Shown here piece after piece: positions 1 to 64,000 of a stretch of 64,000 nucleotides of DNA. The notes under the pieces are model-generated. The model was given only the letters and a program-made list of their open reading frames with translations, had not been told where the DNA came from and made no database searches. The stretch covers positions 62,001 through 126,000 of the forward strand of contig JABCZI010000013.1 of NCBI GenBank assembly GCA_013289765.1, read 5' to 3'. Position numbers and translations under genes: made by a program. The DNA comes from Acidobacteriota bacterium. Its GTDB lineage: Bacteria > Acidobacteriota > Terriglobia > Terriglobales > Acidobacteriaceae. Positions within the stretch are counted from its first letter, which is position 1; every line of letters starts with the position of its first letter.

Positions 1-373
1 GTTGCGCCGCTTCAATGGCATCAGCCAATCGCCCGAGCGCCGCGCAGGTTTGATCCAGCGGAGCGGCGACCGTGGTGGGAAAGTAGCCGGTGACGCCATG
101 TTTAGTAAGAAATTTGTTCAGGTGCGGCAGGTCGGCAGCCGAAGCACGCATAACATCAAGGCCCGCGCCGCCATGCATGTGAATGTCGACGAAACCGGGC
201 GCAAGAATCGCATCGGGAAAATTTTGCGTAAGATCGATTTCGGTGGTATTTGCCGGAACTTCTCGTTGAGCCGAAGAAGAGATCTCAACGATCACCCCAT
301 CCTCAATAAAGACCAGTGGATGCTGTATTTCTTCCTGCGGCGTATAGAGACTTTGTGCGCGGAGAACGATCAT
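1..373 (-). CDS. nagA: N-acetylglucosamine-6-phosphate deacetylase, N-terminal part
   Basis: Only the first 124 residues lie in the window; the gene runs off the left edge. The product should deacetylate GlcNAc-6-phosphate to glucosamine-6-phosphate in the cytoplasm during amino-sugar and cell-wall recycling. The visible part has the small beta-sandwich start of amidohydrolases, then APGFVDIHMHGGAGLDVM, whose His65 and His67 form the metal-binding HxH motif. The text after it (HGVTGYFPTTVAAP) is also typical of NagA. The ATG at 373 is the first plausible start; no strong Shine-Dalgarno is visible. The family call is firm. Related amidohydrolases cannot be excluded without the C-terminal half. 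Confidence 0.85.
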   Translation of the reverse strand, partial: MIVLRAQSLYTPQEEIQHPLVFIEDGVIVEISSSAQREVPANTTEIDLTQNFPDAILAPGFVDIHMHGGAGLDVMRASAADLPHLNKFLTKHGVTGYFPTTVAAPLDQTCAALGRLADAIEAAQ

Positions 374-541
374 TTTACGTTTGGTCAGGTTTATTCAATC
401 TGGTTGCGTTCGATTGAATGCTTTAGTTTGCTGCCGCTGTCTTCGACGTATAGCTCAACTGTGTTCGCGCGGTCACGTGCGTCCTCAGTGTAACGCGAAA
501 AATAAGCGGATAAGGTCTTGCGATGTGTCGAATGTTGCGAA

Positions 542-550
542 TGTTATAAT
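542..550 (+). promoter_or_regulatory. extended -10 promoter of tRNA-Pro
   Basis: TGTTATAAT is a consensus -10 hexamer (545-550) with the TGN extension, 70 bases before the mature tRNA. No good -35 is seen at 16-18 bases, as expected for an extended -10 promoter. Transcription would start near 557, leaving a roughly 60-nt 5' leader for RNase P to remove. Confidence 0.5.
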
Positions 551-619
551 TAGAATGCCGGTCGACATGCGGAAAGCGACGCATGCGGAAGGCTTCCTAT
601 CTACCGTCCGCAGCACCGT

Positions 620-696
<77 letters not shown>

Positions 697-784
697 ATCT
701 TTTCAAGCACATAAACCCCGCTTCTGTTTTTCCGTCTCCATCAATGGTGTCGATTTTGTAGACGGTGCCGCACGAAGCAACGAA

Positions 785-2068
785 CTATGCGACTTCCCAT
801 CGCCGAGCCACTCTACGGGCGATTGCGAAGAGCGCGATGGCAATCGTAACGAGAACCAGAACCTGCGGCCAGAGATGAGAGATCGGCTCGTCCCGCCAGA
901 AGACTTTGGTAAACCCGTCAATTGCCCAAGCGTTGATGGTCAGTAAACCCGCCTTCTGCATCGCTTCCGGCATCAGGAAGCGTGGGAACATGCTGCCCCC
1001 AACGGACGACATAATAAGAATGACCAGCGTTGAGAGTGCGCCCAGTTGAGCGCGCGTGCGGCAGATGCTCGCCAGCAATATGCCGAAAGAGGCCACGGCT
1101 ACCGCTGTGCAGACGCCCATCACCACGAATCCCGGAATGTGCGACCAAAAGTCGAGCTTGAACACCGCCCATCCCCAAAGAAACATCACTACGAGTTGCG
1201 AGAAGGCCAGCAAAGAATTGTAAGTGATCTTGCCCAACAGCAGCGACGTCATGGTGACGCGCGAACTGAGCACACGGTCGAGCGTGCCGCTTTCGGCCTC
1301 GTCAAGCAATGCTCCCGCCGCGCCGCTCGCAGTGAAGAGCAGGAACATGACCCCAATGGCGGCGGCATAGAACGAAACCATGGGGTTGTTCTTGTTTTCG
1401 CCAACCACCGCTCGGGCGTTGACCGCAATAATTCCGCCTCCCTCGCTGCCAGAGACGGAAGTGGCCGAGCCGCTCTCTTGCCGTTGGCGCAGTTGACGGA
1501 TGCCTTCGTTCAACCGATCGCGCTGTTCCCGCGTTAGGCCGCCGGCAAATTGATCGAAGTATTTTGATCCCTGATCAGCCATCAGATCGGGCATCGACGT
1601 CATGGCAACTTTCTGGAGCAGGCCCGAGATCATTTGCGGCGCAACCATGTCGCTGCTGTCTTCGAGCAGTTGGATCGTCGGGCGATTTGTATCTGAGGGG
1701 ACAAACGAAATTGGGTTCTCGCCGAAACCGTGGGGGATGATTATGGCAACTGGCGCAACTCCCTCTTTGACTGCTATCTCAGCAGTCGCCGCGGTGTATT
1801 CAGGTTGTTCGACATCCTTGACAGGTTCAGGCCGACTCTTCACCACCAGCGAACCTTCCTGCTTCAGACCCTGAACCAGCCGCCCGGAAGCGCGGCTGTG
1901 ATCTTCGTCCACAACCAGCATATGAATCTTGGGCGTCGTGTCGCGGCGTCCGCCGAAGATAACAGCGAAAATGCTGAAGAAGACAACAGGCAAAATGAAA
2001 CTTAGGGAGAGCGCGCCCCTGTCGCGGCGCAGGGAAACCATGGCAGTGCGAATAATGGCGAACATCAA
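785..2068 (-). CDS. ABC-2 type transporter permease
   Basis: A 427-residue inner-membrane subunit of an ABC exporter, partner of the ATPase encoded just upstream. One helix near residues 20-42 is followed by a long non-membrane domain (about 43-225), then a group of five to six helices to the C-terminus. This is the layout of ABC-2/YhgE-like drug or lipid exporters. It begins with ATGATG inside the end of the ATPase gene (ATGA overlap at 2065-2068), so the pair is translationally coupled. The substrate cannot be told. The pair lies between tRNA-Pro and a tRNA remnant and may have arrived on an integrated element. Confidence 0.85.
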
Positions 2069-3015
2069 TCGCGTAACTCCCTTCCTGTCAAATGAAGAAA
2101 GACCGATTCGAGATTCGGCTTGCGCAGTGACACATCAACCAATTCAAGCCCGGCCTTTGCCGAATCCTCAAGCAGGCTTGCAATCTCGACCGGATGCGCG
2201 ATCGTGAACTGCGCAATGCCATCGATCGTTTGGCCGCCGTGCGCGGCGACCCAGGGAACGACGCGGTCAGGCGAGCCGCCAAAATGCGCCAGCACTTGGC
2301 TGCGCGTGCCGAATGCGTCGCGGACGAGGTCGTCGCGCGTGCCGAGCGCGATGATCTTGCCATGATCGACGACGGCGATGCGGTCGCACAGACGCTCGGC
2401 TTCTTCCATGTAGTGCGTTGTGTAGATGAGCGACATGCCCTCGCCGCGTAGTTTCTCGATCATTTCGAAAATATGGTGGCGCGACTGCGGGTCTACGCCC
2501 ACGGTTGGTTCATCCATCAGAACCAGCTTCGGCTGTTGGATAAGGCCGGCTGCCATGTTAAGGCGGCGCTTCATCCCTCCCGAAAGGTTCTTGACCAGCT
2601 CATGAGCACGGTCGGCCAGGGTGGACCAATCGAGGCATCGGGCCACGGCCTGCCCAAGCACGGGACCGCCAAGCCCGTGATAACGGCCGAACGCTTGCAG
2701 GTTTTCGCGGCAGGTGAGCCTGGGATAGAGCGCCAGTTCCTGCGGGATCCATCCTAACGTCGAACGGGCGGCTGTCGAATCAGCCTTCGCCCCGAAAATT
2801 AGGATCGTGCCGGCATCGGGAATCACGCGGCCCACGATGCTGCGAATGAGCGTGCTTTTCCCGGCGCCGTTTGGGCCAAGCAGTCCCAGACATTCTCCGC
2901 TGCGCAGTTCGAGCGAGATGCCGTCAACGGCATTCACCTGGCCGAAGCGCTTTACCAGGGCCTCGATGCGCAACGGCAGGGATGAATTGCGATTCGTAAC
3001 GGTTGATGAGGACAA
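2065..3015 (-). CDS. ABC transporter ATP-binding protein
   Basis: A 316-residue ATPase of the drug-exporter (CcmA/DrrA-like) group. Walker A GPNGAGKST is at 47-55, the signature LSGGM at 144-148, Walker B LVLMDEP at 164-170 and the switch His at 201. About 85 further residues after the ATPase core resemble the accessory tail of DrrA-type proteins. No ATG fits; the TTG at 3015 is the best start because GAGGAAG lies about nine bases upstream in a tract free of other starts. It overlaps the permease by four bases and should energise it. Confidence 0.9.
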   Translation of the reverse strand: MSSSTVTNRNSSLPLRIEALVKRFGQVNAVDGISLELRSGECLGLLGPNGAGKSTLIRSIVGRVIPDAGTILIFGAKADSTAARSTLGWIPQELALYPRLTCRENLQAFGRYHGLGGPVLGQAVARCLDWSTLADRAHELVKNLSGGMKRRLNMAAGLIQQPKLVLMDEPTVGVDPQSRHHIFEMIEKLRGEGMSLIYTTHYMEEAERLCDRIAVVDHGKIIALGTRDDLVRDAFGTRSQVLAHFGGSPDRVVPWVAAHGGQTIDGIAQFTIAHPVEIASLLEDSAKAGLELVDVSLRKPNLESVFLHLTGRELRD

Positions 3016-3233
3016 TGTGTCTATCTTCCTCTTTGCACACCATCCTAACAGCCGTGCCCGTAAACTCGACGGTTGGAGTATTGCTCTCTGTACACCAAAA
3101 TATTTCCCCTTTCGCCTGTGATCTTCCAGGGCCCTCGTGCAAATAACAGTGTGGAAGGTGAAATCCTTATGGCGCTTACAACCAAGCGGAACAAACCAAA
3201 CAGATGACTACGCCAGCACTACAGTGATTGAAT

Positions 3234-3290
3234 CTGGTTCGGGCGCAGGGGGGTCGTAGGGTCGAAATCCTATTGCTCCGACCAATTTTT
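3234..3290 (+). pseudogene. decayed 3' half of tRNA-Pro(CGG), possible att-site remnant
   Basis: From CTGGTTCGGG onward this stretch follows the tRNA-Pro at 648-703 almost base for base: anticodon region, variable region AGGGGGGTCG, a T-loop-like GTCGAAATCC, and a 3' end GCTCCGACCAATTTTT. There are a few substitutions and two one-base insertions. The 5' half of a tRNA is absent, so it cannot be functional. A partial tRNA copy in direct orientation beyond neighbouring genes is the usual scar of tRNA-targeted integration. Similarity is judged by eye. Confidence 0.65.
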
Positions 3291-3325
3291 CACGGGCCGG
3301 CCAGGAAACATGGGTGTCAAATGAA

Positions 3326-5869
3326 TCACGATCCGGCGTAGAGCTGGAAGGGAGCCCAGTAGAATGGCTTGCGAAATGCGCCGCCAGAATGAAGCAAGGA
3401 AAGTTTGGCCGTGCGGAGGGCCGTGTCCGGACTTTTTCCGCGGTCCAACTCATCATAAAATTTATCCATGAGTTGACCGGTGGAAACGTCGCTCGCTTCC
3501 CATAAGGCAGCCACCACGTGGTGGGCGCCAGCTCGAAGAAAAGCCCATGAGAGACCTACCAGGCCTTCCCCCGAATACGCGCGAGTCCCAGCCCCGTAGC
3601 AGGCGGAGATCGTAACCAACTCGGCCCGCACGGGATGCTGAATAATGTCGCGGGCGTAAAGCTTGAAGTTCTTGTTTTCGCCGGTGTTTCTCGACAACAC
3701 GATGGCGGAGTCGAGCGGACTCAATCGGCTGGCCGTCCCGTGAGCGACAAAGTGGATATACGAAAATCGCTCCGCATTGCTCTCCAAGTATGCCGCCGGT
3801 GTAGCCTGATCGCCCTGAAAAACACGTTGCCGCTCAGCCGGGAAATGTCTTGCGATGCTCGTCATCTCGACTGCGGCGTTCGACAGTTCGGGATATTCCT
3901 GACTGGGTGCGACGGCATTTCCGAAGAGAAGCAGGCGGCGGGCGCGTTTCTCCTTTCCCGGGTGCGAGGAGGCCAGCAGTCGCAACGAAGTGGCGTTCGT
4001 GAGCGTGACGTCTTCAATCCAGTAGTGCAGCGCTGGTTCGGAGACAAGCAATGTCTCGAAATTCAGGTTGTTCAGCTTGCCATCCGGAATGATGATGACT
4101 CTTGTGTTCGCCGGCAAGAGATCACGCGCCGGAGCGACCAGCATCCGATAAAGCGAACCGCCAACGTCGGTAGCCGAGACGAGAACGTCTTGTGAACTGT
4201 CGAGGGCTCGATGATATTGTTCGAGCCAGCCTTCAATCTCCCCAGCGGCTGGAAGCGGAAACCACTGGATCGTTTTCGACGTGATCGCCCACAGGTGCGA
4301 GTGCTTCTCTCCCAGCCAATAGAACAAGATTGTGCCGCCTGCTTGCGAGGCGACTGCTTTGGCATCCAAGTGATCAAGCTGGGATGAGCTTCCTTTTTGA
4401 AGCATGCCTAATCCCTCGGCCAGGGTGCGCCCGCGGCTGAAGTCGGCGACCTGCAAGGCCTCGATCGTTCTACCTTGTGCAACGAGGAACTGGATGTAGT
4501 CGTCATAGATGCGCGCCGCATTGGTGAGAAAGGGTAGGCGTGAATCTTCGTGCTTTAGTTCGGAGCGGGCGGTTTCGAAAGTGGTGATCGCTGATCGATA
4601 CTGGAGATCGGCGAAATCGAAATGGCCTTCCTCTTCATAAAGCCGGGCGAGCGAGCGCTCCGCTTCCCACTTCAAGAACACTGGACAGTCGGGAGAATTC
4701 CCTACTTCGCGGAATGCATTCTCCGCCGTAGTAAGGTCGTGTAGCCGGGCGGCGACTCGTGCGTGAACCAGCAGTGGATAGACCTGGTCGCGCCCACGGT
4801 TATCCTCCCGCGCTTTGGCCAGCGCGTCGTCCGCAAAATGCTTTGCGTCATTCAAGTTCCCGGTTTGCTCGAAGAGGAAAGCCAGAGCGATCAGCGAATT
4901 GATGATGTCGTCCCTGCTGTTCGTCAGGCGTGCGAGTTTCAGCGACTGCCGGAAAGATCGTTCGGCGGTCGTGAAATCGTGGGCATCCATGTAGATGTAT
5001 CCGGCATTCGTAAGCCATTTCACCTGGTCGGTCACGTCCCCAAGCTTTTCGGCCTGTTGCGCGGCTTCGACGAACATTTCCAAGGCCCGCTCAAGCTCTC
5101 CAAGTTTGTAGTAAGCCCATCCCATGTTTCCCAGGGCGGCTTGAGCAAGATCGGCCGAGCCTCGATCGAGGGATATCCGCCGGGCCGCGCTAGCCCAGTC
5201 GAGCGCCTCATCAAAGTGCGCTTGTTCGTCCGCAGACCAACTCAGATCCAGCAACGTGTTGGCTTCCCAGGATGAGTCGCCACTTGCGCGCGAAGCGATG
5301 AGAACCCGTTCGAAGAAAGTTTGCGCCTGGGCATAGCGGCCGCGGTCCATTTCCAAGACTCCACGCGCGCCGACCACGTCTGCGCAGACGGGAAAGTCAG
5401 TAGCTGTGCAGAGCTCCTCGGCCTGCTGTAAAGTCTGATCCGCCTCGGTGAACTTGTGCAAGGCAGCGTAGATCAGGCCTTCCCATCTTAGTTTCTGAAT
5501 AGCCAATTCGCCCGAGGGTAGCGGGGCAGTTTCGGAAGCAAGTACTTGCAGCGCGTCGCCATTCAGGCCCCGCCGATACAATGCTCTGGCTCGAAGGATG
5601 GTGAATTTCCAAGCCCACTCAGGGCTCGCAGTATGGAAGTTCTTGTATCCTTTCTCCGCGTCATTCGCGGCGAGAGTCATATCACCGTGCCGGAAAATCT
5701 GCAGGGCATGGTCATATGCCGCTTGCGGGTCCCGGTGCCGGGAGCAACCCGTTAGGCAGGAGACGGCGCAGGAGACAGCAAAGAACAGCATGAGCACACT
5801 CGATGCCTTGACCCAGGCCCGCGCCCGCGATTCCTGCTGGTCGCATCGATGTTGACGAAGGGAAAGCAT
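3326..5869 (-). CDS. TPR-repeat lipoprotein with C-terminal CHAT (caspase-like) domain
   Basis: An 847-residue protein from the ATG at 5869. A start at 5935 is possible, but the lipoprotein signal then lies too far inside. The N-terminus is basic, then hydrophobic, ending CLTGCSRH, a plausible lipobox. Tetratricopeptide-like helices fill roughly 40-450 (for example ALGNMGWAYYKLGELERALE). The last ~300 residues form a CHAT domain with the His of HFVAHG (His710) and the Cys of TISACYGAG (Cys757), the dyad of caspase/separase-fold proteases, and the closing motif FYWAPFQLYA. CHAT-TPR proteins cut or scaffold protein partners; the substrate is unknown. No CRISPR or gasdermin gene is adjacent. Confidence 0.85.
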   Translation of the reverse strand: MLSLRQHRCDQQESRARAWVKASSVLMLFFAVSCAVSCLTGCSRHRDPQAAYDHALQIFRHGDMTLAANDAEKGYKNFHTASPEWAWKFTILRARALYRRGLNGDALQVLASETAPLPSGELAIQKLRWEGLIYAALHKFTEADQTLQQAEELCTATDFPVCADVVGARGVLEMDRGRYAQAQTFFERVLIASRASGDSSWEANTLLDLSWSADEQAHFDEALDWASAARRISLDRGSADLAQAALGNMGWAYYKLGELERALEMFVEAAQQAEKLGDVTDQVKWLTNAGYIYMDAHDFTTAERSFRQSLKLARLTNSRDDIINSLIALAFLFEQTGNLNDAKHFADDALAKAREDNRGRDQVYPLLVHARVAARLHDLTTAENAFREVGNSPDCPVFLKWEAERSLARLYEEEGHFDFADLQYRSAITTFETARSELKHEDSRLPFLTNAARIYDDYIQFLVAQGRTIEALQVADFSRGRTLAEGLGMLQKGSSSQLDHLDAKAVASQAGGTILFYWLGEKHSHLWAITSKTIQWFPLPAAGEIEGWLEQYHRALDSSQDVLVSATDVGGSLYRMLVAPARDLLPANTRVIIIPDGKLNNLNFETLLVSEPALHYWIEDVTLTNATSLRLLASSHPGKEKRARRLLLFGNAVAPSQEYPELSNAAVEMTSIARHFPAERQRVFQGDQATPAAYLESNAERFSYIHFVAHGTASRLSPLDSAIVLSRNTGENKNFKLYARDIIQHPVRAELVTISACYGAGTRAYSGEGLVGLSWAFLRAGAHHVVAALWEASDVSTGQLMDKFYDELDRGKSPDTALRTAKLSLLHSGGAFRKPFYWAPFQLYAGS

Positions 5870-6076
5870 GTCTTTGATCGTCGCAGGATGATCGTCGCAG
5901 GATTTTAACTTGAATCCTGCGAACCTGATGTGCAATTCACCGAACCGCAGCGCTTGGATGCGTTTGTGTGGTTCGTGTTCCTACTGTTTTCTGCTGAATA
6001 ATGGTGACAGTGCGGCGAGGATCAGGGCCCCAGGTTCAGCGTGGCCTGTCTGGTTTAGCAGTCGATACGAACAAAA

Positions 6077-6109
6077 AGAACCGCGGCCTTGAGCCACGGT
6101 TCTCTTTTT
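6077..6109 (-). terminator. rho-independent terminator, probably bidirectional
   Basis: Eleven-base arms AGAACCGCGGC (6077-6087) and GCCACGGTTCT (6093-6103) pair with one G-T and have a five-base loop. A T tract follows on either strand (TTTTTG on minus, CTTTTTC on plus). It closes the H1-like gene at 6122. Confidence 0.8.
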
Positions 6110-6121
6110 CCAACGGCTGGC

Positions 6122-6523
6122 TTAACGGCGGCCCTTTTTTGCTTTCTTCTTTGCCTTCTTCGCAGGCCTCTTGGCAGCTTTCTTCTTTGCGGGTTTCCTG
6201 GCGGCCTTCTTAGGTTTCTTGGCAGCCTTTTTCTTGGCCGGGGCTTTCTTAGCTGGCGCTTTCTTTTTGGCCGCGGGCTTGGCAGGGGGCTTCCTTGCTC
6301 CGCCACCACCGCCCCCGGAAGGAGCAGCAGGTTTGGGTTTGGGTGCGGCGGGAGGAGTCGAAGGCACCGCAGGCTCGCCCATCTCGGGTTCGGGCACGCC
6401 CGCTTCCTCCTCTTCTTCCTCTTCCTCTTCGAAATCTTCTTCCAGCGACTCGCTGTAAGCGCCGGTGTCACCGAATTCTTCTTCATCATCACGTGCGTAA
6501 AGCGTGGGATCGTAGAACGTCAT
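6122..6523 (-). CDS. histone H1-like Lys/Ala/Pro-rich protein with acidic N-terminus
   Basis: A 133-residue low-complexity protein in two opposite halves. Residues 1-55 are strongly acidic, with a run of ten Glu near 31-40. After a Pro/Gly linker, residues 78-133 consist of repeats of the PAKK/AKKAP type and contain about 30 Lys or Arg. The tail resembles eukaryotic H1 tails and bacterial HctA/AlgP-type proteins, which bind DNA without sequence preference. The acidic half could shield the tail or bind partners; that is inference. The ATG at 6523 has AGGAGG seven bases upstream. It stands alone and ends in its own terminator. Confidence 0.8.
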   Translation of the reverse strand: MTFYDPTLYARDDEEEFGDTGAYSESLEEDFEEEEEEEEEAGVPEPEMGEPAVPSTPPAAPKPKPAAPSGGGGGGARKPPAKPAAKKKAPAKKAPAKKKAAKKPKKAARKPAKKKAAKRPAKKAKKKAKKGRR

Positions 6524-6985
6524 TGCTCCTCCTGATGTTGGGCGTCCGGGCGCAAGCCGCGCAAGGACGCCGGGAACTGGAAATTAAAAGACCACCAGTA
6601 AAACTTTGTGCTGGAACGGCGCGCGATTATAGCACGACGTTTAATGCAGGCTGCAAAGACTGAAATCACATCCTGCCTGCTTATCCTGTTACCACACGGG
6701 ACTGCGGAATGGAAGAAGATTCGGCGAGGCATAGCTCAAAATCTGTTGTATGCATGTTATGCCCGCAGCATCCGGCAAACGTCTTCTGGAAAAGGAAGGG
6801 GGAGCCCTTTGAACTTCCACGTGGGGCACCGAGGGCGTGTTCGGCGTCTTGGGGGCCCGTGTTCGGGGAAGTCAGCCTTGAGCGGGTTCACGAGGAAGAT
6901 TCACGGCTATATCGGATGACAGGCAGATTAAAGGTGGGTAAAGAAGGCCTGAGATTTCGGCGAAGGCAGTCAGGGGCGGAATTTT
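6524..6985. other. 462-bp intergenic region, no supported gene
   Basis: Between the H1-like gene and the 3' end of mltD. A plus-strand frame opening with ATG at 6709 carries one CxxC pair but overlaps mltD by 86 bases, has no Shine-Dalgarno and resembles nothing I know. A mature RNA is possible in this space but I see no recognisable fold. Confidence 0.4.
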
Positions 6986-9001
6986 CTATTGGCTCGGCTG
7001 CACAACCAGAATCATTCCGGGTTTCAGCGTGGCGATGTTGCCATTGTTGCGTTTCAGGGCTGCAACCGTAGTCTTGTAGGTCGTGGCGATTGAGTACAGA
7101 GTTTCGCCGGACTTTACCTTATGGCGAAGAACGCTGGCCGGCTGCGAGCTTTCTTCGTCTTCGGCGCTTGCAGGCTTGCTCGCAGGAGTCGAAGCCACTT
7201 GCGTGGTCTTACCGGGGCGCGCATTTGGGTGCGCGGACGACTTGGATTTGGCCGAAACCCCATCGCTAGAGGGGCTAACCGGCAGATGCAGCGCCAGCAC
7301 TCTGCGTCCGCGGAGGCTGTCGCCGCCATGCAAACCGTTCCAGCGGCGCACCATTTGTGCCGAGACACCGAAGTTCTCGGCAACGGTCTCGACGGTATCT
7401 CCTTTGCGAACCTTGTAGCGGGTAATCCGGCGCGCGTACGTGGCGTTATCGCTGAAGGGATGCTTGCCAGCCGCGACCGGGATGATTACCTTGGCGCCAG
7501 CTTCCAGTTCCGTCCCATCGAGATGATTCGCGGTCACAATCGACTTGACCGGCACATGATACGCCCGCGAAAGAGAAGCGACAGTATCGCCCGTCTGAAC
7601 TTGGTGATAGCGCCACCACAGCCGCATGTCCTTGGGAACTTCGGCGATGGCAGTTTGATAACGAGCCTTGCTGCCAAGCGGGAGGTGCAACTCGAACGTG
7701 CCTTCCCGCGGAGTTGTCAGTCGGAGCAGGCTAGGATTCAGTTCCTGCATCTGAGCCTGAGTCGCGTCCACACACTCCGCTACCAGCCGCAGATCCACGG
7801 GATAGCTGATATTGACTGAGTCGTAGTTCGTCGGCTCATCCATGGAGACATCATCAAAACCATACTGCGACAGATTCTTGGTCATGATCGTCACAGCCAG
7901 GATGATGGGAACGTAATTCCGCGTTTCCTTGGGCAGAACGTTGCGCCGGTAGAGCTCCCAGAAATCGGCGTAACCGGTGCGCCGAACCGCAGCCTGCACC
8001 GTGCCAGGGCCTGAGTTATAAGCGGCCATGGCGAGGTACCAGTCCCCGAACTGAGCATAGAGGTCTCGCAGATGGCGGGCGGCGGCGCGCGTGGACTTCT
8101 CGGGATCCTGGCGATCGTCCACCCACATGCTGTGGTGCAGTCCGTAACCCCGCGCCCGGCTGCCCATGAATTGCCATATACCGCGAGCGCCGACGCGAGA
8201 AACAGCCAGAGGATGAAAACCCGACTCGGCCTGAGCCAGGTAGATCAAATCCTGCGGGACACCCTCTTCCTTCAAAATCTTCACCATCATGTCGTGGTAG
8301 CGGCCGGAGCGCGCGAAGGCGTGCTCGAAGGTGCCGCGTCCACGATTGGAAAAGTAACTGATATAGCCGGCCACCTGGTCGGTCATCATTAGGGGCAAGT
8401 CGGAGTGGGTCAACTTCAGATCGGCCTGCGCCTTGGCTTTTAACTTGGGGTCAGCCGTGGGAGTAATGCCGTTGGTTTCGTCAATCGGAGCGGGCTCGGA
8501 CTGCTGCGCATCGGAGTCGGAAGCCAACCCTCCCAGATCCAAATGGTCGATGCCTGCCACGATACGATCAAATTCCGCTTCGAGACGGTCATCGGAGCGA
8601 ATGTCAAGGTTGCTGCCCAGCAATGCGTTAATGGCGTTGTCGAAATCCTCTTTCGCGACGTCGTTCTGCCCGGCGTGAAAAGCGTCCAATCCCGCCTGGT
8701 ACTGCTTCTCAGCGCGGGTGACCAGAGCGCCGACCGCATCGGATTCGGGTGCCGGCGAAATAGAAGGAGTCTTGTTCTCAGTCGCAGTCTCTACCGGCGC
8801 CGGCTTCGGAGCGACTACTTGCGGGGGAGCCGGACTGGCCTGCGGGGGCTGCGGAGCGGGAGCTTTGGATGTTAGAGCCGGTGCGGTCTTGGCCTTTGCC
8901 GATAGCACTGGAGCTGGCTTCTTTGCCGACTGGCAAGAGGCAGCGGTCAAGGCAAGGCCGGCCAGCATCGCGATCCGCATTTGGAGTTTTGCAACTCGCA
9001 T
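6986..9001 (-). CDS. mltD: membrane-bound lytic murein transglycosylase D with three LysM domains
   Basis: A 671-residue lipoprotein. The signal ends LTAASC (Cys23). A Pro/Ala-rich spacer runs to about 90 and a helical segment to about 150. The SLT domain spans about 240-375, with catalytic Glu259 in AQAESGF plus GIWQFM and AYNSGPG motifs. LysM domains lie at about 465-508, 528-572 and 626-668. It cleaves peptidoglycan strands to 1,6-anhydro-muropeptides while the LysM units hold the glycan. Lipid attachment and SLT-LysM order are typical of MltD. It is convergent with nothing nearby and seems monocistronic. Confidence 0.93.
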   Translation of the reverse strand: MRVAKLQMRIAMLAGLALTAASCQSAKKPAPVLSAKAKTAPALTSKAPAPQPPQASPAPPQVVAPKPAPVETATENKTPSISPAPESDAVGALVTRAEKQYQAGLDAFHAGQNDVAKEDFDNAINALLGSNLDIRSDDRLEAEFDRIVAGIDHLDLGGLASDSDAQQSEPAPIDETNGITPTADPKLKAKAQADLKLTHSDLPLMMTDQVAGYISYFSNRGRGTFEHAFARSGRYHDMMVKILKEEGVPQDLIYLAQAESGFHPLAVSRVGARGIWQFMGSRARGYGLHHSMWVDDRQDPEKSTRAAARHLRDLYAQFGDWYLAMAAYNSGPGTVQAAVRRTGYADFWELYRRNVLPKETRNYVPIILAVTIMTKNLSQYGFDDVSMDEPTNYDSVNISYPVDLRLVAECVDATQAQMQELNPSLLRLTTPREGTFELHLPLGSKARYQTAIAEVPKDMRLWWRYHQVQTGDTVASLSRAYHVPVKSIVTANHLDGTELEAGAKVIIPVAAGKHPFSDNATYARRITRYKVRKGDTVETVAENFGVSAQMVRRWNGLHGGDSLRGRRVLALHLPVSPSSDGVSAKSKSSAHPNARPGKTTQVASTPASKPASAEDEESSQPASVLRHKVKSGETLYSIATTYKTTVAALKRNNGNIATLKPGMILVVQPSQ

Positions 9002-9245
9002 ATTTTTCTATGAGATACGGATTGCGTCGCTGCTTCACTCGCCGCAGAATTCTATCAAAATCCTACCCCGAGCTCCGCCTTGGGTCAACGCCCAAAAAGA
9101 TACCCAGCGTTACTTTCGGCATCGGTCCCGACAGTTACCGGCTAAGAGCTTAAACCGCAAGACCCCGCCATTCAGACGGCGAAAGCTCGAGAAAGGTTTG
9201 AAAATCGGCGAACTGACGCGGCCGGTTGACCCGGCGAGCGGCTGC

Positions 9246-9683
9246 TCAGACGCGCCAGTAGTCGGGCCGCCAAGTCTGGATCGCTTTTTTTATATCCGCC
9301 CGCGAGAGTTTTTCGGAAAGCGCCCGCGCGGTCAGGGCGGACACTTCCGTATCCGAGGCGAAACGCAGTGCGATGAGTTGACCTTCGGTTAATTCGGGAA
9401 TGCGAGAGCGCAACGGCTCCGGCAAGAGCGCCTTCAATCGGAGTGTTTCTTCCAGCCGGATCACGCGATCCTGCACCCTCAGCGAATACGTGCGAATTTT
9501 TGACACCGCCGTTGCCAGCGCCACCGCTACCACGAACATCAGCGCCGTATGCCATCCCGGACGCCAGATGAAGTGAACCATGCCGGCAATTGCTAACAGG
9601 AGAAAGACCGGCACCACAAAGAAGTGATAGGACGGATCAAGACGAGAGTGGTTGGCGAAGGTCTGGGGCTTTTTTTCTGGCAT
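9246..9683 (-). CDS. small two-helix membrane protein, DUF6526-like
   Basis: A 145-residue protein. It opens with a short polar N-terminus, then two close helices (about 20-38 and 44-60), then a conserved-looking cytoplasmic part: RLEETLRLKALLP, LTEGQLIALRFASDTEV, and an ending rich in basic and Trp residues. This pattern fits the uncharacterised DUF6526 family found in acidobacteria and Bacteroidetes. AGGAGA lies a few bases before the ATG at 9683. The function is unknown and the neighbours give no clue. Confidence 0.7.
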   Translation of the reverse strand: MPEKKPQTFANHSRLDPSYHFFVVPVFLLLAIAGMVHFIWRPGWHTALMFVVAVALATAVSKIRTYSLRVQDRVIRLEETLRLKALLPEPLRSRIPELTEGQLIALRFASDTEVSALTARALSEKLSRADIKKAIQTWRPDYWRV

Positions 9684-9847
9684 TCAGAAATTCTCCTGGG
9701 AAGCGTCAGCCCACGAATTTATACCCCAAACCGGGAACCGTCAAAATCAATTGCGAGAGCGTGCTGAACGGCTGGTGACGGTCTTGGCCCGGTTCTCCGA
9801 CAGGTAAGCCATTTCCACGAATCGTTGACCTTGGATTACACTTCGAA

Positions 9848-10822
9848 GTGTCCATGAAAGCGATCCAGGTCAAGCAATTGGGTGGACCCGAAGCAATGGA
9901 GCTTGTGGAGTTGCCCGTCCCCCAACCAAAGGCGAACGAGGCGGTCGTAAAGCTGGCCGCTTCGGGCGTGAACTTTGTCGATGTCTACTTCCGCGAGGGC
10001 CGGTACAAAGCCACGCCGCCATTTGTTCTCGGTCAAGAGGGCGCAGGTGTTGTCACCGCCGTCGGCCCGGATGTGAACTCCGTGAATGTAGGAGATCGAG
10101 TGGCCTGGACCGGCGTGCAAGGCTCCTACGCGGAGTACGCCGCAATTCCCGCCGATCGTTTAGTCCCAATTCCAAAGGGCGTCAGCGATGAGCAAGCCGC
10201 TGCTGCCATGCTGCAAGGCATGACCGCGCACTACCTCTCTCACGATACTTACCCACTCAAGCAGGGTGAGACCGCGCTCATTCATGCCGCCGCCGGTGGC
10301 GTGGGCCTGCTTCTGACGCAGATGGCCCACAATATCGGCGCCCGCGTGATTGCCACCGTATCCACTGAAGAGAAAGCGGAACTGGCGCGTGGCGCGGGTG
10401 CGCATGACGTCATCTTCTATACCAAATCCGATTTTGAAACCGAAACCAAACGCCTCACCGGCGGCAAAGGTGTGGATGTCGTCTATGACTCCGTCGGTAA
10501 AACCACATTCGAGAAAGGACTGAACGTCCTTCGCCCCCGCGGCATGATGGTGCTGTTCGGCGGATCGAGCGGGGCGGTCCCACCTTTCGATCTGATTTTG
10601 TTATCGCAAAAAGGCTCTCTCTACGTGACGCGCCCCTCGCTGGTGCACTATATTTCGACGCGCGAGGAGTTGCTAGCCCGCTCAGGCGCGGTTTTCGGCA
10701 TGATCGCGGCAGGGAAGCTCAAGCTGCGAAGCCAGCACAAATATTCGCTGGCCGAGGCGCAGCGCGCGCATCGCGATCTGGAAGGAAGAAAGACGACGGG
10801 GAAGCTGTTGCTGATTCCGTAG
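9848..10822 (+). CDS. qor: NADPH:quinone oxidoreductase, zinc-independent MDR family
   Basis: A 324-residue soluble enzyme that reduces quinones with NADPH. It has the GroES-like N-terminal fold (GVNFVDVYFREGRY, GQEGAGVV) and the Rossmann motif AAAGGVGLLLTQMA near 149-162. It lacks the zinc-binding cysteines of alcohol dehydrogenases. The reading frame opens with GTG at 9848 and ATG at 9854. A TACACT -10 box at 9837-9842 lies only five or eleven bases before these, so the message may be leaderless. I cannot choose between the two starts. Confidence 0.9.
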   Translation: MSMKAIQVKQLGGPEAMELVELPVPQPKANEAVVKLAASGVNFVDVYFREGRYKATPPFVLGQEGAGVVTAVGPDVNSVNVGDRVAWTGVQGSYAEYAAIPADRLVPIPKGVSDEQAAAAMLQGMTAHYLSHDTYPLKQGETALIHAAAGGVGLLLTQMAHNIGARVIATVSTEEKAELARGAGAHDVIFYTKSDFETETKRLTGGKGVDVVYDSVGKTTFEKGLNVLRPRGMMVLFGGSSGAVPPFDLILLSQKGSLYVTRPSLVHYISTREELLARSGAVFGMIAAGKLKLRSQHKYSLAEAQRAHRDLEGRKTTGKLLLIP

Positions 10823-10830
10823 GATGGCCG

Positions 10831-11244
10831 TCAGAAAAGACGAAGGTTGGGAAAATCAATGGCATAACGATTAGTGTCTAGAGTCATAAACCTGTCCGCT
10901 CGCAGGAGAGCATGCGATGCGATTACGAAATCCGCCAGTAAACGCTTTGGCGAACCTCCACCGGAATTGAACCGGCGAATGGCATAACCCGCGAAGCTTG
11001 TCGCAGCCAGTTGCCAGATGTCTTCTCCCGTGTCGAAATCGATAGCGATCGCCATTTCCGCGAGCGCTTTCCGAACAAACTGCACATTCAGCCCTGGAAC
11101 TGCCGATAGCTCAATGAAAACCGGAGCACTTACGACCAGCGCACCCTCTGCGCGGGCTTTTGACAACTGGGCAACAATCGTGGCCGCCTGCGGTGCACCA
11201 GACCAAACCGGCGATACGATGTTCGTATCCAGCGCAGTCCTCAT
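10831..11244 (-). CDS. vapC: PIN-domain toxin (VapC-like ribonuclease)
   Basis: A 137-residue PIN-domain protein. Its acidic residues are placed as in VapC: Asp6 in ALDTNIV, Glu in FIELSA, Asp in LLADFVIASHA, and a final Asp/Thr pair in MTLDTNRY. VapC toxins cleave tRNA or rRNA with Mg2+. The ATG overlaps the end of the antitoxin gene (ATGA, 11241-11244), giving coupled synthesis. The overall shape and the LLADF motif are shared with the second AbrB-linked toxin at 28921. Confidence 0.88.
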   Translation of the reverse strand: MRTALDTNIVSPVWSGAPQAATIVAQLSKARAEGALVVSAPVFIELSAVPGLNVQFVRKALAEMAIAIDFDTGEDIWQLAATSFAGYAIRRFNSGGGSPKRLLADFVIASHALLRADRFMTLDTNRYAIDFPNLRLF

Positions 11245-11492
11245 TCGTAGTCTTTATCGCTGCGCATATCGTCGATCCAAGCTTTGATCCCCTCTTCACC
11301 GCCTGGGAACGGGCCTGCAATTCCGATGAACTTCTCGAAGGGATTGACCTCCGAGCGGGCGGGCCGGATCACGGTACGATCTTGCTCCATGACAAACTCG
11401 ACGCGGTCGCCGGTGGCAAGACCAAGGCGTTTACGGATTTCTTGCGGGATGGTGATCTGTCCCTTGCTGCTGATTGTACTGGAGTTGTTCAT
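11241..11492 (-). CDS. vapB: AbrB/SpoVT-type antitoxin
   Basis: An 83-residue antitoxin with the swapped-hairpin AbrB fold: SSKGQITIPQEIRKRLGL followed by GDRVEFVMEQDRTVI. The tail after residue 50 (NPFEKFIGIAGPFPGG) is the likely toxin-binding segment. It should neutralise the adjoining PIN toxin and repress its own promoter. The ATG at 11492 is directly preceded by one of three AGTAAAG/CTTTACT heptamers, with no clear Shine-Dalgarno. Confidence 0.88.
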   Translation of the reverse strand: MNNSSTISSKGQITIPQEIRKRLGLATGDRVEFVMEQDRTVIRPARSEVNPFEKFIGIAGPFPGGEEGIKAWIDDMRSDKDYE

Positions 11493-11533
11493 CTTTACTT
11501 ATATTCCCTACAGTAAAGTTAGCGATCTTTACT
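11493..11533 (-). promoter_or_regulatory. operator-like inverted heptamers of the VapBC module
   Basis: CTTTACT occurs at 11493-11499 and 11527-11533, with its complement AGTAAAG between them at 11512-11518. The spacings are 12 and 8 bases. The set ends at the antitoxin start codon, where an AbrB-fold repressor would bind to control its own operon. Confidence 0.6.
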
Positions 11534-11555
11534 TCGGAAGTCAAGCGTTTCCAGA

Positions 11556-12215
11556 CTATCCTTTTCGCTTGTAATGCTTAGCATAGGAAGGGACTTCGCG
11601 CTTCGGATCAAGGCGCGCATCCGCAATCGGCTCCCCTGCCACCATCTCCAGCGGCACCAACCCTGCCCAAGTCGGAAATGAATAATCCTCTTCATCGTCG
11701 ACGACCGGCCCCTTGCGCACCTTCGCCGAAAATTCTTCAATCGGTACTCGCAGAACCGATGTCGCCTTCAACTCCCGCTCGTTTGGTTGCCGCGAGTCCG
11801 CCCATCGGCCCGGAATAATGTGCTCCGATAAAAGCCTCAACGCTTCAAGCTTTTCCGCTGGATCATCCACCAGCGTTGCTTTTCCCAAAACCACCACCGA
11901 CCTGTAATTCATCGAGTGATTGAAGATGGACCGAGCCAGCACCAGTCCATCGAGCAAAGTGACTGTGATGCAGACCGGCACGCTCTCTTTCACCGTGCGC
12001 AACATACGGCTGGCGGCGGAGCCGTGAATGAATAAGCTGGCATCTTTGCGCCCGTAAGAAGTGGGGATCACAAACGGCTGGCCGTCCGTGACGAATCCAA
12101 CGTGGCACAGGAAGCCTTCGTCAAGAATGCGGTAAGCCGCTTCTCGATCATAAACAGCTCGATCAGCTTCGCGGACCAGACGGGTCCGCGGCGTGGGCGT
12201 ATAGGGCTGAGACAT
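11556..12215 (-). CDS. pyridoxamine 5'-phosphate oxidase-fold, flavin-nucleotide-binding protein
   Basis: A 219-residue protein of the split-barrel FMN-binding superfamily (NimA/Rv-type pyridoxamine oxidase relatives). Recognisable parts are DRAVYDREAAYRILDEGFLC, HVGFVTDGQPFVIPTSYGRK, LFIHGSAASRML and the FNHSMNYRSVVVLGKA block, which line the flavin site. Real PdxH enzymes differ in the C-terminal substrate motif, so a role in vitamin B6 synthesis is doubtful; reduction of nitroimidazoles or other small molecules is more likely for this branch. It is a single gene without obvious partners. Confidence 0.8.
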   Translation of the reverse strand: MSQPYTPTPRTRLVREADRAVYDREAAYRILDEGFLCHVGFVTDGQPFVIPTSYGRKDASLFIHGSAASRMLRTVKESVPVCITVTLLDGLVLARSIFNHSMNYRSVVVLGKATLVDDPAEKLEALRLLSEHIIPGRWADSRQPNERELKATSVLRVPIEEFSAKVRKGPVVDDEEDYSFPTWAGLVPLEMVAGEPIADARLDPKREVPSYAKHYKRKG

Positions 12216-12321
12216 TGAGGAAAGACTCCGGCAAGCGCCAAGGATGGGTGAAAGAAAAGTGTAGCACTGCGAAGTGGGCAGCGAACCTCAGCCTGCAGTC
12301 TTCGTCAAACCCGCAGCATCT

Positions 12322-13287
12322 CTACTGCTGCGGAGCGAGTGGATGATAGCGGTTCTCGCGACACACGCGGCTGAACAGAATGGCTACGATCAGCAGGATA
12401 AGCGGCGTGAAGATGCTGGCTTCGGGACCGACGCTGCCACCGGTGAGCCAAGTCGGGCCGCTGAAGCTGGAGTTGAATAAATTGTGATACGGAGCCATGC
12501 CGCTGTCGGTCACGCCGTAGAAAAATGTCTGGCCCCAGTCCCATCCCGCGTGGAAGCCCACCGCCAACCACAGATTGCCAGTGCGCCGCAGAAACAAGCA
12601 GAACAGCAGTCCGAAGCAGACTACCGACAACAATCCAAACTTGCTTTCCCCAGGATTTGCGGCATGAGCCAAACCGAATAATGCCGACAGCAGAATTGCA
12701 GCTGGCCAGAACCCAATTCCAGTGGTCAGAGTGAACTGCAAATATCCGCGAAAGGCGAATTCTTCCCCCAGCCCTACGATTATGAAGGCAGCGCTCCATG
12801 AGAGGACCGCCGTCACAATCGTGCTTCCGTGAATTGCCAGGCCAGCCACGTGAAAGCCGTGCAGGGCGAAGATGGCAAGCAGGGAGGCGCTGATCGCCAG
12901 GAATCCTGTGAGTGTGCCGGTCCAAAAATCCTTGCGAAAGGCGAGTCTTACCGGCAAGCCGTATTGTCCCCACTTGCGGTGCTCGATTCGCGCCATAATC
13001 AATGCAGCGACGCTGGTGAAGGCAAGAATCCCTCCATCGCTAAGGATAACGAGCGCGGGTGATAGCGACGAAGCAATTCGAATCTGGGGCGGGCGGTGTA
13101 ACCAAAAATGCAATACCAACCAAACCACCAGATTAACCGCCGCCCCCAGGCCAGCCACGACAGCCAGGAAAATGAGAACGCGCCCGCCGGAGCGGATGCC
13201 GTTGGGCCCGCGAAAAATAGTGTTAGCCGTTGCCGGAGGCGAAGACGAAACTCCAGGCTCCGGCGGAAGAATAATTTGATCCGACAT
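12322..13287 (-). CDS. CPBP-family intramembrane metalloprotease
   Basis: About 321 residues from the ATG at 13287. The open frame goes further upstream but overlaps the next gene and looks non-coding there. Seven to eight helices are predicted. The three CPBP (Abi/Rce1) motifs are present: EEFAFRGY (EExxxR), FGLAHAAN (FxxxH) and FHAGWDWGQ (HxxxD/N). These ligate zinc and catalyse cleavage inside the membrane. Bacterial members act in bacteriocin self-immunity or protein processing; no peptide substrate is encoded nearby. Confidence is high for the family, low for the role. Confidence 0.87.
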   Translation of the reverse strand: MSDQIILPPEPGVSSSPPATANTIFRGPNGIRSGGRVLIFLAVVAGLGAAVNLVVWLVLHFWLHRPPQIRIASSLSPALVILSDGGILAFTSVAALIMARIEHRKWGQYGLPVRLAFRKDFWTGTLTGFLAISASLLAIFALHGFHVAGLAIHGSTIVTAVLSWSAAFIIVGLGEEFAFRGYLQFTLTTGIGFWPAAILLSALFGLAHAANPGESKFGLLSVVCFGLLFCLFLRRTGNLWLAVGFHAGWDWGQTFFYGVTDSGMAPYHNLFNSSFSGPTWLTGGSVGPEASIFTPLILLIVAILFSRVCRENRYHPLAPQQ

Positions 13288-13423
13288 GATTACGCTACGT
13301 GAAAAATTGCCGCTAAGTTTCAGCCGATGGCGCTGACGGAAAAGTGTAACAGGATGATTCCGGCCCGGTATTGATTCTTGAGATTCTGAGCGGTAATACC
13401 GAAACGCCGGCAATACCCAAATC

Positions 13424-14410
13424 TCATCCCAGCCACTGCGGATTCTGGTAAGTCCCGTCGAAGTTATGGCTGGTCTTATAGAGTTCGAACTCTCCCTTGC
13501 CGGCAACGGGAGCGGTCTTGGCCAGCAAGGTTGCGACTTCGCTCTGGCTCATCGGTTTAAAACTGTGCGCGGCGTCGAGCGCCTGTTGCAGAATCTTCAG
13601 CGAGTCACAGCCTGTGATGACGACGCTGGTGGGCAGGTTCATGGCGTAGTGCAGGCACTCTACCGGCGCGGCCGTGTTGCTCTTGAGAATAATCTTGTCG
13701 CCCATCGACTTCATGCCCAGCACGCCGATGTTTTCCTTCACCAGCACGGGCAAGACTTTCTTTTCGAAGCTGTCATAATGCGCGTCCATCACATTGAGCG
13801 GCATTTGCACCGTGTCAAATGTGAATTGATGCGCAGCCGCGGTCTGCAGCATCTTGAGATGGATGTCAGGGCTCTTGTGTCCGGTAAAGCCGATGTATCG
13901 GATCTTGCCCTGCTTCTTCGCCGCCAGCGCCGCTTCCATGCCGCCGCCCTGGGCAAAAATCCGGTCAGGATCCTCATCGCGAATCACTTCGTGAAATTGC
14001 AATAGATCGATGCGGTCGGTCTGCAGCCGTCGCAGCGATTCCTCAATCTGCTGCGCCGCCGCTTGCTTGGTGCGGCCGTCTATCTTCGTCATGAGAAACG
14101 CTCTCTGCCGATACCCATCCCGCAGGGCCTTGCCCATGCGAATTTCGCTCTCACCGCCGTTGTAGTCCCAGCAGTTGTCGAGAAAATTAATTCCGCCATC
14201 AAGCGCCGTTCGAATGATGCGAAGGCTTTCCCGCTCATCCGATTGCATGCCGATGTGGTAGCCTCCCAGCCCGACAATTGAAACCTTTTCGCCGGTGCGT
14301 CCGAGCGTTCGTGTGGGAAGAGAACCAGAGGCGGCGTATGCGAATTTGTGGTTGAGCGAAGTCATAAGGGTGCCCGCTGCGGCAGTCTTTAGGAAGTCTC
14401 TTCGGTCCAT
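13424..14410 (-). CDS. Tat-exported aldo/keto reductase
   Basis: A 328-residue NADPH-dependent oxidoreductase. The N-terminus MDRRDFLKTAAAGTLM is a twin-arginine signal, so the folded enzyme should be exported. The (beta/alpha)8 motifs follow: GGINFLDNCWDYNGGESE (Asp and Tyr of the catalytic tetrad), the Lys of FLMTKIDGR and the His of LLQFHEV. The Tat motif suggests either a periplasmic redox role or a cofactor loaded before export. It stands between the CPBP protease gene and the large TonB receptor with no shared operon evident. Confidence 0.88.
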   Translation of the reverse strand: MDRRDFLKTAAAGTLMTSLNHKFAYAASGSLPTRTLGRTGEKVSIVGLGGYHIGMQSDERESLRIIRTALDGGINFLDNCWDYNGGESEIRMGKALRDGYRQRAFLMTKIDGRTKQAAAQQIEESLRRLQTDRIDLLQFHEVIRDEDPDRIFAQGGGMEAALAAKKQGKIRYIGFTGHKSPDIHLKMLQTAAAHQFTFDTVQMPLNVMDAHYDSFEKKVLPVLVKENIGVLGMKSMGDKIILKSNTAAPVECLHYAMNLPTSVVITGCDSLKILQQALDAAHSFKPMSQSEVATLLAKTAPVAGKGEFELYKTSHNFDGTYQNPQWLG

Positions 14411-14500
14411 TGCGTAGCTCCTCCCAATTCAGACTCACCCGGCTCAGCGAGAGTTGCATAAAAGTTCGGTCGACGACAAAAAGAGCTGCAAGTGGCAGAT

Positions 14501-14546
14501 AAAAAATCGGCTTGGGTTACGTGTTGGCTCACGCAATCCAAGCCGA
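14501..14546 (-). terminator. terminator of the Oar-like receptor gene
   Basis: On the minus strand TCGGCTTGGATT (14546-14535) pairs with AACCCAAGCCGA (14518-14507), with one wobble and a 16-base loop. Six T follow (14506-14501). It begins 22 bases after the stop codon of the receptor gene. Confidence 0.75.
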
Positions 14547-14567
14547 ACGCTTTCGGAATTACAGGCC

Positions 14568-17500
14568 TTACCAGTAAAGCTTCATGGCAAACTGAAACTG
14601 CCGGGGATCGTAAGCCGCCGTCGCCTGGCCTGCGTTCGTAAACAGCGGGCTGACCGCAGCCACGTTGTACCGGTTCGCGATATTGAAGATGTCGGCAATC
14701 AATTCCAGATTAACGCGTTCGCCGAAGTAGACGCGCTTGGCCACGCGCAGATCATTGAATACGGTCCACGGCGTGACACCCGCGTTGCGGCCGAGGTTGC
14801 CATCAAGTTGCAACAGAGTTGGGACGACGCCCGCCGCCACGAAACCGTTAATGCAAGGTTCCTGAAAAACTCCCGTGGGTGAAAACTTGCTCTGGTAGAC
14901 AGGGCCACATGCTGGATTAACCGTCGTGTTGGGACGCCCCGTAAGCGAAGACAACTGAAAATTGTCGCCGTTCCCCGTAATGATGTTGAACGGTCGTCCC
15001 GATCCAAATTCTATTAACGGCGCGAACGTCCAATCGCTGAACAGCTTGCTTCCGAAGCCGGTGCCGCCCAGCTTGCCCGTCTGGTACACGCCGCTGAATA
15101 CGAAGCGATGGCGCTGATCGAACAGCGACGTCGACCGCTCCACTGCCGGATAAAAGCTATCCTGCGGTGTGGTCGTCGCTTGCAGATCGGTTGAGTCGTC
15201 GATCGCGTGCGACCATGTGTAGGAGGCGAGAAATTCGTAATGCCGGTTAAAGCGCTTGCGCAGATTGGTGCTAAACCCGTGATAGATCGAGCTGCCGTTC
15301 GAGTAATTGGCGTCCATGTCGCCGAACGGAATGCAGCCACTATAAGAAAACGTAGGCGGTGCCGGATTGCAAGCCGTGTTGAATCCCGGCAGAGTTTTCA
15401 GCAGCGCCGCGCCCTGTGCGACGCAGTTGGCCTGCCCTCCCAAATACATTCCCGCGGCAATCGAGGGATTCAGCCCGCCGGGCCGGAAGAAATTCATCAG
15501 CGCCGGGTCCACGTAGGGGAAAGGCGCGCCCGGCGGGTTGCATCCGCTCACCGTGAACGGGCTCGCCGGAGGAGTTTGACCGGCCGCGACTGCATCGTAA
15601 TACGCGGCCTCGTAATTCCCCGTCAGCAAATCGCCGCGGATCGGATTCGCATTGATCGGGCGGTTCAGATGGCGGCCGCCGTTGAAGTTGTAAGCCAAAC
15701 TAAGTGCGAAGCCGTGTCCCAGATCGCGCTCTACACTCAAATTCGCCTGCTGAGAATACGCGTATACAAAATTCTTCGCCTGCGGGTAGCCGAACGGTTG
15801 GAACCCAAGCGGAAGAAACGTTGGATTCGGTGGATTCAGGTTTAGATAATTCTGATTAAGAAATACCGACTGTGGAAAGTTCAAAGCCTGGAACTGCTGT
15901 TGATTCGGCAAGTAGCCTAGATTGGCATTAGCGGCCGGAAATGGCGAGGGCGCGCATGCCGGCTGATTCACCAAGCCCTGGAAAATCGGCACCGCATTCA
16001 AATTTCCCGGATTGCCTGCTCCGGTGCAACCCCCAGTTCCCGCGAACGCCAACTGCCCGCTGGTCGAACCATCCGAAGCGTCGCCAAGAAAGTAAAGCCC
16101 CAGCAGAGGATGGTCATAGAAAATTCCGTACGAAGCGCGAACTACCGTTTTCCCATCGCCCTTTGGATCCCATGCAACGCCGACGCGCGGCTGAACGTTA
16201 TTGGTGTCGGTCTGAATGCCCTTTTGCAATCCCAGATCGTTGTAACCAGCCAGTGCCAGCGCTGTCGGCGACTTGAATTGCGGCGGAAATTCCACGTCAT
16301 AGCGCACACCATAGTTCAATGTGAGGTTCGGACGAATGCGCCACGAATCCTGCCAGAAAACGCCGAGCGGCTTGTTGGGAAAGGAATCGTGTGGGTTACC
16401 AAGCCCCTGAATGAAGTCGCCGGGAATGCCAGCCCCGTACGCCTGCACCGCGTTGAGCTTTGGGAAAGGAGAGGGGAAAGCCGCGACCGAGCCGAAGTCA
16501 TAGACGCCGCCGTAGTTCACCGTAAATGTGGCGTCGGTCGGAATGTAATCGAAGTCCACACCAAATTTTGTGTTGTGAGTGCCGATGGTCCAGGAGAAAT
16601 TATCGGTGAACTGATAGCGCTGCTCAGTGCGTTGAATGTAAGAATATGGCTCGCGTCCAAAATAAGCGTATCCGGGAATGTTTACTGCCGGGTCTGAGCC
16701 GCCGGGAATCTGCGTGTTGTAGAAGTAAGACAACCCCCGCCGCGCATATTGAAAGCGGAACTCATTCACCTTGTTGTTGCCGATTGTCCAAGTCTCCTGC
16801 AGAACTCCGGCAATATCTCGGTAGGTTTGCTGCGAAGTTCTAGAAAATGCGTTTTGGCCGACTGGCTGATCCTGTCCGCTGACCTCGATTCCTGTGATGG
16901 TGCTGGGACTCACATTGGCGCGAAGCATGAGCCGGTTATTCGCATTGATATTGTGGTCGATGCGTAGCGAATAGAGACTCGTGCCCTCGAACACCGGGAA
17001 ATTTCCGGCTTGCGACCCGATGGTTTGATAGGACGCAGGGACCGGAGCGCACGGCCCCGGAGGAGCGCAACTGGTGGGGAACCCGGCCCAACTGGATAGG
17101 AAACCACCAGTTGCTCCTTGAACCAGCGCCGTCGGCCACGCCCCCGTCAAAGCTTGTCCCGAGGAGGCTCCCGCAAGAACAATATACTGCTCAACATTAG
17201 CCAGCCCAAGGGCTCCTATCGATGCTGGCGTTAACCCGCCGAGGAATGCTGCCTGGTCCGGCGTAACCTGTATTGTTCCAAAAGGAAAACCAATGGTCGA
17301 TGTATCGAAATTCTGCAGGCCATAGTATCCAATGTTGCTAGCCGGCGCGATGCTCGAGAATCCGGTCTCGTGCCGCCGCGTAATCTCGTAAGAGAAATAA
17401 AAATACGTCTTATCTTTTTTGATCGGTCCGCCAAAAGCCGCGCCCGCCTGCACTCGCGTATAAGCGGGATTTGAAACCGTACTAAACGGGTTCACCGCCT

Positions 17501-18290
17501 GAAAATTACGGTTGCGTAGATATCCGTAAATGTCACCATGAAAATCGTTGGATCCGGAACGCGTAATAATGTTCACCACACCGCCCGAAGCCCGGCCGTA
17601 CTCCGGCGCGTAATTGTTGGTGATGATCTGAAACTCCTGCACCGCTTCTTGCGAAACCGTCGAGCGAACTCCGTTCACTCCATTGTCCGTCGCGTCGGCG
17701 CCGTCTACGTTCACCAGGTTCGCGCGCGCACGCTGCCCGCTGATATTGAGGCCTGAGGTAGGGGCCGCGCCGGTATTCGGCGCATTGTCGCGCTGCACTT
17801 GAGAATCGGTCAGCGTAAAGTTAATGTAGTTGCGCCCATTGATTGGCAGATTGTCGATCCGGCGCTGCCCGATTGTATCCGTGGTTGATGTGCGAGACGT
17901 CTCGATCAAGTCAACCTGCGAAGTCACTTCCACTACTTCTCGTCCCGTAGCCACGGCCAACGTAACTGGAAGTTCCACGAGACCACCCACTGTGATGCTT
18001 ACATTCCTGGCCTCTGCTTTGCCGAATCCCGGAGCGCTCACTGTGACGATGTATTCGCCTGGCGGCAGCTGTCGTGCGTTGTAGCCGCCCTCGCCGTCGC
18101 CGGTTGCCGTGCGCTCCACACCTTTAGCAACATCGCCTAGGGTGACTGTTGCGTTGGTCACAACATTGCTCTTGGGATCTTTCACGGTTACGTGCAAATC
18201 GCCCGTGGAAGCGCCCCCTTGCCCGAAGGCAATCGAGGAAAGCAATGCGAAAAACAGCGAGATCGAGAAAGCTTGCAGGCTCCGGATCAT
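14568..18290 (-). CDS. Oar-like TonB-dependent outer-membrane receptor with carboxypeptidase-regulatory domain
   Basis: A 1240-residue outer-membrane protein from the ATG at 18290, with AGGGA about nine bases upstream. In order it has a signal peptide ending IAFGQ, a CarboxypepD_reg-like beta-sandwich (about 25-105), a plug domain (about 120-240, with INGRNYINF and GGVVNIITRSGSNDFHG), then a long barrel ending FQFAMKLYW with the terminal aromatic typical of outer-membrane proteins. Such receptors are abundant in acidobacteria and take up large ligands, perhaps polysaccharide pieces, using TonB energy. No SusD or hydrolase gene lies beside it, so the ligand is unknown. TonB-C proteins at 50430 and 58260 could serve it. 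Confidence 0.92.
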   Translation of the reverse strand: MIRSLQAFSISLFFALLSSIAFGQGGASTGDLHVTVKDPKSNVVTNATVTLGDVAKGVERTATGDGEGGYNARQLPPGEYIVTVSAPGFGKAEARNVSITVGGLVELPVTLAVATGREVVEVTSQVDLIETSRTSTTDTIGQRRIDNLPINGRNYINFTLTDSQVQRDNAPNTGAAPTSGLNISGQRARANLVNVDGADATDNGVNGVRSTVSQEAVQEFQIITNNYAPEYGRASGGVVNIITRSGSNDFHGDIYGYLRNRNFQAVNPFSTVSNPAYTRVQAGAAFGGPIKKDKTYFYFSYEITRRHETGFSSIAPASNIGYYGLQNFDTSTIGFPFGTIQVTPDQAAFLGGLTPASIGALGLANVEQYIVLAGASSGQALTGAWPTALVQGATGGFLSSWAGFPTSCAPPGPCAPVPASYQTIGSQAGNFPVFEGTSLYSLRIDHNINANNRLMLRANVSPSTITGIEVSGQDQPVGQNAFSRTSQQTYRDIAGVLQETWTIGNNKVNEFRFQYARRGLSYFYNTQIPGGSDPAVNIPGYAYFGREPYSYIQRTEQRYQFTDNFSWTIGTHNTKFGVDFDYIPTDATFTVNYGGVYDFGSVAAFPSPFPKLNAVQAYGAGIPGDFIQGLGNPHDSFPNKPLGVFWQDSWRIRPNLTLNYGVRYDVEFPPQFKSPTALALAGYNDLGLQKGIQTDTNNVQPRVGVAWDPKGDGKTVVRASYGIFYDHPLLGLYFLGDASDGSTSGQLAFAGTGGCTGAGNPGNLNAVPIFQGLVNQPACAPSPFPAANANLGYLPNQQQFQALNFPQSVFLNQNYLNLNPPNPTFLPLGFQPFGYPQAKNFVYAYSQQANLSVERDLGHGFALSLAYNFNGGRHLNRPINANPIRGDLLTGNYEAAYYDAVAAGQTPPASPFTVSGCNPPGAPFPYVDPALMNFFRPGGLNPSIAAGMYLGGQANCVAQGAALLKTLPGFNTACNPAPPTFSYSGCIPFGDMDANYSNGSSIYHGFSTNLRKRFNRHYEFLASYTWSHAIDDSTDLQATTTPQDSFYPAVERSTSLFDQRHRFVFSGVYQTGKLGGTGFGSKLFSDWTFAPLIEFGSGRPFNIITGNGDNFQLSSLTGRPNTTVNPACGPVYQSKFSPTGVFQEPCINGFVAAGVVPTLLQLDGNLGRNAGVTPWTVFNDLRVAKRVYFGERVNLELIADIFNIANRYNVAAVSPLFTNAGQATAAYDPRQFQFAMKLYW

Positions 18291-18534
18291 AGAGTGTCCC
18301 TTAAGTCCGCTCACTTCCAGGTGGCGGCGGAAATAACTCCCAAAATTTTTTGCCGAAAAATATTGCAGATTCTGGGGTGGTAGGTTCCCGCTGGTTTTTA
18401 CACTAGAAGAGGGCAGGAAAACAAGGTAAGAATGGACAGGGTGTTGCGCAAGTTAACGCGCAAGTTTCGTGCGCCGCGGCGAGATCGTGCGTCAGGATGC
18501 AGACGTGGCACTTGTTATCTGTGATGGCCCCAGG

Positions 18535-19074
18535 CTAAAGCCGCGCCGACAAACGAACCGGTACTGCGGGGTTCTGCAACCGGCCCAGCAGCATGGCCGC
18601 GCCGCTGAGTTGTTCGTAGCGTTCGACCACCCGCACGGCGGCAAACCCGGAGTTCGGCCAGGCCAGCGCGAGATAGATCCGTGCCAGCGCCACCGTAGTA
18701 TTGCGCCGCAACACCAGAGCGTCGTTCACTAATTGTCGCGCGGCCCCGGCAACACGCGCATCGCCACTTGCAACCGCAGCTTCGCCCACTCGTACCAGCA
18801 CAACCGCATTGCTCGCCGCGACATGGACATAGGCAGCCATGGCGCGCAAGCGCTCGCGACGCACCGCGCGAAATCGATTCGCAGGCAAGCGCCGCCGCAG
18901 GTAATCGTCCTCAGCGGGATTGATCAGGTTGCGGAAAGCCTCGATGTCGATCGGACGGATCGAGACCGCCAAGCCGATGCTTCTCTTGGCCTGCAAACTT
19001 TGCGAGACGGCCAGGCGCAAAATAATGCCCAGCGCAAGCGCAGCCGCCACAACGATAACAATGGCCAGATTCAT
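18535..19074 (-). CDS. membrane-anchored protein of unknown family (XRE/peptide locus)
   Basis: A 179-residue protein with one N-terminal helix (about 3-22) and a soluble, Arg/Ala-rich helical remainder with text such as PAEDDYLRRRLPANRFRAVRRE. The ATG overlaps the stop of the preceding seven-helix protein gene (ATGA at 19071-19074), so the two are made together and may form a complex. I do not recognise an enzyme motif. A sigma or kinase function is not supported. Confidence 0.65.
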   Translation of the reverse strand: MNLAIVIVVAAALALGIILRLAVSQSLQAKRSIGLAVSIRPIDIEAFRNLINPAEDDYLRRRLPANRFRAVRRERLRAMAAYVHVAASNAVVLVRVGEAAVASGDARVAGAARQLVNDALVLRRNTTVALARIYLALAWPNSGFAAVRVVERYEQLSGAAMLLGRLQNPAVPVRLSARL

Positions 19075-19841
19075 TGTTGTAGTAAACGCTCCAGTTCCCG
19101 GTTCCAGATGTCGAGATTATTCTCAGGCAGATGAACCGCCGAGGTCGCGAAACTGTTCTGCGGAGCGAGAAGGTAGTAAAACCAGATCAGGACACAGATG
19201 TGATACGTGGCCATGTTAAGGAAATCGAGGAGGTGACGACTTTGCAGTAGACCGCCATTTGCCATGACGGCCCATGTGGCCAAATGCACCGAAGACGAAA
19301 TGCCGCGGCCCAGCCCAATGCCGAGGGTCGCTTTGTCCCAGGTCAATTTAAAGCAAGCGGTGAATAGGAAGAGGAATAAGATGAGGCCGCATTCGACCAT
19401 GTACAGCGTCTGTTGCAGAATAGTTGCGCGGTATCCTATCGCGAACTGGTGACTGTCGACGGGCGCGTAGGCAGCTGCCAAGGTTGCGAGCAGCACAAAA
19501 ACTGCACTCATACAGCTGATCAGCCGACCACCCACTTTGGCGATCGCCGGCCGTGAGCGCAGCAGATGAAAAAACAATTCCCCGACAACAGCGAGTCGGA
19601 AGAGGCCTTCAATGATCAAGCCGACGGAGAAAACAACCCACCACGCCGTTACGCTGCCCAAAGGGACGACGTCCATCACATAGAGGATGGACTCCTCTGC
19701 CGCTCCGTAGACGAGGTAGGTAAAAAAAACCGGGAACTGCCGGTGAAGGCCCCGTCGCCACAGGAGTACGGCGAGCGCTGCTTGCAGCACGTGTGGGCCG
19801 ATCCACAGATAGTGCCAAAGCAATGAATGCGGCTGCAGCAT
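19071..19841 (-). CDS. seven-helix membrane protein of unknown family (XRE/peptide locus)
   Basis: A 256-residue integral membrane protein with about seven helices. A polar C-terminal tail (HLPENNLDIWNRELERLLQQ) should face the cytoplasm. The tail resembles proteins I associate with acidobacterial genomes but know no function for. It is coupled to the single-helix protein downstream. A 20-bp dyad (19899-19918) lies about 60 bases before its start and is shared with the upstream peptide gene and the regulator gene. A receptor or a peptide transporter are both possible; neither is shown. Confidence 0.68.
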   Translation of the reverse strand: MLQPHSLLWHYLWIGPHVLQAALAVLLWRRGLHRQFPVFFTYLVYGAAEESILYVMDVVPLGSVTAWWVVFSVGLIIEGLFRLAVVGELFFHLLRSRPAIAKVGGRLISCMSAVFVLLATLAAAYAPVDSHQFAIGYRATILQQTLYMVECGLILFLFLFTACFKLTWDKATLGIGLGRGISSSVHLATWAVMANGGLLQSRHLLDFLNMATYHICVLIWFYYLLAPQNSFATSAVHLPENNLDIWNRELERLLQQ

Positions 19842-19898
19842 ATTCGTGGCAAAGAACTATACCGCGATCCGCTGCAGCCGACAAGATCGGCACTGTGC

Positions 19899-19918
19899 GC
19901 GTTCGGTTTTCGTAACGC
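19899..19918 (-). promoter_or_regulatory. 20-bp dyad operator, copy 1
   Basis: GCGTTCGGTTTTCGTAACGC, with core GTTCGGWWTTCGTAAC, lies upstream of the seven-helix gene. The same core recurs at 20129, 21587 and 21700. The outer arms GCGTT/AACGC are a perfect complement. Confidence 0.7.
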
Positions 19919-19927
19919 AACCAGCAA

Positions 19928-20044
19928 CTACGGCCTGCACGCACCGGTACAGGTAGGGGTGCCATCGGCATGAGCGACAGTGGGACCAACGAAAGTATTG
20001 AGGAAAAGAATCGCTGCGGCTAGGACGAGCAGGGTACGTTTCAC
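19928..20044 (-). CDS. 38-residue secreted peptide precursor
   Basis: The GTG at 20044 is preceded by AAGGAGA with an eight-base gap, which favours it over the longer frame opening at 20155. The product has a basic start (MKRT), a hydrophobic core (LLVLAAAILFLNTFVGP) and an AHA signal-peptidase site. Removal would leave DGTPTCTGACRP, twelve residues with two Cys three apart. This is too short to be an enzyme; a signal, a metal ligand or a toxin/immunity peptide are possible. It has its own upstream dyad (20129-20148) and is followed by the membrane-protein pair. I know of no described family. Confidence 0.65.
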   Translation of the reverse strand: MKRTLLVLAAAILFLNTFVGPTVAHADGTPTCTGACRP

Positions 20045-20128
20045 GGTTATTTTCTCCTTGTTTGAAAAAGCGAACCGTGATACTTTCATGTCCTTCCGAC
20101 AGCGGAAAGTTACGTAAGGTCCTTTCTT

Positions 20129-20148
20129 TTGTTCGGAATTCGTAACAA
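20129..20148 (-). promoter_or_regulatory. 20-bp dyad operator, copy 2
   Basis: TTGTTCGGAATTCGTAACAA lies 85 bases before the peptide start codon, in the gap shared with the plus-strand gene at 20344. It matches the copies at 21587 and 21700 in 19 and 18 of 20 positions. Confidence 0.75.
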
Positions 20149-20343
20149 GAAACATCCCAATTCTGTCTGAATTAACCCCCTCAATGGCGCTACGAGATGG
20201 GCGCTTCGCGGTTCAAGTGCTAAGCGCTGCAATGTCTGTTTTTCTCTTTCATAATTGCAGCGGAACCGTGCTATTTTTAGGCTGCGTGTGTGGCGCAGTT
20301 AGCGCAGCGCCCCCAATAATTGCCAGAAAGTTGTAGCCGGGCC

Positions 20344-20763
20344 ATGACGCTGAAATCCGCTCTACAGGATCTGCGAGAAACTACGTTGGCCGCCATTTCC
20401 GGCCTCTTGGGGAAACTGTCCTATCTCGCATCACTGCGCCGGCGCGAGGGCGGATACCTGCATTGGGGTTTGTCGCTGGTCCACGGCGAAGAGTCTTCAG
20501 AAGGCGCGCTGAGGGCGGCTCAAACTGAGGCGTTGTCGAACGTGCTGCGCACGCCGATCTCGGAACTTGTGGAAGATTTGCGCGAGTCGAACCGAAACAG
20601 CGAAAAAACTGCGGAAGGATACGTCGAAAACATGCGGGAACAGTTCACAGAACTGCTTCCTTCCGCGGACGATGCAGCCTCGGCGGCGCATCTTAATTCA
20701 GTGCTGATTGCCCTTTCGAGCCTGGAGAAGGCCCAAAAGCCTGCCACTCCGTCAACTTCATAG
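20344..20763 (+). CDS. helical protein of unknown family (XRE/peptide locus)
   Basis: A 139-residue soluble protein from the ATG at 20344. A start 24 bases earlier is possible. It looks helical throughout: LQDLRETTLAAISGLLGKL, then YLHWGLSLVHGEE, then a second helical half rich in Glu and Arg. I do not recognise the family. Its last 71 bases overlap the 3' end of the XRE regulator gene on the other strand, a tail-to-tail arrangement that would pair the two messages. It diverges from the peptide gene, and dyad copy 2 lies between them. Confidence 0.6.
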   Translation: MTLKSALQDLRETTLAAISGLLGKLSYLASLRRREGGYLHWGLSLVHGEESSEGALRAAQTEALSNVLRTPISELVEDLRESNRNSEKTAEGYVENMREQFTELLPSADDAASAAHLNSVLIALSSLEKAQKPATPSTS

Positions 20764-21499
20764 CTATCCCTACAATCTGCCCGATAATTTCTGCTTCCTG
20801 CGGATGCCGCAACACCCGGATCGGAACCGGCGACAAGGGATGCGGCTGCAGCACAATATCATCCCGGCGCATGCTGCACCAGCAGCAGGTATGCCCTTCG
20901 CGCGTCTCCACAAAATAAATGGGACGCTCATACTCGCACCGCCACAATCCCTCCACTACTTTATTCTTTGCCTCATCCACTTGAATGAAACTTCCCGGCG
21001 GCAGAATCGGGTACATCGTGAAATCCTGGTTGCCGATGTAGCCATAAGTGAAATCGCTGTGGGCGAATTGCGCGAGATACGACAACGGCACCAGACCCCA
21101 CTGTTCCACCATGCGCCCGAGATTCGAGGTTCGTTGCTGATCGAAGCCGGGGTCCATGCGGATCGGCATCTGCACCGACGACAGCCCAGAGAGCGCCTCC
21201 GATACATGCGAGTGCGGTGGAGCAATCATCCCCAAATCCGCTGCCACATTGTTCAAGTCGACGCCGTACCACGCCATCAGTTCCCGTAAATCGCGGCGGT
21301 AGATTACCGCCAGCGAGTAGAGCCGGAAAATACTGGGCAGAACGCCCTTGGTTTCAATGTCCGACAAACGGCTGGGAGGAATTGAGTATTCTTCGTTGCG
21401 ATATTTCTCAGCCATGCGCGCGCTCGACATCTCAATATCGCGCATGGTTAACCCGAGTTTCTCGCGCAGGGTGCGAAGGCTTTTACCTGCAGGGAGCAT
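20693..21499 (-). CDS. XRE-family transcriptional regulator with S24-like C-terminal domain
   Basis: A 268-residue regulator. The ATG at 21499 has GGAGG six bases upstream and is preferred over 21526. The helix-turn-helix covers about 5-75 (LRTLREKLGLTMRDIE, then SRLSDIETKGVLPSI). Residues 160-260 resemble the LexA/S24 peptidase fold (FTMYPILPPGSFIQVD, then IGQIVGIAMKL). Where LexA has its catalytic Ser this protein reads Thr, so self-cleavage is doubtful and the domain may only dimerise or sense. TCCWC adds three close cysteines. Two 20-bp dyads lie 88 and 201 bases upstream, which implies autoregulation and control of the peptide and membrane genes. Confidence 0.83.
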   Translation of the reverse strand: MLPAGKSLRTLREKLGLTMRDIEMSSARMAEKYRNEEYSIPPSRLSDIETKGVLPSIFRLYSLAVIYRRDLRELMAWYGVDLNNVAADLGMIAPPHSHVSEALSGLSSVQMPIRMDPGFDQQRTSNLGRMVEQWGLVPLSYLAQFAHSDFTYGYIGNQDFTMYPILPPGSFIQVDEAKNKVVEGLWRCEYERPIYFVETREGHTCCWCSMRRDDIVLQPHPLSPVPIRVLRHPQEAEIIGQIVGIAMKLTEWQAFGPSPGSKGQSALN

Positions 21500-21586
21500 G
21501 CCACGCCTCCATAAAAGTGTTCGCAATCATAGCAGGGCGGGCTTTATTTGCACCTGAAATTATGATTAATTTTTGGTCAAGAAGAT

Positions 21587-21606
21587 TTGTTACGAAATCC
21601 GAACAA
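21587..21606 (-). promoter_or_regulatory. 20-bp dyad operator, copy 3
   Basis: TTGTTACGAAATCCGAACAA is an imperfect palindrome with half-site TTGTTNSGA, 88 bases before the regulator's start codon. It is inverted relative to copy 4, 113 bases away. Confidence 0.75.
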
Positions 21607-21699
21607 CGTTTCACCAGCGTCTGGAGCGGATGAATGCCAATATTGATCCGGAATACAAAGCCAGATCGCGGGAGTCATTATCGTTGTTTATCTGCAGCT

Positions 21700-21719
21700 C
21701 TGTTCGGATTTCGTAACAA
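21700..21719 (-). promoter_or_regulatory. 20-bp dyad operator, copy 4
   Basis: CTGTTCGGATTTCGTAACAA is identical to the reverse of copy 3 except for its first base. The two copies could allow looping or cooperative binding at the regulator promoter. Confidence 0.72.
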
Positions 21720-21757
21720 CAGGAGACCGATTTCGCAAAATCAACCCTGGAGCCGTC

Positions 21758-22693
21758 TCAGCCCTGCACGCCCGATTCTTCGCGCTCTACCCCGACTTCT
21801 TCTTTTTTCTCCGTTTTCGAGCCCCAGGCCATCCTCGGAGTGCTGTGCGCGATCCCCACCTGCCCCAGCCCGTTCAGCACGATAATCCCGCCATGCCCAT
21901 TCAGCCGCTGCTTTAGATAATTCATCGCCTCCTGCGCGGCCCATTCCGGCAAGTTCCCCGACATTACTCGGTCCGCCGTCCACTTGGCCAGCACCAGCTT
22001 CATGATTGGCTCGCCCCAACCGGTGGTCGAAACCGCGGCGCTCAGATTATCTGCATAGCAGCCGCAGCCAATTAGCGACGAATCTCCCAAACGTCCCGGA
22101 GCTTTGTTCAGCGTCCCGCCCGTCGAAGTCGCCGCCGCGATGTTACCCGCCGCATCCAAAGCCACGGCGCCGACTGTGTCATGGGAAATTGCCGGAGCGA
22201 ATAAATCTTTCCCTTCCTGACCAGCCGTATCCTGCTGATATTCGCGCAGCCGCTCTACCTCGCGCGCAATCACCAGGTCTTCGTTCTTGCACAACTCGAC
22301 GCCATGCTCGGCGGCAAAGCGCTCCGCACCTTCGGCGACGAAATACACATGCGGACTCTCACTCAGGATCTTGCGTGCGGCCCGCACAGGATTGCGCAAC
22401 CGCTCAACGCATCCCACGCCGCCGGCGCGCAGCGTTGATCCGTCCATGATTAGCGCGTCGAGCTGCACTTTGCCGTCGCGGTTGAGAAAGCTGCCGCGCC
22501 CCGCGTCGAAGGTGTCGTCGTCTTCCATGATGACGACCGCTTCTTCGACCGCGTCGAGCGCCGCGCCGCCGCGAGCGAGCACGCTCCAGCCGGCGGCCAT
22601 CGCGTTGCGGACTCCGTTAATGTGGGCATCGACCATGTCATCCGGCATGGCCCAAGCTCCCCCGTGAACTACCAGAACTGGATTGGTTGGCAT
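21758..22693 (-). CDS. iaaA: isoaspartyl peptidase / plant-type L-asparaginase
   Basis: A 311-residue Ntn-hydrolase precursor (family T2). It cleaves itself before Thr173 in ISHDTVGAV to give two chains. The freed Thr is the nucleophile that hydrolyses beta-aspartyl dipeptides and asparagine. Other hallmarks are VVHGGAW at the N-terminus, FDAGRGSFLNRDG, and STTGWGEPIMK in the beta chain. The tail after 290 is highly charged and unlike the family. The enzyme helps recycle damaged proteins in the cytoplasm. It is a single gene on the far side of dyad copy 4. Confidence 0.92.
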   Translation of the reverse strand: MPTNPVLVVHGGAWAMPDDMVDAHINGVRNAMAAGWSVLARGGAALDAVEEAVVIMEDDDTFDAGRGSFLNRDGKVQLDALIMDGSTLRAGGVGCVERLRNPVRAARKILSESPHVYFVAEGAERFAAEHGVELCKNEDLVIAREVERLREYQQDTAGQEGKDLFAPAISHDTVGAVALDAAGNIAAATSTGGTLNKAPGRLGDSSLIGCGCYADNLSAAVSTTGWGEPIMKLVLAKWTADRVMSGNLPEWAAQEAMNYLKQRLNGHGGIIVLNGLGQVGIAHSTPRMAWGSKTEKKEEVGVEREESGVQG

Positions 22694-23193
22694 CGCGCTT
22701 TAGTCTAGCAAAGCGGCTGCCGGGGCCGGCTTCCGGCGTTCTTTCGGCGGCGGACAGTCGGACCTTTGGGACTTAGAAGGAAGGAGATCCGGATTAAAAA
22801 AATTACGGATTGATTCGCTAAAATATCTGTTTACAACAACTTACACAGTCTTGACGTAGTGAGATCCGCGCAAAATATTGATTGCAAATAACTTGCCTGC
22901 AAAATATTGTGAAATAAGGAGTTAGCGGTGTCATGATCCCTGCATATCTATCTCTGCCTCTGGCTTGGGGCCATCATTTATCGTCTCGCCTGTGGAAGGC
23001 AAGGTTAGATGTCACAATGGGCTGTAAGTAAACGCCGGAGTCCACCGATTCCTCCAGGGGCATACCCCTCTGCTTGGGGGAGGCACAGGGGCATTCCCTT
23101 CGATTCGCCGCTGCGGATGTTACAGCACCGAGAGCGCTGGTGATGTTGTTGCAGCAATGGAGTGGGCTGCGGGTGGGGGTTCCTGAGTGCGAG
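22694..23193. other. 500-bp AT-rich intergenic region
   Basis: The first half is AT-rich and holds the direct repeat GCAAAATATTG at about 22871 and 22899. An AAGGAG at about 22917-22922 precedes a 32-codon frame (ATG 22933 to TAA 23031) with no recognisable product. I find no RNA gene or family match. The right part is a remnant-like stretch next to a frameshifted gene. Confidence 0.35.
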
Positions 23194-23582
23194 CTACACA
23201 ACGGGTACCGGCACGCGCTCGACTGTCTGCTTCGCCGGTGCCAGGACGATCAGGACTAAGCCGATGACAGGAAACACGGCCCCACCAATGAGAGGTCTTC
23301 GCGTTCGTTCGGAAGATGGACTGCCATGACCGACATCACAGCGCCATGAGCAATATTCGCCCAGGCTGCGAAAGCAATCACGCTGCGATTCGCCGATGGA
23401 TTGCGGGCTGCCAGCAGCAAGAAAACCCCAAGCGTGACATAAAGGCTCAGCATCATCGGCAAAGCATCCTCCTTATTCGTTTTCCAGCCGTCTTGGACGG
23501 ACCTCACGATGGGATAAATGCCAGCCGAAAACGCCAACCCCAACAACACCAGTAGAACCTTCAGCACTCGTTCTCGAATCAT
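23194..23582 (-). pseudogene. DUF6632-like membrane protein, frameshifted near its C-terminus
   Basis: The gene starts at ATG 23582 with GAGGAGGG nine bases upstream and encodes four helices. The frame stops early at 23256, after LPNEREDLS. Shifting by one base near 23290-23298 restores a fitting end: IGGAVFPVIGLVLIVLAPAK, a fourth helix, with a stop at 23194. The read-through product would be about 129 residues, the usual size of these small membrane proteins. Either one base was lost in the strain or it is a sequencing error. It is the last gene in line with the GntR/ABC operon. Confidence 0.6.
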
Positions 23583-23800
23583 TGGTTGCCCTCCTCTAAA
23601 GTTCTGGTCAATCACCACATCGTTAGCTGGATGGCTATGGCACTTCGCGGCCTCCGCGTTGGCGTCTTTCAGGATTGGCATGTCGGGACCCGCGTTTTCC
23701 CAGACGCGATCGCCATTTCACCGCCGCGCTGGCCTGCTACTTCCATCGTTGAACGTTCACGCCGCGGCCGAGGTCACCGCAAGCAAAGAGAGGCGGCTGC

Positions 23801-23986
23801 TCACCGGCTTAAGCGATAGAAGAGAGCCGTCATGGCGACATAGAAAGCGGTCGCGCTTAGATCTGCCGCAGCCAACCTACCGTGAAAGAAGAGAACGAAT
23901 ACGCCCGTCAACATGGTGAGCAAGTAATAGGCAATGACAAGCTTGGCTCTATGGCGTGGCAGCCTGTCTGCAATCCGTTCCATCAT
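23801..23986 (-). CDS. small two-helix membrane protein
   Basis: A 61-residue protein whose ATGATG overlaps the TGA of the DUF2306-like gene (23983-23986), so it is translationally coupled to it. Two helices lie near 17-34 and 40-56. I do not recognise the family; the length suggests a subunit or regulator of the protein before it. It could also be part of a larger ancestral gene. Confidence 0.55.
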   Translation of the reverse strand: MMERIADRLPRHRAKLVIAYYLLTMLTGVFVLFFHGRLAAADLSATAFYVAMTALFYRLSR

Positions 23987-24822
23987 TTCAGCGTCCCCTC
24001 TAGCAAAGGCCACCACATGAACGTGGCGATGCCGAATATTCCGACGCCCATAAGAACCGTGAGTACTATCAGACTTCCGGCCATGGCAAATCGTCCGTTG
24101 GGAGTACCGCTTTCCTTTGCGCGGAGGTAGAGCTCAAGAACGGCGAGGGGCACCAGATAGCAGCCGAAATCCAGGAAGCTGGCGAACGGCCCGTCGAGGC
24201 TGTCCCGGCCGCCCAATAAGCCCCGGATTATCATCCACGAAAGGAAGCCAACGCGCGTGAACCATTGCGCATTCGCCACAAGATAGGTACGCAGCGCCCA
24301 CCGGCGATGCGTGGACATCTCATGCGCACGAGCCGAGCGCCAAGCCAGAACGCAGAAGAGGATGATGAGCACAGCGTTGAGACTGATGGCGAGACCGCTG
24401 ACAATGTTTTCGCGGTCGCCGCGCACCCATTCCATGTAGAGGCCGGAGACGCTCAGGCCTAACGCGGTTACGAAGAACACCCGCCCTACCCACCTATGAA
24501 CGGAAATGGCGCGAGTCCGTATCTGCGGAATCAGCTGGATCGCTCCGCCGAACGCTATGATCGAGGCTAGCAAAGCATGCGCGCCGAAGGCCAGATTTCC
24601 AGCGGTATCGCCGCGGACGTATGACATACGGAGAAAGGTGTTCCTGGTCCAGGCCTGGAAATTTCCGGTAAGGGTCGAGGGGCCATAGAACCCCACGAGG
24701 TAGTAGAGGAACGCCCACTGCCCAATGACGGCCACCACAAACCAAAATCCGGCGGCCGCTTTCAAGGCAGTATCCGCGACTGAATTCAGCTCGAACCGGT
24801 TAGTCATTACAGCTGTGCTCAT
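23983..24822 (-). CDS. DUF2306-family membrane protein
   Basis: A 279-residue protein from the ATG at 24822 (GGAG seven bases upstream). It has seven to eight helices, the paired-His segment SVHRWVGRVFFV, and STHRRWALRTYLVANAQWF, both typical of DUF2306 proteins, which resemble the cytochrome b561-type four-helix core. Haem binding is possible but not shown. It follows the ABC permease by 44 bases and is probably in the same message. Confidence 0.78.
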   Translation of the reverse strand: MSTAVMTNRFELNSVADTALKAAAGFWFVVAVIGQWAFLYYLVGFYGPSTLTGNFQAWTRNTFLRMSYVRGDTAGNLAFGAHALLASIIAFGGAIQLIPQIRTRAISVHRWVGRVFFVTALGLSVSGLYMEWVRGDRENIVSGLAISLNAVLIILFCVLAWRSARAHEMSTHRRWALRTYLVANAQWFTRVGFLSWMIIRGLLGGRDSLDGPFASFLDFGCYLVPLAVLELYLRAKESGTPNGRFAMAGSLIVLTVLMGVGIFGIATFMWWPLLEGTLK

Positions 24823-24866
24823 ATCGTTTCTCCGTACGCGATCGCTGGAGAGCAAGTGCATGCGAA

Positions 24867-25793
24867 TCAGATCGGTCCTTGATAGCGGCGCAGCCGGACC
24901 GCTGCGGCGAGAAAAGCCGCGCCAAGTGCCAGCCCGAACCAGAGTTCCGGGCTGCTCAGAAAATTAAACGGGGTGATGTGTGTCATGGGATTCGTGGGGA
25001 AGGTATCCGGCGAGCCAAAGTCGATCGCCGGCGCGGCGCCGATCAATCGAGTCCCTACCAGGGCAGCGAAATGCCAGGTGCGAAACACGATCGCTTCCAG
25101 GCCGCCAATGGCGACAGCCGGTAACGCCGCCCACAACAGGGTCGCGCGGCGCGCCCAGCCGGACACCAGCAGCAGCCAGCAATAGACTGGCAAGGGCCAG
25201 AGCGTGTGGGCGGTGACAATGTGGTAGAGGAGCAAGAGAGACATCCGGAAGAACGACAGCTCCGTCCACAGCGGCAAGACGCTCGAGCCACGCGCCAACA
25301 GTGCGGTGGAACTCAGCAGGAGCATGACGCACTGCGCAGCGACGGCAGTCGCCCAGGCGAGCAGTGGAACGATGACGAGCGGAATACTCGCTTTCGCGAG
25401 CACCGTGGTGAGATCGGAGACCGGCATCGACTTCCAGAAAAGGATGCTGTGGTCGCGGCGCTCGCCGTATAACGCATCCGCGCAGTAAAAGACATTCACC
25501 AGGATGGTGGTTAACATCATCAGACCGGCCAGGATGTCGTACGGCGCTGCGATGGCGTCACGATGATGGAGGTCGATCGACATGCCACGCATACCCGCTG
25601 GGAGATGAATTGTGCTGATCAAAAAGCCGAGGAGAAATACCGCGGCCACAGCCGCAGGGCCGAGATAGATCCAGCGGTTCTCCCACAATTCGCGCCGCAC
25701 TGACCAGTAGAACGGACGAGTCACTGATGTTGACGCTGAGGAGGCAGCCGCCGAAGCTAGGGACTCGGCCATAGGGTTCGATTGTGTATTCAT
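24867..25793 (-). CDS. ABC-2 type permease of a YtrA-type operon
   Basis: A 308-residue protein with six predicted helices and a periplasmic loop after the first. It carries LYGERRDHSILFWKSMPVSD, the short cytoplasmic motif common in ABC-2 permeases that pair with single-domain ATPases. The ATG overlaps the ATPase stop (ATGA at 25790-25793). In comparable Gram-positive and acidobacterial operons this pair responds to cell-envelope stress; the substrate here is unknown. Confidence 0.83.
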   Translation of the reverse strand: MNTQSNPMAESLASAAASSASTSVTRPFYWSVRRELWENRWIYLGPAAVAAVFLLGFLISTIHLPAGMRGMSIDLHHRDAIAAPYDILAGLMMLTTILVNVFYCADALYGERRDHSILFWKSMPVSDLTTVLAKASIPLVIVPLLAWATAVAAQCVMLLLSSTALLARGSSVLPLWTELSFFRMSLLLLYHIVTAHTLWPLPVYCWLLLVSGWARRATLLWAALPAVAIGGLEAIVFRTWHFAALVGTRLIGAAPAIDFGSPDTFPTNPMTHITPFNFLSSPELWFGLALGAAFLAAAVRLRRYQGPI

Positions 25794-26665
25794 TTGGATA
25801 CTCCTTGTGGCTGGCTGGCATGATTGCCCATAACGGCAACGAACAAGTCCGCTATGCTGGGTGTGCGCACGTCGCCAAGCGCGGCGAGTTGCTGACGGCC
25901 GACTTGATCGAATAGCAGAATGCTGCGACCGAACACCTGGCGTTCGTTAACGGGCCTAAGCGCGCGTGCCGCGGCGACCTGCTCGGGACGCACCGTCACT
26001 TCCAGATAGCGCGACTCGAATTCTTCCATGCTGCAAGCAAGCACGATCCGGCCGCGATTGATGAACATGAGATCGGTGAGAACGTTCTGGACGTCTTCCA
26101 CCTGATGGGTGGTCACGACGATGGTGCGGCTGCGATCGAAGTAGTCGTTCAGCAGGGAATCGTAAAACTGTTTGCGATACAGGATGTCGAGGCCGAGAGT
26201 GGGCTCATCGAGCACCAATAATTTCGCGTCGATAGCCATGACCAGAGCAAGGTGCAACTGGGTCACCATGCCCTTTGATAGTTCCTTGATCCTGCTGGAG
26301 CGCTGGATGTCGGTCCTGGCCAGAAAACTTTCCGCTTTGGCGCGGTCGAATCGCGGATGCACGCCGGCCACATAGTCAAGTGCCTGCGAAACCCGCATCC
26401 AGCGCGGGAGAACGGCGACGTCGGCGATGAAGCAGACGTCGCGCATCAGTTGGTCGCGCTCGCTCCAGGGGTCGCGGCCGAGAACTCTCAAGTCTCCCTG
26501 ATATTGGGTGAGGCCGAGAATGGCATTAAGCGCCGTGCTCTTGCCAGCGCCATTGGGGCCGATAATCCCGAGGATGCGGCCCTCCTCGACACGCAGGTCG
26601 ATCCCGTCGAGTGCGATAGTTGTGCCGAAGGCCTTGCGCAGGCCGCGTGCTTCGATCACTGTCAT
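25790..26665 (-). CDS. ABC transporter ATPase of a YtrA-type operon
   Basis: A 291-residue ATPase. Walker A GPNGAGKST is at 36-44, Walker B LLVLDEP is near 155, and an H-loop TTHQVED follows. The signature reads LSKGM rather than LSGGQ, as is common in YtrB/YxlF-like ATPases. AAGGAG lies nine bases before the ATG at 26665. The last ~70 residues form a small domain outside the core. It should form a complex with the permease encoded next to it. Confidence 0.9.
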   Translation of the reverse strand: MTVIEARGLRKAFGTTIALDGIDLRVEEGRILGIIGPNGAGKSTALNAILGLTQYQGDLRVLGRDPWSERDQLMRDVCFIADVAVLPRWMRVSQALDYVAGVHPRFDRAKAESFLARTDIQRSSRIKELSKGMVTQLHLALVMAIDAKLLVLDEPTLGLDILYRKQFYDSLLNDYFDRSRTIVVTTHQVEDVQNVLTDLMFINRGRIVLACSMEEFESRYLEVTVRPEQVAAARALRPVNERQVFGRSILLFDQVGRQQLAALGDVRTPSIADLFVAVMGNHASQPQGVSK

Positions 26666-26681
26666 TGCTTCGGCTCCTTAT

Positions 26682-27107
26682 CTAGCTTTTCTTCCTCATT
26701 TTTTCTGACGCATTCTTTTCTGTGGCAGTCTTTTCCGCGGCATTCGAGTTCCGGCCGTTGCCAGCTTTCAGAAGTTCTTCCGTTGTGAGGCCGAGGCGCT
26801 GAATGGTTTCGGAGACTCTGGGCCATTCTTCCGCCAGGAACTTTTGGCGTTCGCCTTGCAGTAACAGAGTGCGAACACCGGGATTGATGAACATGCCGAG
26901 ACCGCGCCTGCTCTCGACTAATCCGTCGTTGACGAGTTCCTGGTAGCCCTTCAGAACCGTGAGCGGATTGACCCGATACTCGGCGGCCACATTGCGCACC
27001 GAGGGAAGTGGATCGCCTTCCTTGAGCACGCCGTCGAGTATCATCGCGACCACGCGGTCGCGAAGCTGGCGGTAAATCGGCTGACTGTCGTTCCACTCAC
27101 GGTCCAT
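26682..27107 (-). CDS. GntR-family regulator, YtrA subgroup
   Basis: A 141-residue regulator with an N-terminal winged helix (PIYRQLRDRVVAMIL, LPSVRNVAAEYRVNPLTV, GLVESRRGLGMF) and a short C-terminal dimerisation helix pair instead of a ligand domain. This short form is YtrA-like. It lies directly before the ABC genes. A dyad AGTGTT-N12-AACACT (27833-27858) upstream of the first gene of the cluster fits the operator form known for YtrA, so it probably represses the whole operon. The last residues are lysine-rich. Confidence 0.88.
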   Translation of the reverse strand: MDREWNDSQPIYRQLRDRVVAMILDGVLKEGDPLPSVRNVAAEYRVNPLTVLKGYQELVNDGLVESRRGLGMFINPGVRTLLLQGERQKFLAEEWPRVSETIQRLGLTTEELLKAGNGRNSNAAEKTATEKNASEKMRKKS

Positions 27108-27144
27108 GATGTTTTCCAGTTATCCTCAAAAGCTACGCGTCCGG

Positions 27145-27708
27145 TCAGTTCTTCCGGGTCAGGTCGAAGTGCGCGTGGATTGGCTTGTCATTCATCATAA
27201 AAGTCCAATCCTCGAGGTGGTGGTTGGCGTCGATGATTGTAAACACCGAATGGTGCATGTGCATCTCCGTACTCCCACTGATGTCTTTGAGCTCGAACTC
27301 GACTTTCTTGCTGTCCGACGACATCTTCCCGGTCATTCGCGGCCGGTTTCCCGCGTCGCAATAGTGAATCAGCGTGAGTTGGTCTCCGTCCACGTAAAAC
27401 ATTGTGACCGGATGGTCATACTTGGTCGCATCCAATGGCGTTCCCGCTTCCTGGAATTCGTGGACGAGGACGTTTCCGCGCGAGGTGACGCGCATCGAGA
27501 GATGCATTGGCTTGCCGCCTGACATCTCCGGCATTTCCGGGACGGTGACGGGGCCTTCCCACTCTCCCGCCAGGCCTTTCACGGTTGCGAAGGACTTCTG
27601 CGCCTCGGAGGGCACAGGATCTGCGGGGGACTTTTGCGCGTCAGACTGCGCGAAAGCAGTGGTTGCGAGCAGGACAGATAGAACAGAAAGTGCGATGCGT
27701 GGTTTCAT
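27145..27708 (-). CDS. secreted beta-rich protein of unknown function
   Basis: A 187-residue exported protein from the ATG at 27708, with a textbook AAGGAG eight bases upstream. The signal peptide ends TTAFAQ. The mature part reads like a small beta-barrel: GLAGEWEGPV, HEFQEAGTPLD, MTGKMSSDSKKVEFELKD, then a His-rich EMHMHHSV and NHHLEDW. The order resembles DUF1579/lipocalin-type proteins but I cannot assign it firmly. It opens the YtrA-type operon, 37 bases before the GntR gene. Confidence 0.68.
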   Translation of the reverse strand: MKPRIALSVLSVLLATTAFAQSDAQKSPADPVPSEAQKSFATVKGLAGEWEGPVTVPEMPEMSGGKPMHLSMRVTSRGNVLVHEFQEAGTPLDATKYDHPVTMFYVDGDQLTLIHYCDAGNRPRMTGKMSSDSKKVEFELKDISGSTEMHMHHSVFTIIDANHHLEDWTFMMNDKPIHAHFDLTRKN

Positions 27709-27832
27709 TTGGTGATCTCCTTTTCTTTTTACTTCTTGATTTGTCTTGATCAGTGCTTGCGGAAGTCTGTTAATGCTGGCCTTCTTATCGAGGACCAAGC
27801 GGCTGTCGCAGGTCAATTGGGTCGCCATGCAA

Positions 27833-27858
27833 TAGTGTTATACATAACTACAACACTA
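27833..27858 (-). promoter_or_regulatory. YtrA-type operator dyad
   Basis: TAGTGTT (27833-27839) and AACACTA (27852-27858) form a perfect seven-base dyad with a 12-base spacer, about 125 bases before the secreted-protein gene. The YtrA operator of Bacillus, as I recall it, is AGTGTA-N13-TACACT, which is close in arm sequence and spacing. Confidence 0.6.
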
Positions 27859-27913
27859 AATGCAAGAGATTTATTTTTCACCTCTGGTCCATTATCGAGA
27901 CTTGGCGCAAACT

Positions 27914-27931
27914 ACTAGTTGACAAACTAGT
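27914..27931 (+). promoter_or_regulatory. perfect 7-bp dyad overlapping the antitoxin promoter
   Basis: ACTAGTT-GACA-AACTAGT is a perfect inverted repeat, 18 bases before the antitoxin ATG pair. It contains TTGACA (27919-27924), a consensus -35 element, so a bound antitoxin would block RNA polymerase. Confidence 0.7.
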
Positions 27932-27948
27932 CTACTCAAGGTCACAAT

Positions 27949-28197
27949 TTGATGATGGAGAGCGTGGGCGCATTCGACGCGAAGACTCATCTTAACGAGC
28001 TGTTGCAGAGAGCTTCCAAGGGGGAGACGATTCGGATTACGCGGCGCGGCGTTCCGGTCGCCAAGTTAGTTCCTCCGGACGACGGTAAGAAGGACGACGC
28101 ACGCAATCTGGTCGAAGCCATCCGGCAATTGAGAAAAGGGACGACTTTGGGCAACGTTACGATACGCGAGCTAATCGATGACGGTCGCCGGTACTAG
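27949..28197 (+). CDS. Phd/YefM-family antitoxin
   Basis: An 82-residue antitoxin. The N-terminal DNA-binding half has VGAFDAKTHLNELLQRASKG and TIRITRRGVPVAKLVP, the Phd/YefM signature. The C-terminal half is charged and probably wraps the toxin. Two ATGs (27949, 27952) could start it. Its end overlaps the toxin start by 20 bases. A perfect dyad in front (27914-27931) suggests autorepression. It pairs with a PIN toxin, a usual combination. Confidence 0.88.
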   Translation: MMMESVGAFDAKTHLNELLQRASKGETIRITRRGVPVAKLVPPDDGKKDDARNLVEAIRQLRKGTTLGNVTIRELIDDGRRY

Positions 28198-28612
28198 GCG
28201 GTTCGTACTGGACGCGTCCGTGGCCGTGGCCTGGTGTTTTGATGACGAAGCCACGGAGCTCACAGAAGGCGTGCTCGACCTAATCTCTGGTGGAGCGGAA
28301 GCTCTGGTTCCCTCCATTTGGCCGCTGGAACTTGCGAATGCGTTGCTGGTTGCGGAGCGCCGTAAACGCATCGCCCTGGCCAAGGTCACGGGCCTTCTTC
28401 TTAGAATTGCAGGGCTGCCCATCGCCGTGATGCAAAGCGACACCAGACAGGCGTTTGAGCAGATTATGCCCCTGGCGCGCCACCAGGGATTGTCGCAGTA
28501 CGACGCAGCCTATCTGGAGTTGGCAGTGCGCGAGGGATTGGCACTGGCGACGATGGATGAGGAACTCAGGAGGGCGGCGCTGGCGACGGGAGTGGAATTG
28601 CTGTCAGTGTAA
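28178..28612 (+). CDS. vapC: PIN-domain toxin (VapC-like)
   Basis: A 144-residue PIN ribonuclease. Acidic residues occur at FVLDASVAVAWCFDDE, at the Glu of PLELANALLVAE, and at the Asp of SQYDAAYLELA and ATMDEEL. This is the subgroup that usually pairs with Phd-type antitoxins and targets tRNA or rRNA. It overlaps the antitoxin gene by 20 bases. A second, AbrB-linked PIN module follows after 44 bases. Confidence 0.9.
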   Translation: MTVAGTRRFVLDASVAVAWCFDDEATELTEGVLDLISGGAEALVPSIWPLELANALLVAERRKRIALAKVTGLLLRIAGLPIAVMQSDTRQAFEQIMPLARHQGLSQYDAAYLELAVREGLALATMDEELRRAALATGVELLSV

Positions 28613-28620
28613 TGCCTTGG

Positions 28621-28656
28621 TAAGGAGTTGTATAATAAAGTAAGGAGTTTGTACAA
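28621..28656 (+). promoter_or_regulatory. direct repeat with -10 box before the second TA module
   Basis: TAAGGAGTTGTATAA (28621) and TAAGGAGTTTGTACAA (28641) are near-identical units 20 bases apart. The first contains the -10 hexamer TATAAT (28631-28636). The second provides the Shine-Dalgarno for the antitoxin ATG at 28657. The 20-base spacing puts both on one face of the helix, as expected for an operator. Confidence 0.55.
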
Positions 28657-28896
28657 ATGCAGAAACAAGCGCGAATTACCAGCAAAGGACAGATCACTGT
28701 GCCGCATGAGATTCGCAGGTTGCTAGGCGTGAAACCGGGGGACGGACTCGTCTTTGAAAGCGACGGCACGCGGACTGAAGTCCGGCCGGTTAGGAGCAGC
28801 AGTCCATTCGAGAAGTACCGTGGGATCGGCAGCGGAAGTATAGGCTCCGGCCGGAAAGCCGTCGTAAAGGCGATCCGGGAACTGCGCGGGCGCTGA
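28657..28896 (+). CDS. vapB: AbrB/SpoVT-type antitoxin
   Basis: A 79-residue antitoxin with the AbrB fold (ITSKGQITVPHEIRRLLGV, then GDGLVFESDGTRTEVRPV) and a tail SSPFEKYRGIGSGSIGSG that matches the NPFEKFIGIAGPFPGG tail of the antitoxin at 11241. AAGGAG lies ten bases upstream. It and the toxin 24 bases downstream form a module of the same type as 10831-11492, so the two may have come by duplication or repeated acquisition. Confidence 0.88.
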   Translation: MQKQARITSKGQITVPHEIRRLLGVKPGDGLVFESDGTRTEVRPVRSSSPFEKYRGIGSGSIGSGRKAVVKAIRELRGR

Positions 28897-28920
28897 AGCA
28901 AGGCGAGAGACGAGAGTCTG

Positions 28921-29343
28921 ATGACCACCGTCATCGATAGCAACGTGATCGCCGCGCTTTGGAATCCCGACGACGCTCTCAATGCAGCTGCGCGGTCGGC
29001 TTTGGACGCTGCCCTCACCCGAGGGCGACTGATCGTCGCATCTCCCGTTTATGCCGAGTTGATGGCCTTTGCCAGGCGTACGGAGTCTTTCCTCGACCAT
29101 TTCTTTGAGGAAACCGGCATCGCAATCGAATGGCAAATGGAGGAGCGGGTTTGGCGCGCGGCAGGGCAAGCTTTTCAGAGCTACGCGGGACGGCGGCGCA
29201 GACAGCGCGACCCGGGACCGCGCCGAATTCTCGCGGACTTCTTGATTGGGGCGTATGCCGCCAGACACAATTATCCGTTGCTTACGCTGGATGAAGGAAT
29301 TTACCGGGCAGCTTTTCCAGAATTGAAAATACTGAGTGCTTAG
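28921..29343 (+). CDS. vapC: PIN-domain toxin (VapC-like), second copy of the AbrB-linked type
   Basis: A 140-residue PIN-domain protein. Active-site acids appear in TTVIDSNVIAALW, VYAELMAF, ILADFLIGAYA and LLTLDEGIYR. The RRILADFLIGAYA block aligns with KRLLADFVIASHA of the toxin at 10831. Both have a glycine/arginine-rich stretch before it. It is likely an RNase silenced by the AbrB-type protein encoded just before it. Confidence 0.9.
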   Translation: MTTVIDSNVIAALWNPDDALNAAARSALDAALTRGRLIVASPVYAELMAFARRTESFLDHFFEETGIAIEWQMEERVWRAAGQAFQSYAGRRRRQRDPGPRRILADFLIGAYAARHNYPLLTLDEGIYRAAFPELKILSA

Positions 29344-29493
29344 CTTGACCGTAACTGTGGAACTGGAATCTCCGGCAGCTAGTCTGGCTTTGGCCGCAGT
29401 GAGTGCTGGCGGAGCTTCGCTCCGCTGGACGCGGGGCGGCTGTTCCCTACATGGGCATCTATTGTCCCTGCTATTTCTTGTTCTTCAGCCGGT

Positions 29494-30135
29494 CTACGCG
29501 GCTTGGCCGGCTTTGGCGGGGAGGGGCGGGTCTTGGGTGCGGGTCCAGGTATAGCGCATGCGGTGGATTACGGTGATCGTCGAGAGCACGGCGATGATCC
29601 AGAGGACGGGGGCCATGCGGTTGAAGAGCGCTCCGATGATGACGAGGACGAGGCGCTCCGGCCGTTCCATGAAACCGACGCGACAGGATCCGATGAGCGA
29701 CTCGGCGCGGGCGCGGGTGTAGCTGACCATGATGGCGCTGACCATAACGAAGGCGGTGAGCACGACGTAGAAGAACCGGTCGCCGCGGGCGTAGAAGACA
29801 AGGAGTCCGAGGAACTGCGAGGCGTCACTGTAGCGATCGACCACTGAGTCGAAGAATGCGCCGAAGCGGGTGACGCGGTTGGTGGCGCGGGCGACTTGTC
29901 CGTCGACCAGGTCGAAGAATCCGGAGAAGATAATGACCAGTCCGGCGTAGAAAAACATGCGGCGCTGGGTGAGCGCGTTGGCCGAGCCGAAAAGAATTGC
30001 GGCCCAGGTATTGACTACCAATCCCATGAAGGTGAGCACGTTGGGATTGATGCGTGAGAGGGCGAGCCACCGGACGATGGTATCGAGGAGGACTCCGCAG
30101 GCGCGGCCGAAGGCGCTGGTCCAGCTGCGATTCAC
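29494..30135 (-). CDS. CDP-alcohol phosphatidyltransferase
   Basis: A 213-residue membrane enzyme that joins a CDP-diacylglycerol head to an alcohol. The family motif is intact: Asp78-Gly79-x2-Ala82-Arg83-x8-Gly92-x3-Asp96-x3-Asp100. Six helices are predicted. PgsA (glycerol phosphate) or a phosphatidylinositol-phosphate synthase-like role are both possible; the motif alone cannot decide. The GTG start at 30135 overlaps the last base of the greA stop codon (TAGTG), so the two are coupled. Confidence 0.86.
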   Translation of the reverse strand: MNRSWTSAFGRACGVLLDTIVRWLALSRINPNVLTFMGLVVNTWAAILFGSANALTQRRMFFYAGLVIIFSGFFDLVDGQVARATNRVTRFGAFFDSVVDRYSDASQFLGLLVFYARGDRFFYVVLTAFVMVSAIMVSYTRARAESLIGSCRVGFMERPERLVLVIIGALFNRMAPVLWIIAVLSTITVIHRMRYTWTRTQDPPLPAKAGQAA

Positions 30136-30632
30136 TAGGCTTTTTCCTTCTTGAGCGCGGACTCTTCCTCGTCGTGCACGGTCGTGAGGGCGAGGATTTC
30201 CAGCTCGCGCTTGCCGCTGGGAGTGATCACGGTAGCTTCGTCGCCAACTTTTTTGTTCAGCAGCGCTTTGCCGATGGGGGACGTGGTCGAAATCTTCCCG
30301 CCGGCGACGTCGGATTCTTCGCTGGTGACCAGTTTGTATTCGATCTCTTCATTCTTCGAGCTGTCGTAGACCTTGACTGTGGAACCGAGCCCCACTTTGT
30401 CGTGGGGGATGTTGTTCATGTTGGTCAGCGACAGGTCGGCGAGGCGCTTGCCGAGCTGGCGAAAGCGCGCTTTGACGAACTCCTGGCGCTGCTTGGCCAT
30501 GTGATACTCGGCGTTCTCGCTAAGGTCGCCGAGAGCGGCGGCCCGCTTGATCTCTTTCGGCAGCTCGTGGACCAGTTCGTGCTCGAGCGCGTCGACTTCT
30601 TCCTGCAGTTTCTTTTTGAGTTGGTCAGTCAT
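30135..30632 (-). CDS. greA: transcription elongation factor GreA
   Basis: A 165-residue protein of the usual GreA length. The N-terminal coiled coil (about 1-75) has the family pattern LKKKLQEEVDALEHELV and GDLSENAEYHMAKQRQ, with the acidic tip residues Asp-Glu that reach the RNA polymerase active site. The C-terminal FKBP-like half contains SPIGKALLNKKVGDEA. It restarts backtracked polymerase by promoting transcript cleavage. Pairing with a phospholipid gene looks like chance operon architecture. Confidence 0.95.
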   Translation of the reverse strand: MTDQLKKKLQEEVDALEHELVHELPKEIKRAAALGDLSENAEYHMAKQRQEFVKARFRQLGKRLADLSLTNMNNIPHDKVGLGSTVKVYDSSKNEEIEYKLVTSEESDVAGGKISTTSPIGKALLNKKVGDEATVITPSGKRELEILALTTVHDEEESALKKEKA

Positions 30633-30720
30633 TTTCGATCAGGCATTTCTAATCAGGCGTGCAATTACGCTCCTCAGATTATAAACCTGTTGCGGGTTGT
30701 CCCTACATTATGGGGCTGGA

Positions 30721-31257
30721 TTACGCCTGGAATTCGGAGGCTTCGGGAAAGCGAAGGTTGCATTTGGCGAGGGCCAGGGTGAGGAGTTCCTCGATTTTTG
30801 TCTCTTCGCAACTGCGGGACATGGCGAGTTCGCTGACCAGGAGGTAGCGGGCGCGTTCGAGCATCTTCTTTTCGCGAAAGGAAAGAGGCTTGGCCTGGTG
30901 AAGGGCGATCAGGCTCTTGAGGACTCCGGCGACTTCGAATAAAGAGCCGGTGCGCATGCGGTCGGAATTTTCCTTGAAGCGGTCTTTCCAGTCGGACGTG
31001 CCGAGGTCGTCTGTGACGGCCAGGAAATCAAGAATCTTCTGGACTTCGCCGTTACGGACCACGCGGCGGATGCCCACACTTCCTACATTGTTGCAGGGAA
31101 CCATTACCTTGAGGCTGCTGGCCTTGATGTTTAGAAGATAGAACTTTTCGATGGTCGCCCCGATGGATCGGCTACTGATCTGTTCGATGATCCCTACGCC
31201 GTGGTTAGGGTAGACGACCTTATCGCCGATGTGGAAGTTCAGGTCAGCAGTACTCAT
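30721..31257 (-). CDS. carD: CarD-family transcriptional regulator
   Basis: A 178-residue protein from the ATG at 31257, where the CarD/TRCF RNA polymerase-interaction domain begins at once (FHIGDKVVYPNHGVGIIEQI). The remaining helical part (FREKKMLERARYLLVSELA) binds promoter DNA upstream of the -10. CarD stabilises open complexes, in particular at rRNA promoters, and is often essential. The frame continues 48 bases upstream but that part is Pro-rich and not conserved. It lies 88 bases upstream of greA on the same strand. Confidence 0.93.
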   Translation of the reverse strand: MSTADLNFHIGDKVVYPNHGVGIIEQISSRSIGATIEKFYLLNIKASSLKVMVPCNNVGSVGIRRVVRNGEVQKILDFLAVTDDLGTSDWKDRFKENSDRMRTGSLFEVAGVLKSLIALHQAKPLSFREKKMLERARYLLVSELAMSRSCEETKIEELLTLALAKCNLRFPEASEFQA

Positions 31258-31413
31258 AAAAAGGCACCCGGTCGGCGGAGGGTCTAGTGGGGAAACGCCT
31301 TTCACTACTTCACTACTATAAACAGATTATCCCGAAATGGGCCGAAAAGCAAGGATTGGGGCTGCGTCTCGACCAGTTCCGCGGGGGTGTAGGGCATTGA
31401 GGCAGCAGCGCCT

Positions 31414-31419
31414 TATAAT
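31414..31419 (+). promoter_or_regulatory. -10 box of ruvX, six bases before the start codon
   Basis: A consensus TATAAT ends six bases before GTG 31426. Transcription starting seven bases downstream would begin at or next to the start codon, giving a leaderless message. No good -35 is present. Confidence 0.5.
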
Positions 31420-31425
31420 CGCGGC

Positions 31426-31905
31426 GTGAGCATGGCACAGCAGAAATCCGGAGCCTCCGGACGAATCCTGGGGCTGGATGTCGGCGCCAGAAGGATTGGG
31501 ATCGCGGTATCAGATCCGCTGGGGATCACGGCGCAGGGGCTGGAAACCCTGCAGCGGCGCAATAAGCGGACAGACTTGGCGGCGCTGGAGCAAGTGATTC
31601 GTGAATATGCAGTACGCGAGATTGTGATCGGCTTGCCGTTGCGAATGAGCGGGGCGGAGGGAACGCAGTCGGGCAAGATGCAACTTTTCGCGGAAGATTT
31701 GCGGAAGCGGTTCCGGCTGCCGGTCCACCTGTGGGATGAGCGGCTGACCTCGGCCGAAGCGAACCGGTTGCTGCGGCAGACGGAAATCTCGATTGAAAAG
31801 CGGGCGAAGGCCGTGGATCGCATGGCTGCGGTTTTGATTCTGCAGGGATGGATGGAGGCGAAGCGGAATTCGGCTTCCGGTCTCCGGCTTCCGGTTCTCG
31901 ATTAA
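31426..31905 (+). CDS. ruvX: putative pre-16S rRNA nuclease / Holliday junction resolvase
   Basis: A 159-residue YqgF-family nuclease of the RNase H fold, needed for 16S rRNA 5'-end maturation in bacteria. It has GLDVGARRIGIAVSDP (first catalytic Asp), EIVIGLPLRMSGAEGTQ, the Glu of LWDERLTSAEA, and the closing Asp in KAVDRMAAVLIL. Starts GTG 31426 and ATG 31432 are both possible. The last ~15 residues are unconserved and coincide with a CGGCTTCCGG repeat. Its 3' end overlaps the next gene, on the other strand, by four bases. Confidence 0.92.
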   Translation: MSMAQQKSGASGRILGLDVGARRIGIAVSDPLGITAQGLETLQRRNKRTDLAALEQVIREYAVREIVIGLPLRMSGAEGTQSGKMQLFAEDLRKRFRLPVHLWDERLTSAEANRLLRQTEISIEKRAKAVDRMAAVLILQGWMEAKRNSASGLRLPVLD

Positions 31906-32270
31906 GCTGCTACATTGGGACGGATCGACCGCAGGAGCCCGTTTAGGAGTTGACCGACTCGTACCGTCTTCTGGCGAATGGCGTCCATTTGAGCGACATC
32001 GATGTAGCCCAGACGGCGGGCGAGAGTGATCTGGGTTTCGATCTCAAACAACGATCCTCGAGAGTGGCAAAGGAACTGCGCGAGCTCCTTCTGGGTTGAT
32101 CGGCCTTTGCCTTCCGCAATATTGCTCGGGACGGAAACCGCCGCTCTTCGCAACTGGACCGTCAGCCCGTACGTCTCTTCTTTCGGGAAAGTCTTTGTGA
32201 TCCGGTAGATATCCTCCGCAAGATCCATGGCTGCCTGCCAGACTTGCAAGTCACTGTACGTTCCGCCCAT
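31902..32270 (-). CDS. four-helix-bundle protein (S23 rRNA intervening-sequence family)
   Basis: A 122-residue soluble protein with the recurrent motif YSDLQVWQAAMDLAEDIY, followed by FPKEETYGLTVQLRRAAVSV, PSNIAEGKGR, and a final helix. These proteins were first seen within 23S rRNA insertions and are also free-standing; they form pentameric bundles. Their function is not known. The gene is isolated and convergent with ruvX. Confidence 0.9.
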   Translation of the reverse strand: MGGTYSDLQVWQAAMDLAEDIYRITKTFPKEETYGLTVQLRRAAVSVPSNIAEGKGRSTQKELAQFLCHSRGSLFEIETQITLARRLGYIDVAQMDAIRQKTVRVGQLLNGLLRSIRPNVAA

Positions 32271-32404
32271 AGAGATTTTCCCTGAACGAGACTACGCACA
32301 CTCGAACCGCAGGCAAAGTGATGTGTGTCACATCGCTTCTTTTTTCTAAGATGCGCAGACCAATCTGGGAACCGAAGCCCGAGAGCCGGCCGCCGGAAGC
32401 CGAT

Positions 32405-33514
32405 TTACTTTCCCCGCATGGCTCTACGGTACGCCGCTACATTATTGTTGTGCTCTTCAATCGAGCGGGCGAAACGGTGGTGGCCGGCAGCGTCGGCGAC
32501 GAAGTAGTAGTAGTCGCTTTGCGCGGGGTGCATGGCGGCTTCCAGCGCGCTTTTGCCGGGATTGCCGATGGGGCCGGGCGGAAGTCCGGCATGGGTGTAA
32601 GTGTTGTAGGGAGAGTTGAAGCGCATGTCATCGTGGTGGAGCGCGCCGGAATATGTTCCCGCTAACAGTTCCGCATAGATGATGCTGGGGTCGGCGTCGA
32701 GCGCGATTCTCTTGGCCAGGCGGTTGTAATAGACGCTGGCGACCAGTGGGCGTTCTTCGGCCACGGCGGTTTCTTTTTCGACGATTGACGCCATAATTAC
32801 CGTGCGTTCCAGATCAGTTTGAACCACAATCTGAGGCTGGTCGAGGTCGCGTATCTGACCCGTGATGAAACCGGCGCAGATCCGAGGTGAGTTGCCTGAC
32901 TCACTTGATCGGCTCTTCGTCGTTTCTGCCGTTTCTTCCTTGGAGGGAAGTAATCCGATCTGATGCGCCACGATACGGAACTGGCACGTCATTTCGCCGG
33001 CGATATCGTGCATGGTTTGCATGCGGCTGAATTGGTAGGTCTCCGGAAAGAGGTAACCTTCCAGAGAGGGCGCGGCAGGTGCGATGTCCGAGACCATCCA
33101 AGTATCTGATTTCGCTACTTTCAGGAAGTCTGCCGCGGGTCCGAGTCCGGCGGCCTCGACGGCGCGTGCGATATCGAACATAGTGAAGCCCTCGGGCACG
33201 ACTACGGTATGAAAATAAACGTCGCCGCGACGCAGGCGTTTTTGGATGTCGATGGTATTCGCCGGCTTGTCGAAGAGATACTCTCCGGCTTTCAGCGAGT
33301 TCCGGTGACGGATATAGCGCCAGAGAATGAAGGCTTCCTCGCTGCGAATCACTCCGGCGCGTTTAAGTTCGTAGGCGATGCGGCGCGTCGAGTAGCCGGG
33401 ATGCAGCATCACAAAGGTTTGCGGAGGCGGCGGAATGGGGATCCAAAGAGCCCAGGCGAACCAGCCTGCGGCCGCCAGCATCATAAAGAGGAAGAGCCAG
33501 ACGATCTTGCGCAT
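32405..33514 (-). CDS. mltG: endolytic transglycosylase MltG
   Basis: A 369-residue inner-membrane protein. One N-terminal helix (about 5-22) is followed by a LysM-like region (LHPGYSTRRIAYELKRAGVI) and the YceG domain with the catalytic Glu in MASIVEKETAV and DADPSIIYA near the C-terminus. MltG ends glycan polymerisation by cleaving nascent strands. Between residues 200 and 240 there is a Ser/Thr/Glu-rich insertion (EETAETTKSRSSESG) not usual in the family. It may follow ruvX-region genes by chance; no partner gene is adjacent. Confidence 0.93.
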   Translation of the reverse strand: MRKIVWLFLFMMLAAAGWFAWALWIPIPPPPQTFVMLHPGYSTRRIAYELKRAGVIRSEEAFILWRYIRHRNSLKAGEYLFDKPANTIDIQKRLRRGDVYFHTVVVPEGFTMFDIARAVEAAGLGPAADFLKVAKSDTWMVSDIAPAAPSLEGYLFPETYQFSRMQTMHDIAGEMTCQFRIVAHQIGLLPSKEETAETTKSRSSESGNSPRICAGFITGQIRDLDQPQIVVQTDLERTVIMASIVEKETAVAEERPLVASVYYNRLAKRIALDADPSIIYAELLAGTYSGALHHDDMRFNSPYNTYTHAGLPPGPIGNPGKSALEAAMHPAQSDYYYFVADAAGHHRFARSIEEHNNNVAAYRRAMRGK

Positions 33515-33722
33515 CTTTAATCTTTAATCTCTGGCCACAGTTTAGATGATGATCGCTGGGCAACGGAATTGACTTTAGTAAGACCCCAGCTGCCTGGTTA
33601 GCTTGCATAGTGGCGCAGCATGGCCCATGACCATGCTTGTTCCCCGAAGGGCCAGGTGCCGCTGGTTTTGCACCCTTTTCGGCGCGCTATACTCAAATGG
33701 CCTAGGAGTCATCTGATACTTC

Positions 33723-34658
33723 ATGAGACGTACGCCGTCCCTCTGGACTTTGGCCATAGTTCTTGCAGTTTTCCCCACTGCGGGTTGTCTGCTTCGCACC
33801 CGGCCAGTGGAAGAGACCTACTCTAAGACCCCCCTTAAGGAGTCCAAACAGGCGGGATTAATCGACGCCATCAATGAACAGGCGCAGAAAATACAGTCTC
33901 TGAAGGCCACCGTGGATATTGATACGTCCGCGGGCGGGGCAAAGAAGGGGCAGGTCACCGACTACAAAGAGATTCGCGGTTACGTACTGGCGCGCAAACC
34001 GCAGATGCTCCACATGATCGGGCTGCTGCCGATTGTGCGCACAACGGCCTTCGATATGGTCAGCAATGGGGAGGAGTTTAAACTGTGGATTCCTCCGAAG
34101 AACCGCTTCGTGGTCGGGCGCAACGAAGTGCAAACCTATAACGTTGACGAGCCCATGGAAAACCTTCGGCCACAGGATATTTATGAAGCGCTACTGATCC
34201 GGCACATCGATTCTGAGCACGAGATTGCCGTACTCGAAAATGGTTTCGAGATTCTGCACGACGCTAAGGGGCATCGAGTGCTGCAGGCAGACTACGAACT
34301 GGTGGTGATTCGAAAGAGCGTCCAGGGATGGAAGCTGTCTCGCAAGATTGTTTTCAGCCGCACCGACCTGCAGCCTCATCGGCAGTACATCTATGACGAG
34401 CAAGGAAATCTGATAACCGACGCCCGCTATGCGGACTACAAGGAGTACGACGGGGTCAGTTTTGCTTCGCGCATTGAGATTTTTCGGCCGCAGGAAGAGT
34501 ACGACATCAAGCTGAATATGTTGAAGCTGGAAATCAACAAGCCGCTGCGGGATGATCAGTTCGCACTGGAGCAGCCGCCGGGGGCCGACGTGGTGCATCT
34601 GGACAAGCCGCAATCGAGCGCGGTGACACCGCCGCCGCAAGCGGAAAATCATCCGTAG
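33723..34658 (+). CDS. LolA/LolB-like lipoprotein
   Basis: A 311-residue secreted protein. The signal peptide ends VFPTAGC with Cys22, a lipobox. The mature protein opens with TYSKTPLKESKQAGLI, then INEQAQKIQSLKATVDI and a stretch of beta strands with RPQDIYEALLI near the middle, which recalls outer-membrane lipoprotein carriers such as LolB. Assignment to that family is by topology and size only. A Pro-rich C-terminal tail follows residue 285. It precedes the MacB-like permease by about 145 bases, which includes a repeat. Confidence 0.65.
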   Translation: MRRTPSLWTLAIVLAVFPTAGCLLRTRPVEETYSKTPLKESKQAGLIDAINEQAQKIQSLKATVDIDTSAGGAKKGQVTDYKEIRGYVLARKPQMLHMIGLLPIVRTTAFDMVSNGEEFKLWIPPKNRFVVGRNEVQTYNVDEPMENLRPQDIYEALLIRHIDSEHEIAVLENGFEILHDAKGHRVLQADYELVVIRKSVQGWKLSRKIVFSRTDLQPHRQYIYDEQGNLITDARYADYKEYDGVSFASRIEIFRPQEEYDIKLNMLKLEINKPLRDDQFALEQPPGADVVHLDKPQSSAVTPPPQAENHP

Positions 34659-34679
34659 CAGATTGTTTTCATTAGAATT

Positions 34680-34777
34680 GTCATCCCGAGCGAAGCGAGG
34701 GATCTTGGTTTTCGCCGGCGCGATTCGGTATGGTAGTACCGGCAGGAACCAAGGTCCCTCGCTTCGCTCGGGATGAC
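34680..34777. repeat. 98-bp inverted repeat of the GTCATCCCGAGCGAAGCGAG type
   Basis: The left arm GTCATCCCGAGCGAAGCGAG (34680-34699) and the continuing GGATCTTGGTT pair with the right arm ending in CGCTTCGCTCGGGATGAC (34760-34777). The arms are about 32 bases and nearly perfect. A single arm of the same repeat is at 52435-52462. It could act as a stabilising hairpin or terminator between the two genes. Confidence 0.9.
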
Positions 34778-34803
34778 TGGATGTATGGGGTTATTCTTCT
34801 CCG

Positions 34804-35910
34804 ATGATGAATAGAATGATTGTCGCGAACCTGGTGCACCGGCCGATCCGGTCGCTGATCAGTATTGTGGCTATTGCGCTGGAAGTGGCGCTGATCCTGC
34901 TGATTGCTGGGCTGTGCTACGGCATCATGAACGATTCCAAGAATCGCACGGCCGGCATTGGCGCGGATGTAATCGTACAGCCACCAGGGTCATCGAATTT
35001 AGCGGGCATCAGTGGCGCGCCCGTTCCTATTAAAGTTGGCGATATTCTGCGCGGGTTGCCGCATGTGAAAGTGGTAAGCCCGGTGATCTGGCAGCTTACG
35101 ACGGCGGGCACGCTGGAAGTGATTGATGGAATCGATCTGCCAAGCTTCGAAGGTTTAGGAGGGCCGTTTCAATATATCGCCGGTGGGCCATTTCAAGGTC
35201 CGAATGATGTTTTGGTCGACGACTATATTGCGCGCCAGAAGAATGTAAAGGTCGGCAGCACGATGGAAATTCTGAACCACCCATTCCGCGTCTCCGGAGT
35301 CGTGGAGAATGGCCGCGGCGCGCGCAAGTTTCTGCCGATCTCTACTCTGCAGGACCTGATTGGAGCGAAGGATAAGGCGTCGGTCTTTTATGTGAAGCTC
35401 GACGATCCGGCCAACGCGGACGCGGTGGTGAAAGAAGTGAAGAGCCAGCCGGGCATGGAGAAGTATTCCGTGCAGTCAACCGAGGAATATCTCAGCATGA
35501 TGACGCCCAGCAGCTTGCCGGGATTCCGGCCGTTCATCGGCGTCGTGATTGGGGTGAGCCTGATCATCGGCTTTCTGGTGATTTTCCAATCGATGTATGC
35601 GGCGGTGATGGAGCGCACGCGCGAGATTGGAATTCTGAAAGCGATGGGCGCGTCGAAGTTCTATATCGTAAACGCGATCCTGCGGGAGACGGGGCTGTTG
35701 GCTATGGTGGGCATCGGGTTGGGGATTGTTTTCAGTTTTGCGGCGAGCTGGGGAATCCGGCAGCGCTTTCCGCTGGTACAGGTTGTGGTGAGTGGAGACT
35801 GGGTCGTACGCGCCATGATTGTTGCGGTGGTTGGAGCGATCGCAGGGGCACTGTATCCGGCGTTCAAGGCGGCAGGAAAAGATCCGATTGAGGCGCTGGC
35901 TTATGAGTAA
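34804..35910 (+). CDS. MacB/FtsX-like ABC transporter permease
   Basis: A 368-residue permease with one N-terminal helix (about 16-40), a MacB-type periplasmic domain (about 45-240) and three C-terminal helices (around 245, 300 and 340) with the coupling motif TREIGILKAMGASKFYIVNAI and the final AGKDPIEALAYE. These features identify the MacB family, which exports lipoproteins or antibiotics as dimers. A MacB-type ATPase would be expected next to it but is absent here; the downstream gene is on the other strand. It may use an ATPase encoded elsewhere. Confidence 0.88.
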   Translation: MMNRMIVANLVHRPIRSLISIVAIALEVALILLIAGLCYGIMNDSKNRTAGIGADVIVQPPGSSNLAGISGAPVPIKVGDILRGLPHVKVVSPVIWQLTTAGTLEVIDGIDLPSFEGLGGPFQYIAGGPFQGPNDVLVDDYIARQKNVKVGSTMEILNHPFRVSGVVENGRGARKFLPISTLQDLIGAKDKASVFYVKLDDPANADAVVKEVKSQPGMEKYSVQSTEEYLSMMTPSSLPGFRPFIGVVIGVSLIIGFLVIFQSMYAAVMERTREIGILKAMGASKFYIVNAILRETGLLAMVGIGLGIVFSFAASWGIRQRFPLVQVVVSGDWVVRAMIVAVVGAIAGALYPAFKAAGKDPIEALAYE

Positions 35911-35946
35911 CAGGTTTGGTGCTTACTTAAGACAGACCGTAATTCT

Positions 35947-36468
35947 TTATTCTTCCGATTCCTGCTTCGCTTCGATTCCTGCCCGGCTCAACAGACGCCG
36001 CAATGCTCTTTCCCCAGCGGCACCGCGTTGTTCGCCGGCGATGTTGCCGTCGCGGTCGATCACTACATAGATCGGATAGCTCTGCGCGTTGTACATGGCG
36101 GCAAGATTGGTGTCTTTAGTAAGCACGATGGGAACGGATCGCGGGTGCTCGGCGAGATATTTCTTCACCTTTTGATCGGGCTCGAGGACGTCAACCGCGA
36201 GCACGATCAGGCCTTTGTCGGCGAATTCCTTGGCCATGTCGTCGACCAGTTCGGCTTCAGCTTCGCAGTACTGGCACCAGGTGGTCCAGAACTCGAAGAG
36301 CACGACTTTGCCTTTGACCGATGCGTTGTTGAACTGGTCGCCGGTTGTGGTTTTGGCGCGGAAGCGCGGGGCGGCTTGACCGGTTTCGTCCGCGCCGAAG
36401 ACGAACAGCGTTGTGAGCGCGATCGCCAGGGATGCGAGACGGCGAACGGCCGATAATGGCGCTGCCAT
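35947..36468 (-). CDS. TlpA/ResA-like thioredoxin-fold protein
   Basis: A 173-residue periplasmic protein from the ATG at 36468. A signal peptide ends near FGADE. The thioredoxin domain follows, with the redox pair in WTTWCQYCEAEAEL (CxxC), cis-Pro near SYPIYVVID, and GERALRRLL at the end. These proteins reduce disulfides of cytochrome or other exported proteins. The IS1-family transposon at 36524 inserted 48 bases before its start codon, so it may have displaced the native promoter. Confidence 0.88.
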   Translation of the reverse strand: MAAPLSAVRRLASLAIALTTLFVFGADETGQAAPRFRAKTTTGDQFNNASVKGKVVLFEFWTTWCQYCEAEAELVDDMAKEFADKGLIVLAVDVLEPDQKVKKYLAEHPRSVPIVLTKDTNLAAMYNAQSYPIYVVIDRDGNIAGEQRGAAGERALRRLLSRAGIEAKQESEE

Positions 36469-36515
36469 GGGGCGGAATACTAGCACGAATCAATATGGGC
36501 AACCAGGACATTACG

Positions 36516-36523
36516 TTCATTAA
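36516..36523. repeat. target-site duplication, left copy (TTCATTAA)
   Basis: The 8-bp TTCATTAA directly before the transposon end is repeated exactly at 39240-39247 after the other end. Eight to nine bases is the usual duplication of IS1-family elements. Confidence 0.85.
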
Positions 36524-36567
36524 GGTAGTGTCTTAAACACTGTGTTGCTGACTTAGTTGAATGGCGG

Positions 36568-36822
36568 TCAAGTTGCCTTCGGATCACCGTCGTCCTTCGC
36601 CCACTTTGCTTTCTTGTCGCAAAGGAACGACATTGCGATGCCTACGGCAATAATCACGACACCGATAAATTCGCAGAAGCCTTCGACTGCGCTTGGACGC
36701 CAGAACCGCATAAGCCCCAACGCCAAGATCGAACCAATAATGATTCCAGCTCCTACGCCGCAGGCCGCAAACCACCAGACAGCTTGCCGCTCCAAACGCT
36801 GCGACTTCGATTCTTCAGCCAT
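36568..36822 (-). CDS. passenger: two-helix membrane protein
   Basis: An 84-residue protein from the ATG at 36822. After a charged start (EESKSQRLERQ), two helices (about 16-36 and 46-64) end in a lysine-rich tail. I do not recognise the family. It lies inside the transposon, 11 bases downstream of a coiled-coil frame on the same strand, with which it may form an operon. Confidence 0.6.
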   Translation of the reverse strand: MAEESKSQRLERQAVWWFAACGVGAGIIIGSILALGLMRFWRPSAVEGFCEFIGVVIIAVGIAMSFLCDKKAKWAKDDGDPKAT

Positions 36823-36833
36823 GCCATGGGAGT

Positions 36834-37010
36834 CTACGCCGTCCTCGGTTTCTTGGGCCACGGTTGTCCGGAATCGCGTAACTGCTCCAGATTCCGTATC
36901 GTCTTCCGCAGGGCATCTATCCGCCCTTTAGCATCGTCAATTTGTCGCTTTGCATCGTGTATTAACCCATCCCACTTGGTTAATACATTTTCCTTGACAC
37001 GTTTTTCCAT
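36834..37010 (-). CDS. passenger: short coiled-coil protein
   Basis: A 58-residue frame from the ATG at 37010 (GAGG about nine bases upstream); an ATG at 37031 is also in frame. Almost the whole product looks helical with a heptad pattern (IHDAKRQIDDAKGRIDALRK), suggesting a dimer or partner-binding piece. It diverges from the gene at 37030 with a gap of only 19 bases. The amino-acid pattern supports coding, but no homologue comes to mind. Confidence 0.45.
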   Translation of the reverse strand: MEKRVKENVLTKWDGLIHDAKRQIDDAKGRIDALRKTIRNLEQLRDSGQPWPKKPRTA

Positions 37011-37029
37011 TTGCGTTAACCTCAATTTC

Positions 37030-37503
37030 ATGCCTAACTATACGGCCACTGCCGCTGAATTTGAAGAGGAACTCAGACGGCTTGTTGGCCAAAGAGACGA
37101 ATTGGACCGCCAGATCGCCAATGTGACTAAGGCGCTGGAAGCTATCCAGACACTGGCACAGGAAAGCAGAGAGCCTCTGGTTGTTCCTCCCGATCTTGAT
37201 TCGACACCTGCGGGATTTACGGATCGCGTGCGAACCGTGGTGAGTGCTAACTACCCGAGGGCCGTCACAGCCGTGGAGGTAAGGGACGCACTCTCCGATT
37301 CTGGTTCCGATCTTAAAACGATGCTCATCCACGTCCACAATACACTCAAGCGATTGCAGAGACAGCGCGAGGTTCACGCCAGCCTCGGCTCGGATGGCCG
37401 CACTGCCTACGTTAAAGCGATGGAGAGCGTTGGACAAATTGCTGAGAGGATGCTCTCGGAATACCCCGTTATAACAGAGGCCGAGGCTAAGAGAAGGAAA
37501 TGA
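37030..37503 (+). CDS. passenger: coiled-coil/winged-helix-like protein
   Basis: A 157-residue protein. Residues 5-45 form a coiled coil (EFEEELRRLVGQRDELDRQI). From about 65 a compact region (FTDRVRTVVSANYPRAVTAV, then LKTMLIHVHNTLKRLQRQRE) resembles small winged-helix domains, with an Arg/Gln-rich end. It might bind DNA, perhaps as a regulator of the transposon; this is inference. The frame is open for 80 codons upstream, but 37030 is the first ATG that avoids the divergent gene. Confidence 0.6.
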   Translation: MPNYTATAAEFEEELRRLVGQRDELDRQIANVTKALEAIQTLAQESREPLVVPPDLDSTPAGFTDRVRTVVSANYPRAVTAVEVRDALSDSGSDLKTMLIHVHNTLKRLQRQREVHASLGSDGRTAYVKAMESVGQIAERMLSEYPVITEAEAKRRK

Positions 37504-37660
37504 CTTTCGCGTTGAATACAATCCGCGCAGTGCGGTCAACACTGCGCGGTAGGAAGGCGGAACACAGTGAGAATCGTGATTCAGATCAGATTCACTGCTA
37601 ACGGTCCAACGGTGGAAGTAACCGTTTATCCACCCTAGCGGGTAAACCTTAACGTAATGC

Positions 37661-37692
37661 GCCCCGTCTGCGGCTCGAACCGTAGGCGGGGC
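37661..37692 (+). other. hairpin in the gap before the transposase
   Basis: GCCCCGTCTGCGG (37661-37673) pairs with CCGTAGGCGGGGC (37680-37692), with two wobble pairs and a six-base loop. There is no T tract, so it is not a typical terminator. It may limit read-through or translation of the transposase, 84 bases downstream. The rest of the 273-bp gap (37504-37776) shows nothing else. Confidence 0.5.
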
Positions 37693-37776
37693 TAATCCAA
37701 AGCGCGGAGTGACCCACGCCTCAGACCACAAGCTATTTTGGCTGGTTTCTTCGCATAACGCAAGCGGAGAAATCAG

Positions 37777-38733
37777 ATGACCTGCACCCGATGTAACCAC
37801 CAAGACTGCAAGCGGTTCGGCTATTTCGGAAAGACTCGCGTCCAGAGATGGCGTTGTCAATCCTGTTCTGCTACTTTCTGCGAACCCCACACCAAACTTA
37901 CCCGAGACACGATGGCCGCGAATCCCGATGCGGCAGAACGCGCCCTGCATTGCCTGTTGGAAGGATGCTCGATCCGATCCACAGAACGACTCACCGGACT
38001 CAACCGCAACACGATCATGCGCCTCTTGCTTGTCGCTGGCGAACGCAGCAACCGACTGATGGATGCGAGAATGCGAAATCTCAGCCCCAGGTATTTGCAG
38101 GTTGACGAAATTTGGACCTACGTCGGCAAGAAACGGCGCAACGTGCGTAGCGGAGATTCGCCCGAACTTGGTGACCAATGGATTTACGTGGCCATTGACG
38201 CGGAAACCAAGCTTGTTCCTTCGTTCCGCATCGGCAAGCGCGTGCGTCCTGATACGTGGGCTTTCCTTTGGGACTTGCACAAGCGCCTTGCGAATCGCGT
38301 CCAGCTCACGACGGACGGGCTGAACCACTACACCGTAACCGTTCCCGAGTGCTTCGGTACGGATGTAGACTTCGCACAGTTGACGAAAATGTTTGGCGAC
38401 TACGGGCAGTTCGATACTCCCGAAGCGCGGTACTCCCCACCACGGATCTCGGGGGTTATATCCAAGGTTCGACAAGGCGATCCCGACCCCGACCATATCA
38501 GCACTTCGTTTGTAGAGCGGCAGAACCTGACCATGCGAATGGCGATGCGCCGATTTACGCGACTCACCAATGCGTTCAGCAAGAAGCTGTCGCACCTGAA
38601 AGCCGCTGTCGCTCTGCACTTCGCGTACTATAATTTCTGCCGCGTTCATTCCAGCCTCAGAGTTACTCCCGCGATGGAAGCGGGGATTGCGGATCATGTT
38701 TGGAGCATTCAGGAATTACTTCACTCGGCGTAG
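37777..38733 (+). CDS. IS1-family transposase
   Basis: A 318-residue DDE transposase in one uninterrupted frame. The N-terminal zinc ribbon has four Cys (TRCNHQDCKRFG, WRCQSCSATF). A helix-turn-helix follows (LEGCSIRSTERLTGLNRNTI). The catalytic core has Asp in LQVDEIWTYVG, Asp in TTDGLNHY and Glu in FVERQNLTMRMAMRR, then HFAYYNFCRVHSSL. Single-frame members occur in the larger IS1-family groups, whereas classic IS1 needs a frameshift. Given the intact catalytic triad and ends, it is probably active. Confidence 0.88.
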   Translation: MTCTRCNHQDCKRFGYFGKTRVQRWRCQSCSATFCEPHTKLTRDTMAANPDAAERALHCLLEGCSIRSTERLTGLNRNTIMRLLLVAGERSNRLMDARMRNLSPRYLQVDEIWTYVGKKRRNVRSGDSPELGDQWIYVAIDAETKLVPSFRIGKRVRPDTWAFLWDLHKRLANRVQLTTDGLNHYTVTVPECFGTDVDFAQLTKMFGDYGQFDTPEARYSPPRISGVISKVRQGDPDPDHISTSFVERQNLTMRMAMRRFTRLTNAFSKKLSHLKAAVALHFAYYNFCRVHSSLRVTPAMEAGIADHVWSIQELLHSA

Positions 38734-38742
38734 AGGTTTCGC

Positions 38743-39174
38743 ATGATGGAGCAGTTGTGGAGGATGCGCTGCCAGCGTTGTCAAAAGCCCATCGCGCTCC
38801 CGCGTCGAAACCCAACAGGAACACCTGAGAATCCACAAGATCAACCCACGGGTACTTGGTCTCTAATGATCGTATGCCGTAACTGTGAGCGACGGTTCGA
38901 CTACACGGCACAAGATGTCCGGCTTGATCCCGTTCAAGCGCCAGACCAAGCGTTACCGATTGATGTTCTATGGCGCGGAGTGTTTGAATGTGCCCACGAA
39001 CATTGCAGACGACGCTTCGAAGCGTATACCAGCGCCGAACATTTCTTATCGCCCAACGAAGTACGGCTGTTCTTGTTAAATGCCACGCAGCCAGCCACCT
39101 GCCCTCAAGGTCACTTAGTGCCACCCGTGGCCGTTGGTGATCCCTCAATTGTGAAGCAACTGACGAATTGGTAG
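38743..39174 (+). CDS. passenger: zinc-ribbon protein
   Basis: A 143-residue protein that begins nine bases after the transposase stop, so it is probably co-transcribed. Cys pairs recur: CQRCQKP (about 9-12), VCRNCERRF (about 45-48), ECAHEHCRRRF and CPQGH, a pattern of two zinc ribbons. I do not know the family. Nucleic-acid binding or a partner role for the transposase is possible. Confidence 0.6.
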   Translation: MMEQLWRMRCQRCQKPIALPRRNPTGTPENPQDQPTGTWSLMIVCRNCERRFDYTAQDVRLDPVQAPDQALPIDVLWRGVFECAHEHCRRRFEAYTSAEHFLSPNEVRLFLLNATQPATCPQGHLVPPVAVGDPSIVKQLTNW

Positions 39175-39239
39175 TATCAGCCATGAAATCCGTACCCATT
39201 CCACTCCTTTTCCAGCAACACGCTATTTAAGACAACACC

Positions 39240-39247
39240 TTCATTAA
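39240..39247. repeat. target-site duplication, right copy (TTCATTAA)
   Basis: Identical to 36516-36523. Removing the element and one copy restores a continuous gap between the TlpA-like gene and rplM. Confidence 0.85.
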
Positions 39248-39254
39248 CTCTGCG

Positions 39255-39284
39255 TTGACAATCTCTTGCGCCCTACGGTATCTT
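39255..39284 (+). promoter_or_regulatory. probable rplM-rpsI promoter
   Basis: TTGACA (39255-39260) and TATCTT (39279-39284) are 18 bases apart. Transcription would leave a leader of about 120 nt before rplM, long enough for feedback control by L13 as in other bacteria. The promoter begins only 15 bases beyond the transposon end and was not disrupted. Confidence 0.55.
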
Positions 39285-39411
39285 TAAGACTTTGGGAAGT
39301 CTCGCGGTTGCCCGCCTGATGGTCTGGCGTCCTCGCCGGGGAATCAACGAGCGGTCTTCTTTGTAATATTCAATCGCGTTTCGCAATTTTTATCACTCTG
39401 GGAGAATTCAG

Positions 39412-39867
39412 ATGTCTACCTATTTCCCCAAACCGGGGGAAATTGTGCGCAAGTGGTTCGTCGTGGATGCGGATGGGCAGACGCTTGGGCGGCTGGCCTC
39501 GCAAGTGGCGCGCATCCTTATGGGCAAAGAAAATCCGCAGTACACGCCCTTTCTGGATACCGGCGACCACGTGATTGTGGTGAATGCCGAGAAGATTCGC
39601 ACCACCGGCGTGAAGTCGGAGCAGAAGCAGTATCACCATTACACCGGGTATCCGGGCGGGCTGCGCACTGAAGATTATCGCAAGCGTTTGGCGCGGAAGC
39701 CGGAGCAGATTATTGAAGACGCGGTGCGGCGCATGTTGCCGAAGAACAAGCTGGCGGCGCATATGCTGTCGAAGCTGAATGTTTACAAGGGCGACAAGCA
39801 TCCGCACGAGGCGCAGAAGCCGCAGGACCTGAAATTGGAAGTGCGGGCGTACAGCGGGAAGAGTTAA
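39412..39867 (+). CDS. rplM: 50S ribosomal protein L13
   Basis: A 151-residue protein, slightly longer than E. coli L13 (142). Conserved blocks are [40 protein letters not shown] and [20 protein letters not shown]13 binds 23S rRNA early in large-subunit assembly. It forms the usual pair with rpsI, 73 bases downstream, probably in one message; the gap holds a short repeat-like stretch. Confidence 0.97.
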
Positions 39868-39940
39868 GCAGGAGATCCTTCGCTTCGCCTGAAGAACGGC
39901 TGCGCTCAGGATCACAACAAGATTAGGAGCTAAAAGCTAA

Positions 39941-40336
39941 ATGGCAGAATTGGTGCAGTATTACGGAACGGGACGGCGGAAGCGGGCGATTGCGCGTGTG
40001 TATCTGCGTCCGGGCAGCGGCGGTTTCAAGGTGAATGGGCGTGAGTTCGAAGAGTATTTTGTGACGCCGGCGCAGCGCTCCGCGGCAAAAGCGCCGCTCG
40101 CTTCTACCGATACGGCTGTTTCGTTCAACATTGTCGCCAGCGTTCTTGGCGGCGGAGTTCGCGGACAGGCCGATGCGGTGAAGCTCGGAATTGCGCGCGC
40201 CTTGATGCAGTTCAATGCGGAGTTGCGCGGCAAGCTGAAGGCTGAGGGCATGGTGACCCGTGACCCCCGCGGTAAGGAACGAAAGAAGTACGGCCAGAAG
40301 GGCGCGCGTAAACGCTTCCAGTTCTCGAAGCGCTAA
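39941..40336 (+). CDS. rpsI: 30S ribosomal protein S9
   Basis: A 131-residue protein of standard length. It has [19 protein letters not shown] and [18 protein letters not shown]. It ends in [17 protein letters not shown], the basic tail whose last Arg touches P-site tRNA. It follows rplM in the universal order. Confidence 0.97.
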
Positions 40337-40584
40337 AGAGTTTGGTGGCGAGCAAAACCAAGGTTGCTCGGAATGACAAGGGTTTTTAGATTTGGCTAAA
40401 AGCTAGAAGCTTATAGCTGTTTTTAGGTGTTCAATTCTTCTCGTGCCTCGCGGCGCGGGGACGGGAATGGCAATCGGAGAGCGGTACCCAGTTGCCAGTA
40501 CCTAGTTGCCAGCGGTTTTTGCTGGGTACTGGGTACTCGGTACTGAGAACTAGCTTCCCGATGCAGACTGAATAAGGAGGTTCA

Positions 40585-41514
40585 TTGGCTACTATCACCA
40601 TGAAGGAGTTGCTCGAAGCGGGTGTTCACTTCGGGCATCAGACGAAGCGCTGGAATCCCAAGATGAAGGAATACATCTTCGGAGAGCGCAACGGGATTTA
40701 CATTATCGATTTGCAAAAGACGCTGAAGATGTTCAAAGAGGCGTCGAAATTTGTCCAGGAACTGGCGGCCGACGGCAAGATTGTGCTGTTCGTGGGCACC
40801 AAGCGCCAGGCGCAGGACGCCATCGCCGAAGAGGCTACCAAGTGTGGCGGCTACTACATCAACCAGCGCTGGCTGGGCGGACTTCTCACCAACTGGATCA
40901 CGGTGCAGAAGTCGGTGAAGCGGCTGAAGGAGCTCGACGAAATGGCCACTGATGGCCGCTACGAGCTACTGCCGAAAAAAGAAGTGATCAAGCTCGAACG
41001 CGAGCGCAAGCACCTGCAGGCCAACCTGGCTGGCATCAAGAACATGAGCCGGTTGCCCGATGCGGTGTTCGTGATCGATTCGAACAAGGAACAGATTGCG
41101 GTGCGCGAGGCGCGCAAGCTGGGCATCCCGGTGGTCGCGGTCGTTGACACGAATTGCGATCCCAGTGAAGTGGATTACGTAATTCCGGGCAACGACGATG
41201 CGTTGCGCGCGATCCGGCTGTTTACTTCGAAGATTTCGGAGTCGATTGCCGAAGGCGCGCAGTTGATGACCGATAAGCAGGTCGCCGACATGACTGCGGC
41301 GACGGAACAGGCGCAGGCTCGCGAGATGCAGGCGGCGGAAAATGCCGCAGCAGCGCTCGAACTTCGCGCCCAGGAAGCGGCGGCCGCTTCTGATCTGGCG
41401 GACATTGGCGAAAATATCAGCATGGAAGAAGTGCTGGGTCCGGGTACGCATAAGAAGCCGGTTGCGAACGAGGACGAGGTTGAAGTTCCGAAGGTGGAGA
41501 GCCAGACGGTTTAG
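40585..41514 (+). CDS. rpsB: 30S ribosomal protein S2 with C-terminal extension
   Basis: A 309-residue protein. The core (about 1-230) is standard: [37 protein letters not shown] and [25 protein letters not shown] (whole block near 180-205). The start is TTG at 40585 with GGAGG four bases before it; no ATG fits the conserved N-terminus. Some 75 extra residues rich in Ala and Glu follow (about 235-309), beyond E. coli S2 (241 residues). Such tails occur in several phyla; their role is unknown. Confidence 0.96.
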
Positions 41515-41572
41515 TTGGTGGCGAGTTGCGAGTACCTAGTACCTAGTAAAAACCGGGCACGTGAAATTTTCT

Positions 41573-41687
41573 GACCCGCGCGGGTCGTCCGGCGCGGGTC
41601 AAAGTTTGTTAGGCAGCATCCAATTGTCGAGACGTTGCTGGCAACGTCTTTTGTGGTGAGAGGAAGAGGCGTAGCAAGCTACGTCTC
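41573..41687. repeat. three hairpin repeats in the rpsB-tsf gap
   Basis: Three perfect or near-perfect hairpins follow one another: GACCCGCGC/GCGCGGGTC (41573-41600), GACGTTGC-TG-GCAACGTC (41631-41648, followed by TTTT), and GAGGCGTAGC-AA-GCTACGTCTC (41666-41687). The last two are variants of one repeat. The middle hairpin with its T run could attenuate transcription between rpsB and tsf. Confidence 0.7.
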
Positions 41688-41716
41688 TACGAATATCGAG
41701 AAGGATCTTCATTCAT

Positions 41717-42373
41717 ATGGGTACTACTGCTGTGAATATTTCTGCGGCACAAGTGAAAGACCTCCGGGAAAAGACCGGGGCTCCGATGATGGATTGCAAA
41801 CAGGCCCTGACCGAGGCCAAAGGCGATATGGAGCAGGCGGTCGTGATCCTGCGCAAGAAGGGCGTTTCGGTTGCGGCCAAGAAAGCGACGCGCGTGACCA
41901 GCGAAGGCGCGGTCACCAGCTACATTCACGCCGGTGGCAAGATTGGCGTGCTGGTGGAAGTGAACTGCGAGAGCGACTTCGTGGCGCGTACCGAGGACTT
42001 CAAGGAACTGGTGCACGACATCGCCATGCACATCGCGGCGAGCGATCCGAAATTTGTGCGCAAAGAAGATGTGACCAAGGCTGATTTCGAGCGCGAGAAG
42101 GATATTTATCTGGCGCAGGCTGTCGCATCCGGCAAACCGCAGAATATTGCGGAGAAGATGGTTGCGGGCAAGATGGAAAAGTTTTATGAGGAAGTCTGCC
42201 TGTTGGAGCAGCCTTTCATCAAAGACCAAACTATGTCGATTGCGCAACTGATCGCTGCGAAGATTGGCAAGCTGGGCGAGAACATCAGCGTGCGCCGCTT
42301 CGCGCGCTTTAAAGTAGGCGATGCCGGCGAGACTGTCGCTACCACCAAGCCCGCCGAACAGAAAGCGGAATAG
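41717..42373 (+). CDS. tsf: elongation factor Ts
   Basis: A 218-residue nucleotide-exchange factor for EF-Tu, of the short form (E. coli has 283 residues). The N-terminal UBA-like part and TDFV-equivalent are present: VKDLREKTGAPMMDCKQAL, then KIGVLVEVNCESDFVART. The C-terminal coiled-coil piece is reduced, ending KLGENISVRRFARFKVGD. It follows rpsB as in most bacteria. Confidence 0.96.
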   Translation: MGTTAVNISAAQVKDLREKTGAPMMDCKQALTEAKGDMEQAVVILRKKGVSVAAKKATRVTSEGAVTSYIHAGGKIGVLVEVNCESDFVARTEDFKELVHDIAMHIAASDPKFVRKEDVTKADFEREKDIYLAQAVASGKPQNIAEKMVAGKMEKFYEEVCLLEQPFIKDQTMSIAQLIAAKIGKLGENISVRRFARFKVGDAGETVATTKPAEQKAE

Positions 42374-42378
42374 TTCCG

Positions 42379-42402
42379 GGCGCCTTCGGGCGCCTTTTTT
42401 TT
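42379..42402 (+). terminator. terminator after tsf
   Basis: GGCGCC-TTCG-GGCGCC is a six-pair stem with a stable TTCG tetraloop, followed by eight T (42395-42402). It lies six bases after the tsf stop. Confidence 0.9.
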
Positions 42403-42410
42403 CGCTTCAG

Positions 42411-42452
42411 GCGAGGGCGAGACGCCCTCGCGACAGCCGGCGGGACGCCGGC
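42411..42452. repeat. two GC-rich hairpin repeats before pyrH
   Basis: GCGAGGGC-GAGAC-GCCCTCGC (42411-42431) and GCCGGCG-GGA-CGCCGGC (42436-42452) are perfect hairpins without T tracts. They occupy the whole gap between the tsf terminator and pyrH, so pyrH must have its promoter within or right after them. Confidence 0.75.
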
Positions 42453-42475
42453 GCTACGTTTCCCCGGCGCTACTT

Positions 42476-43192
42476 ATGACGACCCCTGCCTTCAAACGCG
42501 TTCTGCTCAAGATCTCCGGAGAGGCCCTCGCTGCTAACCAAGGTTTCGGCGTCGATACCGCCCGCATCCATGAAGTCGCGGCGGAATTAGCCGACGTGCA
42601 CAAGCTCGGCGTGCAGCTCGCGATCGTGGTGGGTGGCGGCAACTTTTTTCGTGGCGTAGCCGACCAGGCTCGAGACATGGACCGCGTTTCCGCCGATCAC
42701 ATGGGAATGCTGGCCACGGTGATCAACGCCCTGGCTCTGCAGGATGCGCTCGAAAAACAGAAAGTTTACACGCGTGTGCAAACCGCAATCGAAATGAATC
42801 AGGTGGCCGAGCCGTTCATTCGAAGACGCGCCATCCGGCATCTCGAAAAAGGCCGCGTGGTGATTTTCGCCGGCGGTACTGGCAACCCTTACTTCTCGAC
42901 CGACACTGCGGCGTCCCTGCGCGCCATGGAAATCAAGGCCGACGCGATTCTCAAAGCCACGAAGGTGGATGGAATCTATGACGCTGATCCCATGAAAGTG
43001 AAGGACGCCAAGAAATTCGCAGATATCACCTATATGGATGTTCTAAGGCTGGGGCTGAAGGTAATGGATTCCACCGCGATCAGCTTATGCAAGGACAATA
43101 ACCTGCCGATCATCGTCTTCAACCTGAACCAGCATGGGAATATTCGGCGAGTGCTTACCGGCGAGAAGATTGGATCGCGAGTAGGCGCGTAA
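42476..43192 (+). CDS. pyrH: UMP kinase
   Basis: A 238-residue enzyme that phosphorylates UMP to UDP in pyrimidine synthesis. It has [37 protein letters not shown] and [20 protein letters not shown], and the hexameric amino-acid-kinase fold rather than the eukaryotic type. There is no clear Shine-Dalgarno before the ATG at 42476. The rpsB-tsf-pyrH-frr order is the common bacterial one, although here a terminator separates tsf and pyrH. Confidence 0.96.
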
Positions 43193-43200
43193 AGCTCTGT

Positions 43201-43278
43201 CACGAATTTGCACGGATCTTCACGGATCAAACTTAAAACAAAGTCTTTAAAATCCGTGAGGATCCGTGTAAATCCGTG
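43201..43278. repeat. 78-bp inverted repeat of the ATCCGTG type
   Basis: The arms 43201-43227 (starting CACGAATTTGCACGGATC) and 43252-43278 (ending CCGTGTAAATCCGTG) agree in 24 of 27 positions when one is inverted. Within each arm the unit CACGGAT recurs about every nine bases. It lies eight bases after the pyrH stop. Confidence 0.88.
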
Positions 43279-43343
43279 GCCAAGGTTTCATTCGGTTTAT
43301 AATTTAACGTTTTGATATCTCTCATCTTACGGAGCTGACCGAT

Positions 43344-43934
43344 ATGGCCCCACCCACCATGGCCGCGATTCCGGGCCTGAAAGAAACGTACGTACAACTC
43401 AAGACGCGCATGGAGAAGGCCGTCGAAGATTTCCGCAAAGCGATGGCGTCGACGCGCACCGGGCGCGCTTCGGTGCACATGCTGGACAGCGTGAGCGTCG
43501 ATTATTACGGTTCGCAGATGCCGCTGAATCAGATCGCGCAGGTTCATGCTCCCGAGCCGCAGATGATAACGGTGCAGCCGTTCGATACATCGCAGGTAGG
43601 GGCGATTGAGAAGGCTATACGTGGCGCGGAACTAGGGTTGAATCCGATGAACGACGGAAAGCTGATCCGCGTGCCGGTTCCCGCGCTTACCCAGGAGCGG
43701 CGTCAGGAGATGGTGAAGCATCTGCACCGGGTACTGGAAGAGCATCGCACGGCAGTTCGGAATATCCGGCGCGATGGCAACGATGCCATCAAGAAGGCGA
43801 TGAAGGACAAAAAGATTAATGAAGACGACGAGAAGCGGTCGCTCGATGAAATTCAGAAGCTCACCGACGACGAAATCAAAAAGATGGAAGAGATGAGCAA
43901 GGCGAAAGAAAAAGAAGTGCTGGAACTCAAGTAG
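43344..43934 (+). CDS. frr: ribosome recycling factor
   Basis: A 196-residue protein, about ten residues longer at the N-terminus than E. coli RRF (185). It has the three-helix-bundle signature KTRMEKAVEDFRKAMASTRT, YGSQMPLNQIA and RRDGNDAIKKAMKDKKINED. With EF-G it splits post-termination ribosomes. GGAG lies eight bases before the ATG at 43344. Confidence 0.96.
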   Translation: MAPPTMAAIPGLKETYVQLKTRMEKAVEDFRKAMASTRTGRASVHMLDSVSVDYYGSQMPLNQIAQVHAPEPQMITVQPFDTSQVGAIEKAIRGAELGLNPMNDGKLIRVPVPALTQERRQEMVKHLHRVLEEHRTAVRNIRRDGNDAIKKAMKDKKINEDDEKRSLDEIQKLTDDEIKKMEEMSKAKEKEVLELK

Positions 43935-43959
43935 GTCATCTCTTCCGCATCCAAGTTAG

Positions 43960-43986
43960 GGCATCCGCAAAAATGCGGGTGCCTTT
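43960..43986 (+). terminator. terminator after frr
   Basis: GGCATCCGCA (43960-43969) pairs with TGCGGGTGCC (43974-43983), with one wobble and a loop of four A, followed by TTT. The T tract is short, but the stem is strong. Confidence 0.75.
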
Positions 43987-44030
43987 GTGCTGCATGCGCC
44001 CTCCACCCTTATAATCTAGAAATTGAATTT

Positions 44031-46196
44031 ATGAAAACAGTGGTCCATGCCGCGTGTCCGCACGATTGCCCCGATGCTTGCGGAGTTCTGATTACCGTGG
44101 AGGACGGGCAGGCTACGAAGATTCAGGGGGATCCTGAGCATCCGGTGACGCGCGGATTTTTGTGCGCGAAAGTCGCGAAGTATTTGGATCGGGTTTATTC
44201 GCCGGACCGGGTGCTGTACCCGATGCGACGGATTGCGGCGAAGGGGCATTCCGATGCGGCAAGCGCCGGCAAGTCGCCCGCGCCCACACAAGCTTGGCAG
44301 CGGATTACATGGGACGAGGCCTTGGATGAGATTGCCACCCGCTTTCGCGCGATCATCACCGAGTTCGGCAGCGAGGCGATTCTGCCGTACTCCTACGGCG
44401 GAACGCTCGGGGCACTGAATGGCGCTTCGATGGATCGCAGATTCTTCGGCCGGCTCGGCGCTTCACAGCTGGAGCGCGCGATTTGTTCGGCGGCGGGTGA
44501 GGCGGGGTTGATCTCCGTTCTAGGCGCGAAACTCGGAACCGAGCCTGAGCAGTTCGTCCATTCCCGTTACATCATTGCGTGGGCCTCGAACATTCATGGA
44601 AACAATGTTCACTTGTGGCCTTTCATCGAGGAAGCGCGGCGCAAGGGCGCGAAGCTGGTGGTAATTGATCCGTATCGCACGCGCACCGCGGCGTGCGCCG
44701 ATTGGTACTTGCCGATCAATCCTGGCACAGACGGTGCGCTCGCGCTGGCCATGATGCATGTGATCATCGGCGAAGGTCTGCACGATGCGGATTACGTGGC
44801 GAAGCACACGCTCGGCTTTGATGCGCTGCGCGAAAAAGTGAAGGCTTACCCGCCGGAGCGTGTGGCGCCATGGACGGGAATCTCCGCCGAAGACATTCGT
44901 AAGCTGGCGCGGGAGTATGCCACGGTGCGTCCGTCGGTCATCCGGCTAAATTATGGCGTGCAGCGGTCCGAGGGGGGCGGGATGGCGACGCGCGCGGTCG
45001 CCATGCTGCCTTGCATCATCGGATCGTGGAAGGAAGTCGGCGGCGGCCTGCAGATGTCGACCAGCGGCGCGTTCGGACTGAACAAAATTGCGCTGACGCG
45101 TCCCGACCTCAAGCCAGAGGGACTTCAACGACCGGCACGATCCGTGAACATGGTTGAACTAGGCAAGGCGCTGAACACTTTGGATGATCCGCCGCTGAAG
45201 GCATTGTTCGTCTACAGCTCAAATCCAGCGGCGGTCTGTCCGAATCATAATGAAGTGATCCGCGGGCTCGAGCGACCTGACTTATTTACCGTGGTTCACG
45301 AGCAGTTCTTCACCGACACCACCGACTACGCCGACATCGTATTGCCGGCGACGACATTCTTCGAGCACAAGGATCTGCAAACCGCTTATGGCCACTACTT
45401 CGTCCAGGTGTCAGACCGGGCGATTGAGCCTTTGGGCGAGTGCCGCTCGAACGTTGAACTATTCCGGGCGCTCGCCATGCGCATGGGATTCGACGATCCA
45501 TGTTTCAGAGAGAGCATCGACGAGATGATCGACGGTGCCCTGGACTCGGAGAATCCATGGTTGAAGGGAATCGATCGTGGGCGACTTCAACGGGAGCGGC
45601 AGGTGCGGCTGAATTTTGCGGAGACCGGCGCTCGGCTTCCGGCTTCCGGGTCGCAAGCGATAGGTGCGGACGCTAAAGCGGAGCCTTTTCTTCCATTTGC
45701 TCACGGCGGCTTCCGCACTCCTTCGGGCAAGGCTGAACTCTACAGCGAAGCGATCAAGGCGCAAGGGCTAGATCCTGTTGTCGAGTTCATAGTTCCTCAA
45801 GAATCCCGTCACGGCAAAAAAACGGCATTTCCGCTCGAGCTTTTAGCACGCAAGGCTGACAATTTTCTCAACTCAAGTTTTTCTAATCTGCCGTCGGTCC
45901 AGGCCATGGAGGAAACGAATCTTCTCGAAATGCATTCGAGCGATGCCCGAACGCGCGGAATTCGCGATGGAGATACCGTGAAGGTGTACAACAACCGAGG
46001 AGAAATCTTCCTTAGGGCTCGGGTGGATGGCGCCGTTCAACCGGGAGTGGTTTCGGCGAGGTTGAATTGGGCCAAGTTGACACCGGGATCTCGCAACATT
46101 AACGTCCTCACTTCAGAAAAACTTTCCGACCTAGGCAACTCGGCCACGTTTTATTCCGTCTTGGTTGAGGTGGAGTCATCTAAATTCATTCCATGA
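44031..46196 (+). CDS. molybdopterin-dependent oxidoreductase (DMSO reductase superfamily)
   Basis: A 721-residue enzyme with an N-terminal [4Fe-4S] site: Cys9, Cys13, Cys17 and Cys45 (AACPHDCPDACGV ... GFLCAK). A molybdopterin-binding core follows (AWASNIHGNNVHLWPF, VVIDPYRTRTA, DYADIVLPATTFFEHKD) with the C-terminal MopB barrel (GDTVKVYNNRGE). No Tat signal is seen, so it is probably cytoplasmic. The substrate cannot be told; the family covers formate, thiosulfate and acetylene-type enzymes. Residues 72-85 look like an insertion. It is a single gene with a consensus TATAAT (44010-44015) 15 bases before the ATG. Confidence 0.9.
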   Translation: MKTVVHAACPHDCPDACGVLITVEDGQATKIQGDPEHPVTRGFLCAKVAKYLDRVYSPDRVLYPMRRIAAKGHSDAASAGKSPAPTQAWQRITWDEALDEIATRFRAIITEFGSEAILPYSYGGTLGALNGASMDRRFFGRLGASQLERAICSAAGEAGLISVLGAKLGTEPEQFVHSRYIIAWASNIHGNNVHLWPFIEEARRKGAKLVVIDPYRTRTAACADWYLPINPGTDGALALAMMHVIIGEGLHDADYVAKHTLGFDALREKVKAYPPERVAPWTGISAEDIRKLAREYATVRPSVIRLNYGVQRSEGGGMATRAVAMLPCIIGSWKEVGGGLQMSTSGAFGLNKIALTRPDLKPEGLQRPARSVNMVELGKALNTLDDPPLKALFVYSSNPAAVCPNHNEVIRGLERPDLFTVVHEQFFTDTTDYADIVLPATTFFEHKDLQTAYGHYFVQVSDRAIEPLGECRSNVELFRALAMRMGFDDPCFRESIDEMIDGALDSENPWLKGIDRGRLQRERQVRLNFAETGARLPASGSQAIGADAKAEPFLPFAHGGFRTPSGKAELYSEAIKAQGLDPVVEFIVPQESRHGKKTAFPLELLARKADNFLNSSFSNLPSVQAMEETNLLEMHSSDARTRGIRDGDTVKVYNNRGEIFLRARVDGAVQPGVVSARLNWAKLTPGSRNINVLTSEKLSDLGNSATFYSVLVEVESSKFIP

Positions 46197-46217
46197 ACCG
46201 CCGGCAGCAGTCGCAAC

Positions 46218-46247
46218 TTGGACGCTTTCCGTTTCTCTACGTATAAT
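46218..46247 (+). promoter_or_regulatory. bamA promoter
   Basis: TTGGAC (46218-46223) and TATAAT (46242-46247) are 18 bases apart. Transcription would start near 46254, about 62 bases before the GTG start codon of bamA. Confidence 0.65.
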
Positions 46248-46315
46248 GATCGTTTTCCTACATCCCAGAGTCTGAGGTCGTAGCGATTCATTTTTGTTCT
46301 CATGCAGACAGTGTT

Positions 46316-49237
46316 GTGTCCGGGCGCAGCCCAGGTAGTTACGGCGCTGCTGATCGTCCATCTTCTTCATTCGTATGGCTTTGGCTTGGAAGAAACCTTC
46401 TCCGTGGGGGAGTTGGCTTCATACTAGCCCTGCTTTTCTCGACCGCAGGCTGGGCGCAGAGCGACGTTATCTCCGAGATCGACATCCAGGGAAACCGCCG
46501 CATTCCTGCTGAAACCGTTCGCGCACGCATTTTTACTCACGCGGGGGACATTTACGACACCGCCGCCCTGGAGCGCGATTTCAACTCCCTCTGGAACACC
46601 GGTTATTTCGAGGACATCCGCTTTACCCGCGAACAGACTCCCAACAAGGGCTGGCGGCTGATCGTTCAAGTCAAAGAGAAACCGACGGTTCGCGAGATCA
46701 ATTACGTTGGTCTGAGTTCGGTTTCCACCAGTGACGTTCTGGATCGCTTCAAGTTGGCGAAGGTTGGATTGGCGGTAGAGAGTCAGTATGACCCGACCAA
46801 GGTCAAGAAAGCAGAAGTCGCGATCAAAGGGCTGCTGGCGGAACACGGCCGGCAATTTTCCACGATCCGGACCGAGATTCGCCAGATTCCGCCAGCCGCG
46901 ATCGGGCTGACGTTTGTCATCAAAGAGGGTCCGAAGGTTAAGGTGGGCAAGATCAAGTTCGAAGGCAACAAGAACGTGAGCACTCGAACCTTGCGATACG
47001 CCATGAAGAATCTTCGGCCCATCGGCGTCCCGCACTCGATTTTTCTGGAGAACATCTTCGCTCGAACCTACGACGCCACCAAACTCGACGAAGACACCGA
47101 GCGCGTCCGCAACGAATACCAGAACCGGGGCTATTTCAAAGTCATCGTTAACCAGCCCAAAGCGGAGATTCACGACACCGGCCACACCGGCGCTCACATC
47201 CCGTTACTGCAGGGCAAAGCCGGCAAAGCGGTCGATATAACCATGCCCATCGAAGAGGGCGACCGCTACACGCTGGGCGGGATTTCATTTAAGAACAATA
47301 AAGCGGTTGGGAACACCAAGGCTCTGCGCGCCATTTTTCCGATCAAAGATGGAGAAGTTTTCAGTAAAGAGAAAGTGGCCAAGGGGCTTGAGAACCTGCG
47401 CAAGGCCTACGGCGAGCAAGGGTACATCAACTTCACTTCGATTCCTGAAACCCGCTTTGACGACGAAAAGAAATTGATCTTTCTCGACATTGACGTCGAT
47501 GAAGGGAAGCAGTTCTACGTCCGCCGCATTGAGTTCCAGGGCAACACTACGACGCGCGATAAAGTGATTCGGCGTGAAGTCGCGCTTGAGGAAGGGAATA
47601 TTTACAACTCGCGTCTCTGGGAGTTGAGCTTGTTGCGCCTGAATCAACTGGGATACTTCGACCAGTTAAAGCCCGACGACCCGAATATCACGGTGCGCCA
47701 GTTGGATGAGAAAGACGGACTGGTCGACCTGACGTTAAAGGTTAAAGAGAAGGGCAAGAACAGCATCGGCTTGAACGGAGGCGTTAGCGGGCTGGAAGGC
47801 GCCTTCGTCGGCATCAATTATTCGACTAACAACTTTCTCGGCTTAGGCGAGACCCTTCAAGTTCAGGCCAGCCTCGGGAACCTGGCGCGAAGCGTGCGCT
47901 TCGGTTTCACTCAGCCTTACATGTTTGACCGTCCGTTGCAGTTTGGTTTTAACGTGTACTTCAACAAGATTAAGTACGATCAGGCGCGGCAACTCTCCAT
48001 CTTTAGCGGGCAAAATTTGAATTTGTCTAATGTGGTGTTGCAGAACCTGCAGAATTACACGCAGTCGAGCGCGGGATTCACGCTGTCGCTGAGCTACCCG
48101 TTGCGGCGCTCCTTCAAACGCGTGGGCATTACCTATTCATTCGACCGCTCGTCGCTGCTGGCCCTGAGCACTGCATCCAAGAATCTATTCGAGTTTCTCG
48201 CTTTCCGCGGTATTTCCGGCCCCAATGCGCTGAATGGAATCATCACCAGCAAGATATTCCCTAACTTCTCGACGAACACCATCGATAGCCCCATCTCTCC
48301 TCATCACGGCCAGCAGTTTACCGTGGGAGCTGAGTTCGCGGGTTTGGGAGGAACAGTTCGGTCGATTCGGCCGATTGTTCAATACAAGAAATTTATTCCG
48401 GTGCAGAACCGCCGGAACGCAATCGGGTTTAATTTTCAGGGATCGTTCATCAGCGGTTTCGGGGGATTGGTTGCGCCGCCCTTCCAGCGTGCCTACATGG
48501 GCGGCGAAAATGACCTGCGCGGCTTTGATATACGCTCGGTGTCTCCGGTGGCGTTCCTGCCGAGCGTAGGAGCGATTACCTTGACGAGTCCCACGGGAGT
48601 GCCGGTCCTCAAAGATCCCCAGAACCCGCGCGCGGGAAACGTGACCATACCGATCCCCATCGATCAAATCACATTTCCAGGCGGTGATTTGAGCGTAGTC
48701 ACCAACGTGGAGTATCGCATCACGATTTACGGGCCGGTGGCGTTGGCTCCGTTCATGGACCTTGGGATTGACCCGATTGTGCGGAAGTCGCAATTGCAGA
48801 TTGCCCAGCAGCAGTATCAGAGCGTGGTCGGCACGGCTTTCGGATGTCCCCAGCTTTTGCAAACAGCCGCCGCCAATACCTGCACCCTGGGCTCAATATT
48901 GAACCCGCCGCCGTCGCAGGATCTGCAGGTGCTGGGCTCGACCAACTGGCGCCCCAGAATGTCGACTGGCCTTGAGTTACAGATGTTTCTGCCGGTGATC
49001 AACGCCCCGTTCCGGATTTATTGGGCGTATAACCCGCTGCGGCTGAATAGTGAGGCGAACCCGCCGATCCCGATTACGCCGGGAATGTTTCCGCAAACTT
49101 GCAATCCGAAAACTGGTTGCCAGTTAACGGCTGCGGGCGCGTACACCTATAACCTGGCGCGAATTACTTATTCGCCAAGTTTTCAGTTGCGGGAGCCGCG
49201 CAAGACGTTCCGCTTCACCGTGGCTACGACGTTCTAA
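46316..49237 (+). CDS. bamA: outer-membrane assembly protein BamA (Omp85)
   Basis: A 973-residue barrel protein with signal peptide and POTRA domains. The start codon is GTG at 46316; the signal region ends STAGWAQ. POTRA-type repeats run from about 45 to 430 (for example ISEIDIQGNRRIPAETVRAR, KVGKIKFEGNKNVSTRTLR). The barrel follows, with MGGENDLRGFDIRS, the RGF/VRGY-type lid motif, and the C-terminal Phe ending TVATTF. It inserts outer-membrane proteins. It is about 160 residues longer than E. coli BamA, the surplus being in barrel loops. Skp/OmpH lies downstream, the usual partner gene. Confidence 0.95.
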   Translation: MSGRSPGSYGAADRPSSSFVWLWLGRNLLRGGVGFILALLFSTAGWAQSDVISEIDIQGNRRIPAETVRARIFTHAGDIYDTAALERDFNSLWNTGYFEDIRFTREQTPNKGWRLIVQVKEKPTVREINYVGLSSVSTSDVLDRFKLAKVGLAVESQYDPTKVKKAEVAIKGLLAEHGRQFSTIRTEIRQIPPAAIGLTFVIKEGPKVKVGKIKFEGNKNVSTRTLRYAMKNLRPIGVPHSIFLENIFARTYDATKLDEDTERVRNEYQNRGYFKVIVNQPKAEIHDTGHTGAHIPLLQGKAGKAVDITMPIEEGDRYTLGGISFKNNKAVGNTKALRAIFPIKDGEVFSKEKVAKGLENLRKAYGEQGYINFTSIPETRFDDEKKLIFLDIDVDEGKQFYVRRIEFQGNTTTRDKVIRREVALEEGNIYNSRLWELSLLRLNQLGYFDQLKPDDPNITVRQLDEKDGLVDLTLKVKEKGKNSIGLNGGVSGLEGAFVGINYSTNNFLGLGETLQVQASLGNLARSVRFGFTQPYMFDRPLQFGFNVYFNKIKYDQARQLSIFSGQNLNLSNVVLQNLQNYTQSSAGFTLSLSYPLRRSFKRVGITYSFDRSSLLALSTASKNLFEFLAFRGISGPNALNGIITSKIFPNFSTNTIDSPISPHHGQQFTVGAEFAGLGGTVRSIRPIVQYKKFIPVQNRRNAIGFNFQGSFISGFGGLVAPPFQRAYMGGENDLRGFDIRSVSPVAFLPSVGAITLTSPTGVPVLKDPQNPRAGNVTIPIPIDQITFPGGDLSVVTNVEYRITIYGPVALAPFMDLGIDPIVRKSQLQIAQQQYQSVVGTAFGCPQLLQTAAANTCTLGSILNPPPSQDLQVLGSTNWRPRMSTGLELQMFLPVINAPFRIYWAYNPLRLNSEANPPIPITPGMFPQTCNPKTGCQLTAAGAYTYNLARITYSPSFQLREPRKTFRFTVATTF

Positions 49238-49259
49238 GTTATTTCGTGCAATAGAAAGT

Positions 49260-49289
49260 TTGACGGCAACTGAGGCTGCTCTCTATAAT
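49260..49289 (+). promoter_or_regulatory. probable promoter of skp
   Basis: TTGACG (49260-49265) and TATAAT (49284-49289) are 18 bases apart. A leader of about 280 nt, containing the 14-bp tandem repeat, would precede skp. Confidence 0.6.
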
Positions 49290-49424
49290 TGCTGTTATCC
49301 ACGCCATACAGAAGATGGTCAGGGTGGACGATGCGTCCGCAACGGTGGCGTGTGACGCTGGCATCCGGTGCGGCGGCTTTAAGAAGCAAAGACCTGGTGA
49401 GTGCAGCCCAGCGTTGTTAATCAA

Positions 49425-49508
49425 GATTCGTTAATCAGGATTCGTTAATTTCGATTCGTTAATTTCGATTCGTTAATTTCGATTCGTTAATTTCGATTCG
49501 TTAATCAC
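49425..49508. repeat. six tandem 14-bp units (GATTCGTTAATTTC)
   Basis: Units begin at 49425, 49439, 49453, 49467, 49481 and 49495. The four middle units are identical; the first and last end in CAG or CAC. A half unit precedes the array. Each unit contains ATTCGTTAAT-like inverted bits. The array lies in the leader of skp, between its promoter and start codon. The rest of the 339-bp gap after bamA shows only the promoter. Confidence 0.93.
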
Positions 49509-49576
49509 AGTTCATTCCCGGACCTTACCGGAACCATATCCACCGGAACAATGTTCCAAGGAGTTTAAGCGATACG

Positions 49577-50293
49577 ATGACAAGCAAGTTTCTGCGCTCC
49601 ATCCTGGCCATTGCGGTTGTCTCAATGATTTCCGCATTCGCCCAAACCAGTGCGGCCGCTCCAACAGGTGCGGGCGCTTCGCCGGCAACCGGTTCTCCCG
49701 CGGCTTCTGCACCTGTTGCAACCGGACCCGGTTCCAAGATCGGAACCATCAACATCGAGCAGGCCGTGATCGGGACCAATGAAGGCCAGCGTGACTTCGA
49801 AGCTCTGAAAAAGAAGCTGGAGCCAAAACAAAATGAGCTAAAGGGACAGAACGACGAGCTCGAAAATCTGCAAAAGCAACTGCAGACTCAGGGCGACAAG
49901 CTCAATGAAGACGCCCGCGCCACTCTGGTCAAACAGATCGAGACCAAGAAGAAGACCTTCGACCGCCAGGTGCAGGACGCCCAGGAAGATGCGCAGAACC
50001 AGCAAAAGGAAATCTTTCAGCGCATTTTGCAGAAGATGGCGCCGGTGATCGTAAAGCACGCGCAGGATACAGGCTTTGCGATGATTGTCGACACGTCGAA
50101 TCCCTGGCCGCAAAGTCCGGTGCTGTGGTACGACGGAGAGAAGTCAGACATCACGAAGGCTGTGGTGGACTTGTATAACACGCAGTCCGGCGTTGCGCCG
50201 CCTGCGGCGTCTGGAGCGGCCGCCAAGCCTGCGGCTCCGAGGCCGACGGCTCCCAAACCTGCGGCGCCCAAGTCAACCGAACCGCCTAAGTAG
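49577..50293 (+). CDS. periplasmic chaperone Skp/OmpH family
   Basis: A 238-residue secreted protein. The signal peptide ends SAFAQ. After an Ala/Gly/Pro-rich linker the OmpH domain begins at KIGTINIEQAVIGTNEGQRD and continues in a long coiled coil (LKKKLEPKQNELKGQNDELE). It ends IVDTSNPWPQSPVLWY, then a Pro/Ala/Lys-rich tail of about 35 residues (PRPTAPKPAAPKST) not found in E. coli Skp. It keeps outer-membrane proteins unfolded on their way to BamA, the gene before it. Confidence 0.9.
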   Translation: MTSKFLRSILAIAVVSMISAFAQTSAAAPTGAGASPATGSPAASAPVATGPGSKIGTINIEQAVIGTNEGQRDFEALKKKLEPKQNELKGQNDELENLQKQLQTQGDKLNEDARATLVKQIETKKKTFDRQVQDAQEDAQNQQKEIFQRILQKMAPVIVKHAQDTGFAMIVDTSNPWPQSPVLWYDGEKSDITKAVVDLYNTQSGVAPPAASGAAAKPAAPRPTAPKPAAPKSTEPPK

Positions 50294-50332
50294 TTTTCGC
50301 GACACCGCCGGTGTCGTGAAAGTTTCCGAAAG

Positions 50333-50357
50333 GGCCGCGCTAAGCGCGGCCTTTTTT
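50333..50357 (+). terminator. terminator after skp
   Basis: GGCCGCGC (50333-50340) and GCGCGGCC (50344-50351) form a perfect eight-pair stem with loop TAA, followed by six T. Confidence 0.9.
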
Positions 50358-50429
50358 CTTAGTTCCCCGCAGTCCCGCGGGCAAGTCGCGGTGTCCTTAG
50401 CTGTAACGCATTCAAGTTAGGAGGACACC

Positions 50430-51158
50430 ATGTTCGACCGCACACTCAATTCCCCATGGGACAATCGCTCGCGCCGCGGATTGACGACCTTAACATCGTT
50501 TAGTTTGCAGGCGCTGGCGGTGGCTGCACTGCTGGTGCTGCCGCTGCTTCGGCCGGCGGGCTTGCCTTCGTTTCATCAAATTTCAACGCTTATCAGTTGG
50601 GGCCAGCCTTTGGATGCCCCTACTGCAATCAGAATATCTCCAGGTCCACACGGCACAACACCGCTCACAACTGCGCCAATCACGTTCACAGCGCCATCGA
50701 GAATTCCAACGGGCATTCCGGCGGAGGGCGAAGATGCCCCGCCATATATTGGAGGCCCAGGTGCCGCAGTCCCAGGGACACGAGGCGGTGATCCCAGCGG
50801 GGTCCGCAACTTGTTTGTGGGCGATTCGCGCCCGATTTTGCCAGCGATGCGACCGGCAGGCACTGTCGCTCCGCTTCGCATTTCGCACATGAGTGAGGGA
50901 AACCTTATTCGCAAAGTGCAGCCCACGTATCCGGGGCTGGCACGCAGCGCACGCATTCAGGGAGCTGTCTTGCTGCAGGCCATCATCAGCAAAGACGGAT
51001 CGATTGAGAATCTCAGGCTTCTATCGGGCCATCCCGTGCTGGCGCCTGCTGCCATTGAAGCAGTCAAACAGTGGCGTTACCGGCCTTACATATTGAACAA
51101 TGAGCCCGTCGAAGTGGAGACACAGATCACGGTGAACTTCTCGCTGGCCGGAAATTGA
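50430..51158 (+). CDS. TonB C-terminal-domain energy transducer
   Basis: A 242-residue protein with one N-terminal helix (about 24-42), a Pro/Gly-rich spacer (about 45-150), and a TonB_C domain near 160-240 (KVQPTYPGLARSARIQGAVL, then AAIEAVKQWRYRPYILNNEP). The helix would anchor it in the inner membrane with the rest in the periplasm, where it opens TonB-dependent receptors. It lies behind the skp terminator. The same C-terminal domain is found in the protein at 58260, in closely similar wording. Confidence 0.87.
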   Translation: MFDRTLNSPWDNRSRRGLTTLTSFSLQALAVAALLVLPLLRPAGLPSFHQISTLISWGQPLDAPTAIRISPGPHGTTPLTTAPITFTAPSRIPTGIPAEGEDAPPYIGGPGAAVPGTRGGDPSGVRNLFVGDSRPILPAMRPAGTVAPLRISHMSEGNLIRKVQPTYPGLARSARIQGAVLLQAIISKDGSIENLRLLSGHPVLAPAAIEAVKQWRYRPYILNNEPVEVETQITVNFSLAGN

Positions 51159-51228
51159 GCGGTCTCGAGGCTCGTGGGCGCGGACGGGAGTAGCCCCAGG
51201 GTAACCTGAGACCATCCGGTGCTCCCGC

Positions 51229-51234
51229 TATAAT
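51229..51234 (+). promoter_or_regulatory. -10 box of alr, eight bases before the start codon
   Basis: TATAAT at 51229-51234 precedes GTG 51243. A transcript beginning seven bases after the box would start with at most one or two untranslated bases. Confidence 0.5.
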
Positions 51235-51242
51235 CGAGCGCA

Positions 51243-52415
51243 GTGGCGACAACTGCAGAAATCCTGAGCCGCGTGGCGACCCGCCCCACCTGGGCGGAAG
51301 TGTCGCTCGCCACCTTGCGGCAAAACTTCCGCACGGTACTGAAGCATGCGGGAGCGGACGTGACTGTATGCGCGGTAGTAAAGGCAGACGCTTACGGCCA
51401 CGGGGCGGTGGAATGCTCGCGTGCGCTTCGGGACGAAGGCGCACGCTGGCTGGGAGTCACCTCTCTCGACGAAGCGATCCCACTGCGTGACGCGGGTATT
51501 GAGTCGCGAATTCTGCTGATGACCGGTTTCTGGCGCGGTGAAGAGAGTGAGATCGTCCGCCTTCGGTTTACACCCACGGTGTGGGAGCCGTGGCATATTG
51601 AGGCTCTGGAAATTGCCGCTGCTTCGGGAAATATCCGCCAGGCTGTGCATTTGAAGGTGGATACTGGAATGGGGCGGCTGGGCGTGTCGGTGGATGAGCT
51701 ACCCGCGGTTCTAAAGGCGCTGCAAGCCGCTCGACACTTGATTCTGGAAGGACTCTCAACTCACCTGGCATCTTCTGAAATCATGGATGCGCCGTCGGTA
51801 GCTGAACAGGCGCGCCGATTCGACGAAGCGCAGCGCATGGTGCGAGAGGCCGGCTTTGATCCGGCGCTAGTGCACATGGCAAACACCGGCGCGCTTATCT
51901 CGCGGCGCGAGACCTGGAACAATATGGTGCGTCCAGGCATTGCGTTGTATGGATATTATTTGCCGTTTCAGCGTGCGGGCAGGGAAGTGAGCGGAGGAAC
52001 GTTGCGCCTTCCGGTGAAGCCGGTGCTGAGCTGGAAGACGCGCATTCTTTCCATGCGAAAATTCGCCGCCAATCAACCGCTAGGCTACGGTGGAACCTAC
52101 GTGACGAAAGCTCCGGCGCACGTTGCCGTGCTTCCGGTGGGATACGCAGATGGATACAACCGGCAGCTTTCGAATCGCGGACGCGTGATTGTCCGCGATC
52201 ATTATGCGCCCATCATCGGCAGCATCTCGATGGACCTTACGCTCGTGGATGTCACAGGCATTCCCGGGATCGCGGTTGGCGATGAAGTAATTTTGCTGGG
52301 AAGCAGAGATGGATTGAGCGTGGATGCGCTGGAGCATGCGCGCTGGGCGAACAGTTCTCCCTACGAGATCCTGTGCAATATTTCGAAACGCGTGCCGCGA
52401 AGGTACGGAAACTAG
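51243..52415 (+). CDS. alr: alanine racemase
   Basis: A 390-residue PLP enzyme making D-alanine for peptidoglycan. Lys47 in AVVKADAYGHGA holds the PLP. The second catalytic Tyr lies in QPLGYGGTYVTKAP of the C-terminal beta domain. The barrel motif STHLASSE and substrate-side SMDLTLVDVT are also present. The start is GTG at 51243 with a -10 box eight bases before it, so the message is probably leaderless. Length and order are normal. Confidence 0.95.
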   Translation: MATTAEILSRVATRPTWAEVSLATLRQNFRTVLKHAGADVTVCAVVKADAYGHGAVECSRALRDEGARWLGVTSLDEAIPLRDAGIESRILLMTGFWRGEESEIVRLRFTPTVWEPWHIEALEIAAASGNIRQAVHLKVDTGMGRLGVSVDELPAVLKALQAARHLILEGLSTHLASSEIMDAPSVAEQARRFDEAQRMVREAGFDPALVHMANTGALISRRETWNNMVRPGIALYGYYLPFQRAGREVSGGTLRLPVKPVLSWKTRILSMRKFAANQPLGYGGTYVTKAPAHVAVLPVGYADGYNRQLSNRGRVIVRDHYAPIIGSISMDLTLVDVTGIPGIAVGDEVILLGSRDGLSVDALEHARWANSSPYEILCNISKRVPRRYGN

Positions 52416-52434
52416 CGGGGTCCCCATCGAGAGT

Positions 52435-52462
52435 GTCATCCCGAGCGAAGCGAGGGACCTTG
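52435..52462. repeat. single arm of the GTCATCCCGAGCGAAGCGAG repeat
   Basis: GTCATCCCGAGCGAAGCGAG continues GGACCTTG, matching the right arm of the inverted repeat at 34680-34777. Here the partner arm is missing. The sequence codes for the last residues and stop codon of BrnA on the minus strand. Confidence 0.85.
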
Positions 52463-52774
52463 ATGTCTGCTGGCGGCGCCCCGCTCCCCGCCCTTCGATT
52501 GGGAGGATAAAAGCGCCTTTCTACCTTCCATATACTTCCGCAATACGGCGTTGATCGTGGTCTGGTAGCCCCGGCCGTGCTTGCGGAAGAACGTCAGCAC
52601 GTCAGGATCGACGCGCAATGTGATCTGTTTCTTCGGTCCGGGCCAAATTATCGCGTTCTTAAAGAAATCAGGGCCGAGTTCGGGCGAATCAGAAAAATCG
52701 ATATCGGAATCCTGGAGCGCATCAACCCTCTTCCAGTCGGTCTTGGATCGCCTTTTCGTATTGTTCCCTTTCAT
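52436..52774 (-). CDS. brnA: BrnA-family antitoxin with a repeat-derived C-terminus
   Basis: A 112-residue antitoxin, longer than typical BrnA (about 80-95). The core is clear: SKTDWKRVDALQDSDIDFSD and KKQITLRVDPDVLTFFRKHG, then RGYQTTINAVLRKYME, the ribbon-helix-helix-like DNA-binding part. After residue 90 it ends SRHQGPSLRSG, which is encoded by the dispersed repeat at 52435-52462, whose sequence provides the stop codon. The gene overlaps the toxin gene by 53 bases, as is usual in brnTA. It should bind the dyad at 53017. Confidence 0.9.
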   Translation of the reverse strand: MKGNNTKRRSKTDWKRVDALQDSDIDFSDSPELGPDFFKNAIIWPGPKKQITLRVDPDVLTFFRKHGRGYQTTINAVLRKYMEGRKALLSSQSKGGERGAASRHQGPSLRSG

Positions 52775-53016
52775 GCTTGGTTGCCTTTCTAAGCGAGATG
52801 ATGCGAATCGTGTCCGGTCCGCGCTCCGCGAAAACCACGTGCGTGATGCGACCGTGAATCAGGCCGAGCCCAACCCATCGCTTTTCCCCGTAATCTTCCC
52901 GTGTGTCTGGCTCGACCGCCACCACACCCGCGAAACATCTCTTCCGCGTCAGCGAAGTCGAGGCCGTGCTTACGGATGTTGGAGCGGCCCTTGGCTTCGT
53001 TCCATTCAAAATCCAT
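52722..53016 (-). pseudogene. brnT: BrnT-family toxin, frameshifted
   Basis: The gene starts at ATG 53016, with GGAG five bases upstream, and reads MDFEWNEAKGRSNIRKHG, LDFADAEEMF, clear BrnT text. One extra base in the TTT of 52933-52935 then shifts it. The remaining frame gives AGVVAVEPDTREDYGEKRW, VGLGLIHGRITHVVFAERG and TIRIISLRKATKHEREQYE, which complete a 97-residue BrnT. As written, no frame gives an intact RNase, so the toxin is dead or the base is a sequencing error. The antitoxin remains intact. Confidence 0.85.
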
Positions 53017-53038
53017 TGTAACTCCAAATGTAGTTACA
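53017..53038 (-). promoter_or_regulatory. BrnTA operator dyad
   Basis: TGTAACT (53017-53023) and AGTTACA (53032-53038) form a perfect dyad with an eight-base spacer. It touches the toxin start codon and contains its Shine-Dalgarno. BrnA represses its operon by binding inverted repeats at the promoter. Confidence 0.7.
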
Positions 53039-53247
53039 CTTCAAGGGCAGTTTTTACAAGTCACTTCAACGCTGAATATCGTCCTTGGCAGCCGGATTTT
53101 CTGGTGACGGATGTCACAAACAACGAGCATTTTTCGACAGTCGTCCCGTTTAAAGACGAAATGCCAAGCGCCAACCGCCGATTGCATCCGTTGAATGGTT
53201 GCTACCCAAGCTGCTTTCCGGCGGCTTGTTACACTAGAAGATTGACC

Positions 53248-54363
53248 ATGCCCTCGCGCTACGCACAATGGATGTACGACTGGGAACACCGCCTTACGTC
53301 GGTGGACAATAACCGCGTGGTGCGTCCGCTGGACTGGGGTTTGGAATTTGCTGAGGGCTGGCCTTGCCGGAATGGCTGGCAGCCGGGTCAAGCTGCTGAG
53401 GATCCTGCCAAGTTCTTGGTGGATTTCAACCGGCGCATCGTCGCCTCGAGCGATGAGTTTTATTCCTATACGCAGCCGACCGACTTTCGTTTGGAAAAGC
53501 GGGAAGTTCAAGTTTTTTCCACGCGCGAAGTTCCTGACCCCAAGCTCGAAGCAAAAGTGAAAGGAACGTCCGCTGAATTCTTGCGGTTCACTGCGCCGGT
53601 CAAGACTCCGTATCCGGAAAACAATTTGGTGAACGCGCGCTGGTTCCCGGCGCAGGGGCGGCGCGCAATTGTTCTGCTGCCGCACTGGAACGCGGACGCG
53701 ATTGCGTACGTCAGCCTTTGCAAACTGCTTAACATGCTGGGGATTTCAGTGTTGCGGCTGAGCCTGCCTTATCACGACATCCGCATGCCAGCGGAGATCA
53801 GCCGCGCCGATTATGCCGTCTCCGCTAATATCGGCCGCACGCTCGATGCGGTTCGGCAAGGCGTGGTGGATGTCCGCTGCTGTCTCGATTGGCTGGAGCA
53901 GCAGGGCTACAGCAAACTTGGAATCGTAGGCACCAGTCTCGGTTCGTGCTATGCGTTCATTGCGGCGGCGCATGATCCACGCATTCGAGTGGCGGCATTC
54001 AACCACGCTTCCACCTATGTGGCCGACGTGGTGTGGCATGGACAGTCGACGCGCCACATCCGCCAGGGAATCGAATCGCAAATCAATCTGGAGACGTTGC
54101 GAAAATCCTGGCTGGCCGTGAGTCCGATGTCATACTTCGATCAATTCTCGCGCTGGCCTAAGAAGTCGGTCATCATTTATGCGAAGTACGATCTGACTTT
54201 TTTGCCCGAACTTTCGCGCGACGTTGTTGCGGAATTCGAGCGGCGCGGACTGGACCACAAAGTTGTAGCGTTGCCGTGCGGTCATTACACGATGGGCGAG
54301 GCGCCCTATAGTTATATCGATGGGTGGCATCTGGCGTCGTTCTTGCGGACGGCATTTGATTGA
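53248..54363 (+). CDS. alpha/beta hydrolase, cytoplasmic
   Basis: A 371-residue hydrolase from the ATG at 53248. The open frame extends upstream across the brnT region but is non-coding there. The nucleophile elbow is GIVGTSLGSCYAF (Ser in GxSxG). An Asp lies in IIYAKYDLTFLPELS and a His in LPCGHYTMGEAPY, which complete the triad. An N-terminal cap of about 120 residues precedes the core (WMYDWEHRLTSVD). A secretion signal is absent. A TACACT -10 (53230-53235) lies 12 bases upstream. Substrate unknown. Confidence 0.85.
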   Translation: MPSRYAQWMYDWEHRLTSVDNNRVVRPLDWGLEFAEGWPCRNGWQPGQAAEDPAKFLVDFNRRIVASSDEFYSYTQPTDFRLEKREVQVFSTREVPDPKLEAKVKGTSAEFLRFTAPVKTPYPENNLVNARWFPAQGRRAIVLLPHWNADAIAYVSLCKLLNMLGISVLRLSLPYHDIRMPAEISRADYAVSANIGRTLDAVRQGVVDVRCCLDWLEQQGYSKLGIVGTSLGSCYAFIAAAHDPRIRVAAFNHASTYVADVVWHGQSTRHIRQGIESQINLETLRKSWLAVSPMSYFDQFSRWPKKSVIIYAKYDLTFLPELSRDVVAEFERRGLDHKVVALPCGHYTMGEAPYSYIDGWHLASFLRTAFD

Positions 54364-54418
54364 GGGTTGGGCGAGACACTAGAACTGTGGCGTTAAAATC
54401 TAGACATGGAGACGCTGG

Positions 54419-54880
54419 GTGGCTGATCCTCAGGCAGTGCTGGAATACCGTCGCGGCGAGTTTGTGATCAGCACCAGCGGCGCACGCCTGAATCTCGATG
54501 TGATTCACGAATTTCTGACCAATTGTTACTGGGCCAAGGGCATCCCGCGGCAAGTTGTAGCGCGCTCGATCGCACATTCATTGTGCTTCGGCGTTTATGA
54601 TGGTGGGGGTTCACAAGTCGGTTTTGCCCGCGTGGTCAGCGACTTCTCCACGGTGGCGTATCTGGGGGATGTATTCGTGCTGGAATCTCATCGTGGCCGC
54701 GGACTGAGTAAGTGGCTGATGGAATGCATCATGCAACATCCTGCCCTCCAGAACTTGCGCCGCTGGATTCTTTTGACTCGCGACGCACACGGGCTCTATT
54801 CACAGTTTGGTTTTAGTCCAGTGACGGCTCCGGAGAGATACATGGAACTTCACCGGTCGAATGTTTACGATACACCCTAG
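54419..54880 (+). CDS. GNAT-family N-acetyltransferase
   Basis: A 153-residue enzyme. Acetyl-CoA binding uses the motif RGRGLSKWLMECIMQH after the strand VAYLGDVFVLESHRG. The order (VIHEFLTNCYWAKGIPRQV, GVYDGGGSQVGFARVVSDF) matches the small GNAT group often annotated as RimI-like. The best start is GTG at 54419. The substrate cannot be predicted. It stops ten bases before glyA and probably shares its message. Confidence 0.85.
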   Translation: MADPQAVLEYRRGEFVISTSGARLNLDVIHEFLTNCYWAKGIPRQVVARSIAHSLCFGVYDGGGSQVGFARVVSDFSTVAYLGDVFVLESHRGRGLSKWLMECIMQHPALQNLRRWILLTRDAHGLYSQFGFSPVTAPERYMELHRSNVYDTP

Positions 54881-54889
54881 GAACATTAC

Positions 54890-56185
54890 ATGAAGACTTC
54901 CGCAGCTAAGATGTATCGCCCACTCTACGAAGCCGATCCTCAAATCGCCGCTGCTATCGACAACGAAACTCGCCGCCAGCATGAGGGGCTGGAGTTAATT
55001 GCTTCGGAGAACTTTGTCAGCGAAGCGGTGCTGGAAGCCGCCGGATCCGTTTTCACCAACAAGTACGCGGAGGGATATCCTGGTAAGCGTTACTACGGTG
55101 GCTGCGAGTTCGCGGACGTGGTTGAGAACCTGGCGCGCGATCGCGCTAAACAATTATTCGGCGCCGAGCACGCCAACGTGCAGCCTCATGCCGGCTCGCA
55201 GGCGAACATGGAAGCTTACGCAGCCGTGCTGCAACCCGGCGACACTATTCTTGGATTGAACCTGGCGCACGGGGGCCACCTCACCCACGGACATCATCTG
55301 AATTTTTCCGGCAAGACGTACAAGATCGTTCCCTATGGCGTCACCAAAGAAACGGAAACGATCGACTATGACGAACTGCAAAAGTTGGCGGAGGAACATC
55401 GGCCGAAACTGATTATCGGCGGCGGCAGCGCGTATCCCCGCATCATCGATTTCGCCCGAATGCGGCAGATTGCGGACAAGGTCGGCGCACTGTTTCTGGT
55501 CGACATGGCCCATTTTGCCGGGCTGGTTGCGGGCGGCGCGCATCCTTCGCCGGTGCCGCATGCGCATATCGTCACGTCCACCACGCATAAAACTCTGCGC
55601 GGACCGCGAGCGGGCATGATTCTTTCCAAGGCTGAATTCGCGGCGGCGATCGATAAGGTAGTTTTCCCCGGCATGCAGGGCGGCCCGCTGATGCACATCA
55701 TTGCCGCCAAGGCAATTTGTTTTCAGGAGGCAATGCAACCCGAATTCCGCGACTATGCGAAGCAGGTCGTGATCAACGCGAAAGTTCTCGCTGAGACACT
55801 CGCTGCTGAGGGTTTCCGTATTATTTCTGGCGGGACCGACACGCACCTGATGCTGGTCGATGTTTTCTCCAAGGGCATGCTGGGTAGCGAAGCCGAGAAG
55901 GCGCTGGGCGAGGCTGGCATCACGGTCAATAAGAACGCTATTCCGTTCGACGCGAACCCGCCGATGAAGCCGAGCGGCATACGCATTGGCACGCCCGCCT
56001 TGACTACGCGCGGAATGAAAGAAGCCGAGATGCGTCAGGTCGGGCGCTGGATTGCGGAAGCGCTTCTGCAGCGGACCGATGCGGCTTTGCTGTCGAAGGT
56101 GCGCAAGCAGGTGCTCGATCTTTGTGAGTCGTTCCCGTTATATGCCGCGCGCAGAGCCAAGGCGCAGGCGGAAGTGCGAGCATAG
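54890..56185 (+). CDS. glyA: serine hydroxymethyltransferase
   Basis: A 431-residue PLP enzyme that turns serine and tetrahydrofolate into glycine and methylene-tetrahydrofolate. PLP is held by the Lys of [16 protein letters not shown]. Other family blocks are [37 protein letters not shown] and [20 protein letters not shown]. Length and order are normal. The final [12 protein letters not shown] is a short extra tail. Confidence 0.97.
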
Positions 56186-56231
56186 CATTCTGCTGTGCGC
56201 TGATGCGCCTTCATGTGTTTAAATTCCTTTC

Positions 56232-57428
56232 GTGAAGATCGCCATCGATATCCGGCGGATGACCGAGTTCGGTGTGGGTACCTATATCCGCAATGTCGTG
56301 CGGACTCTGGGACGGCTTGACCACGAGACCACTTACTTCCTCCTCGGTCCTCCGGGCAAAGTGAAAGAGATTGGCGCTCTGCCCCCTAATTTTTACCCCG
56401 TTCCTTTGGCCGAGCCGGAACGTTCGCTGAAGAGTTTTCGCGACTTCCGCACCGTAGTGAAGCGGCTGGAATGCGATCTGGTGCACGTGCCGAATCTGTT
56501 TTCTATTCCGCGCGCCCTGCCCTGCCCCTACGTCATGACCGTTCATGACATGCTCGAGCATCTCTCGAGGGCGCGCCAGCAGACCGGCTTTTGGGGATCC
56601 TTTCACTTTCAGTTGACCAAACGAGTCCTGAACGGCGCGGCGCGGATTTTTGCGGTTTCAAATTTTACAAAGATTGAAATTGAAAAGTTGTTTGGCATTC
56701 CCACGGAACGCATCGAAGTGGTCTACAACGCAATCGATGAGAGGTTTCTGCACGGGCATGCCAGCGCGGGAGACCGCCAGTTGATTGCCCAACGTTATCA
56801 GGTGAATTACCCCTTTCTGTTATATGCGGGCAGAATCAGCCCGCATAAGAACGTAGTGCGCATGATCGAGGCGTTCTCCGCGCTGAAAACGGAATTGGAG
56901 AAAGATCACGCGTTTCCAGACCTGAAGCTCATCATCATTGGGGACGACGTTTCCGGCAACCCGGACTTGCGGCGGACGGTGGTCCGGAGCGGCGTGCAGA
57001 ATGATGTGCGCTTCCTTGGGTTTGTGCCGATCGAAGTGTTGCGCACGTTTTACGATCAAGCGAAGATTTTTATTTTCCCGTCGCTGTATGAGGGATTCGG
57101 CCTGCCGCCTCTGGAGGCGATGGCTCATGGCACGCCAGTTGTCACCTCAAACGTGTCGTCCCTGCCGGAGGTGGTGGGAAACGCGGCAGTGCTGGTGCAT
57201 CCGGAAAATGTTTTCGAAATCATGAGAGCCCTGCACCGGGTGCTACTCGATCAGCCGCTGCGCGAAAAGATGAAGGAGCGCAGCTACCGGCAGGCGGCAA
57301 AGTTTTCCTGGGAAAAATCGGTGCGCCGCCTGCTGGAGGTTTATCAGCAATTTCCGGCCGCACCAGATACCGAACCTGGTGGTCAATCGGCGAGCGCGCG
57401 CAGAAATACTAAGGCAGGCGTGGCGTAA
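56232..57428 (+). CDS. glycosyltransferase family 4
   Basis: A 398-residue GT-B enzyme from the GTG at 56232. The N-terminal half starts MKIAIDIRRMTEFGVGTYIR. The nucleotide-sugar site in the second half has FIFPSLYEGFGLPPLEAMAH, the Glu-x7-Glu motif of GT4, and GRISPHKNVVRMIEAFSAL. It transfers a sugar (often mannose or glucose) from a nucleotide donor to a lipid or polysaccharide acceptor. No polysaccharide cluster surrounds it, so the acceptor is unknown. Confidence 0.9.
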   Translation: MKIAIDIRRMTEFGVGTYIRNVVRTLGRLDHETTYFLLGPPGKVKEIGALPPNFYPVPLAEPERSLKSFRDFRTVVKRLECDLVHVPNLFSIPRALPCPYVMTVHDMLEHLSRARQQTGFWGSFHFQLTKRVLNGAARIFAVSNFTKIEIEKLFGIPTERIEVVYNAIDERFLHGHASAGDRQLIAQRYQVNYPFLLYAGRISPHKNVVRMIEAFSALKTELEKDHAFPDLKLIIIGDDVSGNPDLRRTVVRSGVQNDVRFLGFVPIEVLRTFYDQAKIFIFPSLYEGFGLPPLEAMAHGTPVVTSNVSSLPEVVGNAAVLVHPENVFEIMRALHRVLLDQPLREKMKERSYRQAAKFSWEKSVRRLLEVYQQFPAAPDTEPGGQSASARRNTKAGVA

Positions 57429-57483
57429 CGCGGCGGTGCTAACGGCCGCTCGCTGCATTCCAGTACACGAAGTAATGCTATCT

Positions 57484-57657
57484 CTATTTCACCAAAGGCT
57501 GGCCAGGCGAGGCGACGGAGAGCTTGTGTAGCTTGGCGGTGACGCGGTTGCGGTCGGCATCGGTCTGAGCTGAGGCGAGACGTTTGCGGAGAGTCGTGAT
57601 TTTGTGTTGACGGGCGCGGCGCCGGCGAATCTCCGGACGGCGGCTGGGTGCTGACAT
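57484..57657 (-). CDS. 57-residue basic protein, DUF6800-like
   Basis: A short frame that is easy to miss: ATG 57657 with AGGAGA eight bases upstream and a stop at 57484. The product opens SRRPEIRRRRARQHKI, then LRKRLASAQTDADRNRV and AKLHKLS, an Arg/Lys-rich helical protein that resembles the small DUF6800 family seen in acidobacteria and planctomycetes. It lies 34 bases downstream of the RNase P RNA gene on the same strand. Contact with RNA is a reasonable guess from its charge; nothing more is shown. Confidence 0.72.
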   Translation of the reverse strand: MSAPSRRPEIRRRRARQHKITTLRKRLASAQTDADRNRVTAKLHKLSVASPGQPLVK

Positions 57658-57690
57658 GTAGGGTCTCCTGTAAGTGAGTTAAGAAATTAT

Positions 57691-58113
57691 GGCAGCCGGA
57701 CCTGTAAGCCGAATTCTGTCCGCCGGATTGCTCCGGCGGGACGGTCATTCCTCTGGGCCACGCATCGCTGCGTGGCTCTAGCGACCTACCCGAAGGTTTG
57801 ACGCACCGAGCCGGCACGTGCCGAAATCTGATTCGTGAGAATCAGGTTCCCGCTTCCTTCCTATTTGGTCTTGCTCCGTGTGTGGTTTGCCCTGCCCGCT
57901 GCATTACTGCCGCGGCGGTGCGCTCTTACCGCACCTTTTCACCCTTACCGACATCCGTGAAGACGCAGGCGGTATGTTTTCTGTGGCACTTTCCGTCGAA
58001 CGGGCTTGAACCCGCCCTCCCGGACGTTATCCGGCACACTGCTCTGTGGAGTTCGGACTTTCCTCTCCCCGCGTCCGAAGACGCCGAAAGCGACCGTCCG
58101 GTCCAGCTGCCAA
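57691..58113 (-). ncRNA. rnpB: RNase P RNA, bacterial type A
   Basis: Read on the minus strand, GGCAGCTGGACC at the 5' end pairs with GGTCCGGCTGCC at the 3' end as helix P1, the 3' end containing GACAGAATTCGGCTTACAGG. The universal 5' core GGAGAGGAAAGTCCGAACTC and the GAGGAATGACCGTC and GAGCAAGACCAAATAGG-like core segments are all present. The length, about 420 nt, is normal. RNase P RNA removes tRNA leaders, such as that of tRNA-Pro at 620. A TATAAT lies just upstream (58121-58126). Confidence 0.96.
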
Positions 58114-58120
58114 CTTGCCT

Positions 58121-58126
58121 ATTATA
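58121..58126 (-). promoter_or_regulatory. -10 box of rnpB
   Basis: On the minus strand this is TATAAT; a transcript starting seven to eight bases later begins at the 5' end of helix P1. No clear -35 is seen. Confidence 0.65.
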
Positions 58127-58259
58127 TGCGATGTGGAGTTTATAGCGCGTGGATCACGGCATGCGGCGTTCGGCACCCGGACTATCTACTCTTAGTTCGA
58201 TTTACCATCGCTCACTTTAGCAGGACTTTTATTTCCACCACACAGATCGTAGGTGGGAG

Positions 58260-59969
58260 CTAGTTGGGCAGCTTGAAGTTCACCGTGATCTGGGTTTGGA
58301 TTTCCACCGGATAACCGTTCAGTAGATAGGGCTTGTATTTCCATTGCTTCACTGCATCGGCGGCGGCATGAGAAAGCTCTTTATCGCCGCCGAGAATCTT
58401 TACAGCGGAGATATCGCCGCTTTTGGAAATGGTCGCCAGAAGCTGAACGCTGCCTTCCACGCGCGCCCGCAGTGCGCTGGGCGGATATTTTGGCTGCACT
58501 TTTTTCACCAACAGGCCCTGCGAAACTCCCGACGAAACGTTCAGCGTCTGCAGCACGGGAGTAGGAGCATTGCTCGGACTCTCGATGAGATTGGGCAGCC
58601 CTCCACCGTTTCCTGCGGGAGCGACACCCGATAGCATCGGCGGAGCTGGAGCATCGTTATTAGCGACTGACTTTGCCGTGGGCCGGGAAAGATGGTTCTT
58701 AATCACAATCGGCTCTTCGGCCTCTTTCGCTGCCGGAGCTTTGTTGGTCGCGGCAGGCGAAGGCTTCGAGGCATCAGTTGCGGGCACGATCTTGCTGGGA
58801 TGAGTTTCTACGGTCTCGGCACTCGCGGTAGTCTGCGCATCGGGAGCAGATACTTTCTCACTCGGAATCTGGCTCGGTGCCGCTTGTGGAATGGATACAG
58901 GAGCTTTCACCGGCGTCTCGACAACGTGATTGGGAACCGTCGAACTATTATCGGATTGTCCCCAGTGCATCCAGGCCGCGTAGCCACCTGCGGCAATTAG
59001 TACAACCGCGGCCGCGATTATCAGCAGCAATTTCTTGCTTCCACTTCCCGCGGACTCGGCTTCAGTGCTGACCGCGCCGCCGAAGGTGAACATCGGCGCA
59101 GATTCCGTGGGGACTTCTGCCGAAGAGGCGTTCTCTTTAAGCTCCTCAACCTTCGGGCTAGTTTTGATTTCCGGAAGAATTGCTGCCGATTTGTTCTCAC
59201 TCGGAACGCCGGTTTTCGGTTCGCGGGCGGGAGCAGGAGCACTGGCCGCACTCATTCCGAATCCCGCTCGGCTCGTTGTTACTTCGCTCTTGGGGTCCGA
59301 CGAGGAAGGCACACTTTGAGATGCTGGAGTTTGTACGGCGGGAAGTTTTGCTGCCTCCCGGGAAAGGTTTTTGTCAGTCGTTGCGGCGGCGGAAGCCTCG
59401 GTGGTACGGTTTTCCGGCGTGGCTGCTATAGCGCTCGCCGCTTTCGGAGTCTGGCTATTCGCGATGGCCGTGGTCACCGCTGGAAAACTAGCCGATTGCG
59501 GAGGCTTGGCGTCGACTAAAGTTGCAGGTTGCGGAGATAACTTTGGGGTTGCCGGCGGAGGCGCTGCGGAATTAGCAATCTGTGCTGGTTTGCCCGCATC
59601 ATTCTTACGCAAAAGTCCGCGAGCAACTCGCAGTGTCCCTTTTGCCTGCTCAACGTTAATGGGCTTGGTGAGAACCAGGTTGGCGCCGATGCGGAATGCC
59701 TTCGCAACTCCCGCTTGTCCCTCAACTACAGCAACCGCGAGCGAAGATTGATTGCTGCTGGTGTTGCGCGCGCTCTTGAATAGCAGTGTAGCGTTCTGTT
59801 CGTTATCGCAGTCAACCACCACGGCGTCGAAGTGCTCGCCCATCAACTTCTTGACCGCAGCGAACGGTTCAGTGCAGGGAGTGACGGCAAAGTCCAGCTC
59901 GCTGAGCACTTGCGTGACGGTGTGAGCCGTCTTCTCATCAGGACAGAAGAGGAGTGCTTGATAACCCAT
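58260..59969 (-). CDS. fusion of a receiver-like domain with a TonB C-terminal domain
   Basis: A 569-residue membrane protein. Residues 1-120 have the response-regulator fold (FDAVVVDCDNEQNA with the phospho-acceptor-like Asp, NLVLTKPINVEQA with the Lys), so they should be cytoplasmic. A long Ala/Pro/Ser/Thr-rich linker follows, one helix near 313-335 (LLLIIAAAVVLIAAGGYAAW), then a periplasmic linker and TonB_C (VQPKYPPSALRARVEGSVQL, then DAVKQWKYKPYLLNGYPVE). This would join an inner signal receiver to an energy or envelope partner. The lack of a DNA-binding domain is odd for a response regulator. It matches the TonB-like protein at 50430 at the end. Confidence 0.87.
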   Translation of the reverse strand: MGYQALLFCPDEKTAHTVTQVLSELDFAVTPCTEPFAAVKKLMGEHFDAVVVDCDNEQNATLLFKSARNTSSNQSSLAVAVVEGQAGVAKAFRIGANLVLTKPINVEQAKGTLRVARGLLRKNDAGKPAQIANSAAPPPATPKLSPQPATLVDAKPPQSASFPAVTTAIANSQTPKAASAIAATPENRTTEASAAATTDKNLSREAAKLPAVQTPASQSVPSSSDPKSEVTTSRAGFGMSAASAPAPAREPKTGVPSENKSAAILPEIKTSPKVEELKENASSAEVPTESAPMFTFGGAVSTEAESAGSGSKKLLLIIAAAVVLIAAGGYAAWMHWGQSDNSSTVPNHVVETPVKAPVSIPQAAPSQIPSEKVSAPDAQTTASAETVETHPSKIVPATDASKPSPAATNKAPAAKEAEEPIVIKNHLSRPTAKSVANNDAPAPPMLSGVAPAGNGGGLPNLIESPSNAPTPVLQTLNVSSGVSQGLLVKKVQPKYPPSALRARVEGSVQLLATISKSGDISAVKILGGDKELSHAAADAVKQWKYKPYLLNGYPVEIQTQITVNFKLPN

Positions 59970-60097
59970 ATTAAGGTCATCCTAGGTACACCCGTAAGGC
60001 GCATCAAGTTACGGTAGTAATTCCATGGAAGCGGTTTTGGCCTTGCCAGAATGGGAGTTTGGCGCATCGCAATTCCCGGTCGCAGCCTACGGATACA

Positions 60098-60706
60098 ATG
60101 CGGGACATGCGCATCCCGCTTTGGCTCAAAATATTCTGGACCGCCTGGGTAATCCTATGGGCGCCGATATACTGGCGGGAATACGGTCTGCAGAATTTTC
60201 TTTTCTTCTGTGATCTCGGAAATTTGTTTATTGCCGTGGGTCTCTGGCTCGAAAGCTCACTGATATTTTCATGGCAGGCATGTTCGCTTCTTGTGTTCCA
60301 AAGTCTGTTTACTGTCGACTTAGTGGTCGCTCTTGCGACTGGACATCACCCGATCGGCGGAACGGAATATATGTTCGATCCGCATGTCGCGTTGGGGATT
60401 CGGCTTCTGAGCTTGTTTCACGTTGTAACGCCGCCGCTGTTGCTGTGGGCGATTTGCCGGTTAGGTTATGACCGGCGCGGGTGGAAGTACCAGACTCTGA
60501 CCGCCTGGATCGTGGTGCCGATTAATTATTTCTGGCGTCCGCAATACGATGTGAACTGGGCACGTGGGCCGTTTTTTCGAGAGCAGACGCTAATGCCTGG
60601 GCTGTTGTATCTTTTCGGCTATCTGATTGTTGTTCCCGCGGCAGTTTACTTCCCGACGCACTGGTTTCTCGCGTGGATGACGCGGCGATGCAGGGCAAAG
60701 TCCTAA
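60098..60706 (+). CDS. multi-helix membrane protein of unknown function
   Basis: A 202-residue protein from the ATG at 60098 (a second ATG follows at 60107). It has about five helices and the motifs YGLQNFLFFCDLGNLF and MFDPHVALGIRLLSLFHVVTP between them, with several His and Asp inside or near membrane segments. I do not recognise the family. Its end overlaps the MscS gene on the other strand by four bases. Confidence 0.7.
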   Translation: MRDMRIPLWLKIFWTAWVILWAPIYWREYGLQNFLFFCDLGNLFIAVGLWLESSLIFSWQACSLLVFQSLFTVDLVVALATGHHPIGGTEYMFDPHVALGIRLLSLFHVVTPPLLLWAICRLGYDRRGWKYQTLTAWIVVPINYFWRPQYDVNWARGPFFREQTLMPGLLYLFGYLIVVPAAVYFPTHWFLAWMTRRCRAKS

Positions 60707-62388
60707 TCGTTTTTGCCGGAGTTCCGCGCCGCGCCTTGGTTTTGTTCGGCAATTTGTTTCATCGCCGCCGTGATCTTGTTTTTGTCCGATGCCGACTCTG
60801 GGTTTAAAAAGACGGCCTGCGATGGGAATGCCAGCGCGGTTCCGGAATCCTCGACAAAATCCATGATGCGTAGCAGCAAGTCTTCGCGGACCGCGGCGAA
60901 TTCGCCAAAATCTTGCGTCAAGATGTAACAGACGAGCTCGAGGTTAGTGGAGGTCGGCGTCAACTCAATCAGTGACACGCGCACCGAAGCTTTTTCGATC
61001 TTGGCATGGCTCGTGACCACTTGGCGAACTTCGGATAGCACGTAGCGAACGTGGGCGGCGGCGGTATTGGAATGCAGAGCCAGCACCGTCTTGAAAAGCA
61101 TCTTGTCGCGGCGGCTGAGATTCTCCACGTTGATCGTCGCAACGGTGCCATTTGGAATTGCCAGAAGCGTTCGTTCCTCAGTGCGCACGCGAGTGGAGCG
61201 CAGTCCGATATCTTCCACCGTCCCCGTGCGATCGCCGAAGCGGCAGACGTCCCCGACGCGAATCACTTCGTCGCCCAGGACGGAAACGCCGCCGAACAAG
61301 TTCGCAATCGTCTGTTGCGCGCCGAAGCCGATGGCCAAACCGCCAATGCCGAGGCCGGCCAGCGCGGTGCTCATGTTGAATCCGAGGATGCCGAAGACGG
61401 TGAACACCGCCATCACGAAGACCGCGGCCTTGACGATCCGCTCGGCCAGCAGCATCAGCGACCCAGTGCCGGAGTGGCCGCGCGACAGCGCTCGATTGCG
61501 GACGCGACGCAGCAACCACTGAATGAATCGCCACAAGATCCAGTTCGCCCCCACTACCACTGCGACGGCCGTCAGCTGAAAGTAGTAATGCTGCTGCAGC
61601 AGCGGCATACCGACATAGCTCGCTAAAATGCGATGAACCACAGTCCCGGCGAGCAGCCACTCGGGCCCGGAAACTCTTTGCCACTGCACCAATGCCGGTT
61701 GCCCATGCTGGCGCGACCACCATCGTACGGGAATGTGGACGATAACCAATAACACCCAGCCCGCGGCCGCTGCCACGGGAATCAGCAGCAACAGCGCCAG
61801 CCATTGCCACAGCGGCATGCCCGCCAATTCATGCTTCACCATCCATGCGGGTAATCGCGTTTCTACGCGCCGGGCCTGGATCTGGTCGTAGAGTTCGGGA
61901 ATTTTGCCCAACGTTTCAGAAGAGAAGAGCCAGATTTTTCCCACGTTGGGGTCGGAGACGCGAACCAGTTCAAGGTCCACTTCGGTGTGGCCTGAGACCA
62001 TGGTCCCGAGCTTTTGCCGGTCGGGCGAAACGTCTTCCTGAGGCGTGCCGTCCGGTTGCCGGCTTGGGCGCAGATTGCCGGCAAATGCGCGGTTCATCGC
62101 TACATTGAGTTTCATTGCCAACGCCTCGCCCTGTGTCTGGCGGCGGGCGGGACTCAGTTGCAGATACTGCGCGGCAATGCCGTAGTTGCTCTGTTGAGCC
62201 GCCTCAAGAAATCCAAAAACGGTCCCATAGGGAGTTTCTCGGCCTAGCGGGTCAGTCCCGGTTTTAGCGGGAGCGTTCGTGGCAGGTTGTGTTTGCAGGA
62301 TTTGCGCAATAGCGCTTTGTGCCGAGAGCGCTTGGCATGCGAAGAAAGCGGAAATAAAAAAAACGATTGTTTTGAAGCGAGTGCACAT
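60703..62388 (-). CDS. MscS-family mechanosensitive ion channel
   Basis: A 561-residue protein from the ATG at 62388; earlier in-frame codons are repeat sequence. A signal peptide (ending ALSAQ) and a periplasmic part of about 180 residues precede four to five helices. The pore helix region reads AGLGIGGLAIGFGAQQTIAN, with the Gly/Ala pattern of MscS, followed by the beta domain (GDVCRFGDRTGTVEDIGLRS). It is larger than E. coli MscS (286 residues), like the MscK/YnaI types. It should release solutes on osmotic downshock. Confidence 0.88.
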   Translation of the reverse strand: MCTRFKTIVFFISAFFACQALSAQSAIAQILQTQPATNAPAKTGTDPLGRETPYGTVFGFLEAAQQSNYGIAAQYLQLSPARRQTQGEALAMKLNVAMNRAFAGNLRPSRQPDGTPQEDVSPDRQKLGTMVSGHTEVDLELVRVSDPNVGKIWLFSSETLGKIPELYDQIQARRVETRLPAWMVKHELAGMPLWQWLALLLLIPVAAAAGWVLLVIVHIPVRWWSRQHGQPALVQWQRVSGPEWLLAGTVVHRILASYVGMPLLQQHYYFQLTAVAVVVGANWILWRFIQWLLRRVRNRALSRGHSGTGSLMLLAERIVKAAVFVMAVFTVFGILGFNMSTALAGLGIGGLAIGFGAQQTIANLFGGVSVLGDEVIRVGDVCRFGDRTGTVEDIGLRSTRVRTEERTLLAIPNGTVATINVENLSRRDKMLFKTVLALHSNTAAAHVRYVLSEVRQVVTSHAKIEKASVRVSLIELTPTSTNLELVCYILTQDFGEFAAVREDLLLRIMDFVEDSGTALAFPSQAVFLNPESASDKNKITAAMKQIAEQNQGAARNSGKND

Positions 62389-62447
62389 GAATGACTTTTT
62401 CGCTCTGCGCCAATGCGCCGCGTCCGAGAACAGGATAGCCGAGACCC

Positions 62448-62469
62448 TGCCCTGAGCCTGTCGAAGGGG
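62448..62469. repeat. CCCTGAGCCTGTCGAAGGG dispersed repeat
   Basis: CCCTGAGCCTGTCGAAGGG forms a short imperfect hairpin; this stretch is a recurrent intergenic repeat in many bacterial genomes. It lies 60 bases before the MscS start and has no other copy in the window. Confidence 0.55.
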
Positions 62470-62555
62470 CGGCTGTCCCCACATGGAGTCTAGCCGAGCC
62501 GCAACATAAAAACTTATTGTAGCGGAACTGGCTCGCTGTAACTTATCTCCGCTGC

Positions 62556-63968
62556 TTACGGCTTCTTGGGACGGAATACGTGTGTGCTGGTGCCGAAGAA
62601 AACTTCCGCGGATTCCATCACAGTCTCAGACAGCGTGGGATGGGGATGAATCGTCATCGCAACATCGCTGGCTAGCGCGGCCATCTCAATCGCCAGCACC
62701 CCTTCGGCGATTAGTTCCCCGGCTCCGGCGCCGACAATTCCTACACCCAAAACGCGCTCGCTATGCGGATCAACGATAAGCTTGGTCATGCCTTCGGGAC
62801 GATCAAGCGTAACCGCACGTCCCGACGCTCCCCAGGGAAACTTTGCAACTTTGATTTCGCGCTTTTCTTTTTCGGCTTGGGTTTCGGTAAGGCCGCACCA
62901 GGCGATTTCTGGATCGGTGAACACAACTGCAGGAATCGCATTGGGCTCGAATGCAACTTTATGTCCCGCAATCGCCTCGACCGCAACTCGTCCTTCATGA
63001 GACGCCTTGTGCGCCAGCATGGGCTCGCCCACTACATCACCGATGGCGTAGATCGATGGATCGGCGGTTTGCAATTGCTTGTTGACTTCGATGAACCCAC
63101 GCTGACTGACTTTAACTTGTGTGGTATCGAGGCCGGGAATTTCGGAGTTCGGTTTGCGGCCGACAGAAACCAGCACGCGGTCGAAAAGTTTATCGCGACT
63201 GCCTTCTTGTACGGATGGACCTTCGAAAGTCGCACGGATTCCATTGCTTTCTTGTTTGAGAGAAGCGACGGTGGTATTCACCAGAATTGCTTCAAACATT
63301 TTTTCCAAACGTTTCTGCAGTGGAAGAACCAGATCGCGATCCGCTCCAGGCAGCAGACCGGGGAGCATTTCCACTACGGTGACGCGCGTGCCCAATGCGG
63401 CATAGACCGAGCCAAGCTCCAGGCCAATGTATCCGCCGCCAACCACCAGCAGGCTCCCTGGGACGTCTTCGAGATTGAGGGCCGCGGTTGAATCCATCAT
63501 GCGCGGCGAATCCAGTTTGAAAGCCGGAATGATTGCGGGGCGCGAACCGGTTGCAATGATGATTCGGTCGAAGCTACGGGAAGTTTCGCCCCCTTCAGAC
63601 TTCGTGATTCGCAGTGTCGTGGAGTTTTCGAATGCGGCCCGGCCTTGGATGTATTCCACATGCCGCTGCTTGGAAAGTTGTCCCAGGCCACCAGTAAGTT
63701 TTTTGACGACGTTTTCTTTCCAGCCGCGCAAGCGGGCCAGATCGATGTTGGGCCGGGGGAAGTCGATCCCCCAATTCTTGGCTTGCTGAGATTCTTCAAT
63801 CAGCTTGGCCACGTGAAGCAGCGCTTTGGACGGGATGCAGCCGCGATAGAGGCAGACGCCGCCCGGGTTCGTTTCCGGGTCGATCAGGGTAACTTGCATG
63901 CCGAGGTCGGCGGCGAGGAATGCGGCGGCATAGCCGCCCGGGCCGCCTCCTACCACGGCGAGGCGCAA
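62556..63968 (-). CDS. lpdA: dihydrolipoyl dehydrogenase, start uncertain
   Basis: A flavoprotein disulfide reductase, 470 residues from the TTG at 63968. AGGAGGG lies ten bases upstream, but the frame stays open to the window edge, so the true start may lie outside. FAD binds at VVGGGPGGYAAAFLA. The redox disulfide is Cys39/Cys44 in GGVCLYRGCIPSK, NAD binds near VVGGGYIGLELGSVYAALG, and the His/Glu pair is in IHPHPTLSETV. It reoxidises lipoamide for pyruvate or 2-oxoglutarate dehydrogenase. Upstream acyltransferase genes would lie outside the window. Confidence 0.92.
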   Translation of the reverse strand: MRLAVVGGGPGGYAAAFLAADLGMQVTLIDPETNPGGVCLYRGCIPSKALLHVAKLIEESQQAKNWGIDFPRPNIDLARLRGWKENVVKKLTGGLGQLSKQRHVEYIQGRAAFENSTTLRITKSEGGETSRSFDRIIIATGSRPAIIPAFKLDSPRMMDSTAALNLEDVPGSLLVVGGGYIGLELGSVYAALGTRVTVVEMLPGLLPGADRDLVLPLQKRLEKMFEAILVNTTVASLKQESNGIRATFEGPSVQEGSRDKLFDRVLVSVGRKPNSEIPGLDTTQVKVSQRGFIEVNKQLQTADPSIYAIGDVVGEPMLAHKASHEGRVAVEAIAGHKVAFEPNAIPAVVFTDPEIAWCGLTETQAEKEKREIKVAKFPWGASGRAVTLDRPEGMTKLIVDPHSERVLGVGIVGAGAGELIAEGVLAIEMAALASDVAMTIHPHPTLSETVMESAEVFFGTSTHVFRPKKP

Positions 63969-64000
63969 TTTCTGCGATCCCTCCTGTGTTTCTTGCGGCG

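Follow-up and report, generated by a model that had tools for sequence, protein, structure and literature searches.

Introduction

The yeast α-factor/Ste2 pair combines a precursor with a signal peptide, sometimes carrying tandem repeats, and a dedicated seven-helix (7TM) receptor of N-out/C-in topology, both hypervariable between species. In Firmicutes, the AgrD/AgrC and ComX/ComP systems consist of a short secreted peptide and an adjacently encoded membrane receptor which diversify together and form part of an autoregulated operon; AgrB-type maturases carry a catalytic Cys and a catalytic His. In RRNPP/Rgg systems an HTH regulator is encoded near a small secreted peptide, while microbial rhodopsins and GPCRs share the seven-helix bundle as a fold. 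Acidobacteria rank among the most abundant bacteria of soil. In our searches of open-access literature, no title or abstract opening among the papers listed described the cassette reported here or named a peptide-signalling system in Acidobacteria.

The cassette, found in a 64,000-nucleotide stretch of DNA from an Acidobacteriota bacterium (the whole of which we call the window), resembles each of these systems, AgrB-type maturases excepted, in the features listed above, with the receptor role of its 7TM protein being our proposal. Unlike α-factor/Ste2, it is bacterial, its receptor and peptide genes are adjacent, no G protein is known, and Pfam and PDB revealed no sequence relation, the likeness being limited to a weak fold match. 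In contrast to AgrD/AgrC and ComX/ComP, the 7TM protein has no kinase domain (Pfam, 55 members), and the cassette has no recognised maturase gene, a Sec-type signal peptide and a Gram-negative host. It differs from RRNPP/Rgg in that its peptide covaries, within the genus, with the 7TM protein and not with the regulator. Judging from sequence, we consider it probable that the cassette encodes a secreted peptide ligand, a dedicated 7TM receptor with a partner protein, p179, and an autoregulated HTH regulon.

Results and Discussion

Organisation and conservation of the cassette

A preliminary description of this locus had proposed a 38-codon gene for a secreted peptide with a strong Shine-Dalgarno sequence, a coupled pair of membrane genes, a gene for a helical protein (hel) and an HTH regulator gene, and all of these open reading frames (ORFs) are present (Table 1). 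The p179 start overlaps the 7TM stop by 4 nt, and the hel ORF and the regulator gene converge, sharing 71 nt at the 3' end of the latter. The alignment of regulator homologues begins near residue 14, and therefore the true start is probably M10. An Rfam scan of positions 18300-22000 gave no match.

Table 1 Features of the cassette, in window coordinates.
Feature	Position	Strand	Description
p179 gene, 179 aa	18535..19074	-	presumed cytoplasmic protein with a single TM helix at the N terminus plus a helical domain
7TM gene, 256 aa	19071..19841	-	N-out/C-in topology, with an amphipathic helix 8 at the C terminus; putative receptor for the peptide
Precursor peptide gene, 38 codons, GTG start	19928..20041	-	signal peptide and predicted mature DGTPTCTGACRP
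hel gene, 139 aa	20344..20763	+	conserved helical protein (alignment); divergent from peptide gene
HTH (XRE-type) regulator gene	20693..21499	-	conserved C-terminal domain of unknown family; longest ORF begins at 21526
Operator between peptide and 7TM genes	19901..19916	+	exact GTTCGGWWTTCGTAAC
Operator between peptide and hel genes	20131..20146	+	exact GTTCGGWWTTCGTAAC
Operator proximal to regulator	21589..21604	-	exact GTTCGGWWTTCGTAAC
Second regulator operator	21702..21717	+	exact GTTCGGWWTTCGTAAC; opposite orientation, 113 nt further upstream

The cassette is kept across Candidatus Sulfotelmatobacter and related Terriglobia, with the p179 gene after the 7TM gene, and the synteny expected in relatives is conserved. 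Ahead of the 7TM gene, 103 of 136 loci have, by a strict rule, a gene for a small secreted peptide, with a signal peptide, a perfect Shine-Dalgarno sequence and a short, variable tail that usually contains two Cys; none of the controls does (0/136 and 0/135). A permissive rule raised this to 126/136, with 17/136 and 29/135 in the controls, and yielded no peptide at 10 of 137 7TM loci; a few of its passes (L289, L143) look spurious. In more distant genera the peptide was not found at 8 of 22 loci.

The precursor peptide

The window precursor, preceded by the Shine-Dalgarno sequence AAGGAG, consists of MKRTLLVLAAAILFLNTFVGPTVAHA followed by DGTPTCTGACRP, with the cleavage point judged by eye; the latter is probably the mature peptide, perhaps looped by a disulfide. 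Its reading frame is coding, with differences per codon position of 0.238/0.163/0.572 (codons 2-27, 36 distinct congeneric genes); the corresponding values for hel are 0.235/0.147/0.542 (35 distinct genus genes).

Exactly two Cys follow residue 22 in 91 of 98 distinct precursors, and the first two are 2-7 residues apart in the 93 precursors with two or more. This regularity would suit a cell-autonomous ligand, kept in the periplasm and reporting redox, metal or envelope state to the 7TM protein, as would the outer membrane that lies between cells. However, five of the 98 precursors lack Cys beyond residue 22, Cys-free precursors are also found at L294, L295, L309 and L340, and species-level hypervariability would be needless for a common chemical sensor, so that we regard a periplasmic ligand as unlikely. 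Because Cys-free precursors exist, including both repeat precursors encoded elsewhere in the same genome, we also reject binding of metal or a redox function as what these peptides do in general, a possibility first raised for the window peptide alone.

Several precursors are built of tandem repeats: two copies of VQGPxPDGGMIPTHPK (L294), two of DGPGLPPVKSTTSAA (L295), a further twofold repeat (L309), three copies of GGGPxPxCDPxxC (L084) and five of AxNMPVFPTPPAVKT (L340). The 86 distinct predicted mature peptides have a mean net charge of -0.36, none reaching +2, and a mean GRAVY of -0.53, values unlike those of the usual antimicrobial peptides.

The seven-helix protein

The AlphaFold2 model of the 7TM protein agrees with the seven helices initially described (mean pLDDT 90.4), and its loops carry five Lys and Arg residues on the intracellular and none on the extracellular side. 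The protein varies most in its extracellular loops, and helix 8 is more constant than loops, tail or either membrane half; when outer and inner TM variability were compared within the genus only, the difference was not significant (p 0.18). Fold matches were dominated by rhodopsins and GPCRs but weak, with TM-scores by query length of 0.19-0.56 and none at E≤0.001 among the matches listed (50 of 274 at E≤10). Pfam assigned no rhodopsin or GPCR family to the 55 members, and the only sequence match to the PDB, at E 0.045, was named PsbY.

Residues conserved in at least 90% of the 55 members are L12, W13, P16, P37, F39, E88, G152, G174, G178, V217, W220, W246, N247, E249 and L250, none of them Cys, His, Ser or Asp. 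This bears on whether the 7TM protein could be an AgrB-like maturation protease or a peptide exporter instead of a receptor, a reading suggested by the adjacency of its gene to the peptide gene, by AgrB matches in two of the 55 proteins (best E 0.0033), and by a match of the window protein to the NCBIfam model for PACE efflux transporters (E 0.01; 15.9 bits, where the cut-off is 80). The two AgrB matches were the only ones in Pfam at E≤0.01, and no histidine kinase domain was found. Besides lacking conserved residues of the kind used by AgrB-type maturases, such an enzyme or exporter would be at odds with a precursor that has its own signal peptide, and with covariation that, in the genus, links the mature part of the peptide and not the leader to the outer half of the 7TM protein. 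We therefore consider this reading very unlikely. Accordingly, of the activities first put forward for the locus, making, exporting or sensing a small peptide, the covariation favours sensing, while export by the membrane genes is not upheld.

The preliminary description covered one locus; the same genome has three 7TM genes, each beside its own precursor, and thus three peptide/7TM modules. The two further precursors are both tandem repeats and both Cys-free. A second kind of 7TM protein, type II, is present in 42 of 45 genus genomes and is thus near-core. No p179 gene lies beside the type II modules (the genome has only two), which indicates that the output path is not uniform, and no dedicated partner for the type II 7TM protein was found within the surrounding few kb, where neighbours are generic.

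The p179 model reached a pLDDT of 86.5, and a fold search with it gave no useful match. DUF3754, matched in one of 47 p179 relatives, was judged a chance assignment, as were the weak matches of hel to ApoLp-III (Pfam E 0.048) and TEX47, and the single Pfam matches in each of two of 23 hel relatives.

Covariation of peptide and 7TM protein

In 34 genus loci, the mature peptide covaries with the 7TM protein when the regulator and p179 are controlled for (partial r=0.551, p 0.0005, to be read with the inflated false-positive rates of partial Mantel tests in mind), and not with p179 (-0.108) or the regulator (0.052); nor does the signal peptide track the 7TM protein (0.08, p 0.13). The correlation resides in the outer half of the 7TM protein (0.417 given the inner half, p 0.0005) as opposed to the inner half (0.064 given the outer, p 0.22). 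Of 1000 random column labellings per set, 27 gave a difference as large in the genus and none did so when all 87 loci were used; of 255 circular shifts, one did so in each set. Thinning the genus set most strongly (n=14) narrows the contrast, to 0.328 vs 0.196.

The type II pair (n=28) behaves similarly, with 0.389 for the outer half (p 0.0007) and 0.166 for the inner half (p 0.08), and its signal peptide also tracks the outer half (0.287, p 0.015). Signal peptides likewise track the 7TM protein in all 87 loci (0.313) and in the 53 loci from other genera (0.256), and p179 weakly tracks the mature peptide in all 87 (0.157). Genome records overlap, so that not all loci are independent, and part of the correlation could come from linked recombination of neighbouring DNA.

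Joint diversification is also what a bacteriocin and its immunity protein would show: the peptide would be a narrow-spectrum toxin from which the 7TM protein (with p179) shields the producer, and a membrane immunity protein would covary with the toxin on its outer face just as a receptor would. Nevertheless, the charge and GRAVY values of the mature peptides speak against a toxin, immunity genes are usually patchy whereas the type II 7TM gene is near-core, tandem-repeat precursors would better suit a ligand, and PADLOC models for anti-phage defence matched none of four cassette proteins. A bacteriocin function thus seems to us improbable, although it has the covariation in its favour.

Regulator and operators

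The regulator was first described as XRE/S24-like. The HTH part of this assignment holds, as HTH_3 was found by Pfam (E≤0.1) in 15 of 16 regulators, whereas the S24 family was found in none; the S24 resemblance was by eye, and the regulator had no sequence match in the PDB. Within the reach of Pfam at the same threshold, none of the 16 has the TPR domain of RRNPP regulators, all matches being to HTH families. At 16 loci of deep regulator paralogues (L120-L122, L124-L136) no 7TM or p179 match was found, and 14 of them carry a long divergent regulator-like ORF.

The four shared operators proposed earlier are exact copies of GTTCGGWWTTCGTAAC, and the window has no further match when three mismatches are allowed; as many matches at three mismatches occurred in 4 of 100 shuffles. 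The whole genome has seven exact copies of GTTCGGNNNTCGTAAC, four of them at this locus. With up to two mismatches the operator pattern is not enriched in the genome (98 matches vs 169 for the reversed control), and therefore only near-exact, A/T-centred sites are informative. These are distributed non-randomly, in line with a single regulon: in 45 genus genomes KTTCBGNWWTCGTAAC is matched 275 times and its reversed control 11 times.

Operator position is conserved in the genus. In 34 of 36 cassettes the 160 nt preceding the peptide gene contain a site with at most one mismatch (control 0/36), and the peptide/7TM operator is found with at most two mismatches in 33 of 36 (control 0). All 36 regulator genes have at least one site at up to one mismatch in the 250 nt upstream (control 0), 32 have at least two sites at up to two mismatches, and the pair is spaced 112-114 nt in seven congeners. 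Outside the genus operators are much less conserved, with the peptide/7TM operator in 2 of 68 cassettes (control 1).

We surveyed 69 loci around operator matches, a subset of the 275. Among 110 nearby ORFs, 10 clusters recur in at least two genomes; two are the cassette itself and the other eight occur in two or three genomes each, so that the wider regulon is weakly conserved. Operator-linked clusters include CRP-like, LuxR-like, papain-like protease and acetyltransferase-like proteins (named by eye). A scan for orphan peptides at loci L144-L212, requiring a pair of Cys and a strongly hydrophobic core, returned a single cassette (L161) and an unrelated ORF (L210). These requirements were too strict, since the type II peptide (L296) beside the L160 operator escaped the scan; more orphan peptides may exist.

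A proposed model for peptide signalling in Terriglobia

In the signalling system that we propose, the 38-aa precursor would leave the cytoplasm via Sec and be cut to a short mature peptide, which would bind the helix bundle of the adjacent 7TM protein, its receptor, in the outer half. The signal would then exit via the inner half, which is conserved, helix 8 and the coupled p179. The HTH regulator, as repressor or activator, would bind GTTCGGWWTTCGTAAC at its own promoter, at the divergent peptide/hel promoter and before the 7TM gene, closing a feedback loop, and may also govern a second peptide module and scattered genes.

More tentatively, and with somewhat less than even confidence, we suggest that Terriglobia may possess an independent counterpart of pheromone/GPCR signalling, with secreted precursors, some of them tandem repeats of up to five units, dedicated kinase-less rhodopsin/GPCR-like 7TM proteins and several private channels per cell, at least two under one HTH regulon, through which signals could pass between cells as kin- or species-specific communication. 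If this is true, there would be many peptide ligands and receptors that no Pfam family fits, bacteria would gain a 7TM receptor for peptides that has no kinase, and specificity could be tested directly on the hypervariable pairs.

Distribution of the cassette and reality of its small genes

Re-examination of the sequence found every feature of the preliminary description in its place, namely the gene for a secreted 38-residue precursor, the coupled genes for a 256-aa seven-helix membrane protein (7TM) and a 179-aa membrane protein (p179), a helical protein gene (hel), an HTH regulator and four shared operators. The peptide gene is genuine and widely distributed. A permissive rule identified a candidate at 127 of 137 7TM loci, with 105 distinct sequences. 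Controls were compared on the 136 loci with enough sequence, where any candidate was found at 126, versus 17/136 on the reverse complement and 29/135 upstream of the regulator, and where a strict rule (perfect AAGGAG and a hydrophobic core of at least 9 in 12) was satisfied at 103, versus none in either control. The signal-peptide part of 36 distinct congeneric genes carries 0.238, 0.163 and 0.572 differences at the three codon positions, as would be seen in coding sequence under purifying selection. Cys residues beyond residue 22 were counted in 98 distinct precursors whose Shine-Dalgarno score is 5 or 6, giving exactly two in 91 of them, none in five, four in one and six in another. The 139-aa hel gene behaves like the peptide gene (0.235/0.147/0.542 differences per codon position, 35 genes), and therefore this overlapping helical gene is also real; its convergent coding overlap with the regulator can also be seen in many homologous loci.

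Relatives of the regulator occur in 107 and relatives of the 7TM in 144 of 200 genomes of the family. The neighbourhoods of 101 regulator hits (100 plus the window) contain 7TM in 72 cases, p179 in 73 and hel in 78; this set includes 16 deep regulator paralogues (L120-L122, L124-L136) without any 7TM hit. Fourteen of the 16 have a divergently oriented, long regulator-like ORF, and the one ORF read, from L122, resembles a tandem fusion of two regulators. A second set, the best 80 of 117 relatives, gave 7TM in 65 loci (67 hits), 69 p179 hits and hel in 77 loci (78 hits), some absences being due to contig ends. As the two sets overlap, distance tests were restricted to distinct sequences. Across a sample of the phylum, 7TM was found in 31 of 297 genomes, 29 of them from the window's family, the two outside it being weak. 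In genus group g50 (L086, L087, L092-L094, L099) the order is rearranged, the peptide-7TM-p179 set lying 5' of the regulator and ending approximately 1.4-2.5 kb before it.

Coordinates of individual features
Feature	Locus	Position
71-nt convergent coding overlap, regulator and hel	window	20693-20763
Deep regulator paralogues (example)	L122	998-2549
Papain-like cysteine-protease gene (named by eye) preceded by the operator	L185	G000:C2:306070
Papain-like cysteine-protease gene (named by eye) preceded by the operator	L168	

Operators

Scanning the window with up to 3 mismatches returned four exact operator sites and no further match. Exact sites concentrate at the locus (four of seven copies of GTTCGGNNNTCGTAAC in the 4.8-Mb genome); the loose pattern (up to 2 mismatches) shows no genome-wide enrichment (98 matches versus 169 for the reversed control). 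The tighter pattern KTTCBGNWWTCGTAAC gave 275 matches versus 11 for its reversed control, summed over 45 genomes of the genus. With at most 1 mismatch, sites lie 5' of the regulator in 36/36 genus cassettes and 5' of the peptide gene in 34/36, and with at most 2 mismatches between peptide and 7TM genes in 33/36 (controls all 0). For 68 cassettes from other genera the corresponding counts, at 2 mismatches, were 27, 11 and 2 (controls 1, 0 and 1), so that the peptide-7TM operator, present in 33/36 versus 2/68 cassettes, is a feature of the genus. From this placement, the operators are probably bound by the cassette's own HTH regulator. The same operator precedes a protease gene in two genomes (table).

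A second paralogous pair has its own precursor and 7TM (type II, as distinct from the cassette's type I), and the type II 7TM is present in 42 of 45 genus genomes. A site lies shortly past the stop of this 7TM at 12 of 30 loci with up to 2 mismatches and at 24 of 30 with up to 3, the latter set against a chance level roughly estimated at 0.1 sites per locus.

Structure of the membrane proteins

The 7TM model (pLDDT 90.4) shows seven long helices, followed at the C-terminus by a helix 8. Lys and Arg number five in the intracellular loops and none in the extracellular ones, which by the positive-inside rule indicates an N-out/C-in topology. Foldseek returned weak matches, all with E > 0.001 and mostly to microbial rhodopsins and GPCRs, and Pfam, NCBIfam and PADLOC scans gave weak hits and no convincing family for 7TM, p179 or hel. 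p179 consists of one TM helix and a helical domain, for which the fold search found no useful match. Over 55 aligned 7TM rows, entropy is 2.69 bits in the extracellular loops and 1.27 in helix 8, and the outer and inner halves of the TM helices differ with p 0.0008 (p 0.18 in the 27 genus rows).

Covariation of peptide and 7TM

Of the 137 7TM loci, 87 (34 from the genus) entered the analysis, one per regulator sequence, each with a peptide Shine-Dalgarno score of at least 5 and near-full-length 7TM, p179 and regulator. After the mature parts had been delimited with a simple text rule, the distances between them were set against those between the 7TM proteins, with regulator and p179 distances held fixed. 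Within the genus, the mature peptide follows the 7TM (0.551, p 0.0005) and not p179 (-0.108) or the regulator (0.052), and the signal peptide shows little relation to the 7TM (0.08, p 0.13). Corresponding values for mature peptide against 7TM, p179 and regulator, and for signal peptide against 7TM, were 0.473, 0.157, -0.318 and 0.313 over all 87 loci, and 0.308, -0.003, -0.198 and 0.256 over the 53 from other genera.

The relation resides in the outer half of the 7TM, which correlates given the inner half (0.417, p 0.0005 in the genus; 0.464 over all loci), versus 0.064 (p 0.22) and -0.004 for the inner half given the outer. This contrast was matched by 27/1000 random column labellings in the genus and 0/1000 over all loci, and in both sets by 1/255 circular shifts. 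After thinning of the genus set, outer and inner values were 0.385 and 0.105 (n=31), 0.341 and 0.040 (n=21), and 0.328 and 0.196 (n=14). At type II loci of the genus, 28 of 30 of which have a peptide, values uncorrected for regulator and p179 were 0.389 (outer, p 0.0007) and 0.166 (inner, p 0.08); here the outer half is correlated with the signal peptide too (0.287, p 0.015), and still with the mature part when the signal peptide is held fixed (0.285, p 0.013).

Further 7TM genes and repeat-bearing precursors

Three 7TM genes are present in the window's genome. After the second (L294) come an operator-like site and a precursor that carries two VQGPxPDGGMIPTHPK units, and the third (L295/L346) is preceded by a precursor with two DGPGLPPVKSTTSAA units and followed by its own p179 relative. 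A candidate peptide was found at 21 loci in a set of 22, the exception (L302) having lost its upstream side to a contig end; the L309 precursor has two repeats, and L304 carries the peptide gene in two copies. Distant genera gave a candidate at 14 of 22 loci (L322-L343), a subset of 31 from which earlier-seen cassettes, two loci of genus group g55 and one other-family locus were excluded; both g55 loci have a candidate and the other-family locus has none. Two or three tandem genes share a C-terminal mature part at L323, L326, L329, L334, L335 and L339. Internal repeats of at least 8 aa occur in 1 of 98 distinct type I precursors (L084, with three units), versus 0.0 expected from shuffles. Any such repeat arose in 2/500 shuffles of L294, 1/500 of L295, 0/500 of L309 and 78/500 of L340, whose precursor is long and of low complexity, yet its five AxNMPVFPTPPAVKT units are plain. 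L340 also has two consecutive 7TM hits, one cut at the locus end, downstream of this precursor, and a second precursor copy that is mostly N.

Among the titles and abstract openings listed by searches of an open-access library, none describes a comparable system. A secreted hypervariable peptide, with repeats, stands beside a dedicated 7TM that co-diversifies with it on the outer face, within a presumably autoregulated regulon. Together these features form the pattern of a ligand paired with a receptor, for which we infer binding of the peptide to the 7TM, an intracellular path, the polarity of the regulator and transfer from cell to cell.
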